This document shows positions 1-64,000 of a DNA stretch of 64,000 nt, piece by piece. Made by a program: the position numbers and the translations under genes. Numbering within the stretch: the stretch's first letter is position 1; every line of letters starts with the position of its first letter. This DNA comes from Rhodobacter sp. (GTDB taxonomy: Bacteria; Pseudomonadota; Alphaproteobacteria; Rhodobacterales; Rhodobacteraceae). The notes under the pieces were generated by a model. It saw only the letters and a list, made by a program, of their open reading frames with translations, was not told where the DNA came from and searched no databases. The stretch lies in NCBI GenBank assembly GCA_020250175.1, contig JADCEN010000029.1, positions 1 to 64,000 on the forward strand, written 5' to 3'.

Positions 1-1
1 A

Positions 2-141
2 AACCTCAGCATTCTGCGAAAGCTCACCCTCAACATCCTGCGAAAGGCCCGCCCCAAACTCCCCGTCTCCCGAAAACGCAAACGCGCAGGATGGTCCAAT
101 GACTTCGCAAAATCAATCATCGGCCAAATGCGATAGCCCTG
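2..141 (+). mobile_element. 3' end of an ISAs1-family insertion sequence
   Basis: The first 44 codons are the C-terminus of a DDE transposase of the ISAs1 family, with the stop at 134-136. The recognisable parts are the stretch NLSILRKLTLNILRKA and the basic patch SRKRKRAGW, which match the usual end of this family (NxALLRKxALNLLR, then KRKRAGW). Five bases after the stop the sequence CCCTG at 137-141 fits the CAGGG terminal inverted repeat expected at the right end of such an element, so the boundary is placed at 141. The rest of the element lies outside the window, so whether the transposase is intact cannot be judged. Confidence 0.7.
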
Positions 142-219
142 CCGCCCTTGCCAAAGCCCCGTGACACGCCCGGCAATATCCGCTAAACGGCGCTCATATC
201 CACGCGAACGGAGAATGCG

Positions 220-372
220 ATGGCCGGGCAAGACCACACCACCGATCACAAGCACGGCAGCATGCCGGTCAGGGAGCAGGAAAAGACCTTTGCCGCCTTC
301 ATCCGCTTTGTGTCCTGGGGCATCGGTCTGTCGATCGGCATCCTGATCTTTCTGGCACTTGTGAACGCCTGA
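220..372 (+). CDS. aa3-type cytochrome c oxidase subunit IV
   Basis: This 50-residue protein fits the small bacterial aa3-type cytochrome oxidase subunit IV family. It has a short histidine-containing hydrophilic head (DHTTDHKHG), a conserved QEKTFAAF-like segment at about residues 18-26, and one transmembrane helix at about residues 27-47 ending in LALVNA. The family is an accessory subunit of the proton-pumping terminal oxidase in the inner membrane. A weak GAGA ribosome site precedes the ATG. It starts 78 bases after the putative end of the insertion sequence, so its natural upstream promoter may have been displaced. The larger oxidase subunits are not in the window. The call rests on length and pattern. 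Confidence 0.82.
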   Translation: MAGQDHTTDHKHGSMPVREQEKTFAAFIRFVSWGIGLSIGILIFLALVNA

Positions 373-383
373 CCTGGTCCGTC

Positions 384-992
384 GTGCACCGTATCTTTCT
401 GTGTCTTGCGCTGCTTTTGTCGCTTGCCGCCTGCGGTGCCGAGCCGAAATGGGCGACCGATGCCGAAGTGTCGCGCGCGGTCTATTTTCATGACGGCCCC
501 CCTTCGATCACGCTGTTCACGGTGCTCAGCAACCGCAGCAACGACGGGGCGCATTCCAGCCTGCTGATCAACGGATCGCAGCGCGTGCTGTTCGATCCGG
601 CGGGCACCTGGCACCATCCGAAAGTGCCGGAACGCAACGATGTGCATTTCGGAATGAACGACCGGGCGGTGGCCTTCTACATCGATTACCATGCGCGCGA
701 GACCTTCCGCGTCGTCGAGCAGACCCTTTATGTAACGCCCGCGCAGGCCGATGCGGCGATCCGTCTGGCCATGGCCTATGGCGCGGTTCCCAAGGCGATG
801 TGTACGCGCAGCGTCTCCACCATCCTGCAAGATGTGCCGGGCTTTGAAGACACGCCCGTCACCTGGTATCCGGCGAAACTGATGAAATCCTTCGGCAAAC
901 GCCCCGGCGTGATCGAGAGGACGATCACAGACACCGATGCCGACAGCAATCACGGCGTTCTTCTGGTGCAGGCCGGCATGGCCCCGCAATGA
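384..992 (+). CDS. Putative lipoprotein of unknown function
   Basis: This is a 202-residue protein with a GTG start. It opens with a lipoprotein signal peptide: hydrophobic residues 4-13 followed by the lipobox LAAC, with Cys17 as the predicted lipidated residue. The mature part has no domain I can name; it carries two cysteines (about 18 and 134), several histidines and a TWYPAKLMKSFG segment near residue 155. The protein is probably anchored to a membrane facing the periplasm. It begins 11 bases after the oxidase subunit IV gene and may be co-transcribed with it. Related lipoproteins of unknown role seem common in this bacterial group, but that is recollection, not a search. Confidence 0.7.
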   Translation: MHRIFLCLALLLSLAACGAEPKWATDAEVSRAVYFHDGPPSITLFTVLSNRSNDGAHSSLLINGSQRVLFDPAGTWHHPKVPERNDVHFGMNDRAVAFYIDYHARETFRVVEQTLYVTPAQADAAIRLAMAYGAVPKAMCTRSVSTILQDVPGFEDTPVTWYPAKLMKSFGKRPGVIERTITDTDADSNHGVLLVQAGMAPQ

Positions 993-1037
993 TCCGCTGA
1001 TCAGCCAGACAGGCCAGGCGGCACCGGCGTCAGGGTC

Positions 1038-1720
1038 AGCCCGTCAGCAAGCCCGCCGGACATGCGCGGCACCTGTCCCGCAAAGGTTCCACCGGCGCGC
1101 CGGTGGCCATGGCTGCCACAGCCGCCACCGGCAGGCCGCCGCGACATGCGGCACTCTGCGCAGTGTCGGCGCGATCAACGCCGGAAAGGTGATCGGCACC
1201 GCGAAATCCGGCGCGAACCGCGCCGGTATCGCCCCGCCCGGCACCGCCCCGGCAAAGGTGGCCCCGCAGCAAAGCGGGCAGATCGGTGCCGCCGCCCCGA
1301 CGAAGTACGCGACCACCTCTGCCACAGGCGCGCCGGGATGCCGGTTCTATGCGTCGATCATCGTGGCAAAGGTCTGATCGGGCAGCCCGCAAGAGATCAG
1401 CGCCCGCTGCCACAGCGGCGCGGCCCAAGGATGCGGCGTCAGGGCGGCCGAAAACATCGCCATCCGCAGATTGACCGCCAGCGGGGCGGCCGGCACGATC
1501 AGGACGGGTGCCTGATCTGCCATCAGCCGCAGCGCGGTGACCTGCGATGACAGGGCGATGCCCGGCCCCGAACTGCATACATTTCGAACAGGGTCTGACC
1601 GGCCCCGCTTGCCACCCCACCGAACCGCAGGGCGAAGGCGATGATCGCCCGCAAGACCGGCACCGCGTTGGTCAGGCCATGTCAGAACGCGCGCCGCACC
1701 GCAGGGCGCCGGGGGCCAAG
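1038..1720 (-). pseudogene. azlC: Decayed azlC-type branched-chain amino acid permease
   Basis: Read on the minus strand, this stretch carries an AzlC-family permease broken into three frames. From about 1700 to 1570 one frame gives LTNAVPVLRAIIAFALRFGGVAS, matching the family N-terminus. The frame then shifts and gives SSQVTALRLMADQAPVLIV, NLRMAMFSAAL, APLWQRALI and DQTFA. An in-frame TAG at 1347-1349 interrupts it, and the same frame continues with VAEVVAYFVGAAAPICPLC and FAVPITFPALIAPTLR. A further shift occurs near 1150. Intact AzlC proteins (about 230 residues, multi-spanning) form an amino acid exporter with AzlD; no azlD is visible beside it. At least two frameshifts and one stop make a functional product unlikely. 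Confidence 0.75.
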
Positions 1721-1799
1721 GGCGATTTTTCAGGGCTGCTGCTGGACGGGGCCAAGCGAAGCGCTTAGGCAATTCACACATGGTGCAAACGGGGGCGCG

Positions 1800-2393
1800 A
1801 TGCGGATTTTCGGGGTGATCCTTGCAGGTGGAGCCGGCCGCCGGATGGGCGGAGCCGATAAATCTGCGCTGCTGTTGGGCGCTCAGCCCCTGCTGGCGCG
1901 GGTCATTGACCGGATCGGGCCGCAGGTTGACCGGCTTGCGGTCAGCGCCAATGGCGATCCGGCGCGCCTTGCCGCCTGTCGGCTGTCCGTGCTGCCGGAC
2001 GCCCTGCCGCAGGGCCCCTTGTCGGGGGTCCTGGCGGCGCTGGACTGGGCCGCACCGCAGGGGGCGACGGCGGTGGTCAGCGTGGCGGTCGACACGCCGT
2101 TCTTTCCCGGCGATCTGGTGCCGCAGCTTCTGCTGGCGGCGGAAGGCGCCCCCTTTGGCGCGGCCGTGGCGGAATCCGGCGGCAGGGCGCACCCGACCTT
2201 CGCGCTTTGGCCGGTTGCATTGCGCGAGGATCTGCGGGCGGCGCTGGCGCGGGGTGAGGCAAAGGTGATGGCCTTCGCGCAGCGGCACCAGGCGGCGCTG
2301 GCCCGGTTCGGCGATGACCAAGCCTTTTTGAACATCAACACCGCGCAGGATCTTGCCGCCGCCGAAGCCCTGCTGTGCGGTGCCGCACGATGA
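1800..2393 (+). CDS. mobA: Molybdenum cofactor guanylyltransferase MobA
   Basis: The 197-residue product transfers GMP from GTP to molybdopterin to form the guanine dinucleotide cofactor used by DMSO-reductase-type enzymes; it is cytosolic. The nucleotide-binding signature LAGGAGRRMGGADK is at residues 8-21, and the metal-binding aspartate of the VDTPFF motif is Asp98. Length matches the family. I chose the ATG at 1800, six residues before the GxLAGG strand, over the longer upstream reading frame, which runs into the azlC remnant. Its stop overlaps the next gene's start (ATGA at 2390-2393), so translational coupling to mobB is likely. Confidence 0.92.
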   Translation: MRIFGVILAGGAGRRMGGADKSALLLGAQPLLARVIDRIGPQVDRLAVSANGDPARLAACRLSVLPDALPQGPLSGVLAALDWAAPQGATAVVSVAVDTPFFPGDLVPQLLLAAEGAPFGAAVAESGGRAHPTFALWPVALREDLRAALARGEAKVMAFAQRHQAALARFGDDQAFLNINTAQDLAAAEALLCGAAR

Positions 2394-3763
2394 GGGTCTA
2401 TGGCGTCATCGGCTGGAAGAATGCGGGCAAGACCAGCCTGATGGAGCGGCTGGTGGCCGAAATCACCCGGCGCGGCATATCGGTGTCAACGGTCAAGCAT
2501 GTGCATCACGATGTCGATCTGGATCAGCCGGGGAAGGACACCTTCCGCCACCGCGCCGCAGGCGCGCGCGAGGTGGTGCTGGCCTCGGCCCATCGCCACG
2601 CGATCCTGACCGAACATCGCGGACCCGAGCCGGAGCTGGCCGCCATTCTGGCGCGTCTTGCCCCGGTCGATCTGGTGCTGGTCGAAGGCTACAAACGCGA
2701 TGCCCACCCGAAGGTCGAGGTCTTCCGCGAAGCAACCGGACAGGCCCTGATCCAGCCGGGCGATCCCCTGGTCCGGGCCATAGCAACCGACGCCGCTTTG
2801 CCGGACCAGGCGGTGCCGGTGCTGGACCTGAACGACACAGTCGGAATCGCCGACTTTGTGCTGCGGGAAACCGGACTGCTGCCGGATCCGTCCACCCTGT
2901 TCGACACGGTGATCGTGGTGGACTGGTCATCTTCCGGCACGCCGTCATCCGCCCGCCCCTCAGCCAATGCGATCTGGATCGGTGTCGCGGGCGCGGGCGG
3001 CGTCACGGCGCATTACCTGCGCACCCGCGCCGATGCCGAGGCGATGATGACGCGGCTGCTGGACGCCGAAGCGGCAGCCGGTCGGCGCGTACTGGCGGGG
3101 TTCGACTTTCCCTTCGGCTATCCGGCGGGGTTCGCCCGGCGCCTGACCGGCACGCCGGGTGCCCGTGCCGTCTGGCGCTGGCTGGCGGACAGGATCGAAG
3201 ACGGGCCGGACAACCGCAACAACCGCTTTGCCGTGGCGGATGCCGCCAACCGCAGTCTTTGCGGGTCCGGTCCGTTCTGGGGACGGCCACGCAGCCTGCC
3301 GCTGGACTGCCTGCCCGAACGCAAGTTGGCCGATTACGCCGCCCTTGGCCTGGCCGAGCGGCGGCGGGTGGATCTGGCGGTGCCGCGCGCACAGCCGGGG
3401 TGGAAGCTCTATACAGCCGGATCGGCGGGCGGGCAAAGCCTGACCGGGCTAGCGGTCATCCTGCGTCTGTCGCAGCGCGCCGGGGCAAGGGTCTGGCCGT
3501 TTGACCGGATCGACGGGGCCGCCCTGGTTCTGGCCGAAGTCTACCCGTCGCTTCTGGACGCAGAGGTGCGCGCGCAGACCCGACCGGGCAGCATCCGGGA
3601 CGACCTGCAGGTCCGTCTGCTGGCGCAGGCGCTGTTCGCGCTGTCGCAAGACGGCAGGCTCGGCCTTTTGCTGAACGATGTCCCCGAATGGCCGGGGCGC
3701 GGTGACGAAGGCTGGATTCTGGGCGCCGGGCAGGCTGCGCTGCTGCGGCGGGCCATCCCATGA
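2390..3763 (+). CDS. mobB: MobB fused to a DUF429-like C-terminal domain
   Basis: This 457-residue protein has two parts. Residues 1-165 are MobB: a P-loop GWKNAGKTS at 8-16, the KHVHHDVDLD segment at 36-45 and LVEGYKR at 97-103. MobB proteins bind GTP and assist MobA. Free-standing MobB is about 170 residues, so residues 170-457 are an added domain. That part contains VVDWSSSG at 176-183, GFDFPFGYP at 237-245, a downstream NRSLCGSGPFWGRP segment, KLYTAGSAGGQS and EVYPSLL, a pattern resembling DUF429/RNase H-fold predicted nucleases; this assignment is tentative. The gene overlaps mobA and the next GNAT gene by four bases each, so all three probably form one operon. Confidence 0.8.
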   Translation: MRVYGVIGWKNAGKTSLMERLVAEITRRGISVSTVKHVHHDVDLDQPGKDTFRHRAAGAREVVLASAHRHAILTEHRGPEPELAAILARLAPVDLVLVEGYKRDAHPKVEVFREATGQALIQPGDPLVRAIATDAALPDQAVPVLDLNDTVGIADFVLRETGLLPDPSTLFDTVIVVDWSSSGTPSSARPSANAIWIGVAGAGGVTAHYLRTRADAEAMMTRLLDAEAAAGRRVLAGFDFPFGYPAGFARRLTGTPGARAVWRWLADRIEDGPDNRNNRFAVADAANRSLCGSGPFWGRPRSLPLDCLPERKLADYAALGLAERRRVDLAVPRAQPGWKLYTAGSAGGQSLTGLAVILRLSQRAGARVWPFDRIDGAALVLAEVYPSLLDAEVRAQTRPGSIRDDLQVRLLAQALFALSQDGRLGLLLNDVPEWPGRGDEGWILGAGQAALLRRAIP

Positions 3764-4386
3764 CCCTGGCAATCCGGCACGGCCTGCCCCGCGACCAAAG
3801 GCGTGCCGCCGCCGAACTGTACTGGCAGGCCTTTGGCGGCAAGCTGGGCCGGGTCCTTGGGCCGGACCGGGCGGCGCTGACCTATCTGGAGCGCGTGATG
3901 CGGCAAGATCACGTCTTTGTCGCGCTGGAGGATGGCCACCTGGTGGGTCTGGCCGGGTTCAAGACCGCCGAGGGCTCTTTCGTCGGCGGCACCCTGGAGG
4001 ATCTGCGGGCCGTCTACGGACGGGCCGGTGCGGTGTGGCGCGGGGTGCTTCTGCGCCTTCTGGGGCGCGACGCCGACAGGGCGCCTTTCCTGATGGACGG
4101 TGTCTGCGTGGCATCCCACGCCCAGGGGCGCGGCATCGGCAGCCGCCTTGTCGAGGCGATCTGCGCCGAGGCCCGCCGGCGCGGTTATGCCGAGGTGCGT
4201 CTGGATGTGATCGACACGAACTGGCGGGCAAAAGCCCTGTACGAACGGCTTGGTTTTGCCGCTGCGGGGGAAGACCGCATCGGCCCCCTGCGCCATATCT
4301 ACGGGTTTCACTCGGCCATCACGATGGTGCGCCGGATCACGGCCGGACCGGGTGCTGAAAAAGTGCCGACCGCAGGGGTGGCCTGA
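3760..4386 (+). CDS. GNAT-family N-acetyltransferase
   Basis: The 208-residue product has the GNAT fold signature. The acetyl-CoA pyrophosphate-binding motif QGRGIGSRL is at residues 122-130, followed by RGYAEVRLDVIDTNWRAKAL and the YERLGF motif that closes the domain. The substrate cannot be told from sequence. The start codon overlaps the mobB stop (ATGA), so it belongs to the mobA-mobB transcription unit, although a role in cofactor synthesis is not implied by the family. After the stop the sequence enters a repeat array, so this is the last gene of the unit. Confidence 0.85.
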   Translation: MTLAIRHGLPRDQRRAAAELYWQAFGGKLGRVLGPDRAALTYLERVMRQDHVFVALEDGHLVGLAGFKTAEGSFVGGTLEDLRAVYGRAGAVWRGVLLRLLGRDADRAPFLMDGVCVASHAQGRGIGSRLVEAICAEARRRGYAEVRLDVIDTNWRAKALYERLGFAAAGEDRIGPLRHIYGFHSAITMVRRITAGPGAEKVPTAGVA

Positions 4387-4500
4387 CCGCAATGCAGCCA
4401 ACTCTTCCGCCTGCGCGCGCCCCGCGCGGTCTTGCCGGTGCCATCGCCCCGGCCACGCGCTGCGCCTGCCGCACGCCCAGTTGGGCACAAGCCCCCTCGC

Positions 4501-4748
4501 CAGCGCCCGGCCCGCCATCGGCGGGCGCTTCTCGCCCGCCGGGTCGGGCGCTGGCCTCTGTTGCGCTTGGACCTGACGATCTACAGGGAACCGTCGCGCG
4601 CGGGCGGGGAAACGCAGTGCGTTTCCTGTTTCCGCCCGGAGGGGCGGTCGTGTGCATTCCGGGATGCCAGGTCTCTCTGGCAGGGGCCATCGCCCCTGCC
4701 ACAGCGCCACGCTGGTATCAGGACCAGCCGGGGGCCAAAGCCCCCGGC
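4501..4748 (+). repeat. Family I modular repeat, unit 1 of a 248-bp tandem array
   Basis: This is the first full 248-base unit. In order it holds a long inverted repeat beginning at the CAGCGCCC box; a hairpin at 4608-4626 (arm GGAAACGC, loop AGT) inside an outer CGGGCGG stem; a hairpin with arm TGGCAGGGGC and loop CATC near 4678-4701; and a hairpin with arm GCCGGGGGC and loop CAAA ending at about 4748. A degenerate partial unit precedes it from about 4434, recognisable by its GCCATCGCCCC and GCGCTGCGCC-like segments. No gene is visible in it. Confidence 0.85.
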
Positions 4749-4996
4749 CAGCGCCCGACCCGCCCCTGGCGGGCGCTTCTCGCCCGCCGGGTCGGGCGCT
4801 GGCCTGCCGTGTTCCCGGACCTGCCGATCTGCGGGGCACCGTCCCGCGCGGGCGGGGAAACGCAGTGCGTTTCCTGTTCCCGCCCGGAGGGGCGGTCTCG
4901 TGCATTGCGGGATGCCCGGTCTCTCTGGCAGGGGCCATTGCCCCTGCCACGGCGCTGCGCCGGGATCAGGACCAGCCGGGGGCCAAAGCCCCCGGC
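4749..4996 (+). repeat. Family I modular repeat, unit 2
   Basis: This is the second unit, at an exact 248-base spacing from unit 1. A perfect 17-base-pair stem pairs 4746-4762 with 4788-4804 and encloses a second stem (68-75 with 81-88 of the 4700s) closed by CTTCT. The GGAAACGC hairpin with loop AGT is at 4856-4874, exactly 248 bases after its counterpart. The TGGCAGGGGC hairpin has loop CATT here and CATC in unit 1. Differences between units fall mostly outside the stems. All reading frames crossing it are interrupted or lack family resemblance, so I treat it as non-coding. Confidence 0.85.
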
Positions 4997-5110
4997 CAGC
5001 GCCCGCCACGCCCCCGGCGGGCGCTTCGTACCCGCCGGGTCGGGCGCAGGCCTGCGTTGTTCCCGGACCTGCCGGTCAACGGGGCAGCGTCCCGCCCGCA
5101 GGCGGGGCGG
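4997..5110 (+). repeat. Family I modular repeat, truncated unit 3
   Basis: The third unit starts at the same 248-base step with CAGCGCCC, keeps the GGCGGGCG-type inner stem and the TTCCCGGACCTGCCG segment, and loses similarity at about 5095-5110, before the GGAAACGC hairpin. The outer stem is no longer perfect here (GCGCAGGCC replaces GCGCTGGCC). Confidence 0.75.
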
Positions 5111-5651
5111 AAGGTCTTGCCGCGTTTCGCCGACCCCGCAGCCACTTCGCCTATGCCATAGTGCGATGCTGACACCCTGCAAGACGGCGGCCAGAGCGGG
5201 ATGACCTTTGCGGCATTCGTCGGGGAGTCGCTCTTGCCGGGATTTCCGGTGCAGGACGGCGGCCAGGTGTGGAGGCCGTCCGTTATGACTCAACCCCTGT
5301 CGATGGACAGTCGTGAACGCCTGATACAGCAGCTTGATACTGGCGGCGGCGGATGCACCGGGCATGGCCGCGTTGCGCGCCGTGACGGGGTCAGGGCGCA
5401 GGCGGGTCACCCGCAGCACCGCCCCCGGCAAGATCGGCAGATATGTTCCACCCGGCATCCCGGCGGCCGACCGGTTGCGCGCCCGAATGACAAAGGCGGC
5501 CTTCACCCTGCACAGGCTGGTGGCCGACCCGGCGGGCCTTGGCCCCAAGGCAGACCGCCGCAAGAAGTGGGCTTTCGCCCATGCCGAGGGGCCAAAGCCT
5601 CGATAAAGCCGCGCTGGCACACCCGGCCGGGCAAGCGGTCTCTCCGGCCGA
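5111..5651. other. Gap with IS debris and no intact gene
   Basis: No intact gene is visible in these 541 bases. A 14-base box close to TGCARGACGGCGGCCAG occurs twice, near 5178 and 5250, about 73 bases apart. An IS630-type transposase start is listed separately. The open frame across 5334-5606 has no family resemblance that I can see and may be more debris. Confidence 0.6.
5286..5353 (+). mobile_element. Remnant of an IS630-family transposase N-terminus
   Basis: The ATG at 5286 opens the peptide MTQPLSMDSRERLIQQLD, which resembles the conserved start of IS630-family transposases (xPLSxDLRERVxxAxxxG). The similarity stops after about 22 residues at a GGC run, and no downstream transposase motifs follow in any frame. 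It is therefore a short fossil and not a functional gene. Confidence 0.5.
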
Positions 5652-6221
5652 TCAGATGCCCGACAGCAGTTCGGCCACTGTCGCGACGGTGGCGAATTCG
5701 TTGCGCAACGTTGCAAGGTGATAGCGGTGGATCGATGCCGGGGTCAGCACTGCGCCGTCCATGTCGTTTTGTTCGAAGGTGCAGCAGGCATCGGCGGCCA
5801 CCAGCATCCGCCAGCCCAGATTGTTGCCGGTGCGCACCGTGGTCGATACGCAGATATCCGTCGATATGCCAAAGACAACAACCCCGTCGGCCCCCAGCCG
5901 TTTCAGGCGCAGATCAAGGTCCGTACCAAGGAATGCTGAGTTGACGGATTTGGCGATCAGCGGCTCACCGCCATGCGGAGCAAAACCTGGCCGGAACGAA
6001 TTTCCCGCCCGGTCCGGCCGCAGGCGCGAAGCCGGTTCAACCGAATCGTGCCGGATATGGAGTATGGGCCAGCCCTTCCGGCGCCATGCGGACAGCAGGG
6101 CCAGACCCTTCGGCTCGAAATCCCACGCCCCCAGCCGGGGGGCATCCGGCTGGAAGAACCCCTCCTGGACATCGACCGGCAGCAGAACCGTGCGGGACGA
6201 AAGCACATTGTCCTGATCCAT
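5652..6221 (-). CDS. Isochorismatase-family cysteine hydrolase
   Basis: The 189-residue product belongs to the isochorismatase-like hydrolases, cytosolic enzymes that cleave amides, carbamoyl groups or vinyl ethers. The expected catalytic triad is present: Asp17 in LLPVDVQEGF, Lys91 in IAKSVNSAF and Cys124 in STDICVSTT. Family members act on substrates such as nicotinamide, N-carbamoyl compounds or isochorismate; the sequence does not say which. I chose the ATG at 6221, preceded by a GGAAGGGAA-like ribosome site, over an upstream extension with no family resemblance. It lies downstream of the efflux gene on the same strand. Confidence 0.85.
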   Translation of the reverse strand: MDQDNVLSSRTVLLPVDVQEGFFQPDAPRLGAWDFEPKGLALLSAWRRKGWPILHIRHDSVEPASRLRPDRAGNSFRPGFAPHGGEPLIAKSVNSAFLGTDLDLRLKRLGADGVVVFGISTDICVSTTVRTGNNLGWRMLVAADACCTFEQNDMDGAVLTPASIHRYHLATLRNEFATVATVAELLSGI

Positions 6222-6301
6222 GTTCCCTTCCGCCCATGCCAACCCGAACTTGTCGCCAACACTGCACCGGCAATCCGGTTTGTGCAACCTGGGGGCCCCG
6301 C

Positions 6302-7519
6302 CTAAGCAGGCGATGCCCCCCGGCCATTCCGCGTCAGCCACAGAACGGACAGCACCGGCAAGGCCGAACTGCCCAGCATCAGCAGGATCAGCGGCATGGG
6401 GCCTGACCCCGGTTGCAGCAGCGCACCCGCCAGCGCGGAAAACAGCGCCCCGCCCCCCACTGTACAGGCCCCGCCCAGCCCGGCGGCCGAACCGGCCAAA
6501 TCGGGGCGCACCGAAAGCATTCCGGCATTGGCATTGGGCATCAGCACGCCATTGCCCAGCCCCAGCAGGATCACCAGGCCAAAGAACACGCCGGGGCCGC
6601 CGCTTCCGGCCATCGTCAGCAGCATCAGCAGCGCCACCCCCGCCGTTGAGATGAGCGCACCATACAACACCATGCGGTTCACCCCCACGCGGACCGAAAA
6701 GCGGCCCGACAGGTAATTGCCCATCATGTAACCCAGCGCCGGTGCGCCGAAATACACGCCCAGCCGCGCAGGGGTCAGATGGAACACGTCATTCCCGACA
6801 AAGGGCGCACCCCCCAGATAGGCAAAGAACGCGCCCGAGGCAAAGGCAGCCGCCAGACAATAGGCCCAGAACCGGCCCGACCGCAGCAGCTGCGGATATT
6901 GCCCAAGCTGCGCGGCCATGCTGCCCGCGCGCGTTTTGTTGGTTTCGCCCTGATCGGCCCAGACCAGCGCCCACAGGCCCAGCCCGCCCGCCCCCAGCAG
7001 AATAAACGGTGCCTGCCATCCGAACACCCCGCCCAGCGCACCGCCGATCACCGGCCCCACCATCGGCACCACCGACATGCCCATGGTGACATAGCCGATC
7101 ATCGAGGCCGCTTCGTTCTGCGCCACCATATCGCGCACCACTGCACGCGACAGCACGAACCCGCTGGCAATCACCGCCTGAAACAGGCGGCACAGCATGA
7201 ACAGCCCGAAATCCGTGGCCAGCGCCGCGCCAATGGTGGCCAGGGTAAACACCGCCGTTGCCGCCAGCATCACCGGACGCCGCCCGAACCGGTCCGACAC
7301 CGGGCCAACGGCAATCTGCAACAGCGCCGTCGCCGCCAGATACAGCGACACCGAAAGCTGCATCACGCCATAGGAAACGCCGAAATGATCCGCCATCAGC
7401 GGCAGCGACGGCAGAAAGATGTTCAGCGACAGCGCCGCAAGCCCCGCCATCAGGATCAGCGTGGCAATATGCGGCGGGGTGGTGCGGTCCAGAAACCGGA
7501 TTGCGGGCGGATGTGTCAT
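6302..7519 (-). CDS. Bcr/CflA-family multidrug efflux transporter (MFS)
   Basis: This 405-residue protein is a 12-helix major facilitator of the Bcr/CflA drug-proton antiporter type. Helix 1 carries [11 protein letters not shown], typical of this subfamily; the cytoplasmic loop 2-3 motif [11 protein letters not shown] is at residues 72-82; and [11 protein letters not shown] matches the antiporter motif of helix 5. It would export small hydrophobic compounds across the inner membrane. The 261 bases between its start and pccB hold divergent promoters. The isochorismatase gene follows 80 bases downstream and may be co-transcribed. Confidence 0.9.
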
Positions 7520-7780
7520 ACCGCCCGGCTACCGCCGTGCATCAGGCTTGTCCACCGGGCAAACGCGCGGCCCCTGCCGATCAGGCATCCCCCCCGCTGT
7601 CCGCGGCCGCAACTGCGCCCGGACCCCGCCTTTCTTTGGCAGGCAGGGACAGGAATGCAGACAGATCGCAAGTCTGCTTTTCGCGACTCCAGAAGCGCCA
7701 TTGCCTTGCAATTTTTCTCAACGCCACTTTCTGCCGCCGCATCATCGCGTTATGCTGAACGACACTCCGGGGAGGGGGCG

Positions 7781-9313
7781 ATGAAAGACATCCTGCAACA
7801 GCTTGAAGACCGCCGCACTGTCGCCCGCGCCGGCGGTGGCGAACGCCGCGTCGCAGCCCAACATGCCAAGGGAAAGCTCAGCGCCCGCGAACGGATCGAC
7901 CTTCTGCTTGATGAAGGCTCGTTCGAGGAATTCGACATGTTCGTCGCCCACCGCTGCACCGACTTCGGCATGCAGGACACGCAGTACCCCGGCGATGGCG
8001 TTGTCACCGGATGGGGCACCGTCAATGGCCGCATGGTCTATGTCTTCAGCCAGGATTTCACGGTACTGGGTGGCTCTGTTTCCGAAACCCATGCAGCGAA
8101 AATCTGCAAGATCATGGATATGGCCGTACAGAACGGCGCACCGGTGATCGGCATCAACGATTCCGGCGGCGCGCGCATCCAGGAAGGCGTCGGCTCGCTT
8201 GCCGCCTATGGCGAGGTGTTCCAGCGCAACATCCTGGCCTCGGGCGTTGTGCCGCAGATCAGCCTGATCATGGGGCCCTGCGCGGGCGGTGCCGTCTATT
8301 CCCCCGCCATGACCGATTTCATCTTCATGGTCAGGGATTCCTCCTACATGTTCGTCACCGGCCCCGATGTGGTGAAAACCGTCACGAACGAGGTGGTGAC
8401 AGCCGAGGAACTTGGCGGTGCCTCGACCCATACCAGAAAATCCAGCGTCGCCGACGGCGCCTTTGAGAATGACGTCGAAGCGCTGGCCGAAACCCGCCGC
8501 CTGATCGATTTCCTGCCCCTGAACAACCGCGAAAAGGCCCCCGTGCGCCCGTTCTTCGACGATCCGGCGCGCATCGAACCCAGTCTCGATACCCTGGTGC
8601 CCGACAATCCGAACCAGCCCTATGACATGAAGGAACTGATCCTGAAGGTCGCGGACGAAGGCGACTTCTTCGAGATTCAGAAGGAGTTTGCGGCCAACAT
8701 CATCACCGGCTTCATCCGCATCGAGGGTCAGTCTGTCGGTGTCGTTGCCAACCAGCCCATCGTGCTGGCCGGCTGCCTTGACATCGACGCCAGCCGCAAG
8801 GCCGCGCGCTTTGTCCGCTTCTGCGACGCCTTCGAAATTCCGATCCTGACCTTTGTCGATGTGCCGGGCTTTTTGCCCGGCGTCGGGCAGGAATATGGCG
8901 GTGTCATCAAGCATGGGGCAAAACTGCTTTTTGCCTATGGCGAGGCCACGGTGCCCAAGGTCACGGTGCTGACGCGCAAGACCTATGGCGGGGCTTATGT
9001 GGTGATGTCGTCCAAGCATCTGCGCGGTGATTTCAACTATGCCTGGCCCACCGCCGAAGTGGCGGTTATGGGCGCGCGCGGCGCGGTGGAAATCCTCTAT
9101 CGCAGCGAGCTTGGCGATGCCGACAGGATCGCGCAGCGCACCAAAGACTACGAAGACCGCTTTGCCAACCCCTTCGTCGCCGCCGAACGCGGCTTTATCG
9201 ACGAGGTGATCATGCCCCATTCCACCCGCCGCCGCGTCGCCCGCGCCTTCGCGGCGCTGCGCACAAAAAAGCAGACAAACCCGTGGAAAAAACACGATAA
9301 CATCCCCCTCTGA
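7781..9313 (+). CDS. pccB: Propionyl-CoA carboxylase beta subunit
   Basis: The 510-residue carboxyltransferase subunit moves CO2 from carboxybiotin to propionyl-CoA, giving (S)-methylmalonyl-CoA in the cytosol. Two crotonase-like halves are visible. The first oxyanion-forming loop is [12 protein letters not shown] at residues 129-140, and the second is in [12 protein letters not shown] from residue 403. Length is typical. The ATG at 7781 follows a GGGGAGGGGG ribosome site and gives the family N-terminus [12 protein letters not shown]; the open frame continues far upstream but that part is the antisense of the efflux gene. The alpha subunit pccA lies about 2 kb downstream with several small genes between. 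Confidence 0.96.
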
Positions 9314-9336
9314 CTCTTCGATGAAAGGACTGTGAG

Positions 9337-9729
9337 GTGTCGGCAACCCATATGATGACAGGCGGGTCGCGTCCCGTGGTTGCCTTCAGCCGCGCGGTCG
9401 GGGCGGATGGCCGGGCATTGCCGCCCGATCCCGCAACGCCCGATGCGTCGCCGCCCGGCGGGATTGCCGCGCAGACCCGCCGGGTCATGGGCAATCCTGC
9501 GGTCGTGCTGAACGGTACCGGACCGGACCGGTTGGGTGTGCTGCAAGGCCGGTGCGTTCTGACCGGATTCGAACGAAATTCCGGGGCCTTCAACAAGGTC
9601 CGCCAAAGCTGCTTTCCGCCGGATCGTCGCCCGGCGCGGACCATGATCGGCGTCACTGCCCCGGCCCCCGGCGCGCCGGCCGGGGTGGATTGCATCGCAC
9701 GCCGCCCGCCAGCCGGGGATGCGGCGTGA
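9337..9729 (+). pseudogene. RidA-like ORF, diverged and probably non-functional
   Basis: This 130-codon GTG-started frame retains RidA (YjgF) landmarks: AQTRRVMGN at about residues 45-53, SGAFNKVR near 82, RRPARTMIGV near 97 and GVDCIA near 114. The parts before and between are missing or scrambled: the usual VFVSGQ strand expected near residue 20 is absent and the loop before the FNK segment is altered. Intact RidA hydrolyses reactive enamine/imine intermediates. The frame is still open and GC-biased at third positions, so a recently diverged gene is possible, but loss of the core strand argues against function. It overlaps the next gene by GTGA. Confidence 0.5.
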
Positions 9730-10130
9730 CCGATCCGGCGCAGCCCGTGCAGGCGGAAGGTGCAAAAGTGCTGTCCGGCGATCCAGAAGGGATACCGGTG
9801 CCCTCGGGCCAGGTTGTGACCTTGCAGGATGTCGTCTGGAACGCGCCGGGACCTGCGGGCCTGACGCTGCGCTTCCGCTTCATCGCCCCTGCCATTGCTG
9901 CAACCGAAACCGGTGCTGCGATTGATTTCGACACGGCTGCGGGCGACATGGCCTGGCTCTGCCAGACCTACGCCCTGCCGCGCCTGTCCGCGCTGGGCCC
10001 CGAACCGGCGCAGATCATCATCTCGCTGTCCGACCGGCCGCTGCGCTTTGGCGAGGCCGCGCCCGATGCCGTCCAGTTTTTCGAAGCCTACAGCCTGACC
10101 GACGGTCGCTGCACCGTGGAGCTTTTCTGA
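9726..10130 (+). CDS. DUF6497 family protein
   Basis: The frame encodes up to 134 residues ending in TDGRCTVELF. The core resembles the DUF6497 family of Rhodobacterales proteins of unknown role: VPSGQVVTLQDVVWN, LTLRFRFIAPAIA, a DMAWLCQTYALPR segment and IIISLSDRPLRFGE. The start is uncertain; I used the GTG at 9726, which overlaps the previous stop, because further upstream the frame is antisense-like. No clear signal peptide follows this start, although family members as I recall them are often exported, so the true N-terminus may have been damaged along with the neighbouring ORF. Confidence 0.65.
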   Translation: MTDPAQPVQAEGAKVLSGDPEGIPVPSGQVVTLQDVVWNAPGPAGLTLRFRFIAPAIAATETGAAIDFDTAAGDMAWLCQTYALPRLSALGPEPAQIIISLSDRPLRFGEAAPDAVQFFEAYSLTDGRCTVELF

Positions 10131-10344
10131 TGCACCTGCCGGATCACGGCGCAAAAGGCGCAGATCGGCCGGGCATTGGTTCTTTCGCGCCACAGCGGGG
10201 AAAAATGCCACTTTTCCGGTGTGCAGCGCAGCATGGATGCGCTAGACTCAGAATTGGCCCATCCCAAGCGGCCATAACCTCGCGTCGGGGGTCGGCTGGT
10301 GATGCGTTGCCAGGACAGGCCTTCCAAGAACACAGGAGACTAGA

Positions 10345-10479
10345 ATGTCTACGAGCACGCGCGTTCTGCTTGCCCTTTGCCTTGCTGCATTTGCGGCGGC
10401 CTGCGCACCGCGCACCGAAGAAGTTGTGGTTGTGGAACCCATCACAAGCGAACCGGCCTCGACCGGAAAGTACAAGTGA
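10345..10479 (+). CDS. Small lipoprotein, 44 residues
   Basis: This short gene has a good AGGAGA ribosome site six bases before the ATG. It encodes a signal peptide (VLLALCLAAFAAAC) whose lipobox AAAC gives a lipidated cysteine at about residue 19, followed by 25 mature residues rich in Glu and Val (EEVVVVEP) ending in GKYK. It would be anchored in a membrane as a tiny lipoprotein. Function is unknown. The strong ribosome site and complete lipobox make it a likely real gene despite its length. Confidence 0.75.
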   Translation: MSTSTRVLLALCLAAFAAACAPRTEEVVVVEPITSEPASTGKYK

Positions 10480-10545
10480 CCTGAGCGGGCGGGGTGCCCC
10501 CCGGCACTTCGCCCACTTCGGTGCGGCCCTGGTCCGGGGGCTTTC

Positions 10546-10950
10546 ATGCTGAAGCATCGCGGCTTTCCGGGCCGCCTTCCGGGCACCGATCATCAGTTCG
10601 TCATCCGCCATGCCAACCACAAGGATGGCCCGGCGAAACTTGTGTCGCGGGAGCGCTATCGCGACCGCAAGCATGTCGACAGGCTTGCCGACGCCGCCTT
10701 CATGGCGGCCCTTTGGGACCATTTCGGCGAAGACCCGTTCGAGCGCGGCAATCTGGATGCAGGCCGCCTGTCCTGGTTGTTCGGGCGCGAAGTTGTGCCC
10801 GCAGAAGACCCGTTCAACCCCGCCAGCTATGACGCGCTGCTGCGAATTGACGTGAAGCGCGCCCGCGCCGCCTTTCCCGAGGTGTTCGCGGAAGGGACGG
10901 TCACCCCGGATCAAGGCGGTGAAGACCGGGATGACGGGGGAAGGCAATGA
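10546..10950 (+). CDS. Conserved hypothetical protein, 134 residues
   Basis: The product is charged and soluble, with no signal peptide or membrane helix. Recognisable segments are GTDHQFVIRHANH near residues 17-29, LVSRERYRDRKHVDRLADAAF near 31-51, and WDHFGEDPF with GREVVPAEDPF near 57-92. The last 20 residues are acidic and low in complexity. I do not recognise a characterised family. Its position between pccB and pccA, on the same strand, suggests co-expression with the carboxylase, but nothing in the sequence links it to catalysis. Codon use matches the neighbours. Confidence 0.7.
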   Translation: MLKHRGFPGRLPGTDHQFVIRHANHKDGPAKLVSRERYRDRKHVDRLADAAFMAALWDHFGEDPFERGNLDAGRLSWLFGREVVPAEDPFNPASYDALLRIDVKRARAAFPEVFAEGTVTPDQGGEDRDDGGRQ

Positions 10951-11096
10951 TTCGGCCCGCCGAAGCACCGTGCAGGTCCGATACCGCGAAGGACATTCTG
11001 GAACGGTGGTTCAGTTTTCGTTTCGTGCATCAGTTGCCCTGCAGGTACCTGGAGCGGGCGGAAGTTTGCCCGATCTTTTTCAACACCCTCCGATCC

Positions 11097-11220
11097 CGCG
11101 CCCGGACCGCCAAGGCCACGCTCCGGTGCAGCATGGCCCGGCCCAACACCCGAAGGCGCAAGCCGCAGGGCAAGATGGGTTGGGCCGGGGACGCGGCTGG
11201 TAAATCAGGCAAGAAAAAGA
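11097..11220 (+). repeat. Family II hairpin element, short copy C
   Basis: This 124-base block in the gap before pccA matches the left part of element B (51049-51336). It starts with CGCGCCCGGACCG, keeps the CCACGCTCC arm, the CGAAGGCGCAAGCCGCAGGGCAA segment and the GGTTGGGC box, then passes through AAATCAGGC (11202-11210) directly into the terminal AAGAAAAAG motif. The right arm of its first hairpin has decayed (GCAGCATGG instead of GGAGCGTGG). The middle of the element is missing. The rest of the 325-base gap, 10951-11096 and 11221-11275, shows no gene. Confidence 0.75.
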
Positions 11221-11275
11221 GGTGCGCCTTGATCCAGCCACGTCATTGCCGCATCGTCCAACAGCAAGGACTGCC

Positions 11276-13279
<2,004 letters not shown>

Positions 13280-13283
13280 CCCC

Positions 13284-13727
13284 TCACCGCCCCGAAGGAC
13301 GCTGCTCCAGCATTTCCTGCCGCCGCAGCGGAAAGCGGTCGATGGCATGGGTGATGTCGCGCACGCCCCAGGGTGCGGGGTTGCGCCGCTTGACCTCGCC
13401 GTCCTTGTCCATCAGCACAAGCGAAAAGCCGCGCGGGCGCAGCCTTTGGCGCACCTCGGTCCGCGCCGCCGGGTCGGTGTCGGTGATGATGACCACGTCG
13501 CGTTCTTCCAGCGGCGCAAGGTCGGCGTTGATGCGCTGCATCTGGCGCTGGAACGCCGGGTCGTTCGGCGTGTCGGCAAAGACCACGATCGGGCGCTTGA
13601 GCCACAGGAAATCGTTCAGCGTCACGCCTGCGGCGTCAATCGGGCCAAAGGACGGGGCAGGCGTATCCTGCGCGGCGGCAGCCAGCGGCAGAAAGCAAGA
13701 CAGAACAAGGATGTGAAGCAGTTTCAT
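13284..13727 (-). CDS. DUF4174 domain protein, exported
   Basis: The 147-residue product starts with a cleavable signal peptide (residues 1-19, ending AAAAQD), so it is probably periplasmic. The mature part matches the DUF4174 family, which has a thioredoxin-like arrangement: RPIVVFADTPNDPAFQRQ, then DVVIITDTDP, then GFSLVLMDKDGEVKRR. There is no CxxC motif, so redox activity is not supported by sequence. The function of the family is unknown. It is transcribed towards pccA and shares a 97-base divergent region with the mutase gene. Confidence 0.8.
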   Translation of the reverse strand: MKLLHILVLSCFLPLAAAAQDTPAPSFGPIDAAGVTLNDFLWLKRPIVVFADTPNDPAFQRQMQRINADLAPLEERDVVIITDTDPAARTEVRQRLRPRGFSLVLMDKDGEVKRRNPAPWGVRDITHAIDRFPLRRQEMLEQRPSGR

Positions 13728-13824
13728 GCAGGCCCCCTTCGCCCTTCGGATATAGGGCAGGACCTTGCAAAACCAAAGCGGATTGCCGGGGAATTCGAAC
13801 GACGGGACGATGGAAGGACAGGCG

Positions 13825-15960
13825 ATGACCGACGCGCAGAAGGCATGGGCGGCCCTTGCCGCGAAAGAGCTGAAGGGGGCCAGCCCTGACAGCCTGATCT
13901 GGCACACGCTGGAAGGCATTCCCGTCAAGCCGCTTTACACCGCCGAAGACCTGGCGGGCCTGTCTCACCTTGGCTCGTTTCCGGGCCTTGCGCCCTTCAC
14001 GCGCGGCGTGAAGGCCACGATGTATGCGGGCCGCCCCTGGACCATCCGGCAATATGCGGGCTTCTCCACCGCCGGGGAATCCAACGCCTTTTACCGCAAG
14101 GCGCTGGCGGCGGGGCAGCAGGGTATCTCTGTCGCCTTCGATCTGGCCACCCACCGCGGCTATGACAGCGACCATCCGCGTGTGGTGGGCGATGTCGGCA
14201 AGGCCGGTGTCGCCATCGACTCGGTCGAGGATATGAAGCTTCTGTTCGACGGTATCCCGCTGGACAAGGTCAGCGTGTCAATGACCATGAACGGCGCGGT
14301 CATCCCGATCCTTGCCAGCTTCATCGTCGCGGGCGAGGAACAGGGCGTGGACCGCAGCCTGCTGTCGGGCACGATCCAGAACGATATCCTCAAGGAATTC
14401 ATGGTGCGCAACACCTATGTCTACCCGCCCGAGCCGTCGATGCGCATCGTGGCCGACATCATCGAATACACCGCCGCAGAGATGCCGAAGTTCAACTCCA
14501 TCTCGATCTCTGGCTATCACATGCAGGAAGCGGGCGCGAACCTGGTGCAGGAACTGGCCTTTACCCTGGCTGACGGGCGGGAATATGTTCGCGCCGCGCT
14601 GGCGCGCGGCATGACTGTGGATGATTTCGCAGGCCGCTTGTCCTTCTTCTTTGCCATCGGCATGAACTTTTTCATGGAGGCGGCCAAACTGCGCGCGGCG
14701 CGCCTTTTGTGGCATCGCATCATGTCGGAGTTTCAGCCGAAGAAACCCGCCAGCCTGATGCTGCGCACCCATTGCCAGACGTCCGGGGTCAGCCTGCAGG
14801 AACAGGACCCCTACAACAACATCGTGCGCACGGCCTATGAGGCGATGGCCGCCGTGCTGGGCGGCACCCAGTCGCTGCACACCAATGCGCTGGACGAGGC
14901 CATTGCCCTGCCCACCGAATTCGCCGCCCGCATCGCCCGCAACACCCAGTTGATCCTGCAGGAGGAAACCGGCGTGGCGAAGGTGATCGATCCGCTGGCG
15001 GGAAGCTACTATGTCGAAAGCCTGACGGCCCGCATGGCCGAAGAGGCTTGGGCGCTGATCGAAGAGGTCGAGGCGATGGGCGGCATGACCAAGGCCGTTG
15101 CCTCTGGCATGCCCAAGCTCAGGATCGAGGATTCCGCCGCCCGCCGCCAGGCCGCCATCGACCGGGGCGAAGAGGTGATCGTGGGCGTCAACAGGTATCG
15201 CCCGGATACCGAAGACCCCATCGATTTCCGCAGCATCGACAATGCCGCCGTGCGCGACGCGCAGACAGCCCGCCTTGCCACCGTCCGCAGCACCCGTGAC
15301 AGCGCCGCCTGCGACGCGGCGCTGGCCGAAATTGGCCGCCGCGCGGCCCAGGGCGGCAACCTGCTGGAGGCCGCCGTCACCGCCGCCCGCGCCCGCGCCA
15401 CTGTGGGGGAAATCAGCATGGCCATGGAAAAGGTCTTCGGCCGTCACCGGGCCGAGGTCAGAACCCTTGCCGGGGTCTATGGTGCCGCCTATGCGGGCGA
15501 CAAGGCGTTCGCCGCCATTCAGCAGGATGTCGAGGCCTTTGCCGAACAGGAAGGCCGCCGTCCCCGCATGCTGGTCGTCAAGATGGGCCAGGACGGGCAT
15601 GACCGGGGAGCCAAGGTCATTGCCACCGCCTTTGCCGACATCGGCTTTGATGTGGATGTGGGCCCCCTGTTCCAGACGCCGGAAGAGGCCGCGCAGGATG
15701 CCATCGACAATGATGTGCATGTGGTGGGTATCTCATCCCAGGCCGCCGGCCACCGGACGCTGGCCCCGAAACTGGTGCAGGCGCTGAACGATGCCGGTGC
15801 CGGGGAAATTCTGGTGATCTGCGGCGGCGTCATCCCGCAGCAGGATTACCGGTTTCTGTACGACCACGGCATCAAGGCCATCTTCGGCCCGGGCACCAAC
15901 ATCCCCGAAGCCGCCCGGGACATCCTGCGCCTGATCCGCGAAACGCGGGCCGGGGCGTAG
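13825..15960 (+). CDS. Methylmalonyl-CoA mutase
   Basis: This 711-residue B12-dependent mutase interconverts (R)-methylmalonyl-CoA and succinyl-CoA in the cytosol, completing the propionyl-CoA route begun by PccAB. The N-terminal TIM-barrel carries [15 protein letters not shown] and [15 protein letters not shown], which line the CoA and radical site. The C-terminal cobalamin domain has DGHDRG at 590-595, with His592 as the cobalt ligand, followed by GISSQAAGH. The single chain of this length is the homodimeric or alpha type; no separate small subunit is present. I chose the ATG at 13825 ([12 protein letters not shown]); an in-frame ATG 15 bases upstream is possible. The epimerase gene is not in the window. 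Confidence 0.95.
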
Positions 15961-16153
15961 CTGCGGGCCGGGGGGGGCGCGGCGTTTGCGATCAGGCTGG
16001 CCTTCGCGATCGTCCCGGTACCGAACCGGATCGTCAGCCCCCCCCGGTGCAGGGGCACTGCATGGCAGCCGGGCCAAAGCCGCGTCCGGCGGGCGGGGGG
16101 CGCGGGTCTGGTCGTGGCGGTCAGCTTTGCGCCGGATTTGCGGGATGACCCGC

Positions 16154-17164
16154 TTACGGCAGTTGTGCGGCAGGGTCGGTCGGGGTTAGGATAACCTCGA
16201 CCCGCCTGTTTCTGGCCCGCCCCTCTTCGGTCAGGTTGCTGGCCCGGGGGGCAAGATAGCCCACACCTTCTGCCGTGATCTGCGTGGCGGGCACCGCATA
16301 GTCGGCAATCAACCGTTCGCGCACCGATGCCGCGCGCGCGCGCGACAGCGTGATGTTGCCCGCCAGCCCGCCCGCCGTATCGGTATGGCCCACCAGCGCC
16401 ACGCTGCGCGCGGGGTCTTGCTTCAGAAATTCGGCCAGGGCGGTAAGCGATTCGAACCGCCCCGGGCCGATCTCGGCCGACTCCGACGTGAAAACCAGGT
16501 CTTCCAGCACGGCAAAGCCATTGGCTTGCAGCGCGGCGGAAAGGTCCGGCGGCTGAAGAAGCGGATCTGCCCCCTCCCGGACCGGGGCGGTTGCCACCGT
16601 GGTCGCCTGCTCGGCCGGGGCCGCCTGCCCTGCGGCGGGCAATGCCGCGCCGATCGATACCATCTGGACGAAGCCTGCTTCGGCAGACCGGCTGACCAGC
16701 AGGCTGACCGCTTCCGGCCCGTCGCCCCCGCTGCGTTCCGCCGCTAGAAAACGGAAATCGCCCAGATCGACATGCATGTCAGGCTCTGGCAGCACATCGA
16801 TCGAAAAGCGAAAGTCGAAGCCGCCGCAGGCATCCGTCTTGCATTCCCAAAGGGTGCGGAACCCGGCCCGGTCAAGCTGGTCGCGCAGCGGGGCCAGAAT
16901 CTGCAAGGTCGTCATGCCCGGGGCCGCAAGCCGCCAGGCGGTCTGTTCCAGCGGGCCTTCAAGGATTTGGCTGGGCACGTGCCCATCCTGCCAGGGACCG
17001 ACGGGCAAGGCATAGCTCGCCAGCGGTTCGCGGCGGGTGGCCGTTGTGCTGGCCGGGGCGGGAAACTCCAGCGCCACCGCCAGCGCCGCCGATGGCAGCA
17101 GGAAGGCAGCCCCAAGCAGAACCCCGTCACGCAGGCTGGGTCGTTGAAAAACGGGCACTGCCAC
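16154..17164 (-). CDS. OmpA-family outer membrane or peptidoglycan-binding protein
   Basis: The 336-residue product, from a GTG start, has a signal peptide over about residues 1-29. The central part (about 50-210) has no named family but includes two cysteines in WECKTDACGGF. The C-terminal 110 residues are an OmpA-like peptidoglycan-binding domain: LVFTSESAEIGPG, VALVGHTDTAG, LSRARAASVRERL, ITAEGVGYLAP and NRRVEVIL. Such domains tether envelope proteins to the cell wall from the outer membrane. It precedes no obvious partner; the GNAT gene lies 15 bases upstream on the same strand. Confidence 0.85.
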   Translation of the reverse strand: MAVPVFQRPSLRDGVLLGAAFLLPSAALAVALEFPAPASTTATRREPLASYALPVGPWQDGHVPSQILEGPLEQTAWRLAAPGMTTLQILAPLRDQLDRAGFRTLWECKTDACGGFDFRFSIDVLPEPDMHVDLGDFRFLAAERSGGDGPEAVSLLVSRSAEAGFVQMVSIGAALPAAGQAAPAEQATTVATAPVREGADPLLQPPDLSAALQANGFAVLEDLVFTSESAEIGPGRFESLTALAEFLKQDPARSVALVGHTDTAGGLAGNITLSRARAASVRERLIADYAVPATQITAEGVGYLAPRASNLTEEGRARNRRVEVILTPTDPAAQLP

Positions 17165-17179
17165 TTGGCCTCTTCGGGC

Positions 17180-17890
17180 TCACTTTACGCGGTAGTGGTA
17201 CTGTCCCACAGCTTTCATGCCAAGGGAAGCATAGAGCGCACGGGCCGGACCGTTGGCTTCGGTCACGGCCACGGCAAGGGCAAGCGCCCCGTTTTCGCCC
17301 GCCCAGACGGCGGCGCGGCGCAGAAGGGACCCGCCAACCCCGGCGCGGCGCATCGGTTCGGGAACGACCAGCGCGTGCAGCATCGCGGTTCGGTCATGCA
17401 CGGCGACAAAGGCGGCCCCTGACGGTCGGTCGCCCCTGCGTCCCAGAAGGGCGGCACGGGGTGCCGGGGCGCGGTGCATGACCGCAAGCCGGGCCGGACC
17501 AATGCCACCATTGGCCCAAAGCGAGCGGGTGATGGCCAGCGGGGGCCAGTGGGGAAAGGCGGTCATCGGATCGGGCGCGGGTTTGAACGTGGCAATGGGG
17601 GCTGCATAGATCACCGTCGGGTCCGCCACCTGATAGCCGCGCCAGGCAAGGCTGCCGTCCAGGCTGTCATCGCCCGGCCGGATCATGAATTGCAACCGCT
17701 GCCCCAGGCCGGTCATCGCCGCTTCCGCCTGTTCAAGCTGATCCTCTGTCCAGTCGCCATCGCAGCTGGCCGAGGAGACGCGTCTGCCGCCGCCCCCGCC
17801 CTCACGCAGGGTGAAGCCGCCGGATGCAAAGCGGCGCAGGGCGGGCCAGGTCGCCTCGTTTGCCGCGAACAGGTCGGACAGCAGGATCAT
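17180..17890 (-). CDS. GNAT-family N-acetyltransferase
   Basis: This 236-residue protein has a GNAT domain in its C-terminal half: an ALVVPEPMRRAGVGG segment with the acetyl-CoA motif RRAGVGGSL at 181-189, and YASLGMKAVGQYHYR at the end. The N-terminal 110 residues lack a named domain. The substrate is unknown. Its ATG overlaps the stop of the CinA-like gene (ATGA), which indicates co-transcription with it. Confidence 0.8.
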   Translation of the reverse strand: MILLSDLFAANEATWPALRRFASGGFTLREGGGGGRRVSSASCDGDWTEDQLEQAEAAMTGLGQRLQFMIRPGDDSLDGSLAWRGYQVADPTVIYAAPIATFKPAPDPMTAFPHWPPLAITRSLWANGGIGPARLAVMHRAPAPRAALLGRRGDRPSGAAFVAVHDRTAMLHALVVPEPMRRAGVGGSLLRRAAVWAGENGALALAVAVTEANGPARALYASLGMKAVGQYHYRVK

Positions 17891-18618
17891 GCCAGGCTTT
17901 CGGGGAACAGGGCGGCAAGCCGCGTCATCGCAACGGCCAGCCTGCTGCTGTCTGTACCGCGAATGACAAGATTGGTGCCAAGCACCCCGTTCTGCACGAA
18001 GGGATAGCTGCCCATGCTCAGGTCGGGGAATTCCGCTGCAAGGTCGCCGAAGGGCCCGGCAATCTCGCCCTCGCCCCGGTTGACGCGCAGGCTTTGGCTG
18101 AGCAGCGGCTTGCCCCCCGTCAGCGTCGGCAGGACCGAGGCGACCATGGCCTGAAAGATGTTGGGCACCCCCGCCATGACATGTACGTTGCCCAGGGTGA
18201 AGCCCGGTGCGGTGGAGACGGGATTGTCGATCAGGCGCGCGCCTTCGGGAATGCGGGCCATGCGCTGGCGTGCCGCGTTGAACTCCAGCCCCGCGCGGCG
18301 GTAATGCGCCACAAGCAGGGCGCGGGCATCGGCGCGGATGCCGATGGCGGCCCCGAAGGCAGCGGCAATGGCATCGGCGGTGATATCGTCATGCGTGGGG
18401 CCGATCCCGCCCGAGGTGAAGACATGGTCATGAGCGGCGCGCAGGGCATTGACGGCGGCCACAATCACCGCATGGTCATCGGCCACAACCCGCACTTCGC
18501 GCAGGCTGATGCCGTGCCGCGTCAATTCGCCCGCAAGGTAAAAGGTATTCCCGTCGCGGGTGCGCCCCGACAGAATCTCGTCGCCGATCACCAGCATGGC
18601 TGCGGTTGGATTGGTCAT
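17887..18618 (-). CDS. CinA-like molybdopterin-binding domain protein
   Basis: The 243-residue protein matches the N-terminal MoCF-type domain of CinA and related proteins: AMLVIGDEILSGRTRDGN near residues 7-23, FTSGGIGPTHDD near 70-81, and VHVMAGVPNIFQAM near 149-162. The C-terminal nicotinamide-nucleotide amidase domain of full CinA is absent, as in the short paralogues common in alphaproteobacteria. It may act as a nucleotide pyrophosphatase, but activity cannot be read from the sequence. I took the ATG at 18618 that starts the conserved strand. It overlaps the downstream GNAT gene by four bases and is divergent from map. Confidence 0.82.
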   Translation of the reverse strand: MTNPTAAMLVIGDEILSGRTRDGNTFYLAGELTRHGISLREVRVVADDHAVIVAAVNALRAAHDHVFTSGGIGPTHDDITADAIAAAFGAAIGIRADARALLVAHYRRAGLEFNAARQRMARIPEGARLIDNPVSTAPGFTLGNVHVMAGVPNIFQAMVASVLPTLTGGKPLLSQSLRVNRGEGEIAGPFGDLAAEFPDLSMGSYPFVQNGVLGTNLVIRGTDSSRLAVAMTRLAALFPESLA

Positions 18619-18756
18619 CGGATGCCCCTGTGCCACTGACAGACCCGGTATAGGCGCGCGCGCCCTGGGTTTCAAACCCCGGCTGGCGATCCCCGGCCTC
18701 TGGCCAAGTCGGGCCGCATTCACTATCTAGGGGCGAAAATCAGGGACCCGGCGGTT

Positions 18757-19575
18757 TTGGACGAAACTCGCGGACGCATCACACGGGACGGTATCCGCAT
18801 CCATGAGGATGCGGATTTTGCCGGCATGGCGGCAGCAGGCCGGGTTGCGGCGGAAATCCTCGATATGATCGGACCGCTTGTTGCACCCGGTGTCACGACC
18901 GAGGCGCTGGATGATTTCATCACGCAAGAGGTGGCGCGGCGCGGCGTTGTTTCGGCGACCATCGGCTACAAGGGCTACAGGCACGCCTCGTGCATATCGG
19001 TGAACCACGTTGTCTGTCACGGGATTCCCGGACCGAAGATGCTGAAGGACGGCGATATCCTGAACATCGACGTGACCGTGATCGTCGATGGCTGGTTCGG
19101 CGACACCAGCCGGATGTATGTGGCGGGCGATCTGCCGCGCAAGTCCGAGCGTCTGATCCAGGTGACCCATGACGCGCTGATGAAGGGGATCGAGGCAGTG
19201 CGCCCCGGCAACAGCTTTGGCGACATCGGCCATGCCATCCAGACCTATGTCGAGGCGCAGCGCATGAGCGTTGTGCGCGACTTTTGCGGGCATGGGCTGG
19301 GCCGGGTGTTCCACGCCCCGCCGAATGTGCTGCATTACGGGCGGCCCGGCACGGCGGCGGTGCTGGAAGAGGGCATGTTCTTTACCATCGAGCCGATGGT
19401 CAACCTTGGACGCCCGGAAACCAAGGTGCTGGCCGATGACTGGACAGCGGTGACGCGCGACAAGTCGCTGTCGGCGCAGTTCGAACATTCGGTGGGTGTC
19501 ACCGCGACGGGATGCGAGATTTTCACGCTTTCGCCCGCCGGATTGTTTCACCCCACCTGCGGCCGGGCGGCTTGA
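18757..19575 (+). CDS. map: Methionine aminopeptidase, type I
   Basis: The 272-residue enzyme removes the initiator methionine from nascent proteins. Metal-binding residues of the family are visible: Asp in NIDVTVIVDGWFGDTS (two aspartates), His in FCGHGLGRVFH, Glu in FTIEPMV and Glu in QFEHSVGV. The only start that includes the conserved N-terminal RITRDGIRIHE segment is TTG at 18757. The 3' end overlaps the next gene by four bases (TTGA). Confidence 0.93.
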   Translation: MDETRGRITRDGIRIHEDADFAGMAAAGRVAAEILDMIGPLVAPGVTTEALDDFITQEVARRGVVSATIGYKGYRHASCISVNHVVCHGIPGPKMLKDGDILNIDVTVIVDGWFGDTSRMYVAGDLPRKSERLIQVTHDALMKGIEAVRPGNSFGDIGHAIQTYVEAQRMSVVRDFCGHGLGRVFHAPPNVLHYGRPGTAAVLEEGMFFTIEPMVNLGRPETKVLADDWTAVTRDKSLSAQFEHSVGVTATGCEIFTLSPAGLFHPTCGRAA

Positions 19576-21074
19576 GCCGCGCCCGCCTGGCGGTCCTGAT
19601 CCTTGCGCTGGCCGCAGCGGCCTTGTCTGTCTGGCAGCTTGAGCGGGCGCGGGCGGGGCTTGTGATCACGCCGCTGCAGGTCGGCAGCACCCCCGCCACG
19701 GTCTATCGCCTGCCGGACACAGGGCCTGCGCCCGTTGCTGTCATCGCCCACGGCTTTGCCGGATCGCGCCAGTTGATGGAAGGCTTTGCGCTGGTGCTGG
19801 CGCGGGCGGGCTACGTCGCCGTCAGCTATGATCTGCAAGGGCACGGGCGCAACCCGGTGCCGATGTCGGGCGATGTGACGCAGGTGGACGGCACAACGCG
19901 GCTTTTGATGGATGAACTGGGTCGCGTCAGCGACGCAGCCCTTGCCTTGCCCGGCACCGACGGGCGGCTGGCGCTGCTGGGCCATTCGATGGCCTCCGAC
20001 CTTGTCGCAAGACAGACGATCCGTGACCGCCGCGTCGGCGCGGTGGTGGCGGTATCGATGTTTTCCAAAGCGGTGACGGCGACCGCCCCGCGCAATCTGC
20101 TGGTCGTTACCGGGGCGTGGGAAAGCCTGCTTGCCGCCGAGGCGGAACGCGCGCTGCAACTGGCTGACCCGGCGGCGCGGCTGGGGCAGACGGTGGGTGA
20201 TCCGGCCGCCGGTACCGGACGCCGCGCGGTGCTGGCGCCAATGGTCGAACATGTGGGCGTGCTTTATGCGCCGACCACGCTGCGCGAGTCCCGCGACTGG
20301 CTGAATGCCGCCTTTGGCCGGACGGCCGAAGGCGGGGTGCCGGCGCGGGGCGGATGGATCGTTCTGCTGCTGGTGTCGGTGGTGGCGCTGGGCTGGCCGC
20401 CGGCCGGGCTGTTGCGCCGCTTTCGCGCCCAAACGCCGCCGCCGCACCTGCCGCCCCGGCGCTTTCTGGCTGCCCTGCTGCTTCCTGCGCTGGCGACACC
20501 CTTGCTGCTGGCCCCGTTCGATCTGCGCTTCCTGCCGGTGCTGGTGGCCGATTATCTGGCGGTGCATCTGGGGATTTACGGGCTTGTCGCCCTGGCGCTG
20601 GTGGCCGGGCTGGGCGGGCTGCGCCGGGGGAATGATGCAGGCACGGCGCCGCTGCTGGCCGTGCCGGTCGCGGTCTTCGGGCTGTGCCTGTTCGGCGTTG
20701 CGCTGGACCGCTATGTCGCGTCATTCCTGCCGGTGGCGGGTCGCATTCCGGTGATGCTGGCGATGGCCGCAGGGGCGGTGCCCTTCCTTCTGGCCGATGC
20801 CGTGCTGACCGAAGGCGGGCGCGCCCCCCTGTGGCGGGTGCTGGCGGTGCGCAGCCTGGCCCTTGCCTCGCTTGGGCTAGCGGTGGCGCTGAACTTCGAG
20901 CGGCTGTTTTTCCTGCTGATCATCCTGCCGGTGATCCTGGTGTTCTTTCTCCTGTTCGGCACCGTCGGCGGCTGGGTGGGGCGCGCCACATGGCGGCCCG
21001 CTGCCGCCGGGGTTGGCCTTGGCCTTTTCCTGGGATGGGCGCTGGCCGTAACCTTTCCGATGTTCGCGGCCTGA
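19572..21074 (+). CDS. Alpha/beta hydrolase fused to a multi-helix membrane domain
   Basis: This 500-residue protein has three parts. Residues 5-20 form a signal anchor. Residues 35-260 are an alpha/beta hydrolase: the HGFAGS oxyanion strand at 60-65, DLQGHGRNP near 88-96, the nucleophile elbow GHSMA at 137-141 with Ser139, and a late MVEHVG histidine. From about residue 280 to the end there are seven or more hydrophobic helices. The hydrolase domain would sit at the periplasmic face. The substrate is unknown; an ester or lipid is plausible but not shown. The start is taken as TTG at 19572, overlapping the map stop. Confidence 0.78.
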   Translation: MSRARLAVLILALAAAALSVWQLERARAGLVITPLQVGSTPATVYRLPDTGPAPVAVIAHGFAGSRQLMEGFALVLARAGYVAVSYDLQGHGRNPVPMSGDVTQVDGTTRLLMDELGRVSDAALALPGTDGRLALLGHSMASDLVARQTIRDRRVGAVVAVSMFSKAVTATAPRNLLVVTGAWESLLAAEAERALQLADPAARLGQTVGDPAAGTGRRAVLAPMVEHVGVLYAPTTLRESRDWLNAAFGRTAEGGVPARGGWIVLLLVSVVALGWPPAGLLRRFRAQTPPPHLPPRRFLAALLLPALATPLLLAPFDLRFLPVLVADYLAVHLGIYGLVALALVAGLGGLRRGNDAGTAPLLAVPVAVFGLCLFGVALDRYVASFLPVAGRIPVMLAMAAGAVPFLLADAVLTEGGRAPLWRVLAVRSLALASLGLAVALNFERLFFLLIILPVILVFFLLFGTVGGWVGRATWRPAAAGVGLGLFLGWALAVTFPMFAA

Positions 21075-21090
21075 GCGGGGGCGGACCGCG

Positions 21091-21738
21091 CTACAGCCCC
21101 AGCAGGCGCGGCAGGTCCGCCATGGACTGAAACACTGTGGCCCCTTCCGCCGCCAGGGCAGCCCCGTCACCGTGCGGGGCATAGCCAAAGCAGCGTATCC
21201 CTGCCGCCGATGCGGCGCGGACACCCGTCGGGCTGTCTTCGATGACGGCGCAGGCAGAGGGCGGCTGGCCCAGCGCCCGTGCGGCGTACAGGTACAGATC
21301 GGGTGCAGGTTTCGGCGCGCCAAGGGTCTGGCCGGAAAACAGCCGGTCGTGAAAGCGGTCCAGAAGGCCCGGATGCTGGCCCAATGTCACCTGCATCTTG
21401 CGGTCCGACCCGTTGGAGCCAACCGCATAGGGAATACCGGCTGCATCCAGCGCATCCAGCAGATCCAGCACACCCGGCACCAGCGGCGTGCCTTCGGCCA
21501 GCCGCGCATAAAGCCGTTTGTAGAACCCGGCCACCCAGCCGTCCGGCAGCCGGGCCCCCAGGCTGCGGGCCTTGGCATGGACCCCGGCAATGGTGCCGCC
21601 GATGAAGATGCGTTCCATCTCGGCGCGCGGCAGCGGCAGGCCGTGCGCGGCCAGGTCTTGCGCCAGAAGATCGAAGGCGGCAGGCTCGCTGTCCACCAGA
21701 ACGCCGTCGCAATCGAAGATGATGGCGCGCGGGGTCAT
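21091..21738 (-). CDS. HAD-family phosphatase (beta-phosphoglucomutase-like)
   Basis: The 215-residue cytosolic hydrolase carries the HAD motifs. Motif I is DCDGVLVDSE at 9-18, with Asp9 as nucleophile and Asp11 as acid-base. Motif II is the Ser in VGSNGSDRK. Motif III is the Lys in LGAPKPAPDLY. Motif IV is VIEDSPTGV. The cap domain between motifs I and II resembles phosphoglycolate phosphatase or beta-phosphoglucomutase. The substrate is not determined. Its ATG overlaps the rsmD stop, so the two are co-transcribed. Confidence 0.88.
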   Translation of the reverse strand: MTPRAIIFDCDGVLVDSEPAAFDLLAQDLAAHGLPLPRAEMERIFIGGTIAGVHAKARSLGARLPDGWVAGFYKRLYARLAEGTPLVPGVLDLLDALDAAGIPYAVGSNGSDRKMQVTLGQHPGLLDRFHDRLFSGQTLGAPKPAPDLYLYAARALGQPPSACAVIEDSPTGVRAASAAGIRCFGYAPHGDGAALAAEGATVFQSMADLPRLLGL

Positions 21739-22298
21739 TCCGGCGCCCGCAGCAGCGTGACAAGCGTGTCACCATATCTGCGCTGGTCAAGCTGCGTGAC
21801 AGCGGCGGGGGGCCGGGGCGGGGTGCTTTCCTCCCAGACGATCAGCGCGCCGGGGGAAAGCCAGCCGCCCGCGATGGCCGAGGCCAGGGCGCGTTCACCC
21901 AGCGCCTTGCCATAGGGCGGATCAAGGAACACCAGCGTACAGGGGGCATGCGCATTCGGCGGCAGGGCGGTTGCATCGCGGCAGAGACACTCGGTTGCGG
22001 CTTCGGCCTTCATCCTTGCGATATTCGTCCGCAACAGCGACAGCGCCTTTGCACCGTCATCGACAAAGGTCGCCCGGCTTGCGCCGGTTGACAGCGCCTC
22101 CAGCCCCAGCGCCCCGGTGCCCGCGAAAAGGTCCAGCACCTGCGCGCCCTGTACGGGGTTGCCGTAGCCGCCATTGATCAGCAGGTTGAAGATCGCCTCG
22201 CGCACGCGGTCGGACGTGGGGCGCAGATGCGCCGCCGTGTCACCTTCGCCGATCGCGGCAAGTTTCAGGCCCCGCCGTGTGCCGCCGATGATGCGCAT
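21735..22298 (-). CDS. rsmD: 16S rRNA (guanine966-N2)-methyltransferase
   Basis: RsmD methylates G966 of 16S rRNA using SAM. The 187-residue product starts MRIIGGTRRG, has RPTSDRVREAIFNLL, a SAM-binding segment DLFAGTGALGLEA near 56-68, and the catalytic DPPYGK at 126-131. I used the ATG at 22298; a GTG one codon upstream overlaps the previous stop as GTGA, so either start allows coupling. It follows the ferredoxin reductase gene directly and precedes the HAD gene. Confidence 0.93.
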   Translation of the reverse strand: MRIIGGTRRGLKLAAIGEGDTAAHLRPTSDRVREAIFNLLINGGYGNPVQGAQVLDLFAGTGALGLEALSTGASRATFVDDGAKALSLLRTNIARMKAEAATECLCRDATALPPNAHAPCTLVFLDPPYGKALGERALASAIAGGWLSPGALIVWEESTPPRPPAAVTQLDQRRYGDTLVTLLRAPE

Positions 22299-23506
22299 CA
22301 CGCCAGCAGTGTCTTGAGGTTGGTGGCCCTGTCGCGCAGCGCGGCCGCATCCACGCTGCGGCCTGTTTCCAGAAGGCGCTTGCCCACCATATAGGCGCGG
22401 CTGTCGTTCATCGCATCGACGGCCAGCAACCGGTCGCCCCTGAAATACCAGAACGACACCGCGGCCCCGTCGGGCCCGCGCGTGACAATGTGGTCGTACC
22501 CGCTGTTCAGCCCGGCGATTTGCAGCTTGCAGTCATACTGGTCCGACCAGAACCACGGCATCGGCACATAATCCTTGCCCGCGCCCAGAATGTTGTCGGC
22601 CACAAGTTCTGCCTGATCGATGGCGTTCTGCACGGATTCCAGCCGCAGGCGCCCGCCCTGCCAGGGGAAGCTGGCGCAATCCCCTGCCGCCCAGATCTGC
22701 GGGTCCGAGGTACGGCCATGGGCGTCGGTGCGGATACCGTTCTCAATCACCAGGCCTGCGGCCTCGGCCAGGCGCGTATCGGGCAGGATGCCCACGCCGG
22801 CAATCACGAAATCGGCCGGAATTTCGCGCCCGTCCGCCAGACGGGCGGCGGAGACCTGCCCGGCCTTGGCCGACAGGCGGTCAAGCCCGGTGCTTTCCAA
22901 TATCTTCACGCCATGCGCCGCATGCAGCGCGCGGAAGTAATCGGATGTTTCCGGTGCCGCCACGCGCTGCAGAATGCGCGGGGACATTTCCAGAACCGTC
23001 ACGTCCAGCCCCAGCCCGGCCGCCACCGCCGCCACCTCCAGCCCGATATAGCCGCCGCCGACGATGACAAGGCGGCGTCCGGGCCGGAATTCGGCGCGCA
23101 TCCCATCCACATCGGCGACGCTGCGCAGCGTGTAGACGCCCGCCAGATCACCGCCAATGGCCGCAGGCAGACGGCGCGGAACCGATCCGGTTGCTAGGAC
23201 CAGATCGTCATAGCCCAGCGTACCGCTTGCCAGGGACACTGTGTGGGACTTTGGATCAATCGCTGACACCGGGCTGCCAAGGTGCAGGGCAATGTCATGT
23301 TCGGCATAGAAGTCGGCGGACCGCAGGGTCAGCCGGTCGGCGTCCACCTCGCCCAGAAGGTAGCCCTTTGACAGGGGCGGGCGCTGATAGGGCAGCAGCG
23401 GTTCCGCGCCGATCAGGGTGATCGGCCCCGCATGGCCGCCGCTGCGCAACCGCGCCACCAGCGCGGCCCCCGCCTGACCGGCCCCGATCACCACCACATG
23501 AGACAT
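22298..23506 (-). CDS. FAD-dependent ferredoxin reductase
   Basis: The 402-residue flavoprotein has the two dinucleotide-binding folds of the putidaredoxin/rhodocoxin reductase group. The FAD-binding GAGQAG is at residues 8-13, LLPYQRPPLSKGYL follows near 38-51, the NADH-binding GGGYIGLE is near 150-157, and the second FAD motif is WAAGDCA near 276-282. It would pass electrons from NADH to a ferredoxin; no ferredoxin or P450 gene is in the window, so its partner is unknown. The ATG at 23506 has an AGGCGAAG ribosome site. It overlaps rsmD and is divergent from the peroxiredoxin gene. Confidence 0.9.
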   Translation of the reverse strand: MSHVVVIGAGQAGAALVARLRSGGHAGPITLIGAEPLLPYQRPPLSKGYLLGEVDADRLTLRSADFYAEHDIALHLGSPVSAIDPKSHTVSLASGTLGYDDLVLATGSVPRRLPAAIGGDLAGVYTLRSVADVDGMRAEFRPGRRLVIVGGGYIGLEVAAVAAGLGLDVTVLEMSPRILQRVAAPETSDYFRALHAAHGVKILESTGLDRLSAKAGQVSAARLADGREIPADFVIAGVGILPDTRLAEAAGLVIENGIRTDAHGRTSDPQIWAAGDCASFPWQGGRLRLESVQNAIDQAELVADNILGAGKDYVPMPWFWSDQYDCKLQIAGLNSGYDHIVTRGPDGAAVSFWYFRGDRLLAVDAMNDSRAYMVGKRLLETGRSVDAAALRDRATNLKTLLA

Positions 23507-23587
23507 CGCTTCGCCTTTTCTCTGGCCAGCACCGGGGCGGACCCTATATGCCGGCGGGACGCAAACGCAACGCATGAGGGATGTGAA

Positions 23588-24076
23588 ATGACGATTTCTG
23601 TTGGCGACAGGCTGCCGGATGCGACGCTGGTCCATATCGGGGATACCGGTCCGGAGCAGGTTTCGCTGCATGACCGCGTCAAGGGCCGCAAGGTCGTGAT
23701 TTTCGGCGTGCCGGGCGCCTATACCGGCACCTGCACCACGGCGCATGTGCCCAGCTTCATCCGCACCCGGGAAAAGTTCGCCGCGAAAGGCGTGGATGAA
23801 ATCATCTGCCTGGCGGTCAACGACCCCTTCGTGATGAAGGCCTGGGCCGAAAGCACCGGTGCCGACAAGGCGGGACTGAGCATGCTGGGCGATGCCGAAG
23901 GGCAGTTCACCCGTGCCGCCGGGATGGAGTTCAGCGCCGCCGCCGTGGGCCTGATCGGCCGGTCAAGGCGCTATGCGCTTTATGCCGAAGACGGCGTGGT
24001 CAAGGTGCTGCACCTTGAGGAGAATCCGGGCGTCTGCGACATCTCGGGCGGCGAAGCCCTTTTGGCCGCGATCTGA
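23588..24076 (+). CDS. Peroxiredoxin of the Prx5 type
   Basis: The 162-residue thiol peroxidase reduces H2O2 and organic peroxides. The peroxidatic Cys49 lies in PGAYTGTCT, the hallmark of atypical 2-Cys Prx5 enzymes. A second cysteine, Cys150 in NPGVCDISG, is placed as a possible resolving residue. The enzyme lacks a signal peptide and is cytosolic. It starts at ATG 23588 after a GAGGGATG-type ribosome site and is divergent from the ferredoxin reductase gene, 81 bases away. A nested hairpin follows the stop. Confidence 0.93.
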   Translation: MTISVGDRLPDATLVHIGDTGPEQVSLHDRVKGRKVVIFGVPGAYTGTCTTAHVPSFIRTREKFAAKGVDEIICLAVNDPFVMKAWAESTGADKAGLSMLGDAEGQFTRAAGMEFSAAAVGLIGRSRRYALYAEDGVVKVLHLEENPGVCDISGGEALLAAI

Positions 24077-24086
24077 TCCGGTTGCG

Positions 24087-24138
24087 CCGCCACGGCAGGG
24101 GCGCGCGTCGGACGGCGCGCGCCCTTCATCCGTGGCGG
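24087..24138. terminator. Nested hairpin between convergent genes
   Basis: An outer perfect stem pairs CCGCCACGG (24087-24095) with CCGTGGCGG (24130-24138), and an inner stem pairs GGGCGCGCG (24099-24107) with CGCGCGCCC (24116-24124). It lies 11 bases after the peroxiredoxin stop and reaches into the last codons of phhB, so it can serve both converging transcripts. There is no T-tract. Confidence 0.55.
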
Positions 24139-24491
24139 GTGCGCACCCGGCACAGGCTTTCGACGGGCAGCGTCAGGTCGCGCTGCACCTCTGCCGTGCC
24201 CGCCAGGGCATCCATCCGGTTTGCAAGATCGATGTCCAGCCTGCTCAGGCCGTGGCAATCATGGGTGGACAACGTGACATCGACAACATTGTAGACATTC
24301 GACCATTCCGGGTGATGGTTCAGTTTTTCCGCCACCAGTGCCACGCGGGACATGAAGCCCCAGGCGTCCACGAAGTTGCGGAATTTCCAGACCTTGCGGA
24401 TGGCGTCGCGGTCGGGCACCGCCCCCCAGCCGCTGGCCCCGAGGGCGGGCAGCGCGGCGCTGCGTTCGGCGTCGGTCAACAGATCGGGCAT
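24126..24491 (-). CDS. phhB: 4a-hydroxytetrahydrobiopterin dehydratase (pterin dehydratase)
   Basis: The 121-residue protein matches pterin-4a-carbinolamine dehydratases, which recycle the cofactor of aromatic amino acid hydroxylases. The characteristic signature runs LNHHPEWSNVYNVVDV (from residue 57), with His59, His60, Pro61 and the THD motif carrying His77. Small proteins of this family are sometimes present without a hydroxylase; no phhA lies in this window. It starts two bases after the GST stop, so the two are likely co-transcribed. Confidence 0.88.
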   Translation of the reverse strand: MPDLLTDAERSAALPALGASGWGAVPDRDAIRKVWKFRNFVDAWGFMSRVALVAEKLNHHPEWSNVYNVVDVTLSTHDCHGLSRLDIDLANRMDALAGTAEVQRDLTLPVESLCRVRTRHG

Positions 24492-24493
24492 GG

Positions 24494-25099
24494 TCAGTCC
24501 TTCTTGATCAGGGCATTGTCGAGTTGGGCGGCCCGCAGATGTGCCGGGCGGTCCTTGAGCCGGTCCCAATAGGCCTGAAAGGCCGGGCGCGCGGGAAGGT
24601 TTCCGAATTGCATGCCCAAGCCGATCTGTGATCCGACATAGACATCGGCCGCCGTGAACTGATCCCCGCAGAGATAGGGGCCGGTGCCGACGGCATGTTC
24701 CAGCGTGTCGACCATAAGATCGAAACTGCCGTAGCCGACCGTGCCGGCGCGATCCGGCGGCACCTCGACCTTCAGCGCGCGGTCGGTGATGGCGGCTTCC
24801 ATCGGGCCGGCGCTAAAGAACATCCAGCGGTAAAAGCTGGACCGGTCCTGCGGCATCAGCCCCGCCTGCGGAAAGGCATCGGCAAGGTAGGTGCAGATTG
24901 CGGCACCTTCGGTGACGGTTCGGCTGCCATGCGTCAGGGCGGGCACCTTGCCCATCGGGTTGATGCGCCGATAGTCGCCCTTCATTGCCGGGCCGAAGTC
25001 CACCACCACGGTGTCATAGGGCTGTCCCAGCTCTTCCATCATCCAGCGGGCGATGCGGCCGCGGGACATCGGGTTGGTGTAAAGGGTCAATTTGTCCAT
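24494..25099 (-). CDS. Glutathione S-transferase
   Basis: The 201-residue protein has a GST architecture. The N-terminal thioredoxin-like domain starts LTLYTNPMSRGRIARWMMEE, with Ser12 or Arg13 near the expected glutathione site and the cis-proline GKVPAL near residue 51. The GSH-gamma-Glu-binding TVTEGAAICTYLAD segment, with a Glu-Gly in place of the usual Glu-Ser, is near 61-74. The all-helical C-terminal domain contains LCGDQFTAADVYVG, the N-capping box. The substrate is unknown. The pterin dehydratase gene follows by two bases. Confidence 0.9.
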   Translation of the reverse strand: MDKLTLYTNPMSRGRIARWMMEELGQPYDTVVVDFGPAMKGDYRRINPMGKVPALTHGSRTVTEGAAICTYLADAFPQAGLMPQDRSSFYRWMFFSAGPMEAAITDRALKVEVPPDRAGTVGYGSFDLMVDTLEHAVGTGPYLCGDQFTAADVYVGSQIGLGMQFGNLPARPAFQAYWDRLKDRPAHLRAAQLDNALIKKD

Positions 25100-25140
25100 C
25101 TCGCCTCTCCTTTCCTGTATCGGTCTGACGGGCGTCTGCC

Positions 25141-26319
25141 CTATTCGGTTGGTTCACTGCGGCGGAATGGGCCAAAGGCCGTCAGCACCCCGATCCCGTC
25201 GTCAACGGCAGCGCGTTCCGCCGCCAGATAGCGCGCCACGGCATCGGAAAAGCCGGGATCGCCGATCCAGTGCAGCGAATGGACCGGCACCGGCAGATAG
25301 CCGCGCGCCAGCTTGTGTTCGCCCTGTGCCCCCGCCTCGACCCGTTTCAGACCTTGGGCGATCGCCCAGTCGATGGCCTGATGGTAGCACAGTTCGAAAT
25401 GCAGGAAGGGATGGTCTTCGGTACAGCCCCAGTAGCGCCCGTACAGCGTATCGCGCCCGATGACGTTCAGCGCCCCGGCAACGGGCCTGCCGTTGCGCTC
25501 TGCCAGGATCAGAAGGATGTCCTCGCGCATGGTCGCGTGGAACTCGTCAAAGGCCCGGCGCGTGAGATAGGGCGTGCCCCACTTGCGCGCGCCGGTATCC
25601 TGGTAGAAGGCCCAGAAATGGTCCCAGTGCTGCGGTTCGATGGCATCACCGGTCAGCACCCGGATGGTGCCGCCAAAGCCCTGGGCGATGCCGCGTTCCT
25701 TGCGCAGGGCCTTGCGCTTGCGTGAGGACAGCCGACCCAGGAAATCGTCATAGCAGGCATAGCCTGCATTTTCCCAGTGAAACTGCTGCGTGGTGCGCCG
25801 CAGAAGGCCAAGGTCGGCACCCCGGTCTGCCTCGGCTTCGGTGCAGAAGGTGACATGCAGCGACGACAGGCGGTTGGCCTCGGCGAGGCGGATTGCCCCC
25901 CCGATCAGCGCCGCCATGCCTTCGGCCTCAAACCCCGGCAGGGTCAGAAAGCGCCGTCCGGTGGCCGGCGTGAAGGGCACGGCAAGCTGCAGCTTGGGAT
26001 AGTACTTTCCGCCCGCGCGCTGCCAGGCATCGGCCCAGGTGTGATCGAAGATATACTCGCCCTGGCTGTGCGACTTGGCATAAAGCGGTGCCGCCGCGAT
26101 GATGCGCCCCCCTTGCCGCGCAACCAGCGGGCAGGGCTGCCAGCCGGTGCCGGTGCCGGTGGAACCCGACCGCTCCAGCGCCACCAGAAAGCGGTGGGTG
26201 GTAAAGGGGTCCACCGGCCTGCCGCCGTCCGCAGTTTCCGGGCAGGCGACACTGTCCCAGTCCCGCGCCGGGATTTCGGCAAGGCTGCTGTGGACGGTCA
26301 CCTCAACTTCGGCGGGCAT
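25141..26319 (-). CDS. FemAB/GNAT-like protein (DUF482 family)
   Basis: The 392-residue protein matches the DUF482 group, whose fold is a duplicated acyltransferase like FemAB. Segments that mark it are PFTTHRFLVALERSGS near 37-52, an EYIFDHTWADAW segment near 92-103, FLGRLSSRKRKALRKER near 197-213, ARKWGTPYLTRRAF near 243-256 and QGEHKLARGY near 331-340. Substrate and role are unestablished; peptidoglycan or lipid modification has been suggested for the fold. I took the ATG at 26319 over an extension into the hairpin region upstream. It is last in the run of minus-strand genes from RidA. Confidence 0.82.
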   Translation of the reverse strand: MPAEVEVTVHSSLAEIPARDWDSVACPETADGGRPVDPFTTHRFLVALERSGSTGTGTGWQPCPLVARQGGRIIAAAPLYAKSHSQGEYIFDHTWADAWQRAGGKYYPKLQLAVPFTPATGRRFLTLPGFEAEGMAALIGGAIRLAEANRLSSLHVTFCTEAEADRGADLGLLRRTTQQFHWENAGYACYDDFLGRLSSRKRKALRKERGIAQGFGGTIRVLTGDAIEPQHWDHFWAFYQDTGARKWGTPYLTRRAFDEFHATMREDILLILAERNGRPVAGALNVIGRDTLYGRYWGCTEDHPFLHFELCYHQAIDWAIAQGLKRVEAGAQGEHKLARGYLPVPVHSLHWIGDPGFSDAVARYLAAERAAVDDGIGVLTAFGPFRRSEPTE

Positions 26320-26357
26320 TGGAACCTTTCGACGGAGCACCGGGTGCGGGCCGGGCC

Positions 26358-26376
26358 GGGGGGCCGTCTGCCCCCC
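26358..26376. terminator. GC-rich hairpin downstream of gdpD
   Basis: A 7-bp stem pairs GGGGGGC (26358-26364) with GCCCCCC (26370-26376) across CGTCT. It lies between the gdpD stop and the FemAB-like start. It is followed on the + strand by AGGATACTTGTG; a similar tail (GCATTCTTGTAT) follows the hairpin after slt at 41577. It lacks a T-run on either strand. Confidence 0.4.
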
Positions 26377-26455
26377 GCACACCCCGAGGATACTTGTGAA
26401 CAGAGAATGAAACAACGGCCCCTTCAGCCTGAAACTGGCGCGCCCGGTGCCAAGA

Positions 26456-27232
26456 TCAAGCGTGCTGGCGGGGGGCGTAGCCTTCGAAGGTGATGTTCTG
26501 GGCCACCCGGCGAGCCTCTGCTTCGGCTGCGGGGGACCGGATCGTCCAGCACAGGATCGCAGCCCCCTGTGCCTTCAGGGCGGCCACGCGCGGGCGGGCC
26601 AGGTCGGCGGCTTCGTGCGAGATAAAAGAGGCACCGGTGTGGTCATAATCGGGGATGCCGCGCAGACGGGTGCAGGTGGCGTCCGGCAGGGGTGCCCAGT
26701 CTGCGGGATCATAGGCCGATGTGGTCAGCCCGCGCGGCAGCTGCGGGGCCAGCCGGGCCATGCAGGCAACAACGTGCGGGTTGAACGACATGACGGCGAC
26801 CGGACCGGCACAGGTGTGCAGGGCGGCGGCAGTTGCCGCTTCAAGCCTGCCGTCGGTTTCAGACATTGTCAGCGTCTGGTCCTTGATTTCGATCAGCAGG
26901 GGAACGCGCCCTGCGACCAGGGCCAGCACCTCGGGCAGGGTTGGGATGCCATCCTCGGCGTCCCGCAGGCCGATCCGGCCCAGTTCGGCGGCCGTGCGGT
27001 TCCTGACCGGGCCGACTTCGGCGGTCAGCCGGTCGAGCTCTTCGTCATGAAAGACCATGGCCTGCCCGTCTGCGGACAGCTGGACATCAATCTCTATCCC
27101 GTAGCCTGCCGCGACGGCGGCGCGCACGGCGGCGCGTGAATTCTCGGGGCGGCCCGCCGCTCGGTCGTGCAGGGCGCGGTGCGCCAGCGGCCGCGTCAGG
27201 AAGGCAGCGGGCAGCGGCACGCGGGAGATCAC
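26456..27232 (-). CDS. Glycerophosphodiester phosphodiesterase
   Basis: The 258-residue enzyme hydrolyses glycerophosphodiesters to glycerol-3-phosphate and an alcohol. Catalytic and metal-binding residues of the family are visible: His18-Arg19 in AHRAL, Glu30-Asn31 in PENS, Glu47 and Asp49 in IEIDVQL, and His62-Asp63 in FHDE. A Glu and a Lys follow in LIEIKDQ. There is no signal peptide, so it acts in the cytosol. The start is GTG at 27232, overlapping the RidA stop by four bases (GTGA). Confidence 0.92.
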   Translation of the reverse strand: MISRVPLPAAFLTRPLAHRALHDRAAGRPENSRAAVRAAVAAGYGIEIDVQLSADGQAMVFHDEELDRLTAEVGPVRNRTAAELGRIGLRDAEDGIPTLPEVLALVAGRVPLLIEIKDQTLTMSETDGRLEAATAAALHTCAGPVAVMSFNPHVVACMARLAPQLPRGLTTSAYDPADWAPLPDATCTRLRGIPDYDHTGASFISHEAADLARPRVAALKAQGAAILCWTIRSPAAEAEARRVAQNITFEGYAPRQHA

Positions 27233-27693
27233 GGACGGATCTCGAACATGGCCTCAATCTCGACGGCCACGCCCAGCGGCAGGCTGGCCGCAGAGATGGC
27301 AGAACGCGCGTGGCGGCCCGTATCACCCAGAACGGCCACCAGAAAGTCGGAGGCGCCGTTGATCACCTTGGGCTGATCGGTGAAGTCGGGGGTCGAATTG
27401 ACAAAGCCGGTCAGCTTGATCACCCGCACCAGTCGCGAAAGATCGCCGCCGCAGGCGTTGCGCAGCTGGGCCAGCAGGCTGATCGCGCAGTGCCGGGCAG
27501 CGGCGGCACCTTCGGCCACCGTCAGGTCATCGCCCAGCCTGCCCCTGATCAGACCGGTCCCGTCCTGGCTGATCTGGCCCGAGACGTAAACGACCGTACC
27601 GACAGTGACAAAGGGCACATAGTTGGCCGCCGGGGCGGGGGCATCGGGCAGGGTGACGCCAAGGTCGGCAAGGCGGGCTTCGATCAGGCTCAT
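27229..27693 (-). CDS. RidA family protein
   Basis: The 154-residue product is a RidA/YjgF-type protein, of the subgroup with an N-terminal extension (SLIEARLADLGVTLP). Landmarks are VVYVSGQISQDG near 34-45, ARHCAISLLAQLRN near 66-79, and ARSAISAASLPLGVAVEIEAMF at the end. RidA proteins hydrolyse reactive 2-aminoacrylate-type imines. This subgroup often lacks the catalytic arginine of archetypal RidA; here Arg131 in HARSAIS sits in the right region, so activity is possible. It is coupled to gdpD by a GTGA overlap and is divergent from mlaA. Confidence 0.88.
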   Translation of the reverse strand: MSLIEARLADLGVTLPDAPAPAANYVPFVTVGTVVYVSGQISQDGTGLIRGRLGDDLTVAEGAAAARHCAISLLAQLRNACGGDLSRLVRVIKLTGFVNSTPDFTDQPKVINGASDFLVAVLGDTGRHARSAISAASLPLGVAVEIEAMFEIRP

Positions 27694-27882
27694 GGCACAT
27701 CTCCATTGCAGGTTGCGCGACGCTAGCCGGGGTCTTGCAGCACGGCAAGGCCGGGAAAGCCGCGACCCTTCAGGTGCAACAGATATCACGATCAAGAATC
27801 GCATCGCTGAAATCTGGCGCTTGTGCCTTGCCATCGCGTCCTGAAGCCTATGATATGGGACGTGGTAAACCAGTCGCATCGC

Positions 27883-28659
27883 ATGGCATTTTTTGACGTT
27901 CCCTTATCCGCAGTCCGGCGGTGTCTGACACCCCCGATCAGCGTCGGTCTGATATGCCTTGCCCTTGCCGGCTGTTCGGCACCGCCGCCGCCTGCCGTGA
28001 CGCCCGACCCCTATGAGGGGCGCAACCGCAGCGTTCACGGGTTCAACAAGACGCTTGATCAGACGATCGTGCGCCCGTCGGCATTCGGCTATGGCGGTGT
28101 GGCACCGGGGCCGCTGCGCAATGGCATACAGAATATCGCGCTGAACCTTGGGCTTCCTTCGGATATCGTGAACAGCCTGTTGCAGGCCCGTCCCGGCGCA
28201 GCGCTGGAGAACACCGTGCGCCTGGCGGTGAACACCACGGTCGGCATCGGCGGCCTGTTCGACCCCGCCACGGCGATCGGCATAGAGGGCGAGCCGACCG
28301 GATATGGCGAAACGCTGCATGTCTGGGGCATGGCGGAAGGGAACTATGTGGAAATTCCGCTTGTCGGCCCGTCGAACGACCGCGACGCGCTGGGTCTGGT
28401 GATGGACATCTTCCTTGATCCGCTGCGCTTTACCCTGCCAACGGCCGAGGCCAATGCCTCGACCGCAATCCAGATTCTGGCGGGCCTCGGGCGGCGCTAC
28501 CGCTATTCCGACACCATCGATCCGATCCTGTATGACAGTGCCGACAGCTACGCGCAGCTGAAGCTGCTTTACCTGCAGAACCGGCGGTTTCAGTTGGGCC
28601 AGACGGTAGAGAATGATGCGGATTTCGTTGACCCTTATGAGGATCCCTATGGCGAATGA
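27883..28659 (+). CDS. mlaA: MlaA (VacJ) lipoprotein of phospholipid transport
   Basis: MlaA sits in the outer membrane and removes phospholipids from its outer leaflet, passing them to MlaC. The 258-residue product has a lipobox LAGC with Cys31, then the family start DPYEGRNRSVHGFNKTLD, GPLRNGIQNIALNLGLPSDIVNSLLQ, and the FDPAT and GYGETLHVWG segments. The ATG at 27883 is used; a GTG at 27862 or ATG at 27850 would only lengthen the signal region. It overlaps mlaC by 11 bases. The ABC core genes (mlaFED) are not nearby. Confidence 0.92.
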   Translation: MAFFDVPLSAVRRCLTPPISVGLICLALAGCSAPPPPAVTPDPYEGRNRSVHGFNKTLDQTIVRPSAFGYGGVAPGPLRNGIQNIALNLGLPSDIVNSLLQARPGAALENTVRLAVNTTVGIGGLFDPATAIGIEGEPTGYGETLHVWGMAEGNYVEIPLVGPSNDRDALGLVMDIFLDPLRFTLPTAEANASTAIQILAGLGRRYRYSDTIDPILYDSADSYAQLKLLYLQNRRFQLGQTVENDADFVDPYEDPYGE

Positions 28660-29251
28660 ACTTTCCCGCCGGCATGTGCTGGGCCTTGGTGTTGCCGGAG
28701 GTGTTGCAATCTGCCTGCCCCGCGCCGCCTGGGCGCTGGACGTGGATCAGGCGCGCGGGCTGATCGACGATGTCGTGAACGAGATCAACCGGGTGATCAG
28801 CTCGGGCGGATCCGAAGCGGCGATGCTGACGCAGTTCGAGGCGCTGTTTGCCCGCTATGCCGACGTGCCGGTGATTGCGCGGTCCGTGCTTGGCCCGGCG
28901 GGGCGGCAGGCCAGCCCGGCGCAGATCGCCGGGTTCACCCAGGCGTTCCAGGGCTACATCTCGCGCCGGTACGGCCGGCGGTTCCGCGAGTTCATCGGCG
29001 GGCGGATCGAGGTTGTCGATGCGCGCCCGGTGAAAAGCTACTACGAGGTCATCACCACGGCCATCCTGCAGGGCGAATCCCCCTTCGAGGTGCGCTTTCA
29101 GGTGTCGGACAAGTCCGGCAAGCTGCTGTTCTTCAACATCATCATCGAAGGCGTGAACATGCTTGCCTCTGCCCGCACCGAGATCGGGGCAATGCTGGAC
29201 CGGCAGGGCGGCAACCTTGATGCGCTGATCGCTGAACTGCAGACGACCTGA
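28649..29251 (+). CDS. mlaC: MlaC periplasmic phospholipid-binding protein
   Basis: The 200-residue protein matches the MlaC/Ttg2D family, which ferries phospholipids between MlaA and the inner-membrane transporter. It has an N-terminal export signal with adjacent arginines (SRRHVLGLGVAG, residues 6-17) that resembles a twin-arginine signal and ends near AWALD. The mature domain shows QAFQGYISRRYGRRFREF and SPFEVRFQVSDKSGKLLFFNIIIEGVNML, with the conserved segment near residue 165. Its start lies inside the mlaA 3' end, so the pair is translated together. Confidence 0.9.
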   Translation: MANELSRRHVLGLGVAGGVAICLPRAAWALDVDQARGLIDDVVNEINRVISSGGSEAAMLTQFEALFARYADVPVIARSVLGPAGRQASPAQIAGFTQAFQGYISRRYGRRFREFIGGRIEVVDARPVKSYYEVITTAILQGESPFEVRFQVSDKSGKLLFFNIIIEGVNMLASARTEIGAMLDRQGGNLDALIAELQTT

Positions 29252-29256
29252 CAGGG

Positions 29257-29277
29257 CGGGGGCGGGTTGCGCCCCCG
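29257..29277. terminator. Hairpin between convergent mlaC and PBP1A genes
   Basis: An 8-bp stem pairs CGGGGGCG (29257-29264) with CGCCCCCG (29270-29277) around GGTTG. It sits between two converging stops and probably ends both transcripts. It lacks a T-run. Confidence 0.55.
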
Positions 29278-29281
29278 GTCG

Positions 29282-31492
29282 TCAGTTGTTGCCCGAAAGT
29301 GCCCCAAGCACGTTACGCAAAAGCCCCGCTGGCTTGTCGGCCCTTGCGGGGGCAGGCTCGGCCTGGGTCGCAGGGTCTTCGGCTAAAACCTGGGCTTCAG
29401 ACGGGGCGGCGGCCTGCGGCGGCAGCCGGGGGGCCGGTATGATCATCTGAAGCGGCGCGGGTGGCAGCCCTTCATGTACACGCACCATCACCTCGCGCCA
29501 GATTTCCGCAGGCAATCCCCCGCCGGTGACGCCGGTCAGCGGGGTATTGTCGTCATAGCCCATCCAGACACCTGCGACGTAGTCGGCGGAATAACCGATG
29601 AACCAGGCATCCCGCGCGGCCTGGGTGGTGCCGGTCTTTCCGGCAACCTGGCGGTCGGGCAGGGCGGCGCGGCGGCCGGTGCCTTTTTCGACGACCTGTG
29701 ACAGCATGAAGGTCAGTTCCTGCGCCGCCTGTTCCGAGATCACCCGCTCTCCCATGCCGCCATCCTGGCCCATCAATGGGGCGTCGTCGCCCTGCAGGCG
29801 CAGATCGACAAGGCCATAGGGCTTTACGGCCGAGCCGCCGTTCAGGATGCCGGCATAGGCGCCGGTCATGTCGATCAGCGTCGACTCAGACACGCCAAGC
29901 GCCAGCGCCGGGCCTGCGGCCATATCGCTTTTGATGCCGAAATCGCTGGCGACACGCCGCACCAGATCGCGCCCCACCGCTTCGGACACGCGGACGGCGG
30001 GAATGTTCAGCGAATCCTGCAGCGCCTCGGTCAGGGTGACAACGCCCCGGAACTCCCGGTCATAGTTCGCAGGCGTCCATGGGCCGGAGCCGACAATATT
30101 GATCGTCAGGGGCGAGTCGTCGACGAAATCCGCCGCCGAATAGCCCAGGTCCAGCGCTGCGGCATAGACGAAGGGCTTGAACGCCGACCCGGTCTGGCGC
30201 AGCGCCTGCGTGGCCCGGTTGAAGGAACCGGCCTCTTCGATCTTGCGGCCACCGACCATGGCGCGCACCGCACCGTCCGACGACATGACGACAACCGCCG
30301 CCTGCGCCCGTGATCCGTCCTTCAGCTTTGTGGCAAAGACATCGGCAAGCGCCGTCTCGGCCGCGCGCTGCAGGTCCTGATCCAGCGTGGTGCGGATGAT
30401 CACATCTTCCGTCGTCTCGCTGGTCAGGAAGGCGGGCCCCGATTCCATGACCCAGTCGGCAAAGAACCCGCCCGAGCGGGCTGCCGCGGCGTCCGAAAGT
30501 TGCGCCGGGTTGGTGCGCGCCTCGGCGGCCTCTTCGGCGGTGAGGTAGCCCTGGTCTTCCATCAGCCCCACGATCACCTCAGCGCGGGCGCGGGCGCGGT
30601 CCAGGTTGTTGGTCGGGGCGTAATAGGACGGTGCCTTGAGCAGCCCGGCCAGCATCGCGCCTTCGGCTGGGGTCACTTGGTTTGCGGATTTGCCGAAATA
30701 GCGTTGCGCCGCCGCCTCGAAGCCGCGTGCGCCAGCACCCAGATAGGCCCGGTTCAGATAGATCGTCAGGATTTCATTCTTGGTGTACTTCGCCTCAAGC
30801 GCGAAGGCGAAGGGCATTTCCTTAAGCTTGCGCCCGATGCCGCCCTTGCGGCAGTCGCTTTCGTATTCCGCCTCGGACTTCCACCGGGTCGGATCATAGG
30901 GCACGCCAAGGCACAGCAGCTTGGCTACCTGCTGGGTGATGGTGGACCCGCCGTTGCCTTCCAGCGGGCCGCGTCCCTCGCTGAGGTTGATCCTGATCGC
31001 GCTGAGGATCCCGCGCGGACTGACCCCTGCGTGCCAGTAGAAGCGGCGGTCCTCGGTGGCGACGATAGCGTTCCGCAGATTGGGCGACACCGATGCGGCA
31101 TCGATCTGGCCGCCAAATGTCTCGCCCCGCCAGGCAAACACCTTGCCGTTGCGATCCAGAAGCGTGACCGATCCGCGGGCCCGTGCATCCAGCAGGGCTG
31201 TGACGTCGGGAAGCTTCTGGTAGAAATACAGCGTGACCGAGCCGACGACGATGGCCAGCAGGAAGGCCACGCGCCAGCCAATGCCCCAGATCATCCGCAG
31301 CATCCAGCGCAGGATGCCCCCGAAAAAGCCCATGATCGGATTGCGCTTTGGCGCAGGGCGGCGGGGCGCGGATTTCGCTTTGGCGGCGGGCGGCTTGCGG
31401 CTGCCGCCACCTGACCCTGCCGCAGCCTTCCGCGCGGCGACATAGCGCCTGTCCGCGACCAGAACCGGCCGCCTGTTGTCCGTCACGCTCAT
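29282..31492 (-). CDS. Class A penicillin-binding protein (PBP1A-type)
   Basis: The 736-residue bifunctional enzyme polymerises and crosslinks peptidoglycan. A basic cytoplasmic tail (about 1-50) precedes one transmembrane helix near residues 70-92. The glycosyltransferase domain has EDRRFYWHAGV with the catalytic Glu, GGSTITQQVAK and KEMPFAFALEAKYTKNEIL. The transpeptidase domain has SxxK in TGSAFKPF, SLN in QDSLNIP and KTGT in VAGKTGTTQ. A proline-alanine-rich C-terminal tail of about 70 residues follows. The ATG at 31492 begins the basic tail; the longer upstream frame is not conserved in character. It is divergent from glnK. Confidence 0.93.
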   Translation of the reverse strand: MSVTDNRRPVLVADRRYVAARKAAAGSGGGSRKPPAAKAKSAPRRPAPKRNPIMGFFGGILRWMLRMIWGIGWRVAFLLAIVVGSVTLYFYQKLPDVTALLDARARGSVTLLDRNGKVFAWRGETFGGQIDAASVSPNLRNAIVATEDRRFYWHAGVSPRGILSAIRINLSEGRGPLEGNGGSTITQQVAKLLCLGVPYDPTRWKSEAEYESDCRKGGIGRKLKEMPFAFALEAKYTKNEILTIYLNRAYLGAGARGFEAAAQRYFGKSANQVTPAEGAMLAGLLKAPSYYAPTNNLDRARARAEVIVGLMEDQGYLTAEEAAEARTNPAQLSDAAAARSGGFFADWVMESGPAFLTSETTEDVIIRTTLDQDLQRAAETALADVFATKLKDGSRAQAAVVVMSSDGAVRAMVGGRKIEEAGSFNRATQALRQTGSAFKPFVYAAALDLGYSAADFVDDSPLTINIVGSGPWTPANYDREFRGVVTLTEALQDSLNIPAVRVSEAVGRDLVRRVASDFGIKSDMAAGPALALGVSESTLIDMTGAYAGILNGGSAVKPYGLVDLRLQGDDAPLMGQDGGMGERVISEQAAQELTFMLSQVVEKGTGRRAALPDRQVAGKTGTTQAARDAWFIGYSADYVAGVWMGYDDNTPLTGVTGGGLPAEIWREVMVRVHEGLPPAPLQMIIPAPRLPPQAAAPSEAQVLAEDPATQAEPAPARADKPAGLLRNVLGALSGNN

Positions 31493-31756
31493 GCCTGTTC
31501 CGCCCGTCCGTTGCGTGCGCTTGCTCTTGAAAGCGACTTTAGCGCGCCCTGTGACAAATGTGGAGGGTCTGAGAACGCGATTCGCATCAGTGCCATGATC
31601 AAAAACTATGCATGATGCCCAAAAAGTACAAAAAACAGGCAGAAACCCCCAAACTCCTGTCCCTGCCTGGGTCACATTTCTTGTGCCTGCGGCAATTCCA
31701 TAACCTTTCTCGGGCGTGGGCCACCCCGGCCGCCGGCATCACGGAAGGGAAGCGAC

Positions 31757-32095
31757 GTGAAACTCATCATAGCAGCAATCAAGCCGTTCAAACTGGAGGA
31801 GGTCCGCGAAGCACTGACCTCGATCGGTGTGCGCGGCATGATGGTGACCGAGATCAAGGGCTTCGGCTCTCAGTCCGGGCATACCGAAATCTATCGCGGT
31901 GCGGAATATGCCGTGAACTTCGTGCCGAAGATGCGGCTTGAAATCGTTGTCAGCGACAACCTGTCGGACGCCGTCGTCGAAACGATCCGCGCAACGGCCA
32001 AGACCGGCAAGATCGGCGACGGAAAGATCTTTGTGCTTGATGTTGAGCAGGCCCTGCGCGTGCGGACCGGCGAACTCAACGACGATGCTCTTTGA
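31757..32095 (+). CDS. glnK: PII nitrogen regulatory protein GlnK
   Basis: The 112-residue PII protein senses 2-oxoglutarate, ATP and ADP and controls AmtB and nitrogen enzymes. The T-loop is intact: GHTEIYRGAEY at 41-51, with the uridylylated Tyr51, and the C-terminal signature KTGKIGDGKIFV near 84-95 is typical. The start is GTG at 31757 after GGAAGGGAAG. It precedes amtB by 29 bases, the standard glnK-amtB operon. The 264-base region upstream has an A-rich patch near 31598-31640; I could not recognise a convincing sigma-54 promoter in it. Confidence 0.95.
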   Translation: MKLIIAAIKPFKLEEVREALTSIGVRGMMVTEIKGFGSQSGHTEIYRGAEYAVNFVPKMRLEIVVSDNLSDAVVETIRATAKTGKIGDGKIFVLDVEQALRVRTGELNDDAL

Positions 32096-32124
32096 CGGGC
32101 GCAGTGGGGAAAGTGAGATCTGAC

Positions 32125-33624
32125 ATGTCAAAACTGATGAAATCCATCGGGCTTGCCGCGCTTCCCGCGCTGCTGACAGCCCTTCCGGTCCGGGCACAAG
32201 ACACCGCCGCAGATGCTGCGGCGCTGGTGCCTTATGTCTATGAAAAAGCGGTCGACAAGGGCGATGTCGCCTGGATGACCATTTCCACCGTCCTTGTGCT
32301 GCTGATGACGGTGCCGGGGCTGGCGCTGTTCTATGGCGGCCTTGTCCGGTCCAAGAACATGCTTTCGGTGCTGACCCAGGTCTTTGCCATCACCTGCGTC
32401 GTTGCGATCATCTGGATCACCTACGGCTATTCGCTGGCTTTCACCTATGGCGGGTCGATGGATTCGTTTGTCGGCGGCTTTTCCAAGGTCTTCCTTGCCG
32501 GTGTCGACCCGACAACGCTGGTTCCGACCTTCTCCAACGGGGTCTGGCTGCCCGAATATGCCTTCATCGCGTTCCAGATGACCTTCGCCTGCATCACCCC
32601 GGCGCTGATCGTGGGTGCCTTTGCCGAACGTGTGAAGTTTTCGGCCCTGCTGGTGTTCGTGGTGCTTTGGGTCACCTTCATCTACTTTCCGATGGCGCAC
32701 ATGGTCTGGTGGTGGGGTGGCCCCGACTTCCTGGCGGAACAGCAGACGCTGCTGCTGATCGCCGAAGCGGCGGGCGACACGGCTGCTGCCGAGGCTGCCG
32801 CCGCGAACCTTGCCGCGAACGGGTTGCTGTGGAACTGGGGCGCGCTCGACTTTGCCGGCGGGACCGTGGTGCATATCAACGCCGGGGTGGCCGGTCTGGT
32901 GGGTGCCATCGTGATCGGCAAGCGCGTTGGCTTCATGAAAGATTCGATGACGCCGCATTCGCTGACCATGACGATGATCGGCGCATCCTTGCTGTGGGTT
33001 GGCTGGTTCGGCTTCAACGCCGGGTCCAACCTTGAATCGAACGCCGTCACCGCGCTGGCGGTGGTCAACACCTTCGTCGCATCGGCCGCTGCGGGTGCGT
33101 CCTGGATGTTCACGGAATGGGCGGTCAAGGGCAAACCGTCGCTTCTGGGCCTTGTGTCCGGCGCGATTGCGGGCCTTGTCGCCGTCACGCCCGCTGCGGG
33201 CTTTGCCGGACCGATGGGGTCGGTCGTGCTGGGCCTGATTGCCGGTGCGGGCTGTTTCGGGGCGGTGTCGCTGATCCGCAACAGCTTCAAGATCGACGAT
33301 TCGCTTGACGTGTTCGGCATCCATGGCGTCGGCGGCATCATCGGCGCGCTGGCGACGGGCATCCTGGTGAACCCGGCCCTTGGCGGGGCGGGCATTCCCG
33401 ACTATCTGTCGCAGCCCGGTTCGCTTGTGGTTGGCGACTATGTCTTCGCCACGGCCTTCCTGGCGCAGGTCAAGGCGGTGGTGTTCACCGTCCTGTTCTC
33501 GGGCATCGGGTCTTACATCCTGTTCAAGCTGGTTGATCTGGTGATCGGCCTGCGCGTTGCGGAAGAAGAGGAACGCGAAGGTCTGGATGTGGCCGAACAT
33601 GGCGAACGGGCCTATAACATGTGA
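32125..33624 (+). CDS. amtB: Ammonium transporter AmtB
   Basis: The 499-residue protein has a cleavable signal peptide (ALPVRAQ, cleaved near residue 25) and eleven membrane helices. Signature pieces are GLALFYGGLVRSKN, the first pore histidine region GTVVHINAGVAGLVGA and the late IHGVGGIIGAL segment with the second conserved His. An Ala/Glu-rich insertion (TAAAEAAAANLAANG) extends the loop before the VVHIN helix, a feature I recall from other alphaproteobacterial AmtBs. The channel imports ammonium and is blocked by GlnK, whose gene precedes it. A strong terminator follows at 33694. Confidence 0.95.
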   Translation: MSKLMKSIGLAALPALLTALPVRAQDTAADAAALVPYVYEKAVDKGDVAWMTISTVLVLLMTVPGLALFYGGLVRSKNMLSVLTQVFAITCVVAIIWITYGYSLAFTYGGSMDSFVGGFSKVFLAGVDPTTLVPTFSNGVWLPEYAFIAFQMTFACITPALIVGAFAERVKFSALLVFVVLWVTFIYFPMAHMVWWWGGPDFLAEQQTLLLIAEAAGDTAAAEAAAANLAANGLLWNWGALDFAGGTVVHINAGVAGLVGAIVIGKRVGFMKDSMTPHSLTMTMIGASLLWVGWFGFNAGSNLESNAVTALAVVNTFVASAAAGASWMFTEWAVKGKPSLLGLVSGAIAGLVAVTPAAGFAGPMGSVVLGLIAGAGCFGAVSLIRNSFKIDDSLDVFGIHGVGGIIGALATGILVNPALGGAGIPDYLSQPGSLVVGDYVFATAFLAQVKAVVFTVLFSGIGSYILFKLVDLVIGLRVAEEEEREGLDVAEHGERAYNM

Positions 33625-33693
33625 CCTTGCACAAAGGGGGGGCCGGATCAAACCGGCCCGTTTCCCGGCGCGGCCCCTGTCTGCGCGGCACAT

Positions 33694-33721
33694 CGGCCCG
33701 GGTTTTTGCCCGGGCCGTTTT
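33694..33721 (+). terminator. Rho-independent terminator after amtB
   Basis: A 9-bp stem pairs CGGCCCGGG (33694-33702) with CCCGGGCCG (33709-33717) around a T-rich loop and is followed by TTTT. It is 70 bases after the amtB stop and is the clearest intrinsic terminator in the window. Confidence 0.85.
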
Positions 33722-33787
33722 CCGCTCAGGCCGCGGCAAGGGGGCGGATCAGGCAGGTCGCCGGGCCGGATCGCCCGGCCCCACCCG

Positions 33788-34969
33788 TCAGGCGACGATG
33801 TCGGCGATGGCCCGGGCCAGGACCGGAACGGCGGCTGCGTTGAGCCCGGCAATGTTCATCCGGCTGTCGCTGACCATGTAGATGCCACGCTCGGCCCGCA
33901 GCCGCCCGACCTCGGCCTCGGTCGCGCCCAGTACCGAAAACATGCCGCGGTGCCGGGCGATGAAGCCCCAGCGGTCTGATCCGGTCAGGCGGCGCAGCTC
34001 CTGTGCCAGCGATTGGCGCAGACCCAGCATATTCAGCCGGATTTCTTCCAGTTCCTGCGCCCAGATCGCGGTCAGGGCAGGGTCTTCAAGGATCATGGTG
34101 ACCAGCCGCGCCCCGTGATCGGGCGGGAAAGAGTAGTTCTGCCGGTTCAGAAACGCGAGGTTCGCCTGGATCAGCCCGCGCTGCGCCGAAGTGCCAAGCC
34201 CGATCAGCAGGCCGGTCCGTTCGCGATAGATGCCGAAGTTCTTGGAACAGGAGGCCGCGATCAGCACCTCGGGGCAGCGCGCGGCAATCGCCCGCGTCGG
34301 GGCGGCATCCGCCTCCAGCCCGTCGCCGAAGCCCTGATAGGCAAGGTCGATCAGCGGCACGGCACCCTTCGCCGCCAGAAGGTCGGCAACGGTCGCCCAT
34401 TCCGCAAGGTTCGGGTTTGCCCCGGTCGGGTTGTGGCAACAGCCGTGCAGCAGCACGACATCCCCTGCCGCAACCTGCCCCAGGTCCGCCAGCATCCCCT
34501 CAAGATCGACCCCGCACGTCCGGCTGTCGAAATACCGGTACCAGGCAAACGGGATGCCAAGATAGCGCAGGATCGACGGGTGGTTCGGCCAGGTCGGGTC
34601 AGACAGCCAGACCCGTGCTGCGGGGCTTGCCAGACGCACCAGTTCCAGTGCCTGGCGGATCGCGCCGGTCCCGCCCGGTGTCGCCACCGCCGCAATCCGG
34701 TCCTGCGGCACGCTGCCCCCCAGGATCACACCCGACAGCGCCGCGTGGAAGGCCGGGTCGCCGGCCAGTCCCGTATAGGTCTTGGACGTTTCTCGCTCCC
34801 ACAGCTGTTTCTCGGCGATCTTCACCGCGCGCATCACCGGTGTCAGCCCGGTTGCATCCCTGTAGACGCCGACGCCAAGGTCGATCTTGTCGGGGCGCGG
34901 ATCGTCCCGGAACATCTGGATCAACTGCAGTATCTTGTCCTGCGGCTGCGGTTTCAGCGCGTCAAACAC
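33788..34969 (-). CDS. Aromatic/aspartate aminotransferase (class I)
   Basis: The 393-residue PLP enzyme transfers amino groups between aspartate or aromatic amino acids and 2-oxoglutarate. The PLP lysine is Lys243 in SCSKNFGIYRERTG; other family marks are GVGVYRD at 33-38, HNPTG at 179-183 and DLAYQGFG at 208-215. The family start is M-F-x-x-LKPQPxDKIL, so I chose the GTG at 34969, which overlaps the sulfurtransferase stop, rather than the ATG 18 bases upstream. The two genes are therefore translationally coupled. Whether it prefers aspartate or tyrosine cannot be told. Confidence 0.9.
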   Translation of the reverse strand: MFDALKPQPQDKILQLIQMFRDDPRPDKIDLGVGVYRDATGLTPVMRAVKIAEKQLWERETSKTYTGLAGDPAFHAALSGVILGGSVPQDRIAAVATPGGTGAIRQALELVRLASPAARVWLSDPTWPNHPSILRYLGIPFAWYRYFDSRTCGVDLEGMLADLGQVAAGDVVLLHGCCHNPTGANPNLAEWATVADLLAAKGAVPLIDLAYQGFGDGLEADAAPTRAIAARCPEVLIAASCSKNFGIYRERTGLLIGLGTSAQRGLIQANLAFLNRQNYSFPPDHGARLVTMILEDPALTAIWAQELEEIRLNMLGLRQSLAQELRRLTGSDRWGFIARHRGMFSVLGATEAEVGRLRAERGIYMVSDSRMNIAGLNAAAVPVLARAIADIVA

Positions 34970-35825
34970 CGGACTGCCCCTTTGCAACCTTCAGGTCGGG
35001 ATACATGCCCCATTCGGCCCAGCTTCCGTCGTAGAGCGCATGGTTGCGGTGGCCCAGCCGTTCCAGCGCCAGCGACAGGATTGCCGCAGTCACGCCCGAG
35101 CCGCAGGTGGTGATCGCCGGGCGGGTCAGGTCCACCCCGGCTTCGGCGAAGGCGGCCCGCAATCCGTCAAGATCCTTCATCGTTCCGTCCGGGTTCAGAA
35201 GATTTGCATAGGGCACGTTCTTTGATCCGGGAATGTGGCCGGACCGAAGCCCTGGTCGCGGTTCCGGCACATCGCCCCGAAACCGGGCGGCCGACCGCGC
35301 ATCGATGATTTCGCTGTCGCCCAGTTTGCTGGCATGAGCCACCTGGGTTACGTCCTTGGACCAGGCGGCCTGCCGCTGCACCGTGATGTGGCGGTCGCGG
35401 ATGACGGGGGCCACGTCTTCCGTGGGTCGGCCTTCGGATTGCCACTTGCGCAAGCCGCCGTCCAGAACGGCCACATCCGTCTTGCCCATCAGGCGGAAGG
35501 TCCACCAGACGCGCGCCGCAGAAAACAGACCGGCGCTGTCATAGACCACCACCTGATGCCCGTCGCCCACGCCCATCGCCCGCATCCGGCTGATGAACTT
35601 TTCGGGCGGCGGGGCCATGTGGGGCAGGGAAGACCGATGGTCGGTGATCCCGTCGATGTCGAAAAAGCGCGCACCGGGAATATGGGCGGCAAGGTATTCG
35701 CCCTTCGGGTCGCGCCCGGCATCCGGCAGGTACCAGGACGCATCGAGAATCCGCAGATCCGGGTCCTTCAGATGCGTCTCGAGCCACTGCGTCGAAACAA
35801 GCGTTCCGGGATCATCTGCCGCCAT
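34962..35825 (-). CDS. sseA: 3-mercaptopyruvate sulfurtransferase
   Basis: The 287-residue protein has two rhodanese domains. The active-site loop in the second one is CGSGVTA with Cys241 as sulfur carrier, which is the mercaptopyruvate-type loop (CG[ST]GVT), and not the thiosulfate-type CRxGxx. It moves sulfur from 3-mercaptopyruvate to thiophilic acceptors. A good AGGGGGG ribosome site supports the ATG at 35825. Coupling with an aminotransferase downstream fits cysteine catabolism, since transamination of cysteine gives mercaptopyruvate; that link is inference. Confidence 0.92.
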   Translation of the reverse strand: MAADDPGTLVSTQWLETHLKDPDLRILDASWYLPDAGRDPKGEYLAAHIPGARFFDIDGITDHRSSLPHMAPPPEKFISRMRAMGVGDGHQVVVYDSAGLFSAARVWWTFRLMGKTDVAVLDGGLRKWQSEGRPTEDVAPVIRDRHITVQRQAAWSKDVTQVAHASKLGDSEIIDARSAARFRGDVPEPRPGLRSGHIPGSKNVPYANLLNPDGTMKDLDGLRAAFAEAGVDLTRPAITTCGSGVTAAILSLALERLGHRNHALYDGSWAEWGMYPDLKVAKGQSGV

Positions 35826-36130
35826 CTGCGCCCCCCTTTGATGCCTGTCCACCCATAGCTGGACAGGGGGCTGATCGGCAAGTCGGCCTGACAGGGCTGC
35901 GCAGCACGCAACGCCCGGAACCCTGTTCAGGGGGCGGGAAACGGCCTTTCTGATCCCGCACTACCCGGCAGAAAAGGACAGACACCGACCGGCCTGCCCC
36001 CCCTGACCTTGGGCATCGGGCGTGGCAGCCGGTGGCTTTGCATTCCCGCCCCGGCCGGGGTGACGGCGCCTGCCCGTCTTGCGGTCCCGGCCCGTCGGGA
36101 CCCATGCCGGATGCCTCTGTCCGGCCCGCG
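35826..36130. other. Gap between sseA and smpB
   Basis: No gene is visible. Two hairpins are present: CCTGTCCA (35844-35851) pairs with TGGACAGG (35860-35867), close to the sseA start, and GGTCCCG (36083-36089) pairs with CGGGACC (36096-36102), 29 bases after the smpB stop and possibly its terminator. Confidence 0.5.
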
Positions 36131-36607
36131 TCAGTGGTGACTGTGCTTGAGCAGCCGCGACTTCTCGCGGTCCCAGTCGCGCTTTGCCTCGGTGGCGCGC
36201 TTGTCGGCCAGTTTCTTGCCCTTGGCCACGCCCAGCTTCAGCTTCACGATGCCGCGGTCGTTGAAGTACATGGCGATGGGAACGATGGTCATGCCCTCTC
36301 GCGCGGTCGCGTTCCACAAACGGCCCAGTTCCTTGCGGCTGACCAGCAGCTTGCGCCTGCGGCGTTCTTCATGGCCCCAGGTCTTGGCCTGCAGATAAGG
36401 GGCGATGTAGCCGTTGATCAGCCAAAGCTCGCCGCCTTCGACACTGGCATAGCTTTCGCCGATGTTCGCCCCGCCCTGGCGCAGCGACTTCACTTCGGAC
36501 CCCTGCAGGATGATGCCCGCCTCGATATCGCTTTCGATGGCATAGTCGAACCGCGCGCGGCGGTTTTCGGCGATGAGTTTGGAGTTGGGGTCGGATTTTT
36601 GCGCCAT
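36131..36607 (-). CDS. smpB: SsrA-binding protein SmpB
   Basis: SmpB binds tmRNA and brings it to stalled ribosomes for trans-translation. The 158-residue product begins with [15 protein letters not shown], has [24 protein letters not shown], and ends with the basic tail [19 protein letters not shown] that enters the mRNA channel. Length is normal. A tmRNA gene was not found in the window. It lies between sseA and the divergent CDF transporter, with dapA and slt about 2 kb away on the other side. Confidence 0.95.
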
Positions 36608-36715
36608 GATCTTTCCGAAATAGGCAACCGGCAGGGCAAAGTCCATAAGCCCGGTCCGATTGCCCCGGCGCGGCGGGGCTGATAGCATCGCCAGGCTAAT
36701 GCGGGGGGGCGGCAG

Positions 36716-37663
36716 GTGAGCAGGATCGAGGCCGCAGGCCGACAGGAACAGGCCCTGCTGCGCCAGTCACTGGGGCTGCTGATCGGGCTTGCCGGGGTCA
36801 GCGTGGTGTTCGGCATCCTGACCGGGTCCTTCGCGATCCTGTTCGACGGCATCTATGCGCTGATCGATGCCTGCATGGGCGGGCTGGCGCTGCTGGTGTC
36901 GCGGCTGATCCTGCAGGATGCGCTGCGGCACAACCGCGACCGCCCGGGCAAGGTGCGCTACCAGTTCGGTTTCTGGCACCTGGAGCCGATGGTGCTGGCG
37001 CTGAATGCCACGCTGCTGGTACTGGCCATCCTTTATGCCCTTGGCAGTGCGCTGATCCTGCTGGTCGAGGGTGGCAGCGAACCGGATTTCGGCTGGGCCG
37101 TGGTCTATGCCGGGTCAATGGCGGTGGTCTGCCTTGCGATGGGGCTGCGCCAGCGGCGGCGCAACCGCGACCTCGGCTCGGCTTTCATTGCGCTGGATGT
37201 GAAAAGCTGGATCATGTCGGGCTCGATCAGCTTCGCGCTGCTGGTGGCTTTTGCCCTTGGCCGGGCGATGACCGGCACGCGGTTCGAGCCGTGGCAGCCG
37301 ATGGTCGATCCGGCGATTTTGGCGCTGGTCTGCCTTGCCGTGCTGCCGATGCCGTTTTCCGATCTGCGCGCCGCCGTGCGCGACATCTTCCTGCTGGCCC
37401 CCGATGATCTGGATGCGCAGGTGACCGAGGTGGCCACCCGCGCGGTGGCGCGGCACGGCTTTGTCGAGGCGCATACCTATGTGGCCCGCGTCGGCCGGTC
37501 AAAACTGATGGACATCCACTTTGTCGTGCCGCCGGGCTGGCCCGTGGGCAGCATTGCCGAACTGGATGCGATCCGTGATCGCGTGGGTGCCGAGATCGGC
37601 GGCGAGGGGCCGAACCGCTGGCTGACGATCTGCTTTACCGAGGATGTGGAATGGGCGTCCTGA
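36716..37663 (+). CDS. Cation diffusion facilitator-family transporter
   Basis: The 315-residue protein has about six membrane helices. The helix-2 signature [20 protein letters not shown] matches the CDF family pattern in which acidic residues coordinate metal, and the helix-5 counterpart is [17 protein letters not shown] soluble C-terminal domain (about 230-315) ends in [10 protein letters not shown]. The classic HxxxD metal site of zinc transporters is not obvious, so the ion is uncertain. The start is GTG at 36716 beside GGCAG. It is followed 31 bases later by an ion-channel gene. Confidence 0.8.
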
Positions 37664-37694
37664 CAGGCCCGTCCGGGATGAGTGCGGGGGCAGC

Positions 37695-38141
37695 ATGCTG
37701 ATCCAGATCGCGGTGGGAACGGCGCTGCTGATCCTGAACATCACGGTGGCCGCACTTGCCGCGATGTTGCTGGAGGTGGCCTTTGTCAAGATGCATGGCT
37801 GGCTTCTGCGCGAGCCGCACCGGCCCAAGCTGGTTCTGGTGGTCGCCGCCGTGTCGATCTGGGTGCTTGGGGTCATTTCGGCGGCCGTCTGGATCTGGGC
37901 TTTCGCCTATCTGTGGCTGGGCGCGTTTGCCACGCTGGAAGAGTCTGTCTATTTTTCCATGGTGATGTTCACGACCCTTGGCCTTGGCGATGTGCTGTTG
38001 CCGAAGGACTGGCGCATTCTGGCGGGGATGGAGGCCGCGAACGGCTTTCTGAACTTTGGCCTGCTGAGCGCGCTTTTCATCGAGGCGTTGCGTCTGGTTC
38101 GCCTGAACCAGGTCAAGGTTTCGCGGCGCCGCGAGGACTGA
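37695..38141 (+). CDS. Small two-helix ion channel (Ion_trans_2 type)
   Basis: The 148-residue protein has hydrophobic segments at about residues 4-28, 46-72 and 108-126. Before the last one lies the filter-like motif TLGLGD at 94-99, preceded by YFSMVMFTT, the layout of a potassium-channel pore loop (usual filter TVGYGD). The changed residues (Leu for Val and Leu for Tyr) mean ion selectivity may differ. It is probably co-transcribed with the CDF gene upstream. The stop is followed by a long gap. Confidence 0.7.
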   Translation: MLIQIAVGTALLILNITVAALAAMLLEVAFVKMHGWLLREPHRPKLVLVVAAVSIWVLGVISAAVWIWAFAYLWLGAFATLEESVYFSMVMFTTLGLGDVLLPKDWRILAGMEAANGFLNFGLLSALFIEALRLVRLNQVKVSRRRED

Positions 38142-38589
38142 CGGCCAGGGGACCTGGGCGCGGTGCCGGGCCGTGACCGGCCCCGCGCAGGCGATTGCAG
38201 CACGGCCCGCCAGCCTCGCCGTGCCGGGCCAGGGCCGGCGTGGCACGGAAAAGGACAAGGACCAACGGCATTCGTCGGCAGGGGGCACTGCCGGAACCAC
38301 TCCCGTCCGCGACGGCTGGATCAGCGCGTCACGGTCGGCAACGCCGATCACTGCGGCCGCCGCAAGATCGCGCAGCGCCCCCCGACAGTGCGGGCAGCAG
38401 CGCCCCGGCCTGTCGCCAGCCACAAAAAGCCGACGATCCCGCCTGCCGCGAAATTCTCGGGCGGGCTGCACAGCTTGTGCCCGGACGGCTGGCCGGTTGC
38501 GGCGAAGCCCCCGAACGCAAGCCCGTCACGACCGAGCCGACTGCCCATCCCGGCCAGTCTTCAGGCGCGGGGCAAGACCGGGGACGGGG
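38142..38589. other. Gap with no recognisable gene
   Basis: These 448 bases hold no frame that resembles a known family on either strand. The minus-strand peptide ending GGIVGFLWLATGRG could be residue of a lost membrane protein, but the match is too weak to name. Confidence 0.5.
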
Positions 38590-39465
38590 TCAGTCCAGCA
38601 GGCCCGCGTGCCGCATTGCGGCCCTGATCCTTGTCCTGGTCGTGTCGGTCAACCCGACCAGCGGCAGGCGCACCTCTTCGTTGCACAGGCCCAGAAGTGA
38701 CAGCCCGTATTTCGCGCCCACCAGCCCCGGCTCGATAAAGATCGCCTCATGCAGGGGCATCAGCCGGTCCTGATACTCCAGCGCTTTCGCATAATCGCCG
38801 CGCAGGGTCGCCTCCTGGAACTCGGCACACAGGCGCGGCGCGACATTCGCCGTCACGCTGATGCAGCCCACCCCGCCATGGGCGTTAAAGCCCAGCGCCG
38901 TGGCATCTTCACCCGACAGCTGGATGAAACCGGCCCCGCAGGTGATACGCTGCTGGCTGACACGTTCGATCTTGCCGGTGGCATCCTTGACGCCGATGAT
39001 GCGCGGCAGCCTGGCCAGCGTGCCCATCGTCTCGGGCGACATGTCCACCGCCGAACGGCCGGGGATGTTGTAGATGATGATCGGCAGCGTGCAGCAGTCA
39101 TGCAGCGCGGTGTAATGCGCGATCAGACCGGCCTGCGTCGGCTTGTTGTAATAGGGCGTCACCACCAGCGCGGCGTCGGCCCCCACGCGTACGGCATGGC
39201 GGATCAGCCGGATGCCTTCGTCGGTGTTGTTGGACCCTGCACCGGCGATGACCGGCACGCGCCCGTGCGCCGCCTGCACCACAACCTCTACCACAGTCTC
39301 ATGTTCCTCATGCGACAGGGTCGGGCTTTCGCCCGTGGTGCCCACCGGAACCAGCCCGGTCGACCCCTGGTCAACATGCCATTCGACAAGGGATTTCAGC
39401 GTATCGAGATCCAGCGCACCGTTCTTGAACGGCGTCACCAGGGCTGGAATGGACCCCTTGATCAT
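38590..39465 (-). CDS. dapA: 4-hydroxy-tetrahydrodipicolinate synthase
   Basis: DapA condenses aspartate semialdehyde with pyruvate, the first committed step to lysine and meso-diaminopimelate. The 291-residue product has the Schiff-base Lys160 in GVKDATGK, the Tyr132 of IYNIPGR, the VGTTGES loop at 41-47 and TPYYNKPTQ at 103-111. I chose the ATG at 39465 because GGGGAG lies nine bases ahead; the ATG nine bases upstream touches that ribosome site with no spacing. It is divergent from slt. Confidence 0.95.
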
Positions 39466-39612
39466 CGCACGCATCTCCCCTTCGTGGGGCGCAGACTCGC
39501 CCCGTTGCCGATGGCGTCTTCCTAGCGGGCGCGACCGGCCTTGCCAACCATCCGCCGCGCGATTGCGCAATTGTGTGTTGCGGGGCACGGGAACGCAGGG
39601 CAGAAGACGGGC

Positions 39613-41565
39613 ATGTCACCGCTTTGCCCCGCCCGTCTTCGCCATGGCCTGCGCCTTGTCGCGCTGGGTCTGTGTCTGGCCGCCCCCTGGCCCGTGCCGG
39701 CCGGCGAGGTCGCCGGTCTGCGCACGGCACTGGCCGCCGCCAGGGCAGAAGACTGGGCGGCGGCCATGGCGGCGGCCGAAGGCCAGGTGTCCGACGACAT
39801 CGTCGAATGGCTGCGCCTGCGGTCGGGCGAGGGGCTGCTGGACGAATATGAGGCATTCCAGCAGCGCCGCCCGGACTGGCCCGGCCTTGGCCTGTTGCGC
39901 GAAAAGGGCGAAGCGGCTGTGGCCCGGTCCACCTCGGCGGAACGGGTGCTGGCCTGGTTCAACGGCAGGCAACCCGAAACGGTGGAAGGGTCTTTCGCAC
40001 TGATCCGCGCCCATACCGCCCTTGGCCAGGCCGATGCCGCCCGGACCGAAGCGGTGCGGGCCTGGATTGACCTGTCCTTCACCGCTGACCAGGAGACGGC
40101 CCTGCTGGAGGCCTATCCAAAGGCCCTGGCAGAGGTGAATGAAACCCGGCTGGACCGGCTTTTGTGGGAAGGTGAGGTCACCGAAGCCGCGCGGATGCTG
40201 CCCAGGGTAGAGGCAGGCTGGCGCAAGCTGGCCGAAGCCCGCATCGCCCTGCGCCAGGATGCGCCCGGCGTGGACAGCGCGCTCAAGGCGGTGCCCGCAG
40301 CCCTGTCCGATCATCCCGGACTTGTCTATGAGCGGTTCATCTGGCGCATGCGCAAAGAGCGCTACGAAGATGCGGCCACCCTGATCGTTGCCAGCAGCAG
40401 CAGCGCCGAAACCCTGGGCCGGCCGGAAGACTGGGCCGAACGCCGCGCCCTGCTGGCCCGCCGCCTTTTGCGTGACGGCGATCCGCGCATGGCCTACCGC
40501 GTTGCCGCGTCGCACCATCTGGCGGGGGGCAGCGATTACGCCGATCTGGAATTCATCGCGGGTTTTGTCGCCCTGCGGCATCTGGGGGATGCACAGGCGG
40601 CGCTGGACCATTTCCGCAGGCTCAGCGCCGCCGTCGGCACGCCGATCAGCCTGGCGCGCGGTGCCTATTGGGAAGGCCGCGCGCTGGAGACGCTGGGTCA
40701 GACCGAGGCGGCACAGGCGGCCTTTGCGCGGGCGGCGCAGAACCAGACGGCCTATTACGGGCTTCTGGCTGCGGAACGTCTGGGAATACCGCTTGATCCG
40801 GCGATTCTGGGCGGGCAGCAATACCCGGATTGGCGGACGGCCTCTTTCGCGGGGTCGTCGGTGATGCAGGCGGCAATCCTGTTGCAGCAGGCCGGGGACC
40901 GGGCTTTGGCGAAACGGTTCCTTCTGCATCTGGCGGGCGGTCTGACTGCGCAGGAACTGGGCCAGCTGGGCGACATGGCGCTGTCCCTGGACGAGCCGCA
41001 TTTCGCGGTGCTGATCGGCAAGCAGGCGGCAGAGCGCGGCATCATCCTGCCACGTGTCCATTTCCCGGTGACCGATCTTGTGCCGGATGGCCTGGCGGTC
41101 AGCCGGGCGCTGGCCCTGTCGATCGCGCGGCGGGAAAGCGAGTTTGATCCGGGCGCGATCAGCCCGGCGGGCGCGCGCGGGCTGATGCAGGTGATGCCGG
41201 AAACCGCCCGCATGATGGCGACGAGGTTGGGAAAGGGCTTTGACCGGGCGCGTCTGACCAGCGATCCGGCCTATAATGCGGCCCTGGGGTCGGAATACCT
41301 CAAGGTGCTGCTGGACGAATTCGGACCATCGATCGCGCTGGTTGCCGCAGGCTACAACGCGGGGCCGGGCCGCCCGCGCGCCTGGGTCGAAAAGTTCGGT
41401 GACCCCCGGCGCGCGGACGTGGATGTGGTGGATTGGGTCGAAATGATCCCCTTCAGCGAAACCCGCACCTATGTGATGCGCGTGGCGGAATCGGTGGTGA
41501 TCTATCGTGCCAGGCTCAGCGGCGAAGCCGGGCCGGTGGACATCACCGGCGAATTGAAGGGCTGA
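39613..41565 (+). CDS. slt: Soluble lytic murein transglycosylase
   Basis: The 650-residue enzyme cleaves peptidoglycan to 1,6-anhydro products. A signal sequence ([16 protein letters not shown]) exports it. A long helical superhelical region (about 30-490), typical of Slt70, precedes the lysozyme-like domain. That domain has the catalytic Glu508 in [24 protein letters not shown], then [11 protein letters not shown] and [12 protein letters not shown] chose the ATG at 39613, which opens the signal peptide. It is divergent from dapA and followed by a hairpin at 41577. Confidence 0.93.
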
Positions 41566-41576
41566 CAGGGCGGGGC

Positions 41577-41591
41577 GGGGGCTTTGCCCCC
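41577..41591 (+). terminator. Hairpin terminator after slt
   Basis: A 6-bp stem pairs GGGGGC (41577-41582) with GCCCCC (41586-41591) around TTT, starting 12 bases after the stop. The downstream tail ATTCTTGTAT resembles the tail of the hairpin at 26358. Confidence 0.5.
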
Positions 41592-41698
41592 ACACCGCCA
41601 GCATTCTTGTATCGCGCAGGTGTCGGCGTAATCGGGTGCAGGCCGAAGACAATGGGCGAAAATCTATCGGGAAACCGCGCGGACAGGCTGGAAACTGT

Positions 41699-42065
41699 GC
41701 GCCCAGAGGACTGACTGAAAACGCTCCTGTGGAGCGTTTTCACGGTCCGATTGCCGGAGGGCTTTAGCCCGCAGGCAAGGGGGTGAGGGCCGCCCGGACG
41801 ATCTGCCAGTGGCAGATCGTCAGGCCCGAACGCACTGCGCGCAAGCGCAGGGCCGGGAAGCCACCCTCCTGACGGCGGTAATCCGGCCGCGCCTGCCTGG
41901 GGCTGGCGCGGAATCGCGCCTGCCCAGGGGGTGATGAGCGATCAGAAATCGTCCTGTGGACGATTTCCGCGAAGAACGCCGCGCCCGTGGCGCGGCTGGA
42001 CGGCAGGCGCGGCCGTCGGGGCAGTGCCCCGACTTGACGCGGGCCAAATCCGACAAGAAGAAAAG
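41699..42065. repeat. Family II hairpin element, long copy A
   Basis: This intergenic block between slt and the DMT gene holds five perfect hairpins, each closed by an NGT triloop: 41717-41741 (11 bp, TGT), 41797-41821 (11 bp, AGT), 41945-41967 (10 bp, TGT), 41978-41996 (8 bp, CGT) and 42015-42033 (8 bp, AGT). It also has a compound stem with inner GGGC and GCCC arms around TTTA at 41757-41770. It ends in a CAAATCCGACAAGAAGAAAAGG tail. The second half matches copy B closely over about 150 bases. No reading frame across it resembles a protein family. The remainder of the 586-base gap is featureless apart from the slt hairpin. Confidence 0.85.
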
Positions 42066-42151
42066 GGCGCGCCATGCGCCGACCGAGTCATCGGAGCCTC
42101 ATCACGCTATAGGATATTCATGAACAGAAAATGGGGCTGGACGGAGCCGGG

Positions 42152-43024
42152 TCAGGGCCGGGTCCCGACCCTTTGCTGCCACAGGGTGAACAGCCCGGCG
42201 CAGACAACCACAGCGGCCCCGACAGCCACGTTCAGCTGCAGCACCTCGCCGAAGACGAAAATCCCGATGGCCGAGGCGAAGACCAGCTGCAGATAGGCAA
42301 AGGGTTGCACCGCGCTGGCTTCGGCTACCTCATAGGCGCGGATCAGCAGCCAGTGGGCCAAGGCCGCCGTGCAGCACAAAAGGCCCATCCAGCCCCAGTC
42401 GGCCCGCGTCATCGGCTCCCACGCCCATAGGCCGGGCGGGGTCATTGCCACCGCCCCGGCGATGCCTGTCCAGAAAAAGCTGACCGACGCCGTATCGCGG
42501 CGCGAGACGTAGCGCGTCAGCAGGCCATAAAGCGCGAACATAAAGGCCGACAGCAGCGGAACCAGCGCCACAGGCGAAAACACCCGCAGGCCGGGCTGCA
42601 GGATGATCAGGACACCGACAAAGCCTGTTGCGATGGCGATCCAGCGCCGCCAGCCCACCCTTTCGCCCAGAACGGGGCCGGACAGGGCGGCGACCAGCAG
42701 CGGGTAACAGGTGAAGACGGCATGGCTTTCGACCAGCCCCAGCATGACGAAGGCCAAAACCATGACGCAGACTTCTGCCGCCAGCAACACGCCGCGCGTG
42801 ATCTGCAGCACGGGATGGTGGCTGCGGACCGCGTTGCGCAGCCCGCCCGCCTTGCGTGCCGCCAGGGCAGTGACGAAGATGGCAAAGAACCAAAAGCGGA
42901 TCATCACCACCATGAAGACGCTGTATTCGCCCGCCAGATGCCGCGAGATACCGTCCTGCAGGGCAAAAACCAGCGTGGTGGCGATCATCAGCCAGATGCC
43001 CAGACGGGTGTTCTGTTCGGTCAT
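42152..43024 (-). CDS. DMT-superfamily transporter (EamA domains)
   Basis: The 290-residue protein has ten membrane helices forming two EamA repeats, the architecture of drug/metabolite exporters. Marks are LGIWLMIATTLVFALQDGISRHLA at the start, GRVGWRRWIAIATGFVGVLIILQPG near the middle, and the second repeat with YLQLVFASAIGIFVFGEVL. It exports an unidentified small metabolite across the inner membrane. Its ATG overlaps the mnmD stop by four bases, so the two are co-transcribed, although their functions look unrelated. Confidence 0.88.
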   Translation of the reverse strand: MTEQNTRLGIWLMIATTLVFALQDGISRHLAGEYSVFMVVMIRFWFFAIFVTALAARKAGGLRNAVRSHHPVLQITRGVLLAAEVCVMVLAFVMLGLVESHAVFTCYPLLVAALSGPVLGERVGWRRWIAIATGFVGVLIILQPGLRVFSPVALVPLLSAFMFALYGLLTRYVSRRDTASVSFFWTGIAGAVAMTPPGLWAWEPMTRADWGWMGLLCCTAALAHWLLIRAYEVAEASAVQPFAYLQLVFASAIGIFVFGEVLQLNVAVGAAVVVCAGLFTLWQQRVGTRP

Positions 43025-43701
43025 GCGGAAAGACTGCCCGCCGTCATGTGGCGTTTGGGGCCGAAACCGGGGCGACGCTCAACCGCAAAACCGGCCAAGG
43101 CCAGGGCGCGGCGCACGCACCCTGCGGCAGTATAGGTGGCGAAGGTGCCGCCAGCGTTGGTATGCGCGGCAACCTGCGCCATCAGCCTATCTGTCCAAAG
43201 CTCCGGGTTCCTGGCGGGCGAGAAGCCGTCCAGAAACCAGGCATCGGCGCGGCCCGGCCAGGGGCCAAGTATGTTGGCCGCATCGCCGATGATGATGTCG
43301 GCCTCCAGCCCCGGCAGGCGGATCTGCCGACACCCGGCGGCCCATTGCGCCAGGAAACCCGCGCGCACCTCTGCCACTTCGGGAAAGGCCGACAGCGCGC
43401 GCCCGATATCGGCGGCGGTCATCGGGCAGACCTCGAACGAGGTGTAGCGCAGCGGCCCGGAGGGACCGGTTTCGCGCCAGGCCATCAGGCTGGCCAGCAT
43501 GTTCAGGCCGGTGCCGAACCCCAGTTCGGCAATGTGAAAGCCCGGCCGGAACCGCCCCGGCAGGCCATTGCCGGCCAGAAACACATGGCGCGTTTCCCCC
43601 AGCCCGCCGCCCCGCGAGAAATAGGGGTCGCCAAAACGGCTCGAGACCGGCACGCAGCCGTCGGTCCAGTCAAGCTCTGCCGTCTGGTTCCCCGCCGTCA
43701 T
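43021..43701 (-). CDS. mnmD: tRNA (5-methylaminomethyl-2-thiouridine)-methyltransferase, MnmD type
   Basis: The 226-residue protein corresponds to the N-terminal methyltransferase half of MnmC. It has the SAM-binding GFGTGLNML at 61-69, preceded by FHIAELG, and the DAWFLDGFSPARNPELW motif that identifies the MnmC/MnmD family near residues 155-171. It would methylate nm5s2U34 in tRNAs for Lys, Glu and Gln. The oxidase half of MnmC is not attached; a separate FAD protein of that type is encoded divergently next door. The ATG at 43701 opens the conserved region. Confidence 0.85.
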   Translation of the reverse strand: MTAGNQTAELDWTDGCVPVSSRFGDPYFSRGGGLGETRHVFLAGNGLPGRFRPGFHIAELGFGTGLNMLASLMAWRETGPSGPLRYTSFEVCPMTAADIGRALSAFPEVAEVRAGFLAQWAAGCRQIRLPGLEADIIIGDAANILGPWPGRADAWFLDGFSPARNPELWTDRLMAQVAAHTNAGGTFATYTAAGCVRRALALAGFAVERRPGFGPKRHMTAGSLSA

Positions 43702-43749
43702 TTGCCCTACACCCCGGATGGTTGCGGACATAGGGCAAGGGTGCCGGGC

Positions 43750-44787
43750 ATGGCAAGGCCGGATCTGACCGTCAGGGGGGCCGGAATCTTCGGCCTGTCA
43801 ATCGCATGGGAAGCGGCGCGGCGCGGCGCACGGGTGCGCGTGATCGAGGTGGCGCGGATCGGGGCCGGTTGCAGCGGCGGCCTGGTGGGCGCGCTGGCCC
43901 CGCATGTTCCCGGGCAATGGAACGACAAGAAGGCCTTCCAGCTGGACAGCCTGCTGATGGCAGAGGCCTGGTGGGCCGCCGTCGACGCAGAGTCCGGTGT
44001 CGCGGCGGGCTACGCCCGGACAGGGCGGCTGCAACCGCTGGCGGATGAGCGGGCCGTTGCCGCCGCGCGGGCGCGCGGGGCCGAGGCGGACACCCTGTGG
44101 CGGGGCCGGGCGGTCTGGCAGGTCATTCCCGCCACCGGAGGCTGGCAGCCCGACAGCCCGACGGGCTGGCTGGTGCATGATACGCTGTCTGCGCGCATCA
44201 ACCCGCGCGCCGCCCTTGCCTCGCTTGCGGGGGCGATCCGCGCGCGGGGGGGCGACATCGGTCCGGATGACGGGGATGTTCGGGGGCCTGTCCTCTGGGC
44301 GACGGGGACCGCCGGGCTGCAGGCGCTTTCGGCCGATCTGGGCCGTCCGATGGGGGGCGGGGTCAAGGGGCAGGCCGCACTTCTGGCGCATGACGCCCCT
44401 GCGCTGCCACAGCTTTTCATCGACGGGCTGCATATTGTTCCGCATGGCGACGGAACGGTTGCCATCGGGTCCACCAGCGAACGGACATGGTCCGATCCTG
44501 CCCGTACCGATGACCGGCTGGAGGCACTGATCCGGCGCGTCAGGGCGGCCTGCCCGGCGCTGGCAGGGGCCACGGTGTTGGAGCGCTGGGCCGGTCTGCG
44601 CCCGCGCGCCGCCACCCGTGCACCGATGCTGGGGGCATGGCCGGGCCGCGACGGGCAGTTCATTGCGAATGGCGGCTTCAAGATCGGCTTCGGCATGGCC
44701 CCGAAGGTGGCCCGGGTGATGGCAGATCTGGTGTTGGACCGGACAGACCGGATTCCGCCTTCGTTCCGGGTGGAGGCAAGCCTTTAG
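43750..44787 (+). CDS. FAD-dependent oxidoreductase (MnmC2/DAO-like)
   Basis: The 345-residue flavoprotein has a DAO fold. The FAD-binding GAGIFG is at residues 10-15, in LTVRGAGIFGLSIAWEAARRGARVRVIE, and the C-terminal part has GLRPRAATRAPMLGAWPG and NGGFKIGFGMAPKVARVMADLVL, a layout seen in the oxidase half of MnmC. By that reading it would oxidise the carboxymethylaminomethyl group of U34 to the nm5s2U substrate used by MnmD. A general glycine-oxidase role is the alternative. It is divergent from mnmD with 48 bases between the starts, which supports the pairing. Confidence 0.75.
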   Translation: MARPDLTVRGAGIFGLSIAWEAARRGARVRVIEVARIGAGCSGGLVGALAPHVPGQWNDKKAFQLDSLLMAEAWWAAVDAESGVAAGYARTGRLQPLADERAVAAARARGAEADTLWRGRAVWQVIPATGGWQPDSPTGWLVHDTLSARINPRAALASLAGAIRARGGDIGPDDGDVRGPVLWATGTAGLQALSADLGRPMGGGVKGQAALLAHDAPALPQLFIDGLHIVPHGDGTVAIGSTSERTWSDPARTDDRLEALIRRVRAACPALAGATVLERWAGLRPRAATRAPMLGAWPGRDGQFIANGGFKIGFGMAPKVARVMADLVLDRTDRIPPSFRVEASL

Positions 44788-44868
44788 CGGGGTGTTGAAG
44801 ATGCATTCCGGCGGCCTGCCACGCGGGAAAATCCATCCGATTCTGCCGAAAAGGGTTGCTATTCCGGG

Positions 44869-45109
44869 CGGGCAGGGAAACGCAGCGCGTTTCCCTGCCC
44901 GGCGAAAGACCACGGCCCAGTGGGACCGCCCCCGGTGGCGCAACGAAGGCCAGCGCTCGCCGAGGGCGGGCCGGGCGCTGGCCGGGGGCCTTGGCCTCCG
45001 GCGGGCCAAGGGGCGGCAGAGCTCTGTGGCAGGGGCAATGGCCCCTGCCATGGCAGTGACGCAATTCCGCCTCCACTCCGGGCGGAAGAAGGAAACGCAC
45101 CGCGTTTCC
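44869..45109 (-). repeat. Family I modular repeat, inverted copy
   Basis: Read on the minus strand this 240-base block follows the module order of the 4.5-5.1 kb array. Modules, in + coordinates, are a 15-bp hairpin at 44869-44901 (arm core GGGAAACGC, loop AGC); an inverted repeat GGCCAGCGC (44948-44956) with GCGCTGGCC (44975-44983); a hairpin at 45027-45050 (arm TGGCAGGGGC, loop AATG); and a hairpin at 45091-45109 (arm GGAAACGC, loop ACC). The CCGGGGGC module is partly decayed. It fills the convergent gap between the FAD oxidoreductase and betA. The remaining bases of the gap show no gene. Confidence 0.8.
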
Positions 45110-45121
45110 CCGCCCCTGCGG

Positions 45122-46780
45122 TCAGCGCTGCGACGTTGCCCAGCGCGGGCTGACCCAGGGTTCCAGATTTTCCGGTGCCAGTGGCGTTCGGCCCAGGATG
45201 TGGTCGGCGGCCTTCTCGCCCACCATGATCGAGGGGGCATTGAGGTTGCCGTTGGTCACGCGCGGGAAGATCGAGCTGTCGGCAACGCGAAGACCGTCCA
45301 CCCCGATGACGCGGCAGGCAGGATCGACCACGGCCATCGGGTCCTCGCGCCGCCCCATGCGCGCCGTTCCACAGGGGTGGTAGGCGCTTTCGGCATGGTC
45401 GCGGATGAAGGCATCCAGTTCCGCGTCGGACTGGGCCGCCGCGCCGGGCTGGATTTCATGCTTCACAAAGGGCTGCATCGCCGCCTGTCCGAAGATTTCG
45501 CGGGTCAGGCGGATGCAGGCGCGGAAATCCACCCAGTCGTCGGGGTGCGACATGTAATTGAAGCGGATCACCGGTGCTGCCGCCGGGTCGGCTGACCGCA
45601 GCGTGACCGTGCCGCGCGATTTCGACCGCATCGGGCCGACATGGGCCTGAAAGCCGTGCCCTTCGACCGCGGCCTTGCCGTCATAGCGCACTGCGATGGG
45701 CAGGAAGTGATACTGGATGTCGGGGTATTCCACCCCGGGTCCGGAGCGGATGAAGGCGCAGGCTTCGAACTGGTTCGACGCACCAAGGCCGCGCCCGGTC
45801 AGCAACCATTGCGCGCCGATGCGGGCCTTGCCCCAAAGGTTCCAGTGCCTGAACAGCGTGACCGGCTGGCTGGCGGCGAACTGCAGATACAGCTCCAGAT
45901 GGTCCTGAAGATTCGCGCCCACGCCCGGACGGTCGGCGATGACCGGAATGCCATAGTCCGCCAGATGCGCTGCGGGACCGATGCCCGACAGCATCAGAAG
46001 CTTCGGCGTGTTGATCGAGGAGGCGGCAAGCACCACCTCCCCCGACGCGGGGATCACGCGGACAGCCCCGCCCTGCGCAACCTCGACCCCGGTGGCCCTC
46101 CCGTTTTCCACGACCACCCGCTGTGCCAGGGCGCGGACGACCTGCACCTTGCCGGTCTTCAGCGCGGGCCGCAGATATGCATTGGCCGCAGACCAGCGCC
46201 TGCCCTTCCAGATGGTGGCTTCCATCGGGCCAAAGCCTTCCTGCGCGCGGCCATTGTAATCCTCTGTCACCGGATAACCGGCCTGCCGGCCCGCTTCGAT
46301 GAAGGCATTGAACAGCGGGTTGTCACGGGGGCCGCGCGTGATGTGCAGCGGGCCGTCATGGCCGCGCCATTCGGGATCGCCTGCGTCCCCGTGCCAGTGT
46401 TCCATGCGCTTGAAATAGGGCAGCACATCGGCATAGCCCCAGCCCGCGGCACCCTGATCGGCCCAATGGTCAAAATCGCGCGCATGGCCGCGCACATAGA
46501 CCATGCCGTTGATGCTGGACGACCCGCCCAGCACCTTGCCGCGCGGGGTCGCCAGCACGCGGTTGCCAAGATGCGGTTCGGGTTCGGTACGCAGGCCCCA
46601 GTCATAGCGGGCCATGTTCATCGGAAAGGACAGGGCGGCGGGCATCTGGATGAAGGGGCCGGCATCGGTGCCGCCATGTTCGATCACCGTCACCCGCAAC
46701 CCGGCCATGCCCAGCCGATACGCCATGGCACAGCCGGCCGAGCCTGCGCCCACGATCACCACATCCGCCGTCATCTTCAC
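45122..46780 (-). CDS. betA: Choline dehydrogenase (GMC oxidoreductase)
   Basis: The 552-residue flavoenzyme oxidises choline to betaine aldehyde at the membrane. The FAD motif GAGSAG is at residues 11-16, the GMC signatures [14 protein letters not shown] and [16 protein letters not shown] are present, and the active-site His lies in [12 protein letters not shown], followed by [24 protein letters not shown]. The start is taken as GTG at 46780, which overlaps the preceding stop (GTGA); ATG at 46774 is an alternative. It is the last gene of the betI-betC-dehydratase-betA operon. The partner betB is absent here. Confidence 0.93.
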
Positions 46781-47781
46781 TCTGATCCGACAAGGGCGGT
46801 GAAGCGGCCAAGCGCCACATTCCCGCCGGTCGCAACGATGACCACCGTCTTTCCCCGCACGGGGATCTGCCCGTCCAGCACGGCGGCCAGCGCCACCGCG
46901 CCCGAAGGTTCCAGCACCAGCTTCAGCCGTTCAAAGGCAAAACGCATGGCATGGGCCACCGGCCCGTCGGCCACCGCCACGCCGCGCACGCCGGCCTTGC
47001 GCGCCGCCGCCAGCGGGGCCGTGCCGGGGGCGGTCGCCTGCAGCGCATCCGAAATGGTCGGGGTCGCGCCGGGCACGCGGCGCATCTCGCCTGCCGACAG
47101 CGACAGGCCCATGCCGTTGTAGCCTTCGGGTTCCACCGCCAGGATGGCCGTTGCGGGGCTGGCGTAATGCAGCGCCAGCGCAAGCCCGCCCAAAAGCCCG
47201 CCCCCGCCCACCGGGCAGGCCACGACATCGGCGTCAAGGCCAAGGTCGTGCAACTGTTCCAGCATTTCGAGGCCCGCCCCTGCCTGCCCTGCCACGATCA
47301 TCGGATCATCGAAGGGATGCAGCAGCACCAGACCCTCGCGCGCGGCAATCTCGCGGGCAAGGGCTGCGGCCACCTCTTCGCGCGGGCGGTCGCCATGGTG
47401 CGACAGGATCACCCGCGCGCCATAGCCTTCGGTTGCCTCGCGCTTCAGCGCGGGCGCATCGGCGGGCATGACGATGGTGACAGGCACGCCCAGGCTGCGG
47501 CCCGCCGCCGCCAGGCCTTGCGCGAAATTGCCCGAGGAAAAGGCCGCGACCCCGCGCGCGCGGTCTTCGGGCGGCAGGCACCACAGCCGCCAGTAGGCGC
47601 CCCGGATTTTGAAAGAACCGGTCGATTGCAGGCTTTCGGCCTTGACCAGCGCCCTGGCCGCCCCGGTCGCCCGCGCCAGCGCATCACAGTCCAGCAGCGG
47701 TGTCCGCTGCGTCGCCGTCCGCGTCACCGCATAGGCGGCGGCAAGATCGGCGGCGGTGGGGACAAGGCCCGGTTGCATCAT
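46777..47781 (-). CDS. PLP-dependent threonine/serine dehydratase-like protein
   Basis: The 334-residue protein is a fold-type II PLP enzyme like catabolic threonine dehydratase or serine racemase. The PLP lysine is Lys58 in TGSFKIRGA, and the phosphate loop is GGGGLLGG near residue 178. It deaminates or racemises a hydroxy-amino acid. Its position inside the bet operon, linked by 4-base overlaps to betC on one side and betA on the other, is unusual. Some relatives of this family act on related beta-hydroxy amino acids such as hydroxyaspartate; specificity cannot be assigned from sequence. Confidence 0.85.
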
Positions 47782-49286
47782 TCGCCCCTTGGGAAGCGCT
47801 GGTTGGTTTCCAGCACGTTCAGGTCCATGTGGTTGCGCATGTAGCGCTCCGATGCCTTCTGCAGCGGCTGAAAGTCCCACGGGTAATAGGCGCCGTTGCG
47901 CAGCGCCTGATACACGATCAGGCGGCGGGCCTGGCTGGCGCGGACATCGGCATCGAAGCGGTCAAGGTCCCAAAGGGCGCGGGCTTCGTCCTTGAGTTCG
48001 GCCAGGGTGGCGGCGTGATCGGGCTGGTCTGCAAGGTTGTGCATCTCTTCCGGGTCTGCTTCCAGGTCGAACAGCAGGTCGGGGTCAAGCGGGCAGAGGA
48101 TCAGCTTCCAGCGGCCCTTGCGCAGGCCGATCATCGGGGCTTCGCTGGCTTCGGCGGCGTATTCCATCGGCACCGCCGCGCGCCCCCCTTGCCCAGCCGC
48201 CAACGGCAGCAGCGAGGTTCCGTCCGTCCAGGGACGGATGTCGTCCAGCGAAATCCCGGCAAGCTCACACAGCGTCGGGCTGACATCCAGTGTCGAGACG
48301 GGCTGGCTGATCCGGCACGGGGTCAGGCCGGGGGCGCAAATCATCAGCGGCACGCGGGCGGAGCCTTCGAAGAAGGTCATCTTGAACCACAGCCCGCGTT
48401 CGCCCAGCATGTCACCGTGATCCGAGACAAAGACGACAACCGCCTGTTGCCGCGTCGCCGCCAGCGCTGCCAGAACCTCGCCGATCCTGTTATCGACGTA
48501 AGATATGTTGGCGAAATAGGCGCGGCGCGACCGGGCCACCATGTCATCGGTCAGGGTGTAGCGGTGCCAGTCGCTGGCATTCAGGATACGGCGCGAATGG
48601 GGGTCCTGGCGGCCGAAGGGCATGGTTGGAACCCGCGGCATCAAGTGCGCGCAGTTTTCGTACAGGTCCCAGTACTTGCGGCGCGCGACATAGGGGTCGT
48701 GCGGGTGGGTGAAGCTGACGGTCATCATCCAGGGACGCGCGTCGGCACGCCGGGCGTAATCATAGACCTTCTGTGTCGCATGAAAGGCGACCTCGTCGTC
48801 ATATTCCAGCTGATTGGTGATCTCGGCCACACCGGCACCGGTGACCGAGCCCATGTTGTGATACCACCAGTCAATACGTTCGCCCGGACGGCGGTAATCG
48901 GGCGTCCAGCCGAAATCGGCGGGATAGATATCGGTGGTCAGACGTTCTTCAAAGCCGTGCATCTGGTCGGGGCCGACGAAATGCATCTTGCCGGACAGCG
49001 CAGTGCGGTAGCCGGCCCGGCGCAGGTGATGGGCAAAGGTGGGAATGTCGCTGCGAAACTCTGCCGCGTTGTCATAGACGCCGGTGCGCGACGGCAGTTG
49101 CCCGGACATGAAGGCGGCGCGGGCGGGCGCACAAAGCGGCGAGGCTGTATAGGCATTGGCAAAACGCACCGAGCGCGCCGCAAGCGCCCTGAGGTTTGGC
49201 ACATGCAGCCAGTCTGCCGGTCCGTCGGGAAAGAACGGGCCAGCCAGCTGATCGACCATGAAGACAAGGATGTTCGGCCCGGTCAC
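47778..49286 (-). CDS. betC: Choline-sulfatase
   Basis: The 502-residue type I sulfatase hydrolyses choline-O-sulfate to choline and sulfate. The formylglycine-modified cysteine is Cys52 in LCAPARAAFMSG (motif CxPxR). Metal-binding pieces are ILVFMVDQ at the start and VFVSDHGDMLGERG near residue 270. The C-terminal segment QPLQKASERYMRNHMDLN with the preceding RRLIVYQALRNGAYYPWDF is characteristic of choline sulfatases, which separates it from arylsulfatases. The start is GTG at 49286, overlapping the betI stop. The gene lies between betI and the PLP enzyme. Confidence 0.93.
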   Translation of the reverse strand: MTGPNILVFMVDQLAGPFFPDGPADWLHVPNLRALAARSVRFANAYTASPLCAPARAAFMSGQLPSRTGVYDNAAEFRSDIPTFAHHLRRAGYRTALSGKMHFVGPDQMHGFEERLTTDIYPADFGWTPDYRRPGERIDWWYHNMGSVTGAGVAEITNQLEYDDEVAFHATQKVYDYARRADARPWMMTVSFTHPHDPYVARRKYWDLYENCAHLMPRVPTMPFGRQDPHSRRILNASDWHRYTLTDDMVARSRRAYFANISYVDNRIGEVLAALAATRQQAVVVFVSDHGDMLGERGLWFKMTFFEGSARVPLMICAPGLTPCRISQPVSTLDVSPTLCELAGISLDDIRPWTDGTSLLPLAAGQGGRAAVPMEYAAEASEAPMIGLRKGRWKLILCPLDPDLLFDLEADPEEMHNLADQPDHAATLAELKDEARALWDLDRFDADVRASQARRLIVYQALRNGAYYPWDFQPLQKASERYMRNHMDLNVLETNQRFPRGE

Positions 49287-49870
49287 GCCCTGGCACCCCG
49301 CCCCAGTTCGGTGGCCAGGACACCCAGCACCGTTTCGACCGCGCCCGCGCGGTCGGTCTTGCCGCGCACAAGGACCTGCCGCAGATAGACGCCGTCGATC
49401 AGGGCGGCCAAGGTATCAGCGACCGCGGCCGCGCGCGGACCCACAAGGGGACGCAGCCCATGGCGCAGATTCGACCGCAGGCGGCGCTGATAGACATCCA
49501 GCAGATGCGCCGCCTCGGGCATGGTCTGGGCCATGACATAGAAATTGAGCCATGCGCCGATCACCTCGCGCCGGAAGTTCGCCGGGCTGAACGAGGCGCG
49601 CACCACCGCCTGCACCCGCGCCTCGGGCCCCTGCGCCACGGCCAGCGCGCCGCGCACCTCGGCCCCGTACAGGGTCAGGATGTGCCGCATCGCGGCCAGA
49701 AACATCGCCTCTTTCCCGCGAAAGTAATGATGCGCCAGCGCAGATGACATGCCGGCGCGCTTGGCAATCTGGCTGACCGTCACGTCAAGGCTGCCGGCGC
49801 GGCCGATCTCGTCAATCGTGGCGTTGACCAGCGCCGCCTTTCGGATAGGCTCCATTCCCAGCTTGGGCAT
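49283..49870 (-). CDS. betI: TetR-family repressor BetI
   Basis: The 195-residue regulator represses the bet genes until choline is present. The N-terminal helix-turn-helix region reads VTVSQIAKRAGMSSALAHHYFRGKEAMF near residues 32-57, with the family start RKAALVNATIDEIG. The C-terminal ligand-binding region carries GAWLNFYVMAQTMPEAAHLLDVYQRRL, typical of BetI. A 20-base palindrome lies between its start and the divergent choX start and is its likely operator. It is the first gene of the minus-strand bet operon. Confidence 0.92.
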   Translation of the reverse strand: MPKLGMEPIRKAALVNATIDEIGRAGSLDVTVSQIAKRAGMSSALAHHYFRGKEAMFLAAMRHILTLYGAEVRGALAVAQGPEARVQAVVRASFSPANFRREVIGAWLNFYVMAQTMPEAAHLLDVYQRRLRSNLRHGLRPLVGPRAAAVADTLAALIDGVYLRQVLVRGKTDRAGAVETVLGVLATELGRGARA

Positions 49871-49918
49871 CGGCGGAGTTCCTTGCAATAACGCTTGCCA
49901 TCCGCTGCTAGCTTGAAG

Positions 49919-49938
49919 TTAATTGACCCGTCAATCAA
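49919..49938. promoter_or_regulatory. Putative BetI operator
   Basis: An inverted repeat with arms TTAATTGAC (49919-49927) and GTCAATCAA (49930-49938), one mismatch, separated by CC. It lies midway in the 91-base gap between the divergent betI and choX starts, where a BetI dimer could repress both. The core ATTGAC-CC-GTCAAT is perfect and fits the TTGA/TCAA style of known BetI sites. Confidence 0.65.
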
Positions 49939-49961
49939 GAAAAAACAGGGAGACTGCCACC

Positions 49962-50891
49962 ATGACCACCTTCCGCAAAGCACTGCTTGCGACCGCGCTG
50001 GTGCTGACATCCGCACCCGCCTTTGCGACCTGCGACAAGGTCACGTTTTCCGACGTGGGCTGGACGGACATCACCGCCACCACCGCCGTGACGACGCTGA
50101 TCCTGGAAGCGCTGGGCTATGAGACCGACATCAAGGTTCTGTCCGTGCCGGTGACCTACACCGCGATGGCAGAAGGCGATATCGACGTGTTTCTGGGCAA
50201 CTGGATGCCGACGATGGAAGGCGACATCGCCCCCTACCGCGATGCGGGGACGGTGGACGTTGTGCGGACCAACCTGGAAGGGGCCAAGTATACGCTGGCC
50301 ACCAATGCCAAAGGCGCCGAACTGGGCATCAGGGATTTCGCCGATATTGCCGCGCAGGCAGAATCGCTTGACGGCAAGATCTATGGCATCGAGGCCGGCA
50401 ATGACGGCAACCGCCTGATCATGGACATGATCGCCAAGGATGCCTTCGGCCTGAAAGGCTTTGAAGTTGTCGAAAGCAGCGAACAGGGGATGCTGGCGCA
50501 GGTCGCCCGCGCGGATGAGCGTGGCGAGCCGGTGATCTTCCTGGGATGGGAGCCGCATCCGATGAACGCCAATTTCAAAATGTCCTACCTGACAGGGGGC
50601 GATGACTTTTTCGGCCCGAACCTGGGCGGGGCCACGGTGATGACGAACACCCGTGCCGGCTATGTCGCGGAATGCCCCAACACCGGCAAACTGCTGCAGA
50701 ACCTGTCCTTCACGCTGGCCATGGAAAACGAGATCATGGGCGCGATCCTGAATGACGGGGTTGATCCGGCTGCGGCGGCAAAGGCCTGGCTGCAGGCGAA
50801 TCCCGATGCGGTGACGCCGTGGCTGGAAGGCGTGACGACAAGGGACGGCGGCGATGCCGCCGCTGCCGTGGCCGCAGCGCTTGCCGGGTGA
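49962..50891 (+). CDS. choX: Choline-binding periplasmic protein ChoX
   Basis: The 309-residue binding protein delivers choline to the ChoWV transporter. A signal peptide ends at about AFATCDK (residue 24). Aromatic-rich segments that form the choline cage in ChoX proteins are visible: SDVGWTDITATT, FLGNWMPTMEGD, KYTLATN and IFLGWEPHPMN, each supplying a Trp or Tyr. The start is ATG 49962 behind CAGGGAGA. It is divergent from betI with the putative operator between. ChoW follows after a 614-base gap that carries element B. Confidence 0.94.
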   Translation: MTTFRKALLATALVLTSAPAFATCDKVTFSDVGWTDITATTAVTTLILEALGYETDIKVLSVPVTYTAMAEGDIDVFLGNWMPTMEGDIAPYRDAGTVDVVRTNLEGAKYTLATNAKGAELGIRDFADIAAQAESLDGKIYGIEAGNDGNRLIMDMIAKDAFGLKGFEVVESSEQGMLAQVARADERGEPVIFLGWEPHPMNANFKMSYLTGGDDFFGPNLGGATVMTNTRAGYVAECPNTGKLLQNLSFTLAMENEIMGAILNDGVDPAAAAKAWLQANPDAVTPWLEGVTTRDGGDAAAAVAAALAG

Positions 50892-50922
50892 TGAGGGCCA
50901 TGGCCGCGCAAATCCCGCCGCC

Positions 50923-50946
50923 CTGCCGCGATTCAGATTGCGGCAG
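50923..50946 (+). terminator. Hairpin after choX
   Basis: A 7-bp stem pairs CTGCCGC (50923-50929) with GCGGCAG (50940-50946), 32 bases after the choX stop and followed by AGTGGAATTTTG. It could attenuate read-through into choWV or protect the choX 3' end. A second small stem, GCCACA with TGTGGC, follows near 50962-50978. Confidence 0.45.
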
Positions 50947-51048
50947 AGTGGAATTTTGTAGGCCACATTGCCTGTGGCGGATCATCACGTACCCTGGGGT
51001 ACTGGGTGCCATGACGGCTGGGCGAACAAATGCACTGCTTTCGAACAC

Positions 51049-51336
51049 CGCGCCCGGACCGAAAAGGCCACGCTCCAGTGGAGCGTGGCCCGGTCCGTTG
51101 CCCGAAGGCGCAAGCCGCAGGGCAAGGGGGGTTGGGCTGGGGATACGGCTGGCAAATCAGGCCGCGCCTGCCTGGGCGGGCGCGGTAACGCGCCTGCCAG
51201 GGGGTGATGAGCGATCAGAAATCGTCCGGTGGACGATTTCCGCGAAGAACGCCGCGCCCGTGGCGCGGCCGGGTGGCAGGCGCGGCCGTCGGGGCAGTGC
51301 CCCGACTTGACGCGGGTCAAATCAGGCAAGAAGAAA
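51049..51336. repeat. Family II hairpin element, copy B inside the cho operon
   Basis: This copy lies between choX and choW. It has four perfect NGT-loop hairpins: 51066-51090 (11 bp, AGT), 51218-51240 (10 bp, GGT), 51251-51269 (8 bp, CGT) and 51288-51306 (8 bp, AGT). A compound stem TTGCCC/GGGCAA encloses an inner GGC-GCAA-GCC hairpin near 51098-51124. The nine-base word AAATCAGGC occurs twice, at 51154-51162 and 51319-51327. From about 51190 on it matches copy A nearly base for base. No gene is visible in the 614-base gap. Confidence 0.85.
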
Positions 51337-51455
51337 GGGAATCGCGCAATGCTGGCCTGCGCAAGGATTCATGGTCATGGTCTGGAACACGTGCCGGTCC
51401 TGCCCGTAACTCCAACAAAGGTTGCCGTTCCGCCCTGCTGACCACACTTTGCCGT

Positions 51456-51476
51456 TGCCCCGGACAATCCGGGGCA
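51456..51476 (+). other. Perfect hairpin upstream of choW
   Basis: A 9-bp stem (arm TGCCCCGGA at 51456-51464, matching arm at 51468-51476, loop CAA) sits 14 bases before the AAGGA ribosome site of choW. It has no T-run. It may be an mRNA structure that tunes choW translation or processing. Confidence 0.5.
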
Positions 51477-51505
51477 GCGGCCACAGTTGAAGGAATCTCT
51501 CCGGC

Positions 51506-52339
51506 ATGGATTGGCCGAACATTCCGAAAATCCCGGTCGGCGACACCGCCGAACTGGTGTTCGACTGGCTGAAATCCAATGCCCGCTGGTTTTTCGACGG
51601 CATGTCGGCGGTGATGGACTGGCTGATCGCCGGGGTGCTTTGGGCGCTGCAATCGCCGCCGCCGCTGGTCATAATTGCCCTGTTTGTGGCGCTCACCTGG
51701 GCGCTGCAGCGGTCCTGGAAGACCTGCCTTCTGGTCCTGCTCGGGTTCCTGTTCATCCTCAACCAGGGCTACTGGGAAGAAACCACCGAAAGCCTGGCCC
51801 TGGTCCTGTCGTCCTGCGTGGTCTGCATGGGGCTGGGCGTGCCTATCGGCATCTGGCTGGCACACCGGCCCCGCGCCTATCAGGCGGTCAGCCCGGTGCT
51901 GGACCTGATGCAAACGCTGCCGACCTTTGTCTACCTGATCCCCGCCATCATCTTCTTCGGCCTTGGCATGGTGCCGGGGCTGATTGCCACGGTGATCTTC
52001 GTGCTTCCCGCCCCGATCCGGCTGACCTGTCTTGGCGTGTCGGGCACGCCGACGACCCTGCTGGAAGCGGCGACAGCCTTTGGCGCCACGCCGTCGCAGC
52101 GGCTGTGGAAGGTGGAATTGCCTTTCGCCTTTCCGCAGATCATGGCCGGGCTGAACCAGACCATCATGCTGTCGCTGTCGATGGTGGTGATCGCGGCCTA
52201 TGTCGGTGCCGACGGGCTGGGCAAGCCCGTGGTGCAGGCGCTGAGCCGGGTCGATACCTCGCTTGGATTCGAATCGGGCTTCGTCATTGTCGTGGTCGCC
52301 ATCGTGCTGGACCGCATGCTGAGGCTGACCCGCAAATGA
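51506..52339 (+). CDS. choW: Choline ABC transporter permease ChoW
   Basis: The 277-residue inner-membrane protein has about six helices and the binding-protein-dependent permease domain. The EAA loop appears as EAATAFGATPSQRLWKVELPFAFPQI near residues 187-212, followed by IAAYVGADGLGKPV. It is related to ProW-type glycine-betaine permeases. A good AAGGA site precedes the ATG at 51506. Its stop overlaps choV by four bases (ATGA). Confidence 0.93.
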   Translation: MDWPNIPKIPVGDTAELVFDWLKSNARWFFDGMSAVMDWLIAGVLWALQSPPPLVIIALFVALTWALQRSWKTCLLVLLGFLFILNQGYWEETTESLALVLSSCVVCMGLGVPIGIWLAHRPRAYQAVSPVLDLMQTLPTFVYLIPAIIFFGLGMVPGLIATVIFVLPAPIRLTCLGVSGTPTTLLEAATAFGATPSQRLWKVELPFAFPQIMAGLNQTIMLSLSMVVIAAYVGADGLGKPVVQALSRVDTSLGFESGFVIVVVAIVLDRMLRLTRK

Positions 52340-53409
52340 CCGGCATGACCCCCGCCGTGGAATTCGACCGCGTGTCGATCGTGTTCGGCGACCGGCCCGA
52401 CATCGCGCTGCCGATGATGGACAAGGGCAAGAGCCGGGCCGAGGTGCAGGCAGCCTGCGGGCAGATCCTGGGCGTCCATGACTGTTCCCTGACGGTGGGC
52501 AAGGGCGAGATTCTGGTGCTGATGGGCCTGTCGGGATCGGGCAAATCGACCCTGCTGCGCGGGGTGAACGCGCTGAACCCCGTGGTGCGGGGCGAGGTGC
52601 GGGTGCGGGACGGCGATCATATGGTCAGCGTGACCGGGGCCGATCCCGCCACATTGCGCCGCCTGCGGCTGACCACGATCGCCATGGTGTTCCAGGCCTT
52701 CGGGTTGCTGCCCTGGCGGACAGTGCGGGAAAACGTGGGTCTGGGCCTTGAACTGGCCGGGCTCGCGCCAGAACAGCGGCGCGACCGTGTGGATGTGCAG
52801 CTCGCGCTGGTGAATCTGACGCAATCGGCCGACCGCAAGGTGGGCGAGCTTTCGGGCGGCATGCAGCAGCGCGTGGGTCTTGCCCGTGCCTTTGTCACCG
52901 AAGCCCCGATACTGCTGATGGACGAGCCGTTTTCGGCGCTGGACCCGCTGATCCGCACCCGGCTGCAGGATGAGTTGCTGGATTTGCAGGCCAAACTGAA
53001 GCGCACGATCATCTTCGTCAGCCACGACCTGGACGAGGCGTTCAAGCTGGGCAACCGCATCGCCCTGATGGATGGCGGGCGGATTGTGCAATGCGGCACC
53101 GCGCGCGAAATCATTGCCAGTCCGGCGTCAGAATATGTGCAGGAATTCGTGGCCCATATGAACCCGCTGGGGGTTCTGACCGCGTTGGATGTGATGCTTG
53201 CCGGACAGGCCGCCGATGCCGCCGCCACGGTTGCCGTCGCGCCATCGACCCCGGTGCGCGTGGTGATGGAACATCTGCGCGACGGGGCCGGGGCGGTTTC
53301 GGTTACCCAAAACGGTGCCGTCATCGGCACGATCCGCGCCGAAGGGCTGATGGGCCGGCTGCTGAACCCGCAAGGCCGGGACGGGCACCTCAGCGGCGCG
53401 CGCGGATAG
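52336..53409 (+). CDS. choV: Choline ABC transporter ATP-binding protein ChoV
   Basis: The 357-residue ATPase energises choline import. It carries the Walker A GLSGSGKST at 64-72, the signature LSGGMQQR, Walker B ILLMDEPFSALDP and the switch His in IFVSHDLDEA. The insert before Walker A (GKSRAEVQAACGQILGVHDC) and the extended C-terminal tail of about 100 residues are typical of ProV/ChoV-type ATPases. The final 20 bases overlap the 3' end of the convergent multidomain gene, so read-through transcripts would pair. Confidence 0.94.
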   Translation: MTGMTPAVEFDRVSIVFGDRPDIALPMMDKGKSRAEVQAACGQILGVHDCSLTVGKGEILVLMGLSGSGKSTLLRGVNALNPVVRGEVRVRDGDHMVSVTGADPATLRRLRLTTIAMVFQAFGLLPWRTVRENVGLGLELAGLAPEQRRDRVDVQLALVNLTQSADRKVGELSGGMQQRVGLARAFVTEAPILLMDEPFSALDPLIRTRLQDELLDLQAKLKRTIIFVSHDLDEAFKLGNRIALMDGGRIVQCGTAREIIASPASEYVQEFVAHMNPLGVLTALDVMLAGQAADAAATVAVAPSTPVRVVMEHLRDGAGAVSVTQNGAVIGTIRAEGLMGRLLNPQGRDGHLSGARG

Positions 53410-54601
53410 CAACCCTGTCCGCCGCGTAAAGCTCCAGCGCCCCGTCAGCCGCGATGTCAAACCGCGAGATGGTGGTAAGGCCGCCAAGAAAGGCCTGTTC
53501 CACCGCCATCTGATCCTCGGGGCAGGCCATCATCGTGCCTGCGGCCGCGCCAAAGCTCAGTCCTTCGCCGGTCAGGGTGAAGCCGCCGGCATAGCGGTTG
53601 CAGCCGCTGGTGCCAAAGACCTGGCCCGACGCGGGATCGAAGGTGATGTCAACCTGTGCCGTCGCGGGCAAGGCCGCACCATCCAGCGCCTCGACCGTCC
53701 AGAGCCCGGCGATCAGATCGCCGGACTGGCCGCCGCAGCCGGTCAGGGTGCGGCCCGCTTCGGTCAACGTGACAGAGACCGGAAACGGCATGCCCGACAT
53801 CGTGTCGCGGCACAGGCTTTGGTCCAGGGTGAACCGGAAGTCTTCGGAAACGACGAAACCGGCGCCCCCCAGGCGCGGGACGGCGGCGGGCAGCGGGCCT
53901 TCCACGCGCCGCGCCCCCATGTCGCCGTCATAGACAAAGCCGCCGTCGGCGACTGTCAGGACCCAGCCCGGTTCATTCCCGCGTGCGGTCAGCGGAAGAA
54001 GGGCCACAGGCAGGGCTGGCTGGCATTCGGGCAAATCCCGGCCGCGCAGGGTGACAAGGGCCCGGTTGCCCTTGGTCCACAGCAGGGTCTCCGGGGTCTT
54101 GCCGTCTGAATAGCGGGCACCCGATCCGGACGTTACCGTCATCAGATCAAAGGTTTCGGCCCCGGCCCGAAGGCGCGCTTCGGTACCGGCAAAGCTGAGA
54201 TCAACCGTTGTGCCGCCGCAGTCCATGCGGCTGGTGAAGCCAAGCGGTGCGAAGGGCTGCAGCGCCACCGGCCCCAGATCCAGCGCGCCCTCGCCACCGG
54301 GGATCGCGACCGGGGCAGACAGCCAGCCGGCCTGACCGCCGGTGAAGATGGCCCCCTGCAGGGTAAAATCGCCGGCATCGGGCGCAACAAGGGTGAAGGC
54401 CAGCGGCAACTCACGCCCGGCGGCTTCGATGCGCGCCTCGGCCACCACGGTTCCGCCGGGGCCGCGAAGCTCGACGACAAGCTGCGCATCCCCGGGCAGC
54501 GCGATCTGTTCGCTGTAGGTCATCTGCCCGGTGATATCGCGGGCCAGAGCCGAGGGGACAAACGCAAGAAGGGCCAGAACGGCGACAAGGCAGCGGGGCA
54601 T
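53390..54601 (-). CDS. Multidomain envelope protein (YbaY-MliC-COG3650-META)
   Basis: The 403-residue protein has a signal peptide (residues 1-21) and, by eye, four successive domains. A YbaY-like beta domain opens with [29 protein letters not shown] MliC-like lysozyme-inhibitor domain contains [20 protein letters not shown] and the MliC-type [18 protein letters not shown]3650-type stretch holds [10 protein letters not shown] and [17 protein letters not shown]/HslJ domain ends in [13 protein letters not shown] and [18 protein letters not shown]. It is periplasmic or outer-membrane associated. The combined architecture is unusual. Its gene overlaps the choV 3' end by 20 bases. Confidence 0.78.
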
Positions 54602-54731
54602 CACGATACTCCTGTACGGGTCCGGACCACTATGCAAAGGCGGCGTGGCGCGTCAAACCCGAAATTGCGACGGCACCTTTACCGCGCCTGCAAGCTGGCT
54701 ATGCTGGCCCCGCCGCCGCACGCGGCCGCGC

Positions 54732-54817
54732 GCCCGCGTGGTGGAACGGTAGACACAGGGGACTTAAAATCCCCAGGCCGAAGGGCCGTGACGGTTCGAA
54801 TCCGTCCGCGGGCACCA
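54732..54817 (+). tRNA. tRNA-Leu(UAA)
   Basis: The 86-base gene folds fully. The acceptor stem GCCCGCG pairs with CGCGGGC, with discriminator A at 54814 and an encoded CCA at 54815-54817. The anticodon loop CTTAAAA (54763-54769) gives anticodon TAA at 54765-54767, reading UUA and UUG leucine codons. The long variable arm marks a class II tRNA, and the T-loop TTCGAATCC is standard. Confidence 0.95.
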
Positions 54818-54911
54818 GCGCCGGGCATGGCGCTGCGCGGTCACGTCCTGGCCCTTTCCTTCAGCCCCGACTGCCCCTATACCCCCGCCCTTGAACGGAT
54901 GGAGCCACCGG

Positions 54912-55700
54912 ATGCAAGGCAGCGCGAACCTGAACCTGATGATCAAGGCCGCCCGCAAGGCGGGGCGCAGCCTGGTCAAGGACTTTCGCGAAGTTGAAAA
55001 CCTGCAGGTCCTGTCCAAGGGTCCGGGTGATTTCGTGACCAGGGCCGACCGCGAGGCCGAACGCATCATCAAGCAAGAGCTGATGACGGGCCGCCCGACC
55101 TATGGCTGGCTGGGCGAGGAAACCGGCGAGACCAAAGGCGCGGACCCGACGCGGCGCTGGATTGTCGATCCGCTGGACGGCACCACCAACTTCCTGCACG
55201 GCCTGCCCCACTGGGCCGTCTCCATCGGGCTGGAACACAAGGGTGAAATCGTGTCCGGCGTGATCCTTGATGCGGCCAAGGACGAGATGTTCGTGGCCGA
55301 AAAAGGGGCCGGTGCCTGGCTGAACGAAAGCCGCCTGCGGGTATCGGGGCGGCGCGCGATGGGCGATGCGGTCTTCGCCACCGGCATCCCCTTTGCCGGG
55401 CGCGGTGCCCTGCCCGCCACGCTGCAGGATCTGGCCCGGCTGTCGCCCGCCTGCGCCGGCGTGCGGCGCTGGGGGGCGGCGGCGCTGGACCTTGCCTATG
55501 TCGCGGCGGGCCGGTTCGATGGCTACTGGGAACGCGGCATCCAGCCCTGGGACATGGCGGCGGGCATCATTCTGGTGCGCGAGGCGGGCGGCTTTGTCAG
55601 CGGCATCCGCGAGGGGGACGATCCGGTGCAACACGGGTCGATCATCGCCGGAAACAGCGCGCTGTTCGAAGACTTCCGCACGGTGATCCGGGGCGAATGA
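54912..55700 (+). CDS. suhB: Inositol-1-monophosphatase family protein
   Basis: The 262-residue protein has the lithium-sensitive phosphatase motifs: GEETGET near 68-74 with the metal-binding glutamates, WIVDPLDGTTNF near 83-94 with metal-binding Asp86 and Asp89, and WDMAAG near 219. Length and the N-terminal ANLNLMIKAARKAG are those of SuhB. Family members dephosphorylate myo-inositol-1-phosphate, and SuhB also acts in rRNA transcription complexes. The start at ATG 54912 is preferred to the upstream TTG that would begin inside the tRNA spacer. Confidence 0.9.
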   Translation: MQGSANLNLMIKAARKAGRSLVKDFREVENLQVLSKGPGDFVTRADREAERIIKQELMTGRPTYGWLGEETGETKGADPTRRWIVDPLDGTTNFLHGLPHWAVSIGLEHKGEIVSGVILDAAKDEMFVAEKGAGAWLNESRLRVSGRRAMGDAVFATGIPFAGRGALPATLQDLARLSPACAGVRRWGAAALDLAYVAAGRFDGYWERGIQPWDMAAGIILVREAGGFVSGIREGDDPVQHGSIIAGNSALFEDFRTVIRGE

Positions 55701-55786
55701 TCAGCCGCTCCGGGCCGGGCGCTATTCCTGCCCCGGGTCCGGCGCGGTGCCGGCCGGGCTTGGCTTTCGCAGGGCCGGGGGCCTGA

Positions 55787-56533
55787 TCATTTCATGCGCC
55801 GAACGCTTGGAATCCTGGATCTTGCTACCGGATAGGTCGCCTCGGGGTGCGGCGGCCTGCCGTGCGTGCGGCTCCAGAAGGCAGGACCGCCCCGGACAAG
55901 CCACAGCGGAAAGGCCAGCACCAGACCGGCCACGAAACCGCCTGCATGGGCCCAATGCGCGACGCCGCCCTGGTCTGCCCGGATCATGACGCCACTGCCC
56001 ACCTGCAGCGCGAACCAGATGCCCAGCATGATCCAGGCGGGAATCGGAAAGACCCGGAAAAACACGATGAAAAAGAAGAACACATCGACGCGGGCCTTTG
56101 GAAACAGCAGCAGATAGGCCCCCATCACCCCGGCGATCGCCCCCGAGGCCCCAACCATCGGCACCTGCGAATAAGGGTCGGACGCGACCTGCAGGGCGGC
56201 GGCGGCAATTCCGCTCAGAAGGTAGAACAGCAGATAGGGCAGATGCCCCATCTCATCTTCCAGATTGTCCCCGAAAATCCACAGAAACAGCATGTTGCCC
56301 AGAAGGTGCATCCAGCCGCCATGCAGGAACATCGAGGTGACAAAGCCATGACTCTGGCCGCGCAGCGTAAAGTCAAAAGGGACCAGCCCCCAAAGCTGGT
56401 AGAACCTGTCCAGGGCACGGTCGGATGGCAGCGTGTACCAATAGGCCAGAAAGACCGCGATGTTCACCGCGATCAGCACATAAGTCACATAGGGCGTACG
56501 CCCCGAAGGGTTGTGGTCGCGGATCGGGAACAT
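55787..56533 (-). CDS. Rhomboid-family intramembrane serine protease
   Basis: The 248-residue membrane protein has six or seven helices. The catalytic Ser130 lies in GASGAIAG and the partner His196 in AHWAHAGGFVAG, the rhomboid dyad. The loop HGGWMHLLGN near 71-80 matches the conserved second-helix motif. It would cleave transmembrane substrates inside the membrane. The substrate is unknown. It starts 31 bases downstream of putA on the same strand and may be transcribed with it. Confidence 0.9.
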   Translation of the reverse strand: MFPIRDHNPSGRTPYVTYVLIAVNIAVFLAYWYTLPSDRALDRFYQLWGLVPFDFTLRGQSHGFVTSMFLHGGWMHLLGNMLFLWIFGDNLEDEMGHLPYLLFYLLSGIAAAALQVASDPYSQVPMVGASGAIAGVMGAYLLLFPKARVDVFFFFIVFFRVFPIPAWIMLGIWFALQVGSGVMIRADQGGVAHWAHAGGFVAGLVLAFPLWLVRGGPAFWSRTHGRPPHPEATYPVARSRIPSVRRMK

Positions 56534-56564
56534 GGGCGCAGGGTTTCCGATCCGCGTGGCGGCG

Positions 56565-59500
56565 TCAAGCCTGTGCTGCCTGCGCCAGAAGCTGGGCGTT
56601 GCCGCCCGATGCGGTGGTGTCGATGCAGACATGGCGTTCAAGGCGGGCATGGGCCGGGTCTGGCTGCCCGGCGATCAGGGGCAGGATCGGGCCCGGGCGC
56701 TGCGCCAGCGCGCGGGCAAAAGGCCGCGCCAGGTCCGGCGCACCCCAGAACAGCGCGCCGGAAAAGCCCGTCATGCGCCCCAGCGCCTCTGCCGGAAGGC
56801 CGGGCGCTTCCACGGCCTTGCCCCCCAGGCTGCGCACCGATTCGGCCTGCGCCAAGGCGGTGGCCGCCCCCGGACCAAGGCACAAAAGCGGCGTTCGGGC
56901 CACCAGGACAAGCCGGTTCGATTCGCCCGTCGGGCCGGGAAGGATCAGGGCCTGTTCCCGGTCATCCGGCAGGACCATGCTCAGAAGCGCGGCCTGCGCC
57001 TCTTCGGCGGTGGTTTGGCTTTGGTCGGCCTGCCCCTGCGGCGCGGGATGGGCGGTGAAGCGCGGCTGATACTGCGGGCCGCCCGCCTTTGGCCCGGTGC
57101 CCGAAAGCCCTTCACCCCCAAAGGGCTGGCTGCCCACGACCGCGCCGATCTGGTTGCGGTTCACATAGATGTTGCCGACGTGAAGCCGGTCCACGATGCG
57201 CTGCACCCGGTCATCGATGCGGCTGTGCAGGCCAAAGGTCAGCCCGTAACCGGTGGCATTCACCGCGTCGATCACGGCGTCGATCTCACTGGCGCGGAAG
57301 GTGGCGATGTGCAGAACCGGGCCGAAGATTTCACGCGGCATCTGCGCGATGCCCGACACCCGCAGAACGGTGGGGGCGATGAAGGTGCCGGGCGGGGCGG
57401 GCAGTTCCTTCAGAACCCGCCCCTCGCTGCGTGCTTCGGCGATATAGGCTGCAATTGCGCTTTGCGCTGCCGTGTCGATCACCGGGCCGACATCGGTCGC
57501 AAGGTGCCACGGATCGCCAAGGGCCAGGTCATCCATCGCGCCGAACAGCATCTCGGTCACGGTTTCGGCCACGTCCTGCTGCAGATAAAGGCAGCGCAGG
57601 GCGGAACAGCGCTGTCCGGCGGACTGGAAAGCAGAGGCCAGAATGTCGCGCACGGCCTGTTCCGGCAGGGCGGTTGAATCCACCAGCATCGCGTTCAGCC
57701 CGCCGGTTTCGGCGATCAGCGGCGCACCGGGGTGCAGGTGTTCGGCCATCGAGGCGCGGATTTTCAGTGCCGTTCCGGTGGAGCCGGTAAAGGCGACCCC
57801 CGCCACGCGGGGATCACGGGTCAGGGCCGCGCCGACCGTTCCGTCCCCCGGCAGCAGTTGCAGCGCGGTGGCCGGAACGCCCGCCTTCAGCAGCAGGTCC
57901 ACGGCCAGCGTGGCAATCAGCGGGGTTTGCCCGGCCGGTTTGGCCAGCACCGCGTTTCCGGCGGCCAAGGCGGCAGCAATCTGGCCGGTGAAGATGGCCA
58001 GCGGAAAGTTCCAGGGCGAAATGCAGGCGAAGATACCCTGCGCCGGGGCAGTCAGCGCCGGGGCCTGCTGCGCATAGTAGCGCAGGAAATCCACCGCCTC
58101 GCGCAGTTCGCTGACGGCATCGGCCAGCGTCTTTCCCGCCTCGCGGGCCAGCAGGGCAAAGATCGGGCCGAAGTCGGCCTCATACAGGTCTGCGGCGCGG
58201 TTCAGGATTTGGGCACGTTCGGCTGGCGCGGCATCCCAGGGCCGGGCCGCCTGCAGGGCCGATTGAACATCCGGGGCGGCCGCAGGCAGGACATGGCCGA
58301 CAATCGCCCCGGTCGCCGGATTCTGCACGGCCCGGCGCTGCCCGCCCGCCACCGGCCCGGCCAGGCGCGGGCGGGCATCGAACAGCCGGTCGCGGTGCGG
58401 CGCGCGGGCCTGTTCGATCAGGGCAAGGTCAGCGGCATCGGTCAGATCAAAGCCGCGTGAATTGCGGCGCGGATCAAACAGCGCGGGGCCGGGCGGGATC
58501 GCGGGTGAGCCGACCGGTTCGATGCGTTCCATCGCCGTAAGCGGGCAGGCCGCCACCTGTTCCGGGGTCACGTCTTCATTCACGATCTGGTTGACGAAGC
58601 TGGAATTGGCACCGTTTTCCAGCAGGCGGCGGACAAGATAGGCCAGCAGATCCCGATGTGCGCCGACAGGGGCGTAGATGCGGCAGCGCGTGCCGTTGTC
58701 CGTCAGCACGATGTCATGCAGCCGCTCGCCCATGCCATGCAGGCGCTGGAACTCGAAACTGTCCCGGTCACCTGCCATATCCAGAATCGCGGCCACGGTA
58801 TGGGCATTATGCGTGGCAAATTGCGGATAGATCCGGTCGGTCATGCCCAGCAGCCTGCGGGCATTGGCGATGTAGCTGACATCTGTGGCCTGTTTGCGGG
58901 TGAAGACGGGAAAGCTGGCAAGGCCCAGCACCTGGGCGCGCTTCACCTCGGTATCCCAATAGGCGCCCTTGACCAGCCGCACCATGATCCGGCGGTCCAG
59001 CCGGACCGCCAGCGCATGCAGCCAGTCGATGACCGCACCCGCGCGGCGGCCGTAAGCCTGCACCACCACGCCAAAGCCGTCCCATCCGGCCAGCGAGGGG
59101 TCGGACAGGACCGCCCCGATCACCTCCAGCGACAGGGCCAGACGATCCGCCTCTTCCGCGTCGATGTTAAAGCCAAGCCCGGCCGCACGGGCCAGCCCGG
59201 CCAGCGCGCGGACGCGCGGCACCAGCTCGGCCATCACCCGGTCACGCTTGGCCACCTCATAGCGCGGGTGCAGCGCCGAAAGCTTCACCGAAATGCCGGG
59301 GTTGCGGCGGATGTCGGGGCCGGTGCAGGCCCCGGCAATGGCGGTGATCGCCCGCGAATAGGCAAGGTGATAGCGCCGCGCATCGGCCTCTGTCCGGGCG
59401 GCTTCGCCCAGCATGTCATAGCTGTAGGTATAGCCCTTTGCTTCCAGCTCTGCCGCGCGCTTCATGGCAGAATCGATGGTTTCGCCCAGCACGAACTGGC

Positions 59501-60008
59501 GGCCCATCTCCTTCATCGCGCGGGCGACGGCGGTGCGGATCACCGGTTCGCCCAGCCGTTTCACCGCCGCCCGCAGATGGCCGACCACGCCCGGATCACG
59601 GTCGTCCAGCACCTTGCCGGTCAGCATCAGCGCCCAGGTCGAGGCATTGACCAGCGATGAGGATGACCGGCCAAGATGGCGGCCCCAGTCAGACGGCGCG
59701 ATCTTGTCTTCGATCAGCGCATCCATGGTTTCGGCATCGGGCACGCGCAGCAGCGCCTCGGCCAGGCACATCAGCGCGATGCCCTCATCGGTGGACAGAC
59801 CGTATTCGGCAAGGAACACCTCCATCAGGCCGGGCCGGACAGAGCTTCGGATGCGGCGCACCATTTGGGCTGCGGCGGCGGTGATGCGGGCGCGGTCCTC
59901 TGTGCCCAGGGCCGCCTCGGCGATCAGCTGGGCCACCATCGGCCCTTCGGGTGCCAGGCTTTGCGTCTCGATCACGGTCCAGGGGGTGTCGTGGCTGTCG
60001 CGGGGCAT
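56565..60008 (-). CDS. putA: Bifunctional proline dehydrogenase / P5C dehydrogenase PutA
   Basis: This 1147-residue enzyme oxidises proline to glutamate in two linked steps. The proline dehydrogenase half (about residues 130-470) has SVKLSALHPRYE, RLVKGAYWDTEVKRAQ, YPQFATHNAHT and QRLHGMG. The P5C dehydrogenase half has the Glu of LIAETGGLNAM and the catalytic Cys in SAGQRCSALRC, then EIFGPVLHIATF and GGEGLSGTGPKAGGP. There is no N-terminal DNA-binding ribbon-helix-helix, so it is the short, non-regulatory kind. The ATG at 60008 gives MPRDSHDTPWTV. Confidence 0.95.
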   Translation of the reverse strand: MPRDSHDTPWTVIETQSLAPEGPMVAQLIAEAALGTEDRARITAAAAQMVRRIRSSVRPGLMEVFLAEYGLSTDEGIALMCLAEALLRVPDAETMDALIEDKIAPSDWGRHLGRSSSSLVNASTWALMLTGKVLDDRDPGVVGHLRAAVKRLGEPVIRTAVARAMKEMGRQFVLGETIDSAMKRAAELEAKGYTYSYDMLGEAARTEADARRYHLAYSRAITAIAGACTGPDIRRNPGISVKLSALHPRYEVAKRDRVMAELVPRVRALAGLARAAGLGFNIDAEEADRLALSLEVIGAVLSDPSLAGWDGFGVVVQAYGRRAGAVIDWLHALAVRLDRRIMVRLVKGAYWDTEVKRAQVLGLASFPVFTRKQATDVSYIANARRLLGMTDRIYPQFATHNAHTVAAILDMAGDRDSFEFQRLHGMGERLHDIVLTDNGTRCRIYAPVGAHRDLLAYLVRRLLENGANSSFVNQIVNEDVTPEQVAACPLTAMERIEPVGSPAIPPGPALFDPRRNSRGFDLTDAADLALIEQARAPHRDRLFDARPRLAGPVAGGQRRAVQNPATGAIVGHVLPAAAPDVQSALQAARPWDAAPAERAQILNRAADLYEADFGPIFALLAREAGKTLADAVSELREAVDFLRYYAQQAPALTAPAQGIFACISPWNFPLAIFTGQIAAALAAGNAVLAKPAGQTPLIATLAVDLLLKAGVPATALQLLPGDGTVGAALTRDPRVAGVAFTGSTGTALKIRASMAEHLHPGAPLIAETGGLNAMLVDSTALPEQAVRDILASAFQSAGQRCSALRCLYLQQDVAETVTEMLFGAMDDLALGDPWHLATDVGPVIDTAAQSAIAAYIAEARSEGRVLKELPAPPGTFIAPTVLRVSGIAQMPREIFGPVLHIATFRASEIDAVIDAVNATGYGLTFGLHSRIDDRVQRIVDRLHVGNIYVNRNQIGAVVGSQPFGGEGLSGTGPKAGGPQYQPRFTAHPAPQGQADQSQTTAEEAQAALLSMVLPDDREQALILPGPTGESNRLVLVARTPLLCLGPGAATALAQAESVRSLGGKAVEAPGLPAEALGRMTGFSGALFWGAPDLARPFARALAQRPGPILPLIAGQPDPAHARLERHVCIDTTASGGNAQLLAQAAQA

Positions 60009-60079
60009 GGGCAGGCTCCTGTCTTTGTGGCAGGATACACGCGATGGGACTTGCCTGACAGAGGCCAGGCCAGACCCCG

Positions 60080-60985
60080 TCATCCGCGTTGCAGCTTCAC
60101 CGGCTCGGTCCGGCCCAGGCGCAGGACATGCGCCATATAGGGTTTGGCCACATCTTCGCTGCGCGTCGCCGCATAAAGCCGCTTGGTAATCACCCCCGGC
60201 CCCAGCGGGCGGGTGACGTAGTCGGCGTTGCTTTTCACATCGCGCAGCACCCAGTCGGGCAGCACCGACACGCCCCGGTTGGCAGCCACCAGCATCAGGA
60301 TCACGGCGGTCAGTTCCACCTGCCGCTGGCCGCGCGGTTCGACCCGCGCGGGGGTCAGCAGCTCGGTAAACACATCCAGACGGTCACGGGCCACGGGATA
60401 TGTGATCAGCATCTGGTCGCGGAAATCTTCGGCCAGGATCACGTCTTTCGCCGCCAGCGGGTTCTGGGCTGCGGCAACAAACATCGGGTGGTAATCGAAC
60501 AGCGGGTTGAAGGTGATCCCGTCCAGCTTCACGGGGTCGGACGAGATCACAAGATCAACCTCTTCGCGGTTCAGGGCCGGCAGTGCTTCAAAGGCAAGGC
60601 CCGCGCGGATATCGACATCAACCTCGGGCCAGGCGTGGCGGAACAGTTCCAGCACCGGGAACAGCCATTCAAAACAGGCATGGCATTCGATGGCAATGTG
60701 CAGCCGCCCGGTCTTGCCGGATTTCAGGGCCGCGAATTCCTCCTGCAATGCGTCGATTTCCGGCAGGATACGTTCGGCCAGCTTCAGCATCCGCAGGCCC
60801 GCCGCCGAAAGGCGCATGGGCTTTGACCGCCGGACGAACAGCTCGATCCCCGCCTGATCCTCCAACCCCTTGACCTGATGGCTGAGCGCGGATTGCGTCA
60901 TGTTTAGCATCTCGGCAGCACGGGCCAGACCGCCGGCCTGATGGATGGCGCGGATGGTGCGCAGATGCCGGAATTCCAGATACAT
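60080..60985 (-). CDS. LysR-family regulator, MetR type
   Basis: The 301-residue regulator starts MYLEFRHLRTIRAIHQAGGLARAAEMLNMTQSALSHQVKGLEDQAGIELF, a LysR helix-turn-helix at residues 18-40 followed by the substrate domain. The segment IECHACFEWLFPVLELFRHAWPEVDVDI matches MetR proteins, which sense homocysteine. It is divergent from metF with a 90-base gap that carries a palindrome, consistent with control of metF. It is also followed by putA, 71 bases away on the same strand, so a link to proline catabolism is an alternative. Confidence 0.75.
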   Translation of the reverse strand: MYLEFRHLRTIRAIHQAGGLARAAEMLNMTQSALSHQVKGLEDQAGIELFVRRSKPMRLSAAGLRMLKLAERILPEIDALQEEFAALKSGKTGRLHIAIECHACFEWLFPVLELFRHAWPEVDVDIRAGLAFEALPALNREEVDLVISSDPVKLDGITFNPLFDYHPMFVAAAQNPLAAKDVILAEDFRDQMLITYPVARDRLDVFTELLTPARVEPRGQRQVELTAVILMLVAANRGVSVLPDWVLRDVKSNADYVTRPLGPGVITKRLYAATRSEDVAKPYMAHVLRLGRTEPVKLQRG

Positions 60986-60992
60986 CCTGTGG

Positions 60993-61007
60993 TGAACCTC
61001 ATGTTCA
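60993..61007. promoter_or_regulatory. Putative MetR binding site
   Basis: A perfect inverted repeat TGAAC-CTCAT-GTTCA lies in the 90-base divergent region of the metR-like gene and metF. It resembles the TGAA...TTCA core of MetR sites, although spacing between the TGAA and TTCA words is seven bases here versus five in the E. coli consensus. Confidence 0.5.
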
Positions 61008-61075
61008 TCATGCGTATTATGAAATTGTCTCACATCACCAGATTTGCGACAAGGGCGTAACAGCAGGAGCCGCCC

Positions 61076-61945
61076 ATGTCCGTCACCCCCCGCCTTTCGT
61101 TCGAATTCTTCCCGCCGCAAACGCTTGATGCCGCGTTCCGGCTGTGGGAAACGGTGCAGGTGCTGGCCCCGCTGCGCCCGGATTTCGTGTCTGTCACCTA
61201 TGGCGCGGGGGGCACCACCCGCAGGCTGACGCATGACGCAGTGGGTACCATAAAAAGGAACTATGGGCTGAACGTGGCGGCGCACCTGACCTGCGTCGAT
61301 GCGACCCGGACCGAGACGCTGGAAATTGCCCAAGCCTATGCGCAGGAGGGGGTTACCGAAATCGTCGCCCTGCGCGGCGATGCGCCAAAGGGCAATGCCC
61401 GGTTCACGCCGCATCCCGACGGTTTTGCAAGCTCTGTCGATCTGGTGGCGGCCCTGGCGGCTACCGGCAACTTCAAGATCCGCGTCGGTGCCTACCCCGA
61501 GCAGCACCCGGATGCCGCCGACAGCCGCGCCGATGTGCTTTGGCTCAAGCGCAAGATCGACGCCGGGGCCACAAGTGCGATCACCCAGTTCTTTTTCGAA
61601 GCGGACACGTTTCTTCGGTTCCGCGATGCCTGCGCGGCGGAGGGAATCACCGCCCCGATCATCCCCGGCATCCTGCCCATCACCGGCTGGGACGGGGCCA
61701 AACGCTTTGCCGCCCGCTGCGGCACCCGGATACCGCCGCGTCTGAACGACGCTTTCGAGACGGCGCGGCGCGATGGCCGCGAAGAGTTGCTGGCGCTGAC
61801 CCATTGCACCGCGCTGTGTTCCCGGCTGATCGACGAAGGCGTGCAGGACCTGCATTTCTACACCCTGAACCGCCCGCACCTGACGCGGGATGTCTGCCAC
61901 GCGCTGGGCGTGACCGCCCCTGTCACATTGGAGAAGGTGGCTTGA
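61076..61945 (+). CDS. metF: Methylenetetrahydrofolate reductase
   Basis: The 289-residue FAD enzyme reduces 5,10-methylene-THF to 5-methyl-THF for methionine synthesis. It carries [10 protein letters not shown] at the start (the glutamate that protonates FAD), [13 protein letters not shown] near 38-50, ALRGDAPKG near 98-106, and [21 protein letters not shown] near 163-183. No C-terminal regulatory domain is present, as in bacteria generally. It is divergent from the MetR-type gene. aroQ follows after about 70 bases. Confidence 0.95.
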
Positions 61946-62012
61946 CGCAGACGCTTGCCCGCACCGAAGGATCGTCTATCGTCGGCGCAGCCATGACCAA
62001 AGGATGCGCCGC

Positions 62013-62456
62013 GTGCCGAAACCGATCTACATCCTGAACGGACCGAACCTGAACCTGCTGGGTGTGCGCCAGCCCGAGGTTTACGGCAAGGCCACCCTGG
62101 AAGACCTGGCCGATGGCTGCGCGTCCCTGGCCGAAGAGCTTGGCCTGACGATCCGCTTTCACCAGTCAAACCACGAGGGGCAGATCATCGACTGGATTCA
62201 TCAGGCGCGGTCCGAAGGGGCCGGGATCATCCTCAATCCGGCGGCCTACAGCCATACTTCGATTGCCATCCTGGATGCGCTGAACGCCTTTGACGGCCCG
62301 GTTCTGGAGGTTCACATCACAAACATCCACCGGCGCGAGGCGTTCCGGCATCAGTCCTATGTGTCGCAGCGCGCCGACGGGGTCATCGCCGGTTTCGGCA
62401 CGGACGGCTATCTGCTTGCCCTGCGCCGCATGGCGGCCCTTTTGGGGCGCGGATGA
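62013..62456 (+). CDS. aroQ: Type II 3-dehydroquinate dehydratase
   Basis: The 147-residue enzyme makes 3-dehydroshikimate in the shikimate pathway. The family start is [13 protein letters not shown] near residues 5-17, the catalytic Tyr lies in [12 protein letters not shown], and the conserved TSIAILDAL and [14 protein letters not shown] follow. I chose GTG at 62013 because AGGA lies eight bases ahead; the ATG nine bases upstream overlaps that site. It overlaps the aldolase gene by ATGA. Confidence 0.92.
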
Positions 62457-63223
62457 TGGAGCTTCCCGTCAACCGGTTCAAGCAGGCGCTGAAGGAGGGC
62501 CGCCAGCAAATCGGGCTGTGGAATTCCATCCCCGGCCCGCTGGTGGCCGAGGCGCTGGCAGGCTGCGGCTTTGACTGGGTGGTGATCGACACCGAACATG
62601 CGCCCACGGACGTGCCCGATGTGCTGGGAATGTTGCAGGCCATGGCCCCCTATCCGGTCTCAGCCGCGGTGCGCCCCGCAGCCAATGACCCGGTGCTGAT
62701 CAAGCGCCTGCTGGATTTCGGGGCGCAGACCCTGATCCTGCCCTATATTCAATCGGCCGAAGAGGCGCAGGCGGCGGTGGCCGCCCTGCGCTATGCCCCG
62801 CGCGGGATGCGCGGCGTGGCAGGGTTGACGCGCGCCAGCCGCTTTGGGGCCGTTGCCGACTACACCCAGCGCGCCGAAGCAGAGATTTGCCTGATCCTGC
62901 AGGTGGAAACCGCCCTGGCCCTGACCCGGATCGAAGAGATTGCCGCAGTCGACGGGGTGGACGGGCTGTTCATCGGACCGGCCGATCTTGCCGCCAGCAT
63001 GGGATACCCCGGCCAGCTTGCGCATCCCGATGTGACAGCGGCCATCGAAAATGCGATCCGCCGGATCACCGCAGCCGGGAAACCTGCGGGAATCCTGACA
63101 TCCGACCCGGCCTTTGCACGGGCCTGCATGAGCTGGGGCACCCGCTTTACAGCCGTCGGCATCGATCTTGGCCTGATGCTGCACGCCGCACGGGCGCTTG
63201 CGGCGGGTTTTCGCAGCGCATGA
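62453..63223 (+). CDS. HpcH/HpaI-family aldolase
   Basis: The 256-residue protein matches the HpcH/HpaI group, class II pyruvate aldolases. Signatures are [63 protein letters not shown] and [37 protein letters not shown], with metal ligands Glu and Asp. It cleaves or makes 4-hydroxy-2-oxo acids; the aromatic substrate is not fixed by sequence. It overlaps aroQ and the next gene by four bases each. Confidence 0.9.
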
Positions 63224-64000
63224 CCGCTGCGGCCGGAATGGCCGGGCCTGCCCCGGCGGCCCTGTTCCGGCGGCATCCACAGGCGCGCATTCTCGGGCCG
63301 GACGGGGCCGGGATGTACGATGGTCCTGCGCTGGCCTGCATCCCCGAACGCCCGCCAGCCTGGGCGCTGGCAGGCGTCTTCGCCGCCGCCGACACCGGGC
63401 TTGCCTTCCGCGTGGGCGAAACAGCGGCAGAGCCTGCGCAGGGCGCGGGCAGTTTCGAGACGCTGACATCCGGCTCGTCCGGCATGCCGCGCCGCATCCG
63501 GCGCAGCCAGGCCTCGTGGATTGCCAGCTTTGCCGTGAACGCCGCCCGCTTCGGCATCGGGCCGGGGGTGCGCGTGGCCATTCCGGGACGTCTGACGCAA
63601 TCGCTGGCCCTTTACGGCGCGATCGAGGCGGTCCATCTGGGTGCCGAGGCGCATCTGCTGGACGGGCTGCGGCCCGACCGGCAGGTGACGGCGCTGCGGA
63701 TGCGGCAGATCGACGTGCTTTATGCCGCACCGGCGCAGCTGCGGCTGATGCTGGAAACGCAGGTCAGTCCGGTTGTCGGCCTGCGCCTGATCATGACTGC
63801 CGGATCAAAGCTTGATCCCGCAACGCGGGCGGGGCTGGCGCTGCGGTTTCCGGCGGCAGAAATCTGCGAAGTCTACGGGGCGGCAGAGACCAGCTTTGTC
63901 ACCCTGTCGGATGCCGCAACCCCCAGGGGCAGCGTCGGGCGCGCCTATCCGGGGGCAGAAATCGATCTGCGCGGCCCGGCCGGGGCGCAAGAGGTCTGGG
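63220..64000 (+). CDS. AMP-binding acyl-CoA synthetase-like enzyme (3' truncated)
   Basis: The frame starts with ATG overlapping the previous stop (ATGA) and runs off the window after 260 codons. The adenylate-forming signature is TSGSSGMPRRIRRS near residues 92-105, although the final Lys of the usual TSGTTGxPK is replaced by Arg. The A5 motif appears as EVYGAAETS near 224-232. The N-terminal domain is shorter than usual for the family (signature at about 92 against about 170), as in some 4-coumarate- or aryl-ligase relatives. Substrate cannot be judged without the C-terminus. Confidence 0.75.
   Translation, partial: MTAAAGMAGPAPAALFRRHPQARILGPDGAGMYDGPALACIPERPPAWALAGVFAAADTGLAFRVGETAAEPAQGAGSFETLTSGSSGMPRRIRRSQASWIASFAVNAARFGIGPGVRVAIPGRLTQSLALYGAIEAVHLGAEAHLLDGLRPDRQVTALRMRQIDVLYAAPAQLRLMLETQVSPVVGLRLIMTAGSKLDPATRAGLALRFPAAEICEVYGAAETSFVTLSDAATPRGSVGRAYPGAEIDLRGPAGAQEVW

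Follow-up and report, generated by a model that had tools for sequence, protein, structure and literature searches.

What kind of element is the cluster of perfect hairpins that occupies an intergenic region in the 64,000 nt stretch of Rhodobacter sp. DNA analysed here (the window)? The cluster lies in a convergent gap between a presumable lytic transglycosylase gene, which ends at 41565 on the + strand, and a gene which we take to encode an EamA-type transporter (42152–43024, − strand), both names being derived from the translations. Direct reading confirmed the five perfect hairpins of the original prediction at 41716–42033, but its stem range of 8 to 11 bp had to be corrected, as the longest stem comprises 12 bp and the others 11, 10, 8 and 8 bp. 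The triloops are all of the form NGT (TGT, AGT, TGT, CGT and AGT), as noted earlier, and the described CC before and GG after the loop is found in four of the five hairpins, the last one having GC on either side. The folding energy of the element corresponds to z = −8.8 on the + strand and z = −9.6 on the − strand, and no shuffled sequence equalled either value. Since, in addition, the architecture was found again in more than 100 copies, the hairpins are not a product of chance.

When copies were compared side by side, the true unit turned out to be larger than the five hairpins. A core of about 200 nt consists of unit A (the hairpins P1 and P2), a variable linker, P3, whose long stem encloses an inner hairpin, and P4. 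In the window the core extends from about 41700 to 42057 and is nested in a carrier reaching from about 41601, where its left end is truncated, to 42109 (Table 1). The window copy has three additions to the plain core: the linker carries module B, the P3 apex module D and P4 hairpin E. Its module B shows the closing motif GTGA...GAAC and an AGT triloop followed by a GCAA-capped hairpin, and its P3 encloses an inner hairpin (about 41903–41922) besides module D, a module which stands alone at six other places in the genome. Three levels of nesting are thus visible, namely modules within the core and the core within a carrier whose terminal inverted repeats adjoin TA. This S1 carrier is present in eight copies in the genome, including the one in the window, and has the ends (CTA)GAGCGTGATGATGATTGG ... 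CATCACGCTC(TA). In the window carrier the left terminal repeat is missing together with some 40 nt, and only carrier positions 41–129 are matched.

Table 1. Positions of the hairpins, of the larger units that contain them and of the further copies in the window
Feature	Position	Strand	Description
Hairpin 1	41716–41742	+	TGAAAACGCTCC-TGT-GGAGCGTTTTCA, 12 bp
Hairpin 2	41797–41821	+	GACGATCTGCC-AGT-GGCAGATCGTC, 11 bp
Hairpin 3 (first hairpin of module D)	41945–41967	+	GAAATCGTCC-TGT-GGACGATTTC, 10 bp
Hairpin 4 (second hairpin of module D)	41978–41996	+	GCCGCGCC-CGT-GGCGCGGC, 8 bp
Hairpin 5 (module E, within the 5′ strand of P4)	42015–42033	+	GTCGGGGC-AGT-GCCCCGAC, 8 bp; module E present in some copies only
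S1 carrier (MITE-like)	41601–42109	+	Its right-hand terminal inverted repeat lies within CATCGGAGCCTCATCACGCTATA, 42089–42111
Unit A (the core's 5′ unit)	41700–41781	+	Hairpins P1 (bulged, triloop TGT) and P2; score with the R1 covariance model 74.1 bits, E 1e-12
Module B (following GGCAAGGGG in the linker)	41780–41857	+	R2 model 84.9 bits; missing from most core copies
P3	41884–42015	+	Outer strands CGGCCGCGCCTGCC (41884–41897) and GGCAGGCGCGGCCG (42002–42015); inverted repeat 100% over 14 nt; 51-copy alignment
Module D (following GGGG at the apex of P3)	41928–42003	+	R2 model 81.2 bits
P4 remnant with the core's 3′ end	42034–42057	+	CAAATCCGACAAGAA
Second window copy	51048–51339	+	Unit A 51048–51128, module D 51201–51276, P3, module E, P4; R1 90 bits, R2 78.6 bits
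Third, decayed window copy	11096–11230	+	Unit A, linker, then AAATCAGGCAAGAA; R1 38.4 bits, E 1e-5

The second window copy is 92.5% identical to the first over the 3′ half. In the decayed third copy P3 has been lost between direct repeats. P4 contains the strand AAATCNGG twice and the complementary strand once, with a tendency for all three to change in step. We attribute the elements without P3 (the one at 11.1 kb of the window and those at loci L026 and L112) to deletions between the two copies of AAATCNGG.

Further copies with the same loop grammar, on which the original prediction hinged, do exist: about 35 are found in the window's genome alone (3.89 Mb), where a DNA search returned 116 matching pieces in approximately that number of clusters. 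Three congeners contain 28–38 copies and three others 1–3. A degenerate P2 pattern run against the genomes of 84,980 species matched 77 loci, whose records are labelled Rhodobacter, Rhodobacteraceae, Frigidibacter, Defluviimonas or Fuscibacter and, for three bins, only Proteobacteria/Alphaproteobacteria. The Frigidibacter copies have the same architecture with other stem sequences. Two covariance models were applied to 296 sampled Rhodobacteraceae genomes; R1, the model of unit A, found matches in 28 of them and R2, the model of the B and D modules, in 110, the copy numbers from these scans being lower bounds as 15–19 candidates were scored per genome. R2 also matched a few genomes of other families in the class. 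Two genomes of one such family (G439 and G537) have at least 11–12 matches each (loci L262, L264, L269 and L270); some of these R2-like modules carry an extra hairpin in the bulge and they possibly represent a separate expansion. Tandem arrangements were seen as well. In the window's genome four B-type modules of 88 nt, most of them with an extra bulge hairpin, form an array at L037 934–1290 (G000 C5:271933–272289), and complete elements follow each other in tandem at L101 1–900 (JADCEL010000057.1), two of them with a module B at the same P3 apex. No description of a hairpin repeat from Rhodobacter or the Rhodobacteraceae was found in the open-licence literature, and an earlier one may exist elsewhere; it is apparently a widespread, non-coding and previously undescribed family.

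Unit A and the modules B and D are built alike. Each has an outer helix, a short 5′ bulge to which the return strand of the first hairpin offers little or no counterpart, a stem of 10–12 bp with a CC-NGT-GG tip, and a second hairpin. Across copies the triloops are mostly AGT, GGT, TGT and GGG, and the end motifs GTGA and GAAC of the B and D modules are nearly invariant. As the search pattern included P2, the invariance of this hairpin is no evidence, whereas P1 lies outside the pattern. The original prediction also depended on compensatory changes in the stems, and these were found. Among 30 diverse copies of unit A 98.3% of the cells are paired, 12 pairs have changed on both sides, and 118 double-change cells were counted against 33 in shuffles (covariation 0.457 against 0.123). 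For the B and D modules the covariation is 0.480 against 0.130 in shuffles. A compensatory difference between two species at locus L046 was considered as proof of selection in place and was discarded, since replacement by another copy could explain it.

Covariation alone does not prove an RNA, and a comparison of G-U with A-C cells can separate DNA palindromes from RNA folds. Despite the compensatory changes the tolerance of G-U above A-C expected of a structured RNA was not observed overall: we counted 27 G-U and 20 A-C cells in unit A, 3 and 9 in P4, and 10 and 7 in the B and D modules, together 40 and 36. Transfer RNAs from the same loci, in contrast, showed 14 G-U and no A-C cells (Fisher P ~6e-4 against the repeat, for cells that are not independent and a sample of 12 tRNA genes). 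An exception is seen in 23 core copies, whose 3′ half (chiefly P3) has 11 G-U and 1 A-C. Because G-U and A-C are equally rare, unlike in tRNA, the stems behave like DNA palindromes and not like an RNA made from one strand; we read this as palindromes maintained at the DNA level, parts of which may also serve as RNA. Of the options originally offered, a protein-binding DNA array, in the form of a DNA palindrome recognised by a protein, is compatible with these counts and is favoured by the missing G-U preference.

The element had been said to resemble no known terminator, CRISPR repeat or REP, and we agree. The Rfam 15 search gave only a tRNA for the window at the gathering threshold and nothing credible, up to an E value of 5, for 11 loci. 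Reading of the sequence revealed no T-run behind the hairpins that would provide the U-run of an intrinsic terminator, no family of identical repeats with unique spacers of even length, as in a CRISPR array, was found, and neither a GTAG nor a CGTC tag is present.

We then considered the position relative to genes. The copies are intergenic and are situated almost exclusively behind genes. Neighbours were known for 39 copies, core and solo modules together; 16 of these are in convergent gaps, 23 in co-directional gaps and none in a divergent gap (P ~3e-7 to 2e-4 when the window serves as background), which points to selection at least against some sites. In the same tally, which includes solo modules, the co-directional copies are on the strand of the genes 12 times and on the opposite strand 11 times. 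In seven of the ten solo B copies found via R1 the module's TGA, once a TAA, is the in-frame stop codon of a long upstream frame; judging by the C-termini, the genes that end in this way are presumably asd, dnaJ, slt and others. The solo B-type modules that start exactly at the upstream stop codon are those of L219, L220, L221, L222, L225, L226 and L227 near 1500. In a wider set, which was partly selected for asd, GTGA provides the in-frame stop in 19 of 64 modules compared with 75 of 758 random GTGA sites. Without the module asd mostly ends with AAG-AAG-GGC-TGA or -TAA; where the module is present, as seen in six genera, the end reads AAG-AAG-GGG-TGA and the module comes next, and the end of the Asd protein is unchanged. 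Loci of this kind are L278, L287, L232, L241, L248 and L257. A G-run precedes modules elsewhere too, in P3 loops, in the linker and behind gene tails. Solo D modules are located about 28–46 nt behind stop codons on the same strand; those of L036, L039, L040, L041 and L051 come after a AAATAYCCTCGGGG-like tail behind the stop codon, and a GGGGGG...CCCCCC hairpin often follows them.

These positions could suggest that the two-hairpin unit is a structured cis-acting RNA of mRNA 3′ ends, under selection as an RNA that terminates, protects or regulates transcripts, with copies spreading only secondarily. In such an RNA the overlap of solo B modules with stop codons in the sense direction, the strand of the solo D modules, the strong covariation of unit A and the modules and the G-U excess in the 3′ half of the core would all be expected. 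GNRA-type P2 loops and apparent tandem G-A mismatches, which this explanation also invokes, suit an RNA as well and count against a purely mobile reading. For the core, however, an RNA made from one strand is weakened by the overall G-U and A-C counts and by the lack of an orientation bias with respect to genes; no Rfam family was recovered, and the patchy distribution and the nesting resemble those of mobile elements. On balance we regard the structured-RNA option of the original prediction as unlikely, though worth serious consideration.

The mobile miniature element, the remaining option of the original prediction, is the best supported one, being backed by the multiple copies, the nested modules and the presence or absence of copies between species. 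At one site (L042) the element is present in one species and absent in another; the flanks could not be aligned and gave no exact boundary, and the empty-site comparison revealed neither an exact target duplication nor a clean empty site for the core. From the presence or absence between species, the lineage-specific subfamilies and the nesting we infer spread by copying. As most copies examined are common to several species, current activity may be low. Two core copies in inverted orientation (L074 2174–2375 and 10185–10350), which are separated by about 8 kb and both occupy convergent gaps, are kept in synteny in related species (L075 and L076) and are old and vertically inherited. The RAYT/Y1 transposase (PF01797) was absent from all seven genomes of the genus, with controls behaving as expected, and from 14 of 15 repeat-bearing genomes, the exception being one weak match (L231, G269 C28:59645–59878). 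No protein family recurs beside the copies; the search for one gave just neighbours inherited by common descent and spurious frames over the repeats.

Old insertions could also persist as passive palindromes if template switching at hairpins copied one arm onto the other, with no selection for function. Nearly perfect Watson–Crick stems and the lack of a strand preference would result from such a process, and the change of AAATCNGG in step at three places is what arm-to-arm copying would give. But the near-invariant G and T of the loop, the bulge and the GTGA and GAAC motifs are kept in about 110 genera, which suggests a recogniser, and the absence from divergent gaps shows selection against some sites at least, so that we consider this explanation very unlikely. 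A MITE that a Tc1/IS630-type transposase moves by cut and paste, acting on the terminal repeats of the carrier at a TA target, is highly improbable for the family: the inverted ends of the S1 carrier copies match and adjoin TA, as in IS630/Tc1-type miniature elements, and the left arm has 20 matches in four congeners, but most core copies and the solo B and D modules lack terminal inverted repeats, no parent element was found, and the S1 subfamily is all that would be accounted for.

The closest resemblance is to REP/BIME repeats, which form superfamilies tagged GTAG and CGTC (PMC2817692, PMC3733652). Multiple intergenic palindromic copies per genome, a mosaic order, a preference for gene ends and lineage-specific subfamilies are common to both. 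The mainly alphaproteobacterial CGTC repeats share with the Rhodobacteraceae repeat the lack of a dedicated transposase (PMC3733652). REP/BIME repeats, however, are hairpins of 20–40 bp, usually in head-to-head dimers and with an unpaired GTAG or CGTC tag, the GTAG type being associated with a RAYT. The Rhodobacteraceae units comprise two unlike hairpins in direct order over 75–210 nt, have NGT triloops and no RAYT, show a 5′ motif GTGA that is predicted to pair with GAAC, and include modules that supply a stop codon. We set them apart from the REP/BIME members because they differ in tag, size, dimer and RAYT; the window element, though untagged, is nevertheless REP/BIME-like in its behaviour. 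In Escherichia coli, REPs no more than 15 nt away from a stop codon reportedly stall ribosomes, according to the summary in PMC12306157. In both cases a hairpin stands directly behind the stop codon, and in the Rhodobacteraceae modules the stop codon itself belongs to the repeat. Rhodobacter is not named in the REP/BIME surveys searched, and neither Rhodobacter nor Paracoccus is mentioned in PMC3733652 or PMC12306157.

We therefore favour, with slightly better than even confidence, an interspersed mobile hairpin mosaic of the Rhodobacteraceae that is REP/BIME-like without being a REP/BIME member. Its building block would be the two-hairpin module, in which the first hairpin combines a short 5′ bulge with the CC-NGT-GG tip. 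A putative trans-acting enzyme may recognise the module as a folded single DNA strand, move it via a single-stranded intermediate and insert it beside short G-runs (GGGG), at gene ends and into loops of palindromes that are already present; modules would thereby pile up inside one another. Type-B modules frequently start right at the stop codon of a gene and supply that codon, and there their hairpins may affect the 3′ end of the transcript, through termination, decay or ribosomes at the stop, as reported for E. coli REPs. We consider 3′-end effects probable. In a bolder version, which we offer tentatively and consider rather doubtful, the GTGA...CC-NGT-GG...GAACGC module would represent a mobile element of a new class that does not depend on Y1/RAYT transposases; it would insert after G-runs at the last codon, rebuild a glycine codon and the stop (GGG-TGA) and so provide genes in about 100 genera with a ready-made 3′ end as a cap.

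The family would add widespread hairpin repeats to a clade that the repeat surveys searched do not name, and it has seemingly spread without the known REP transposase. The overlap with stop codons offers a testable case in which a selfish hairpin would be rendered harmless by rebuilding the gene end, and a module at a stop codon may thereby tune termination or mRNA decay.
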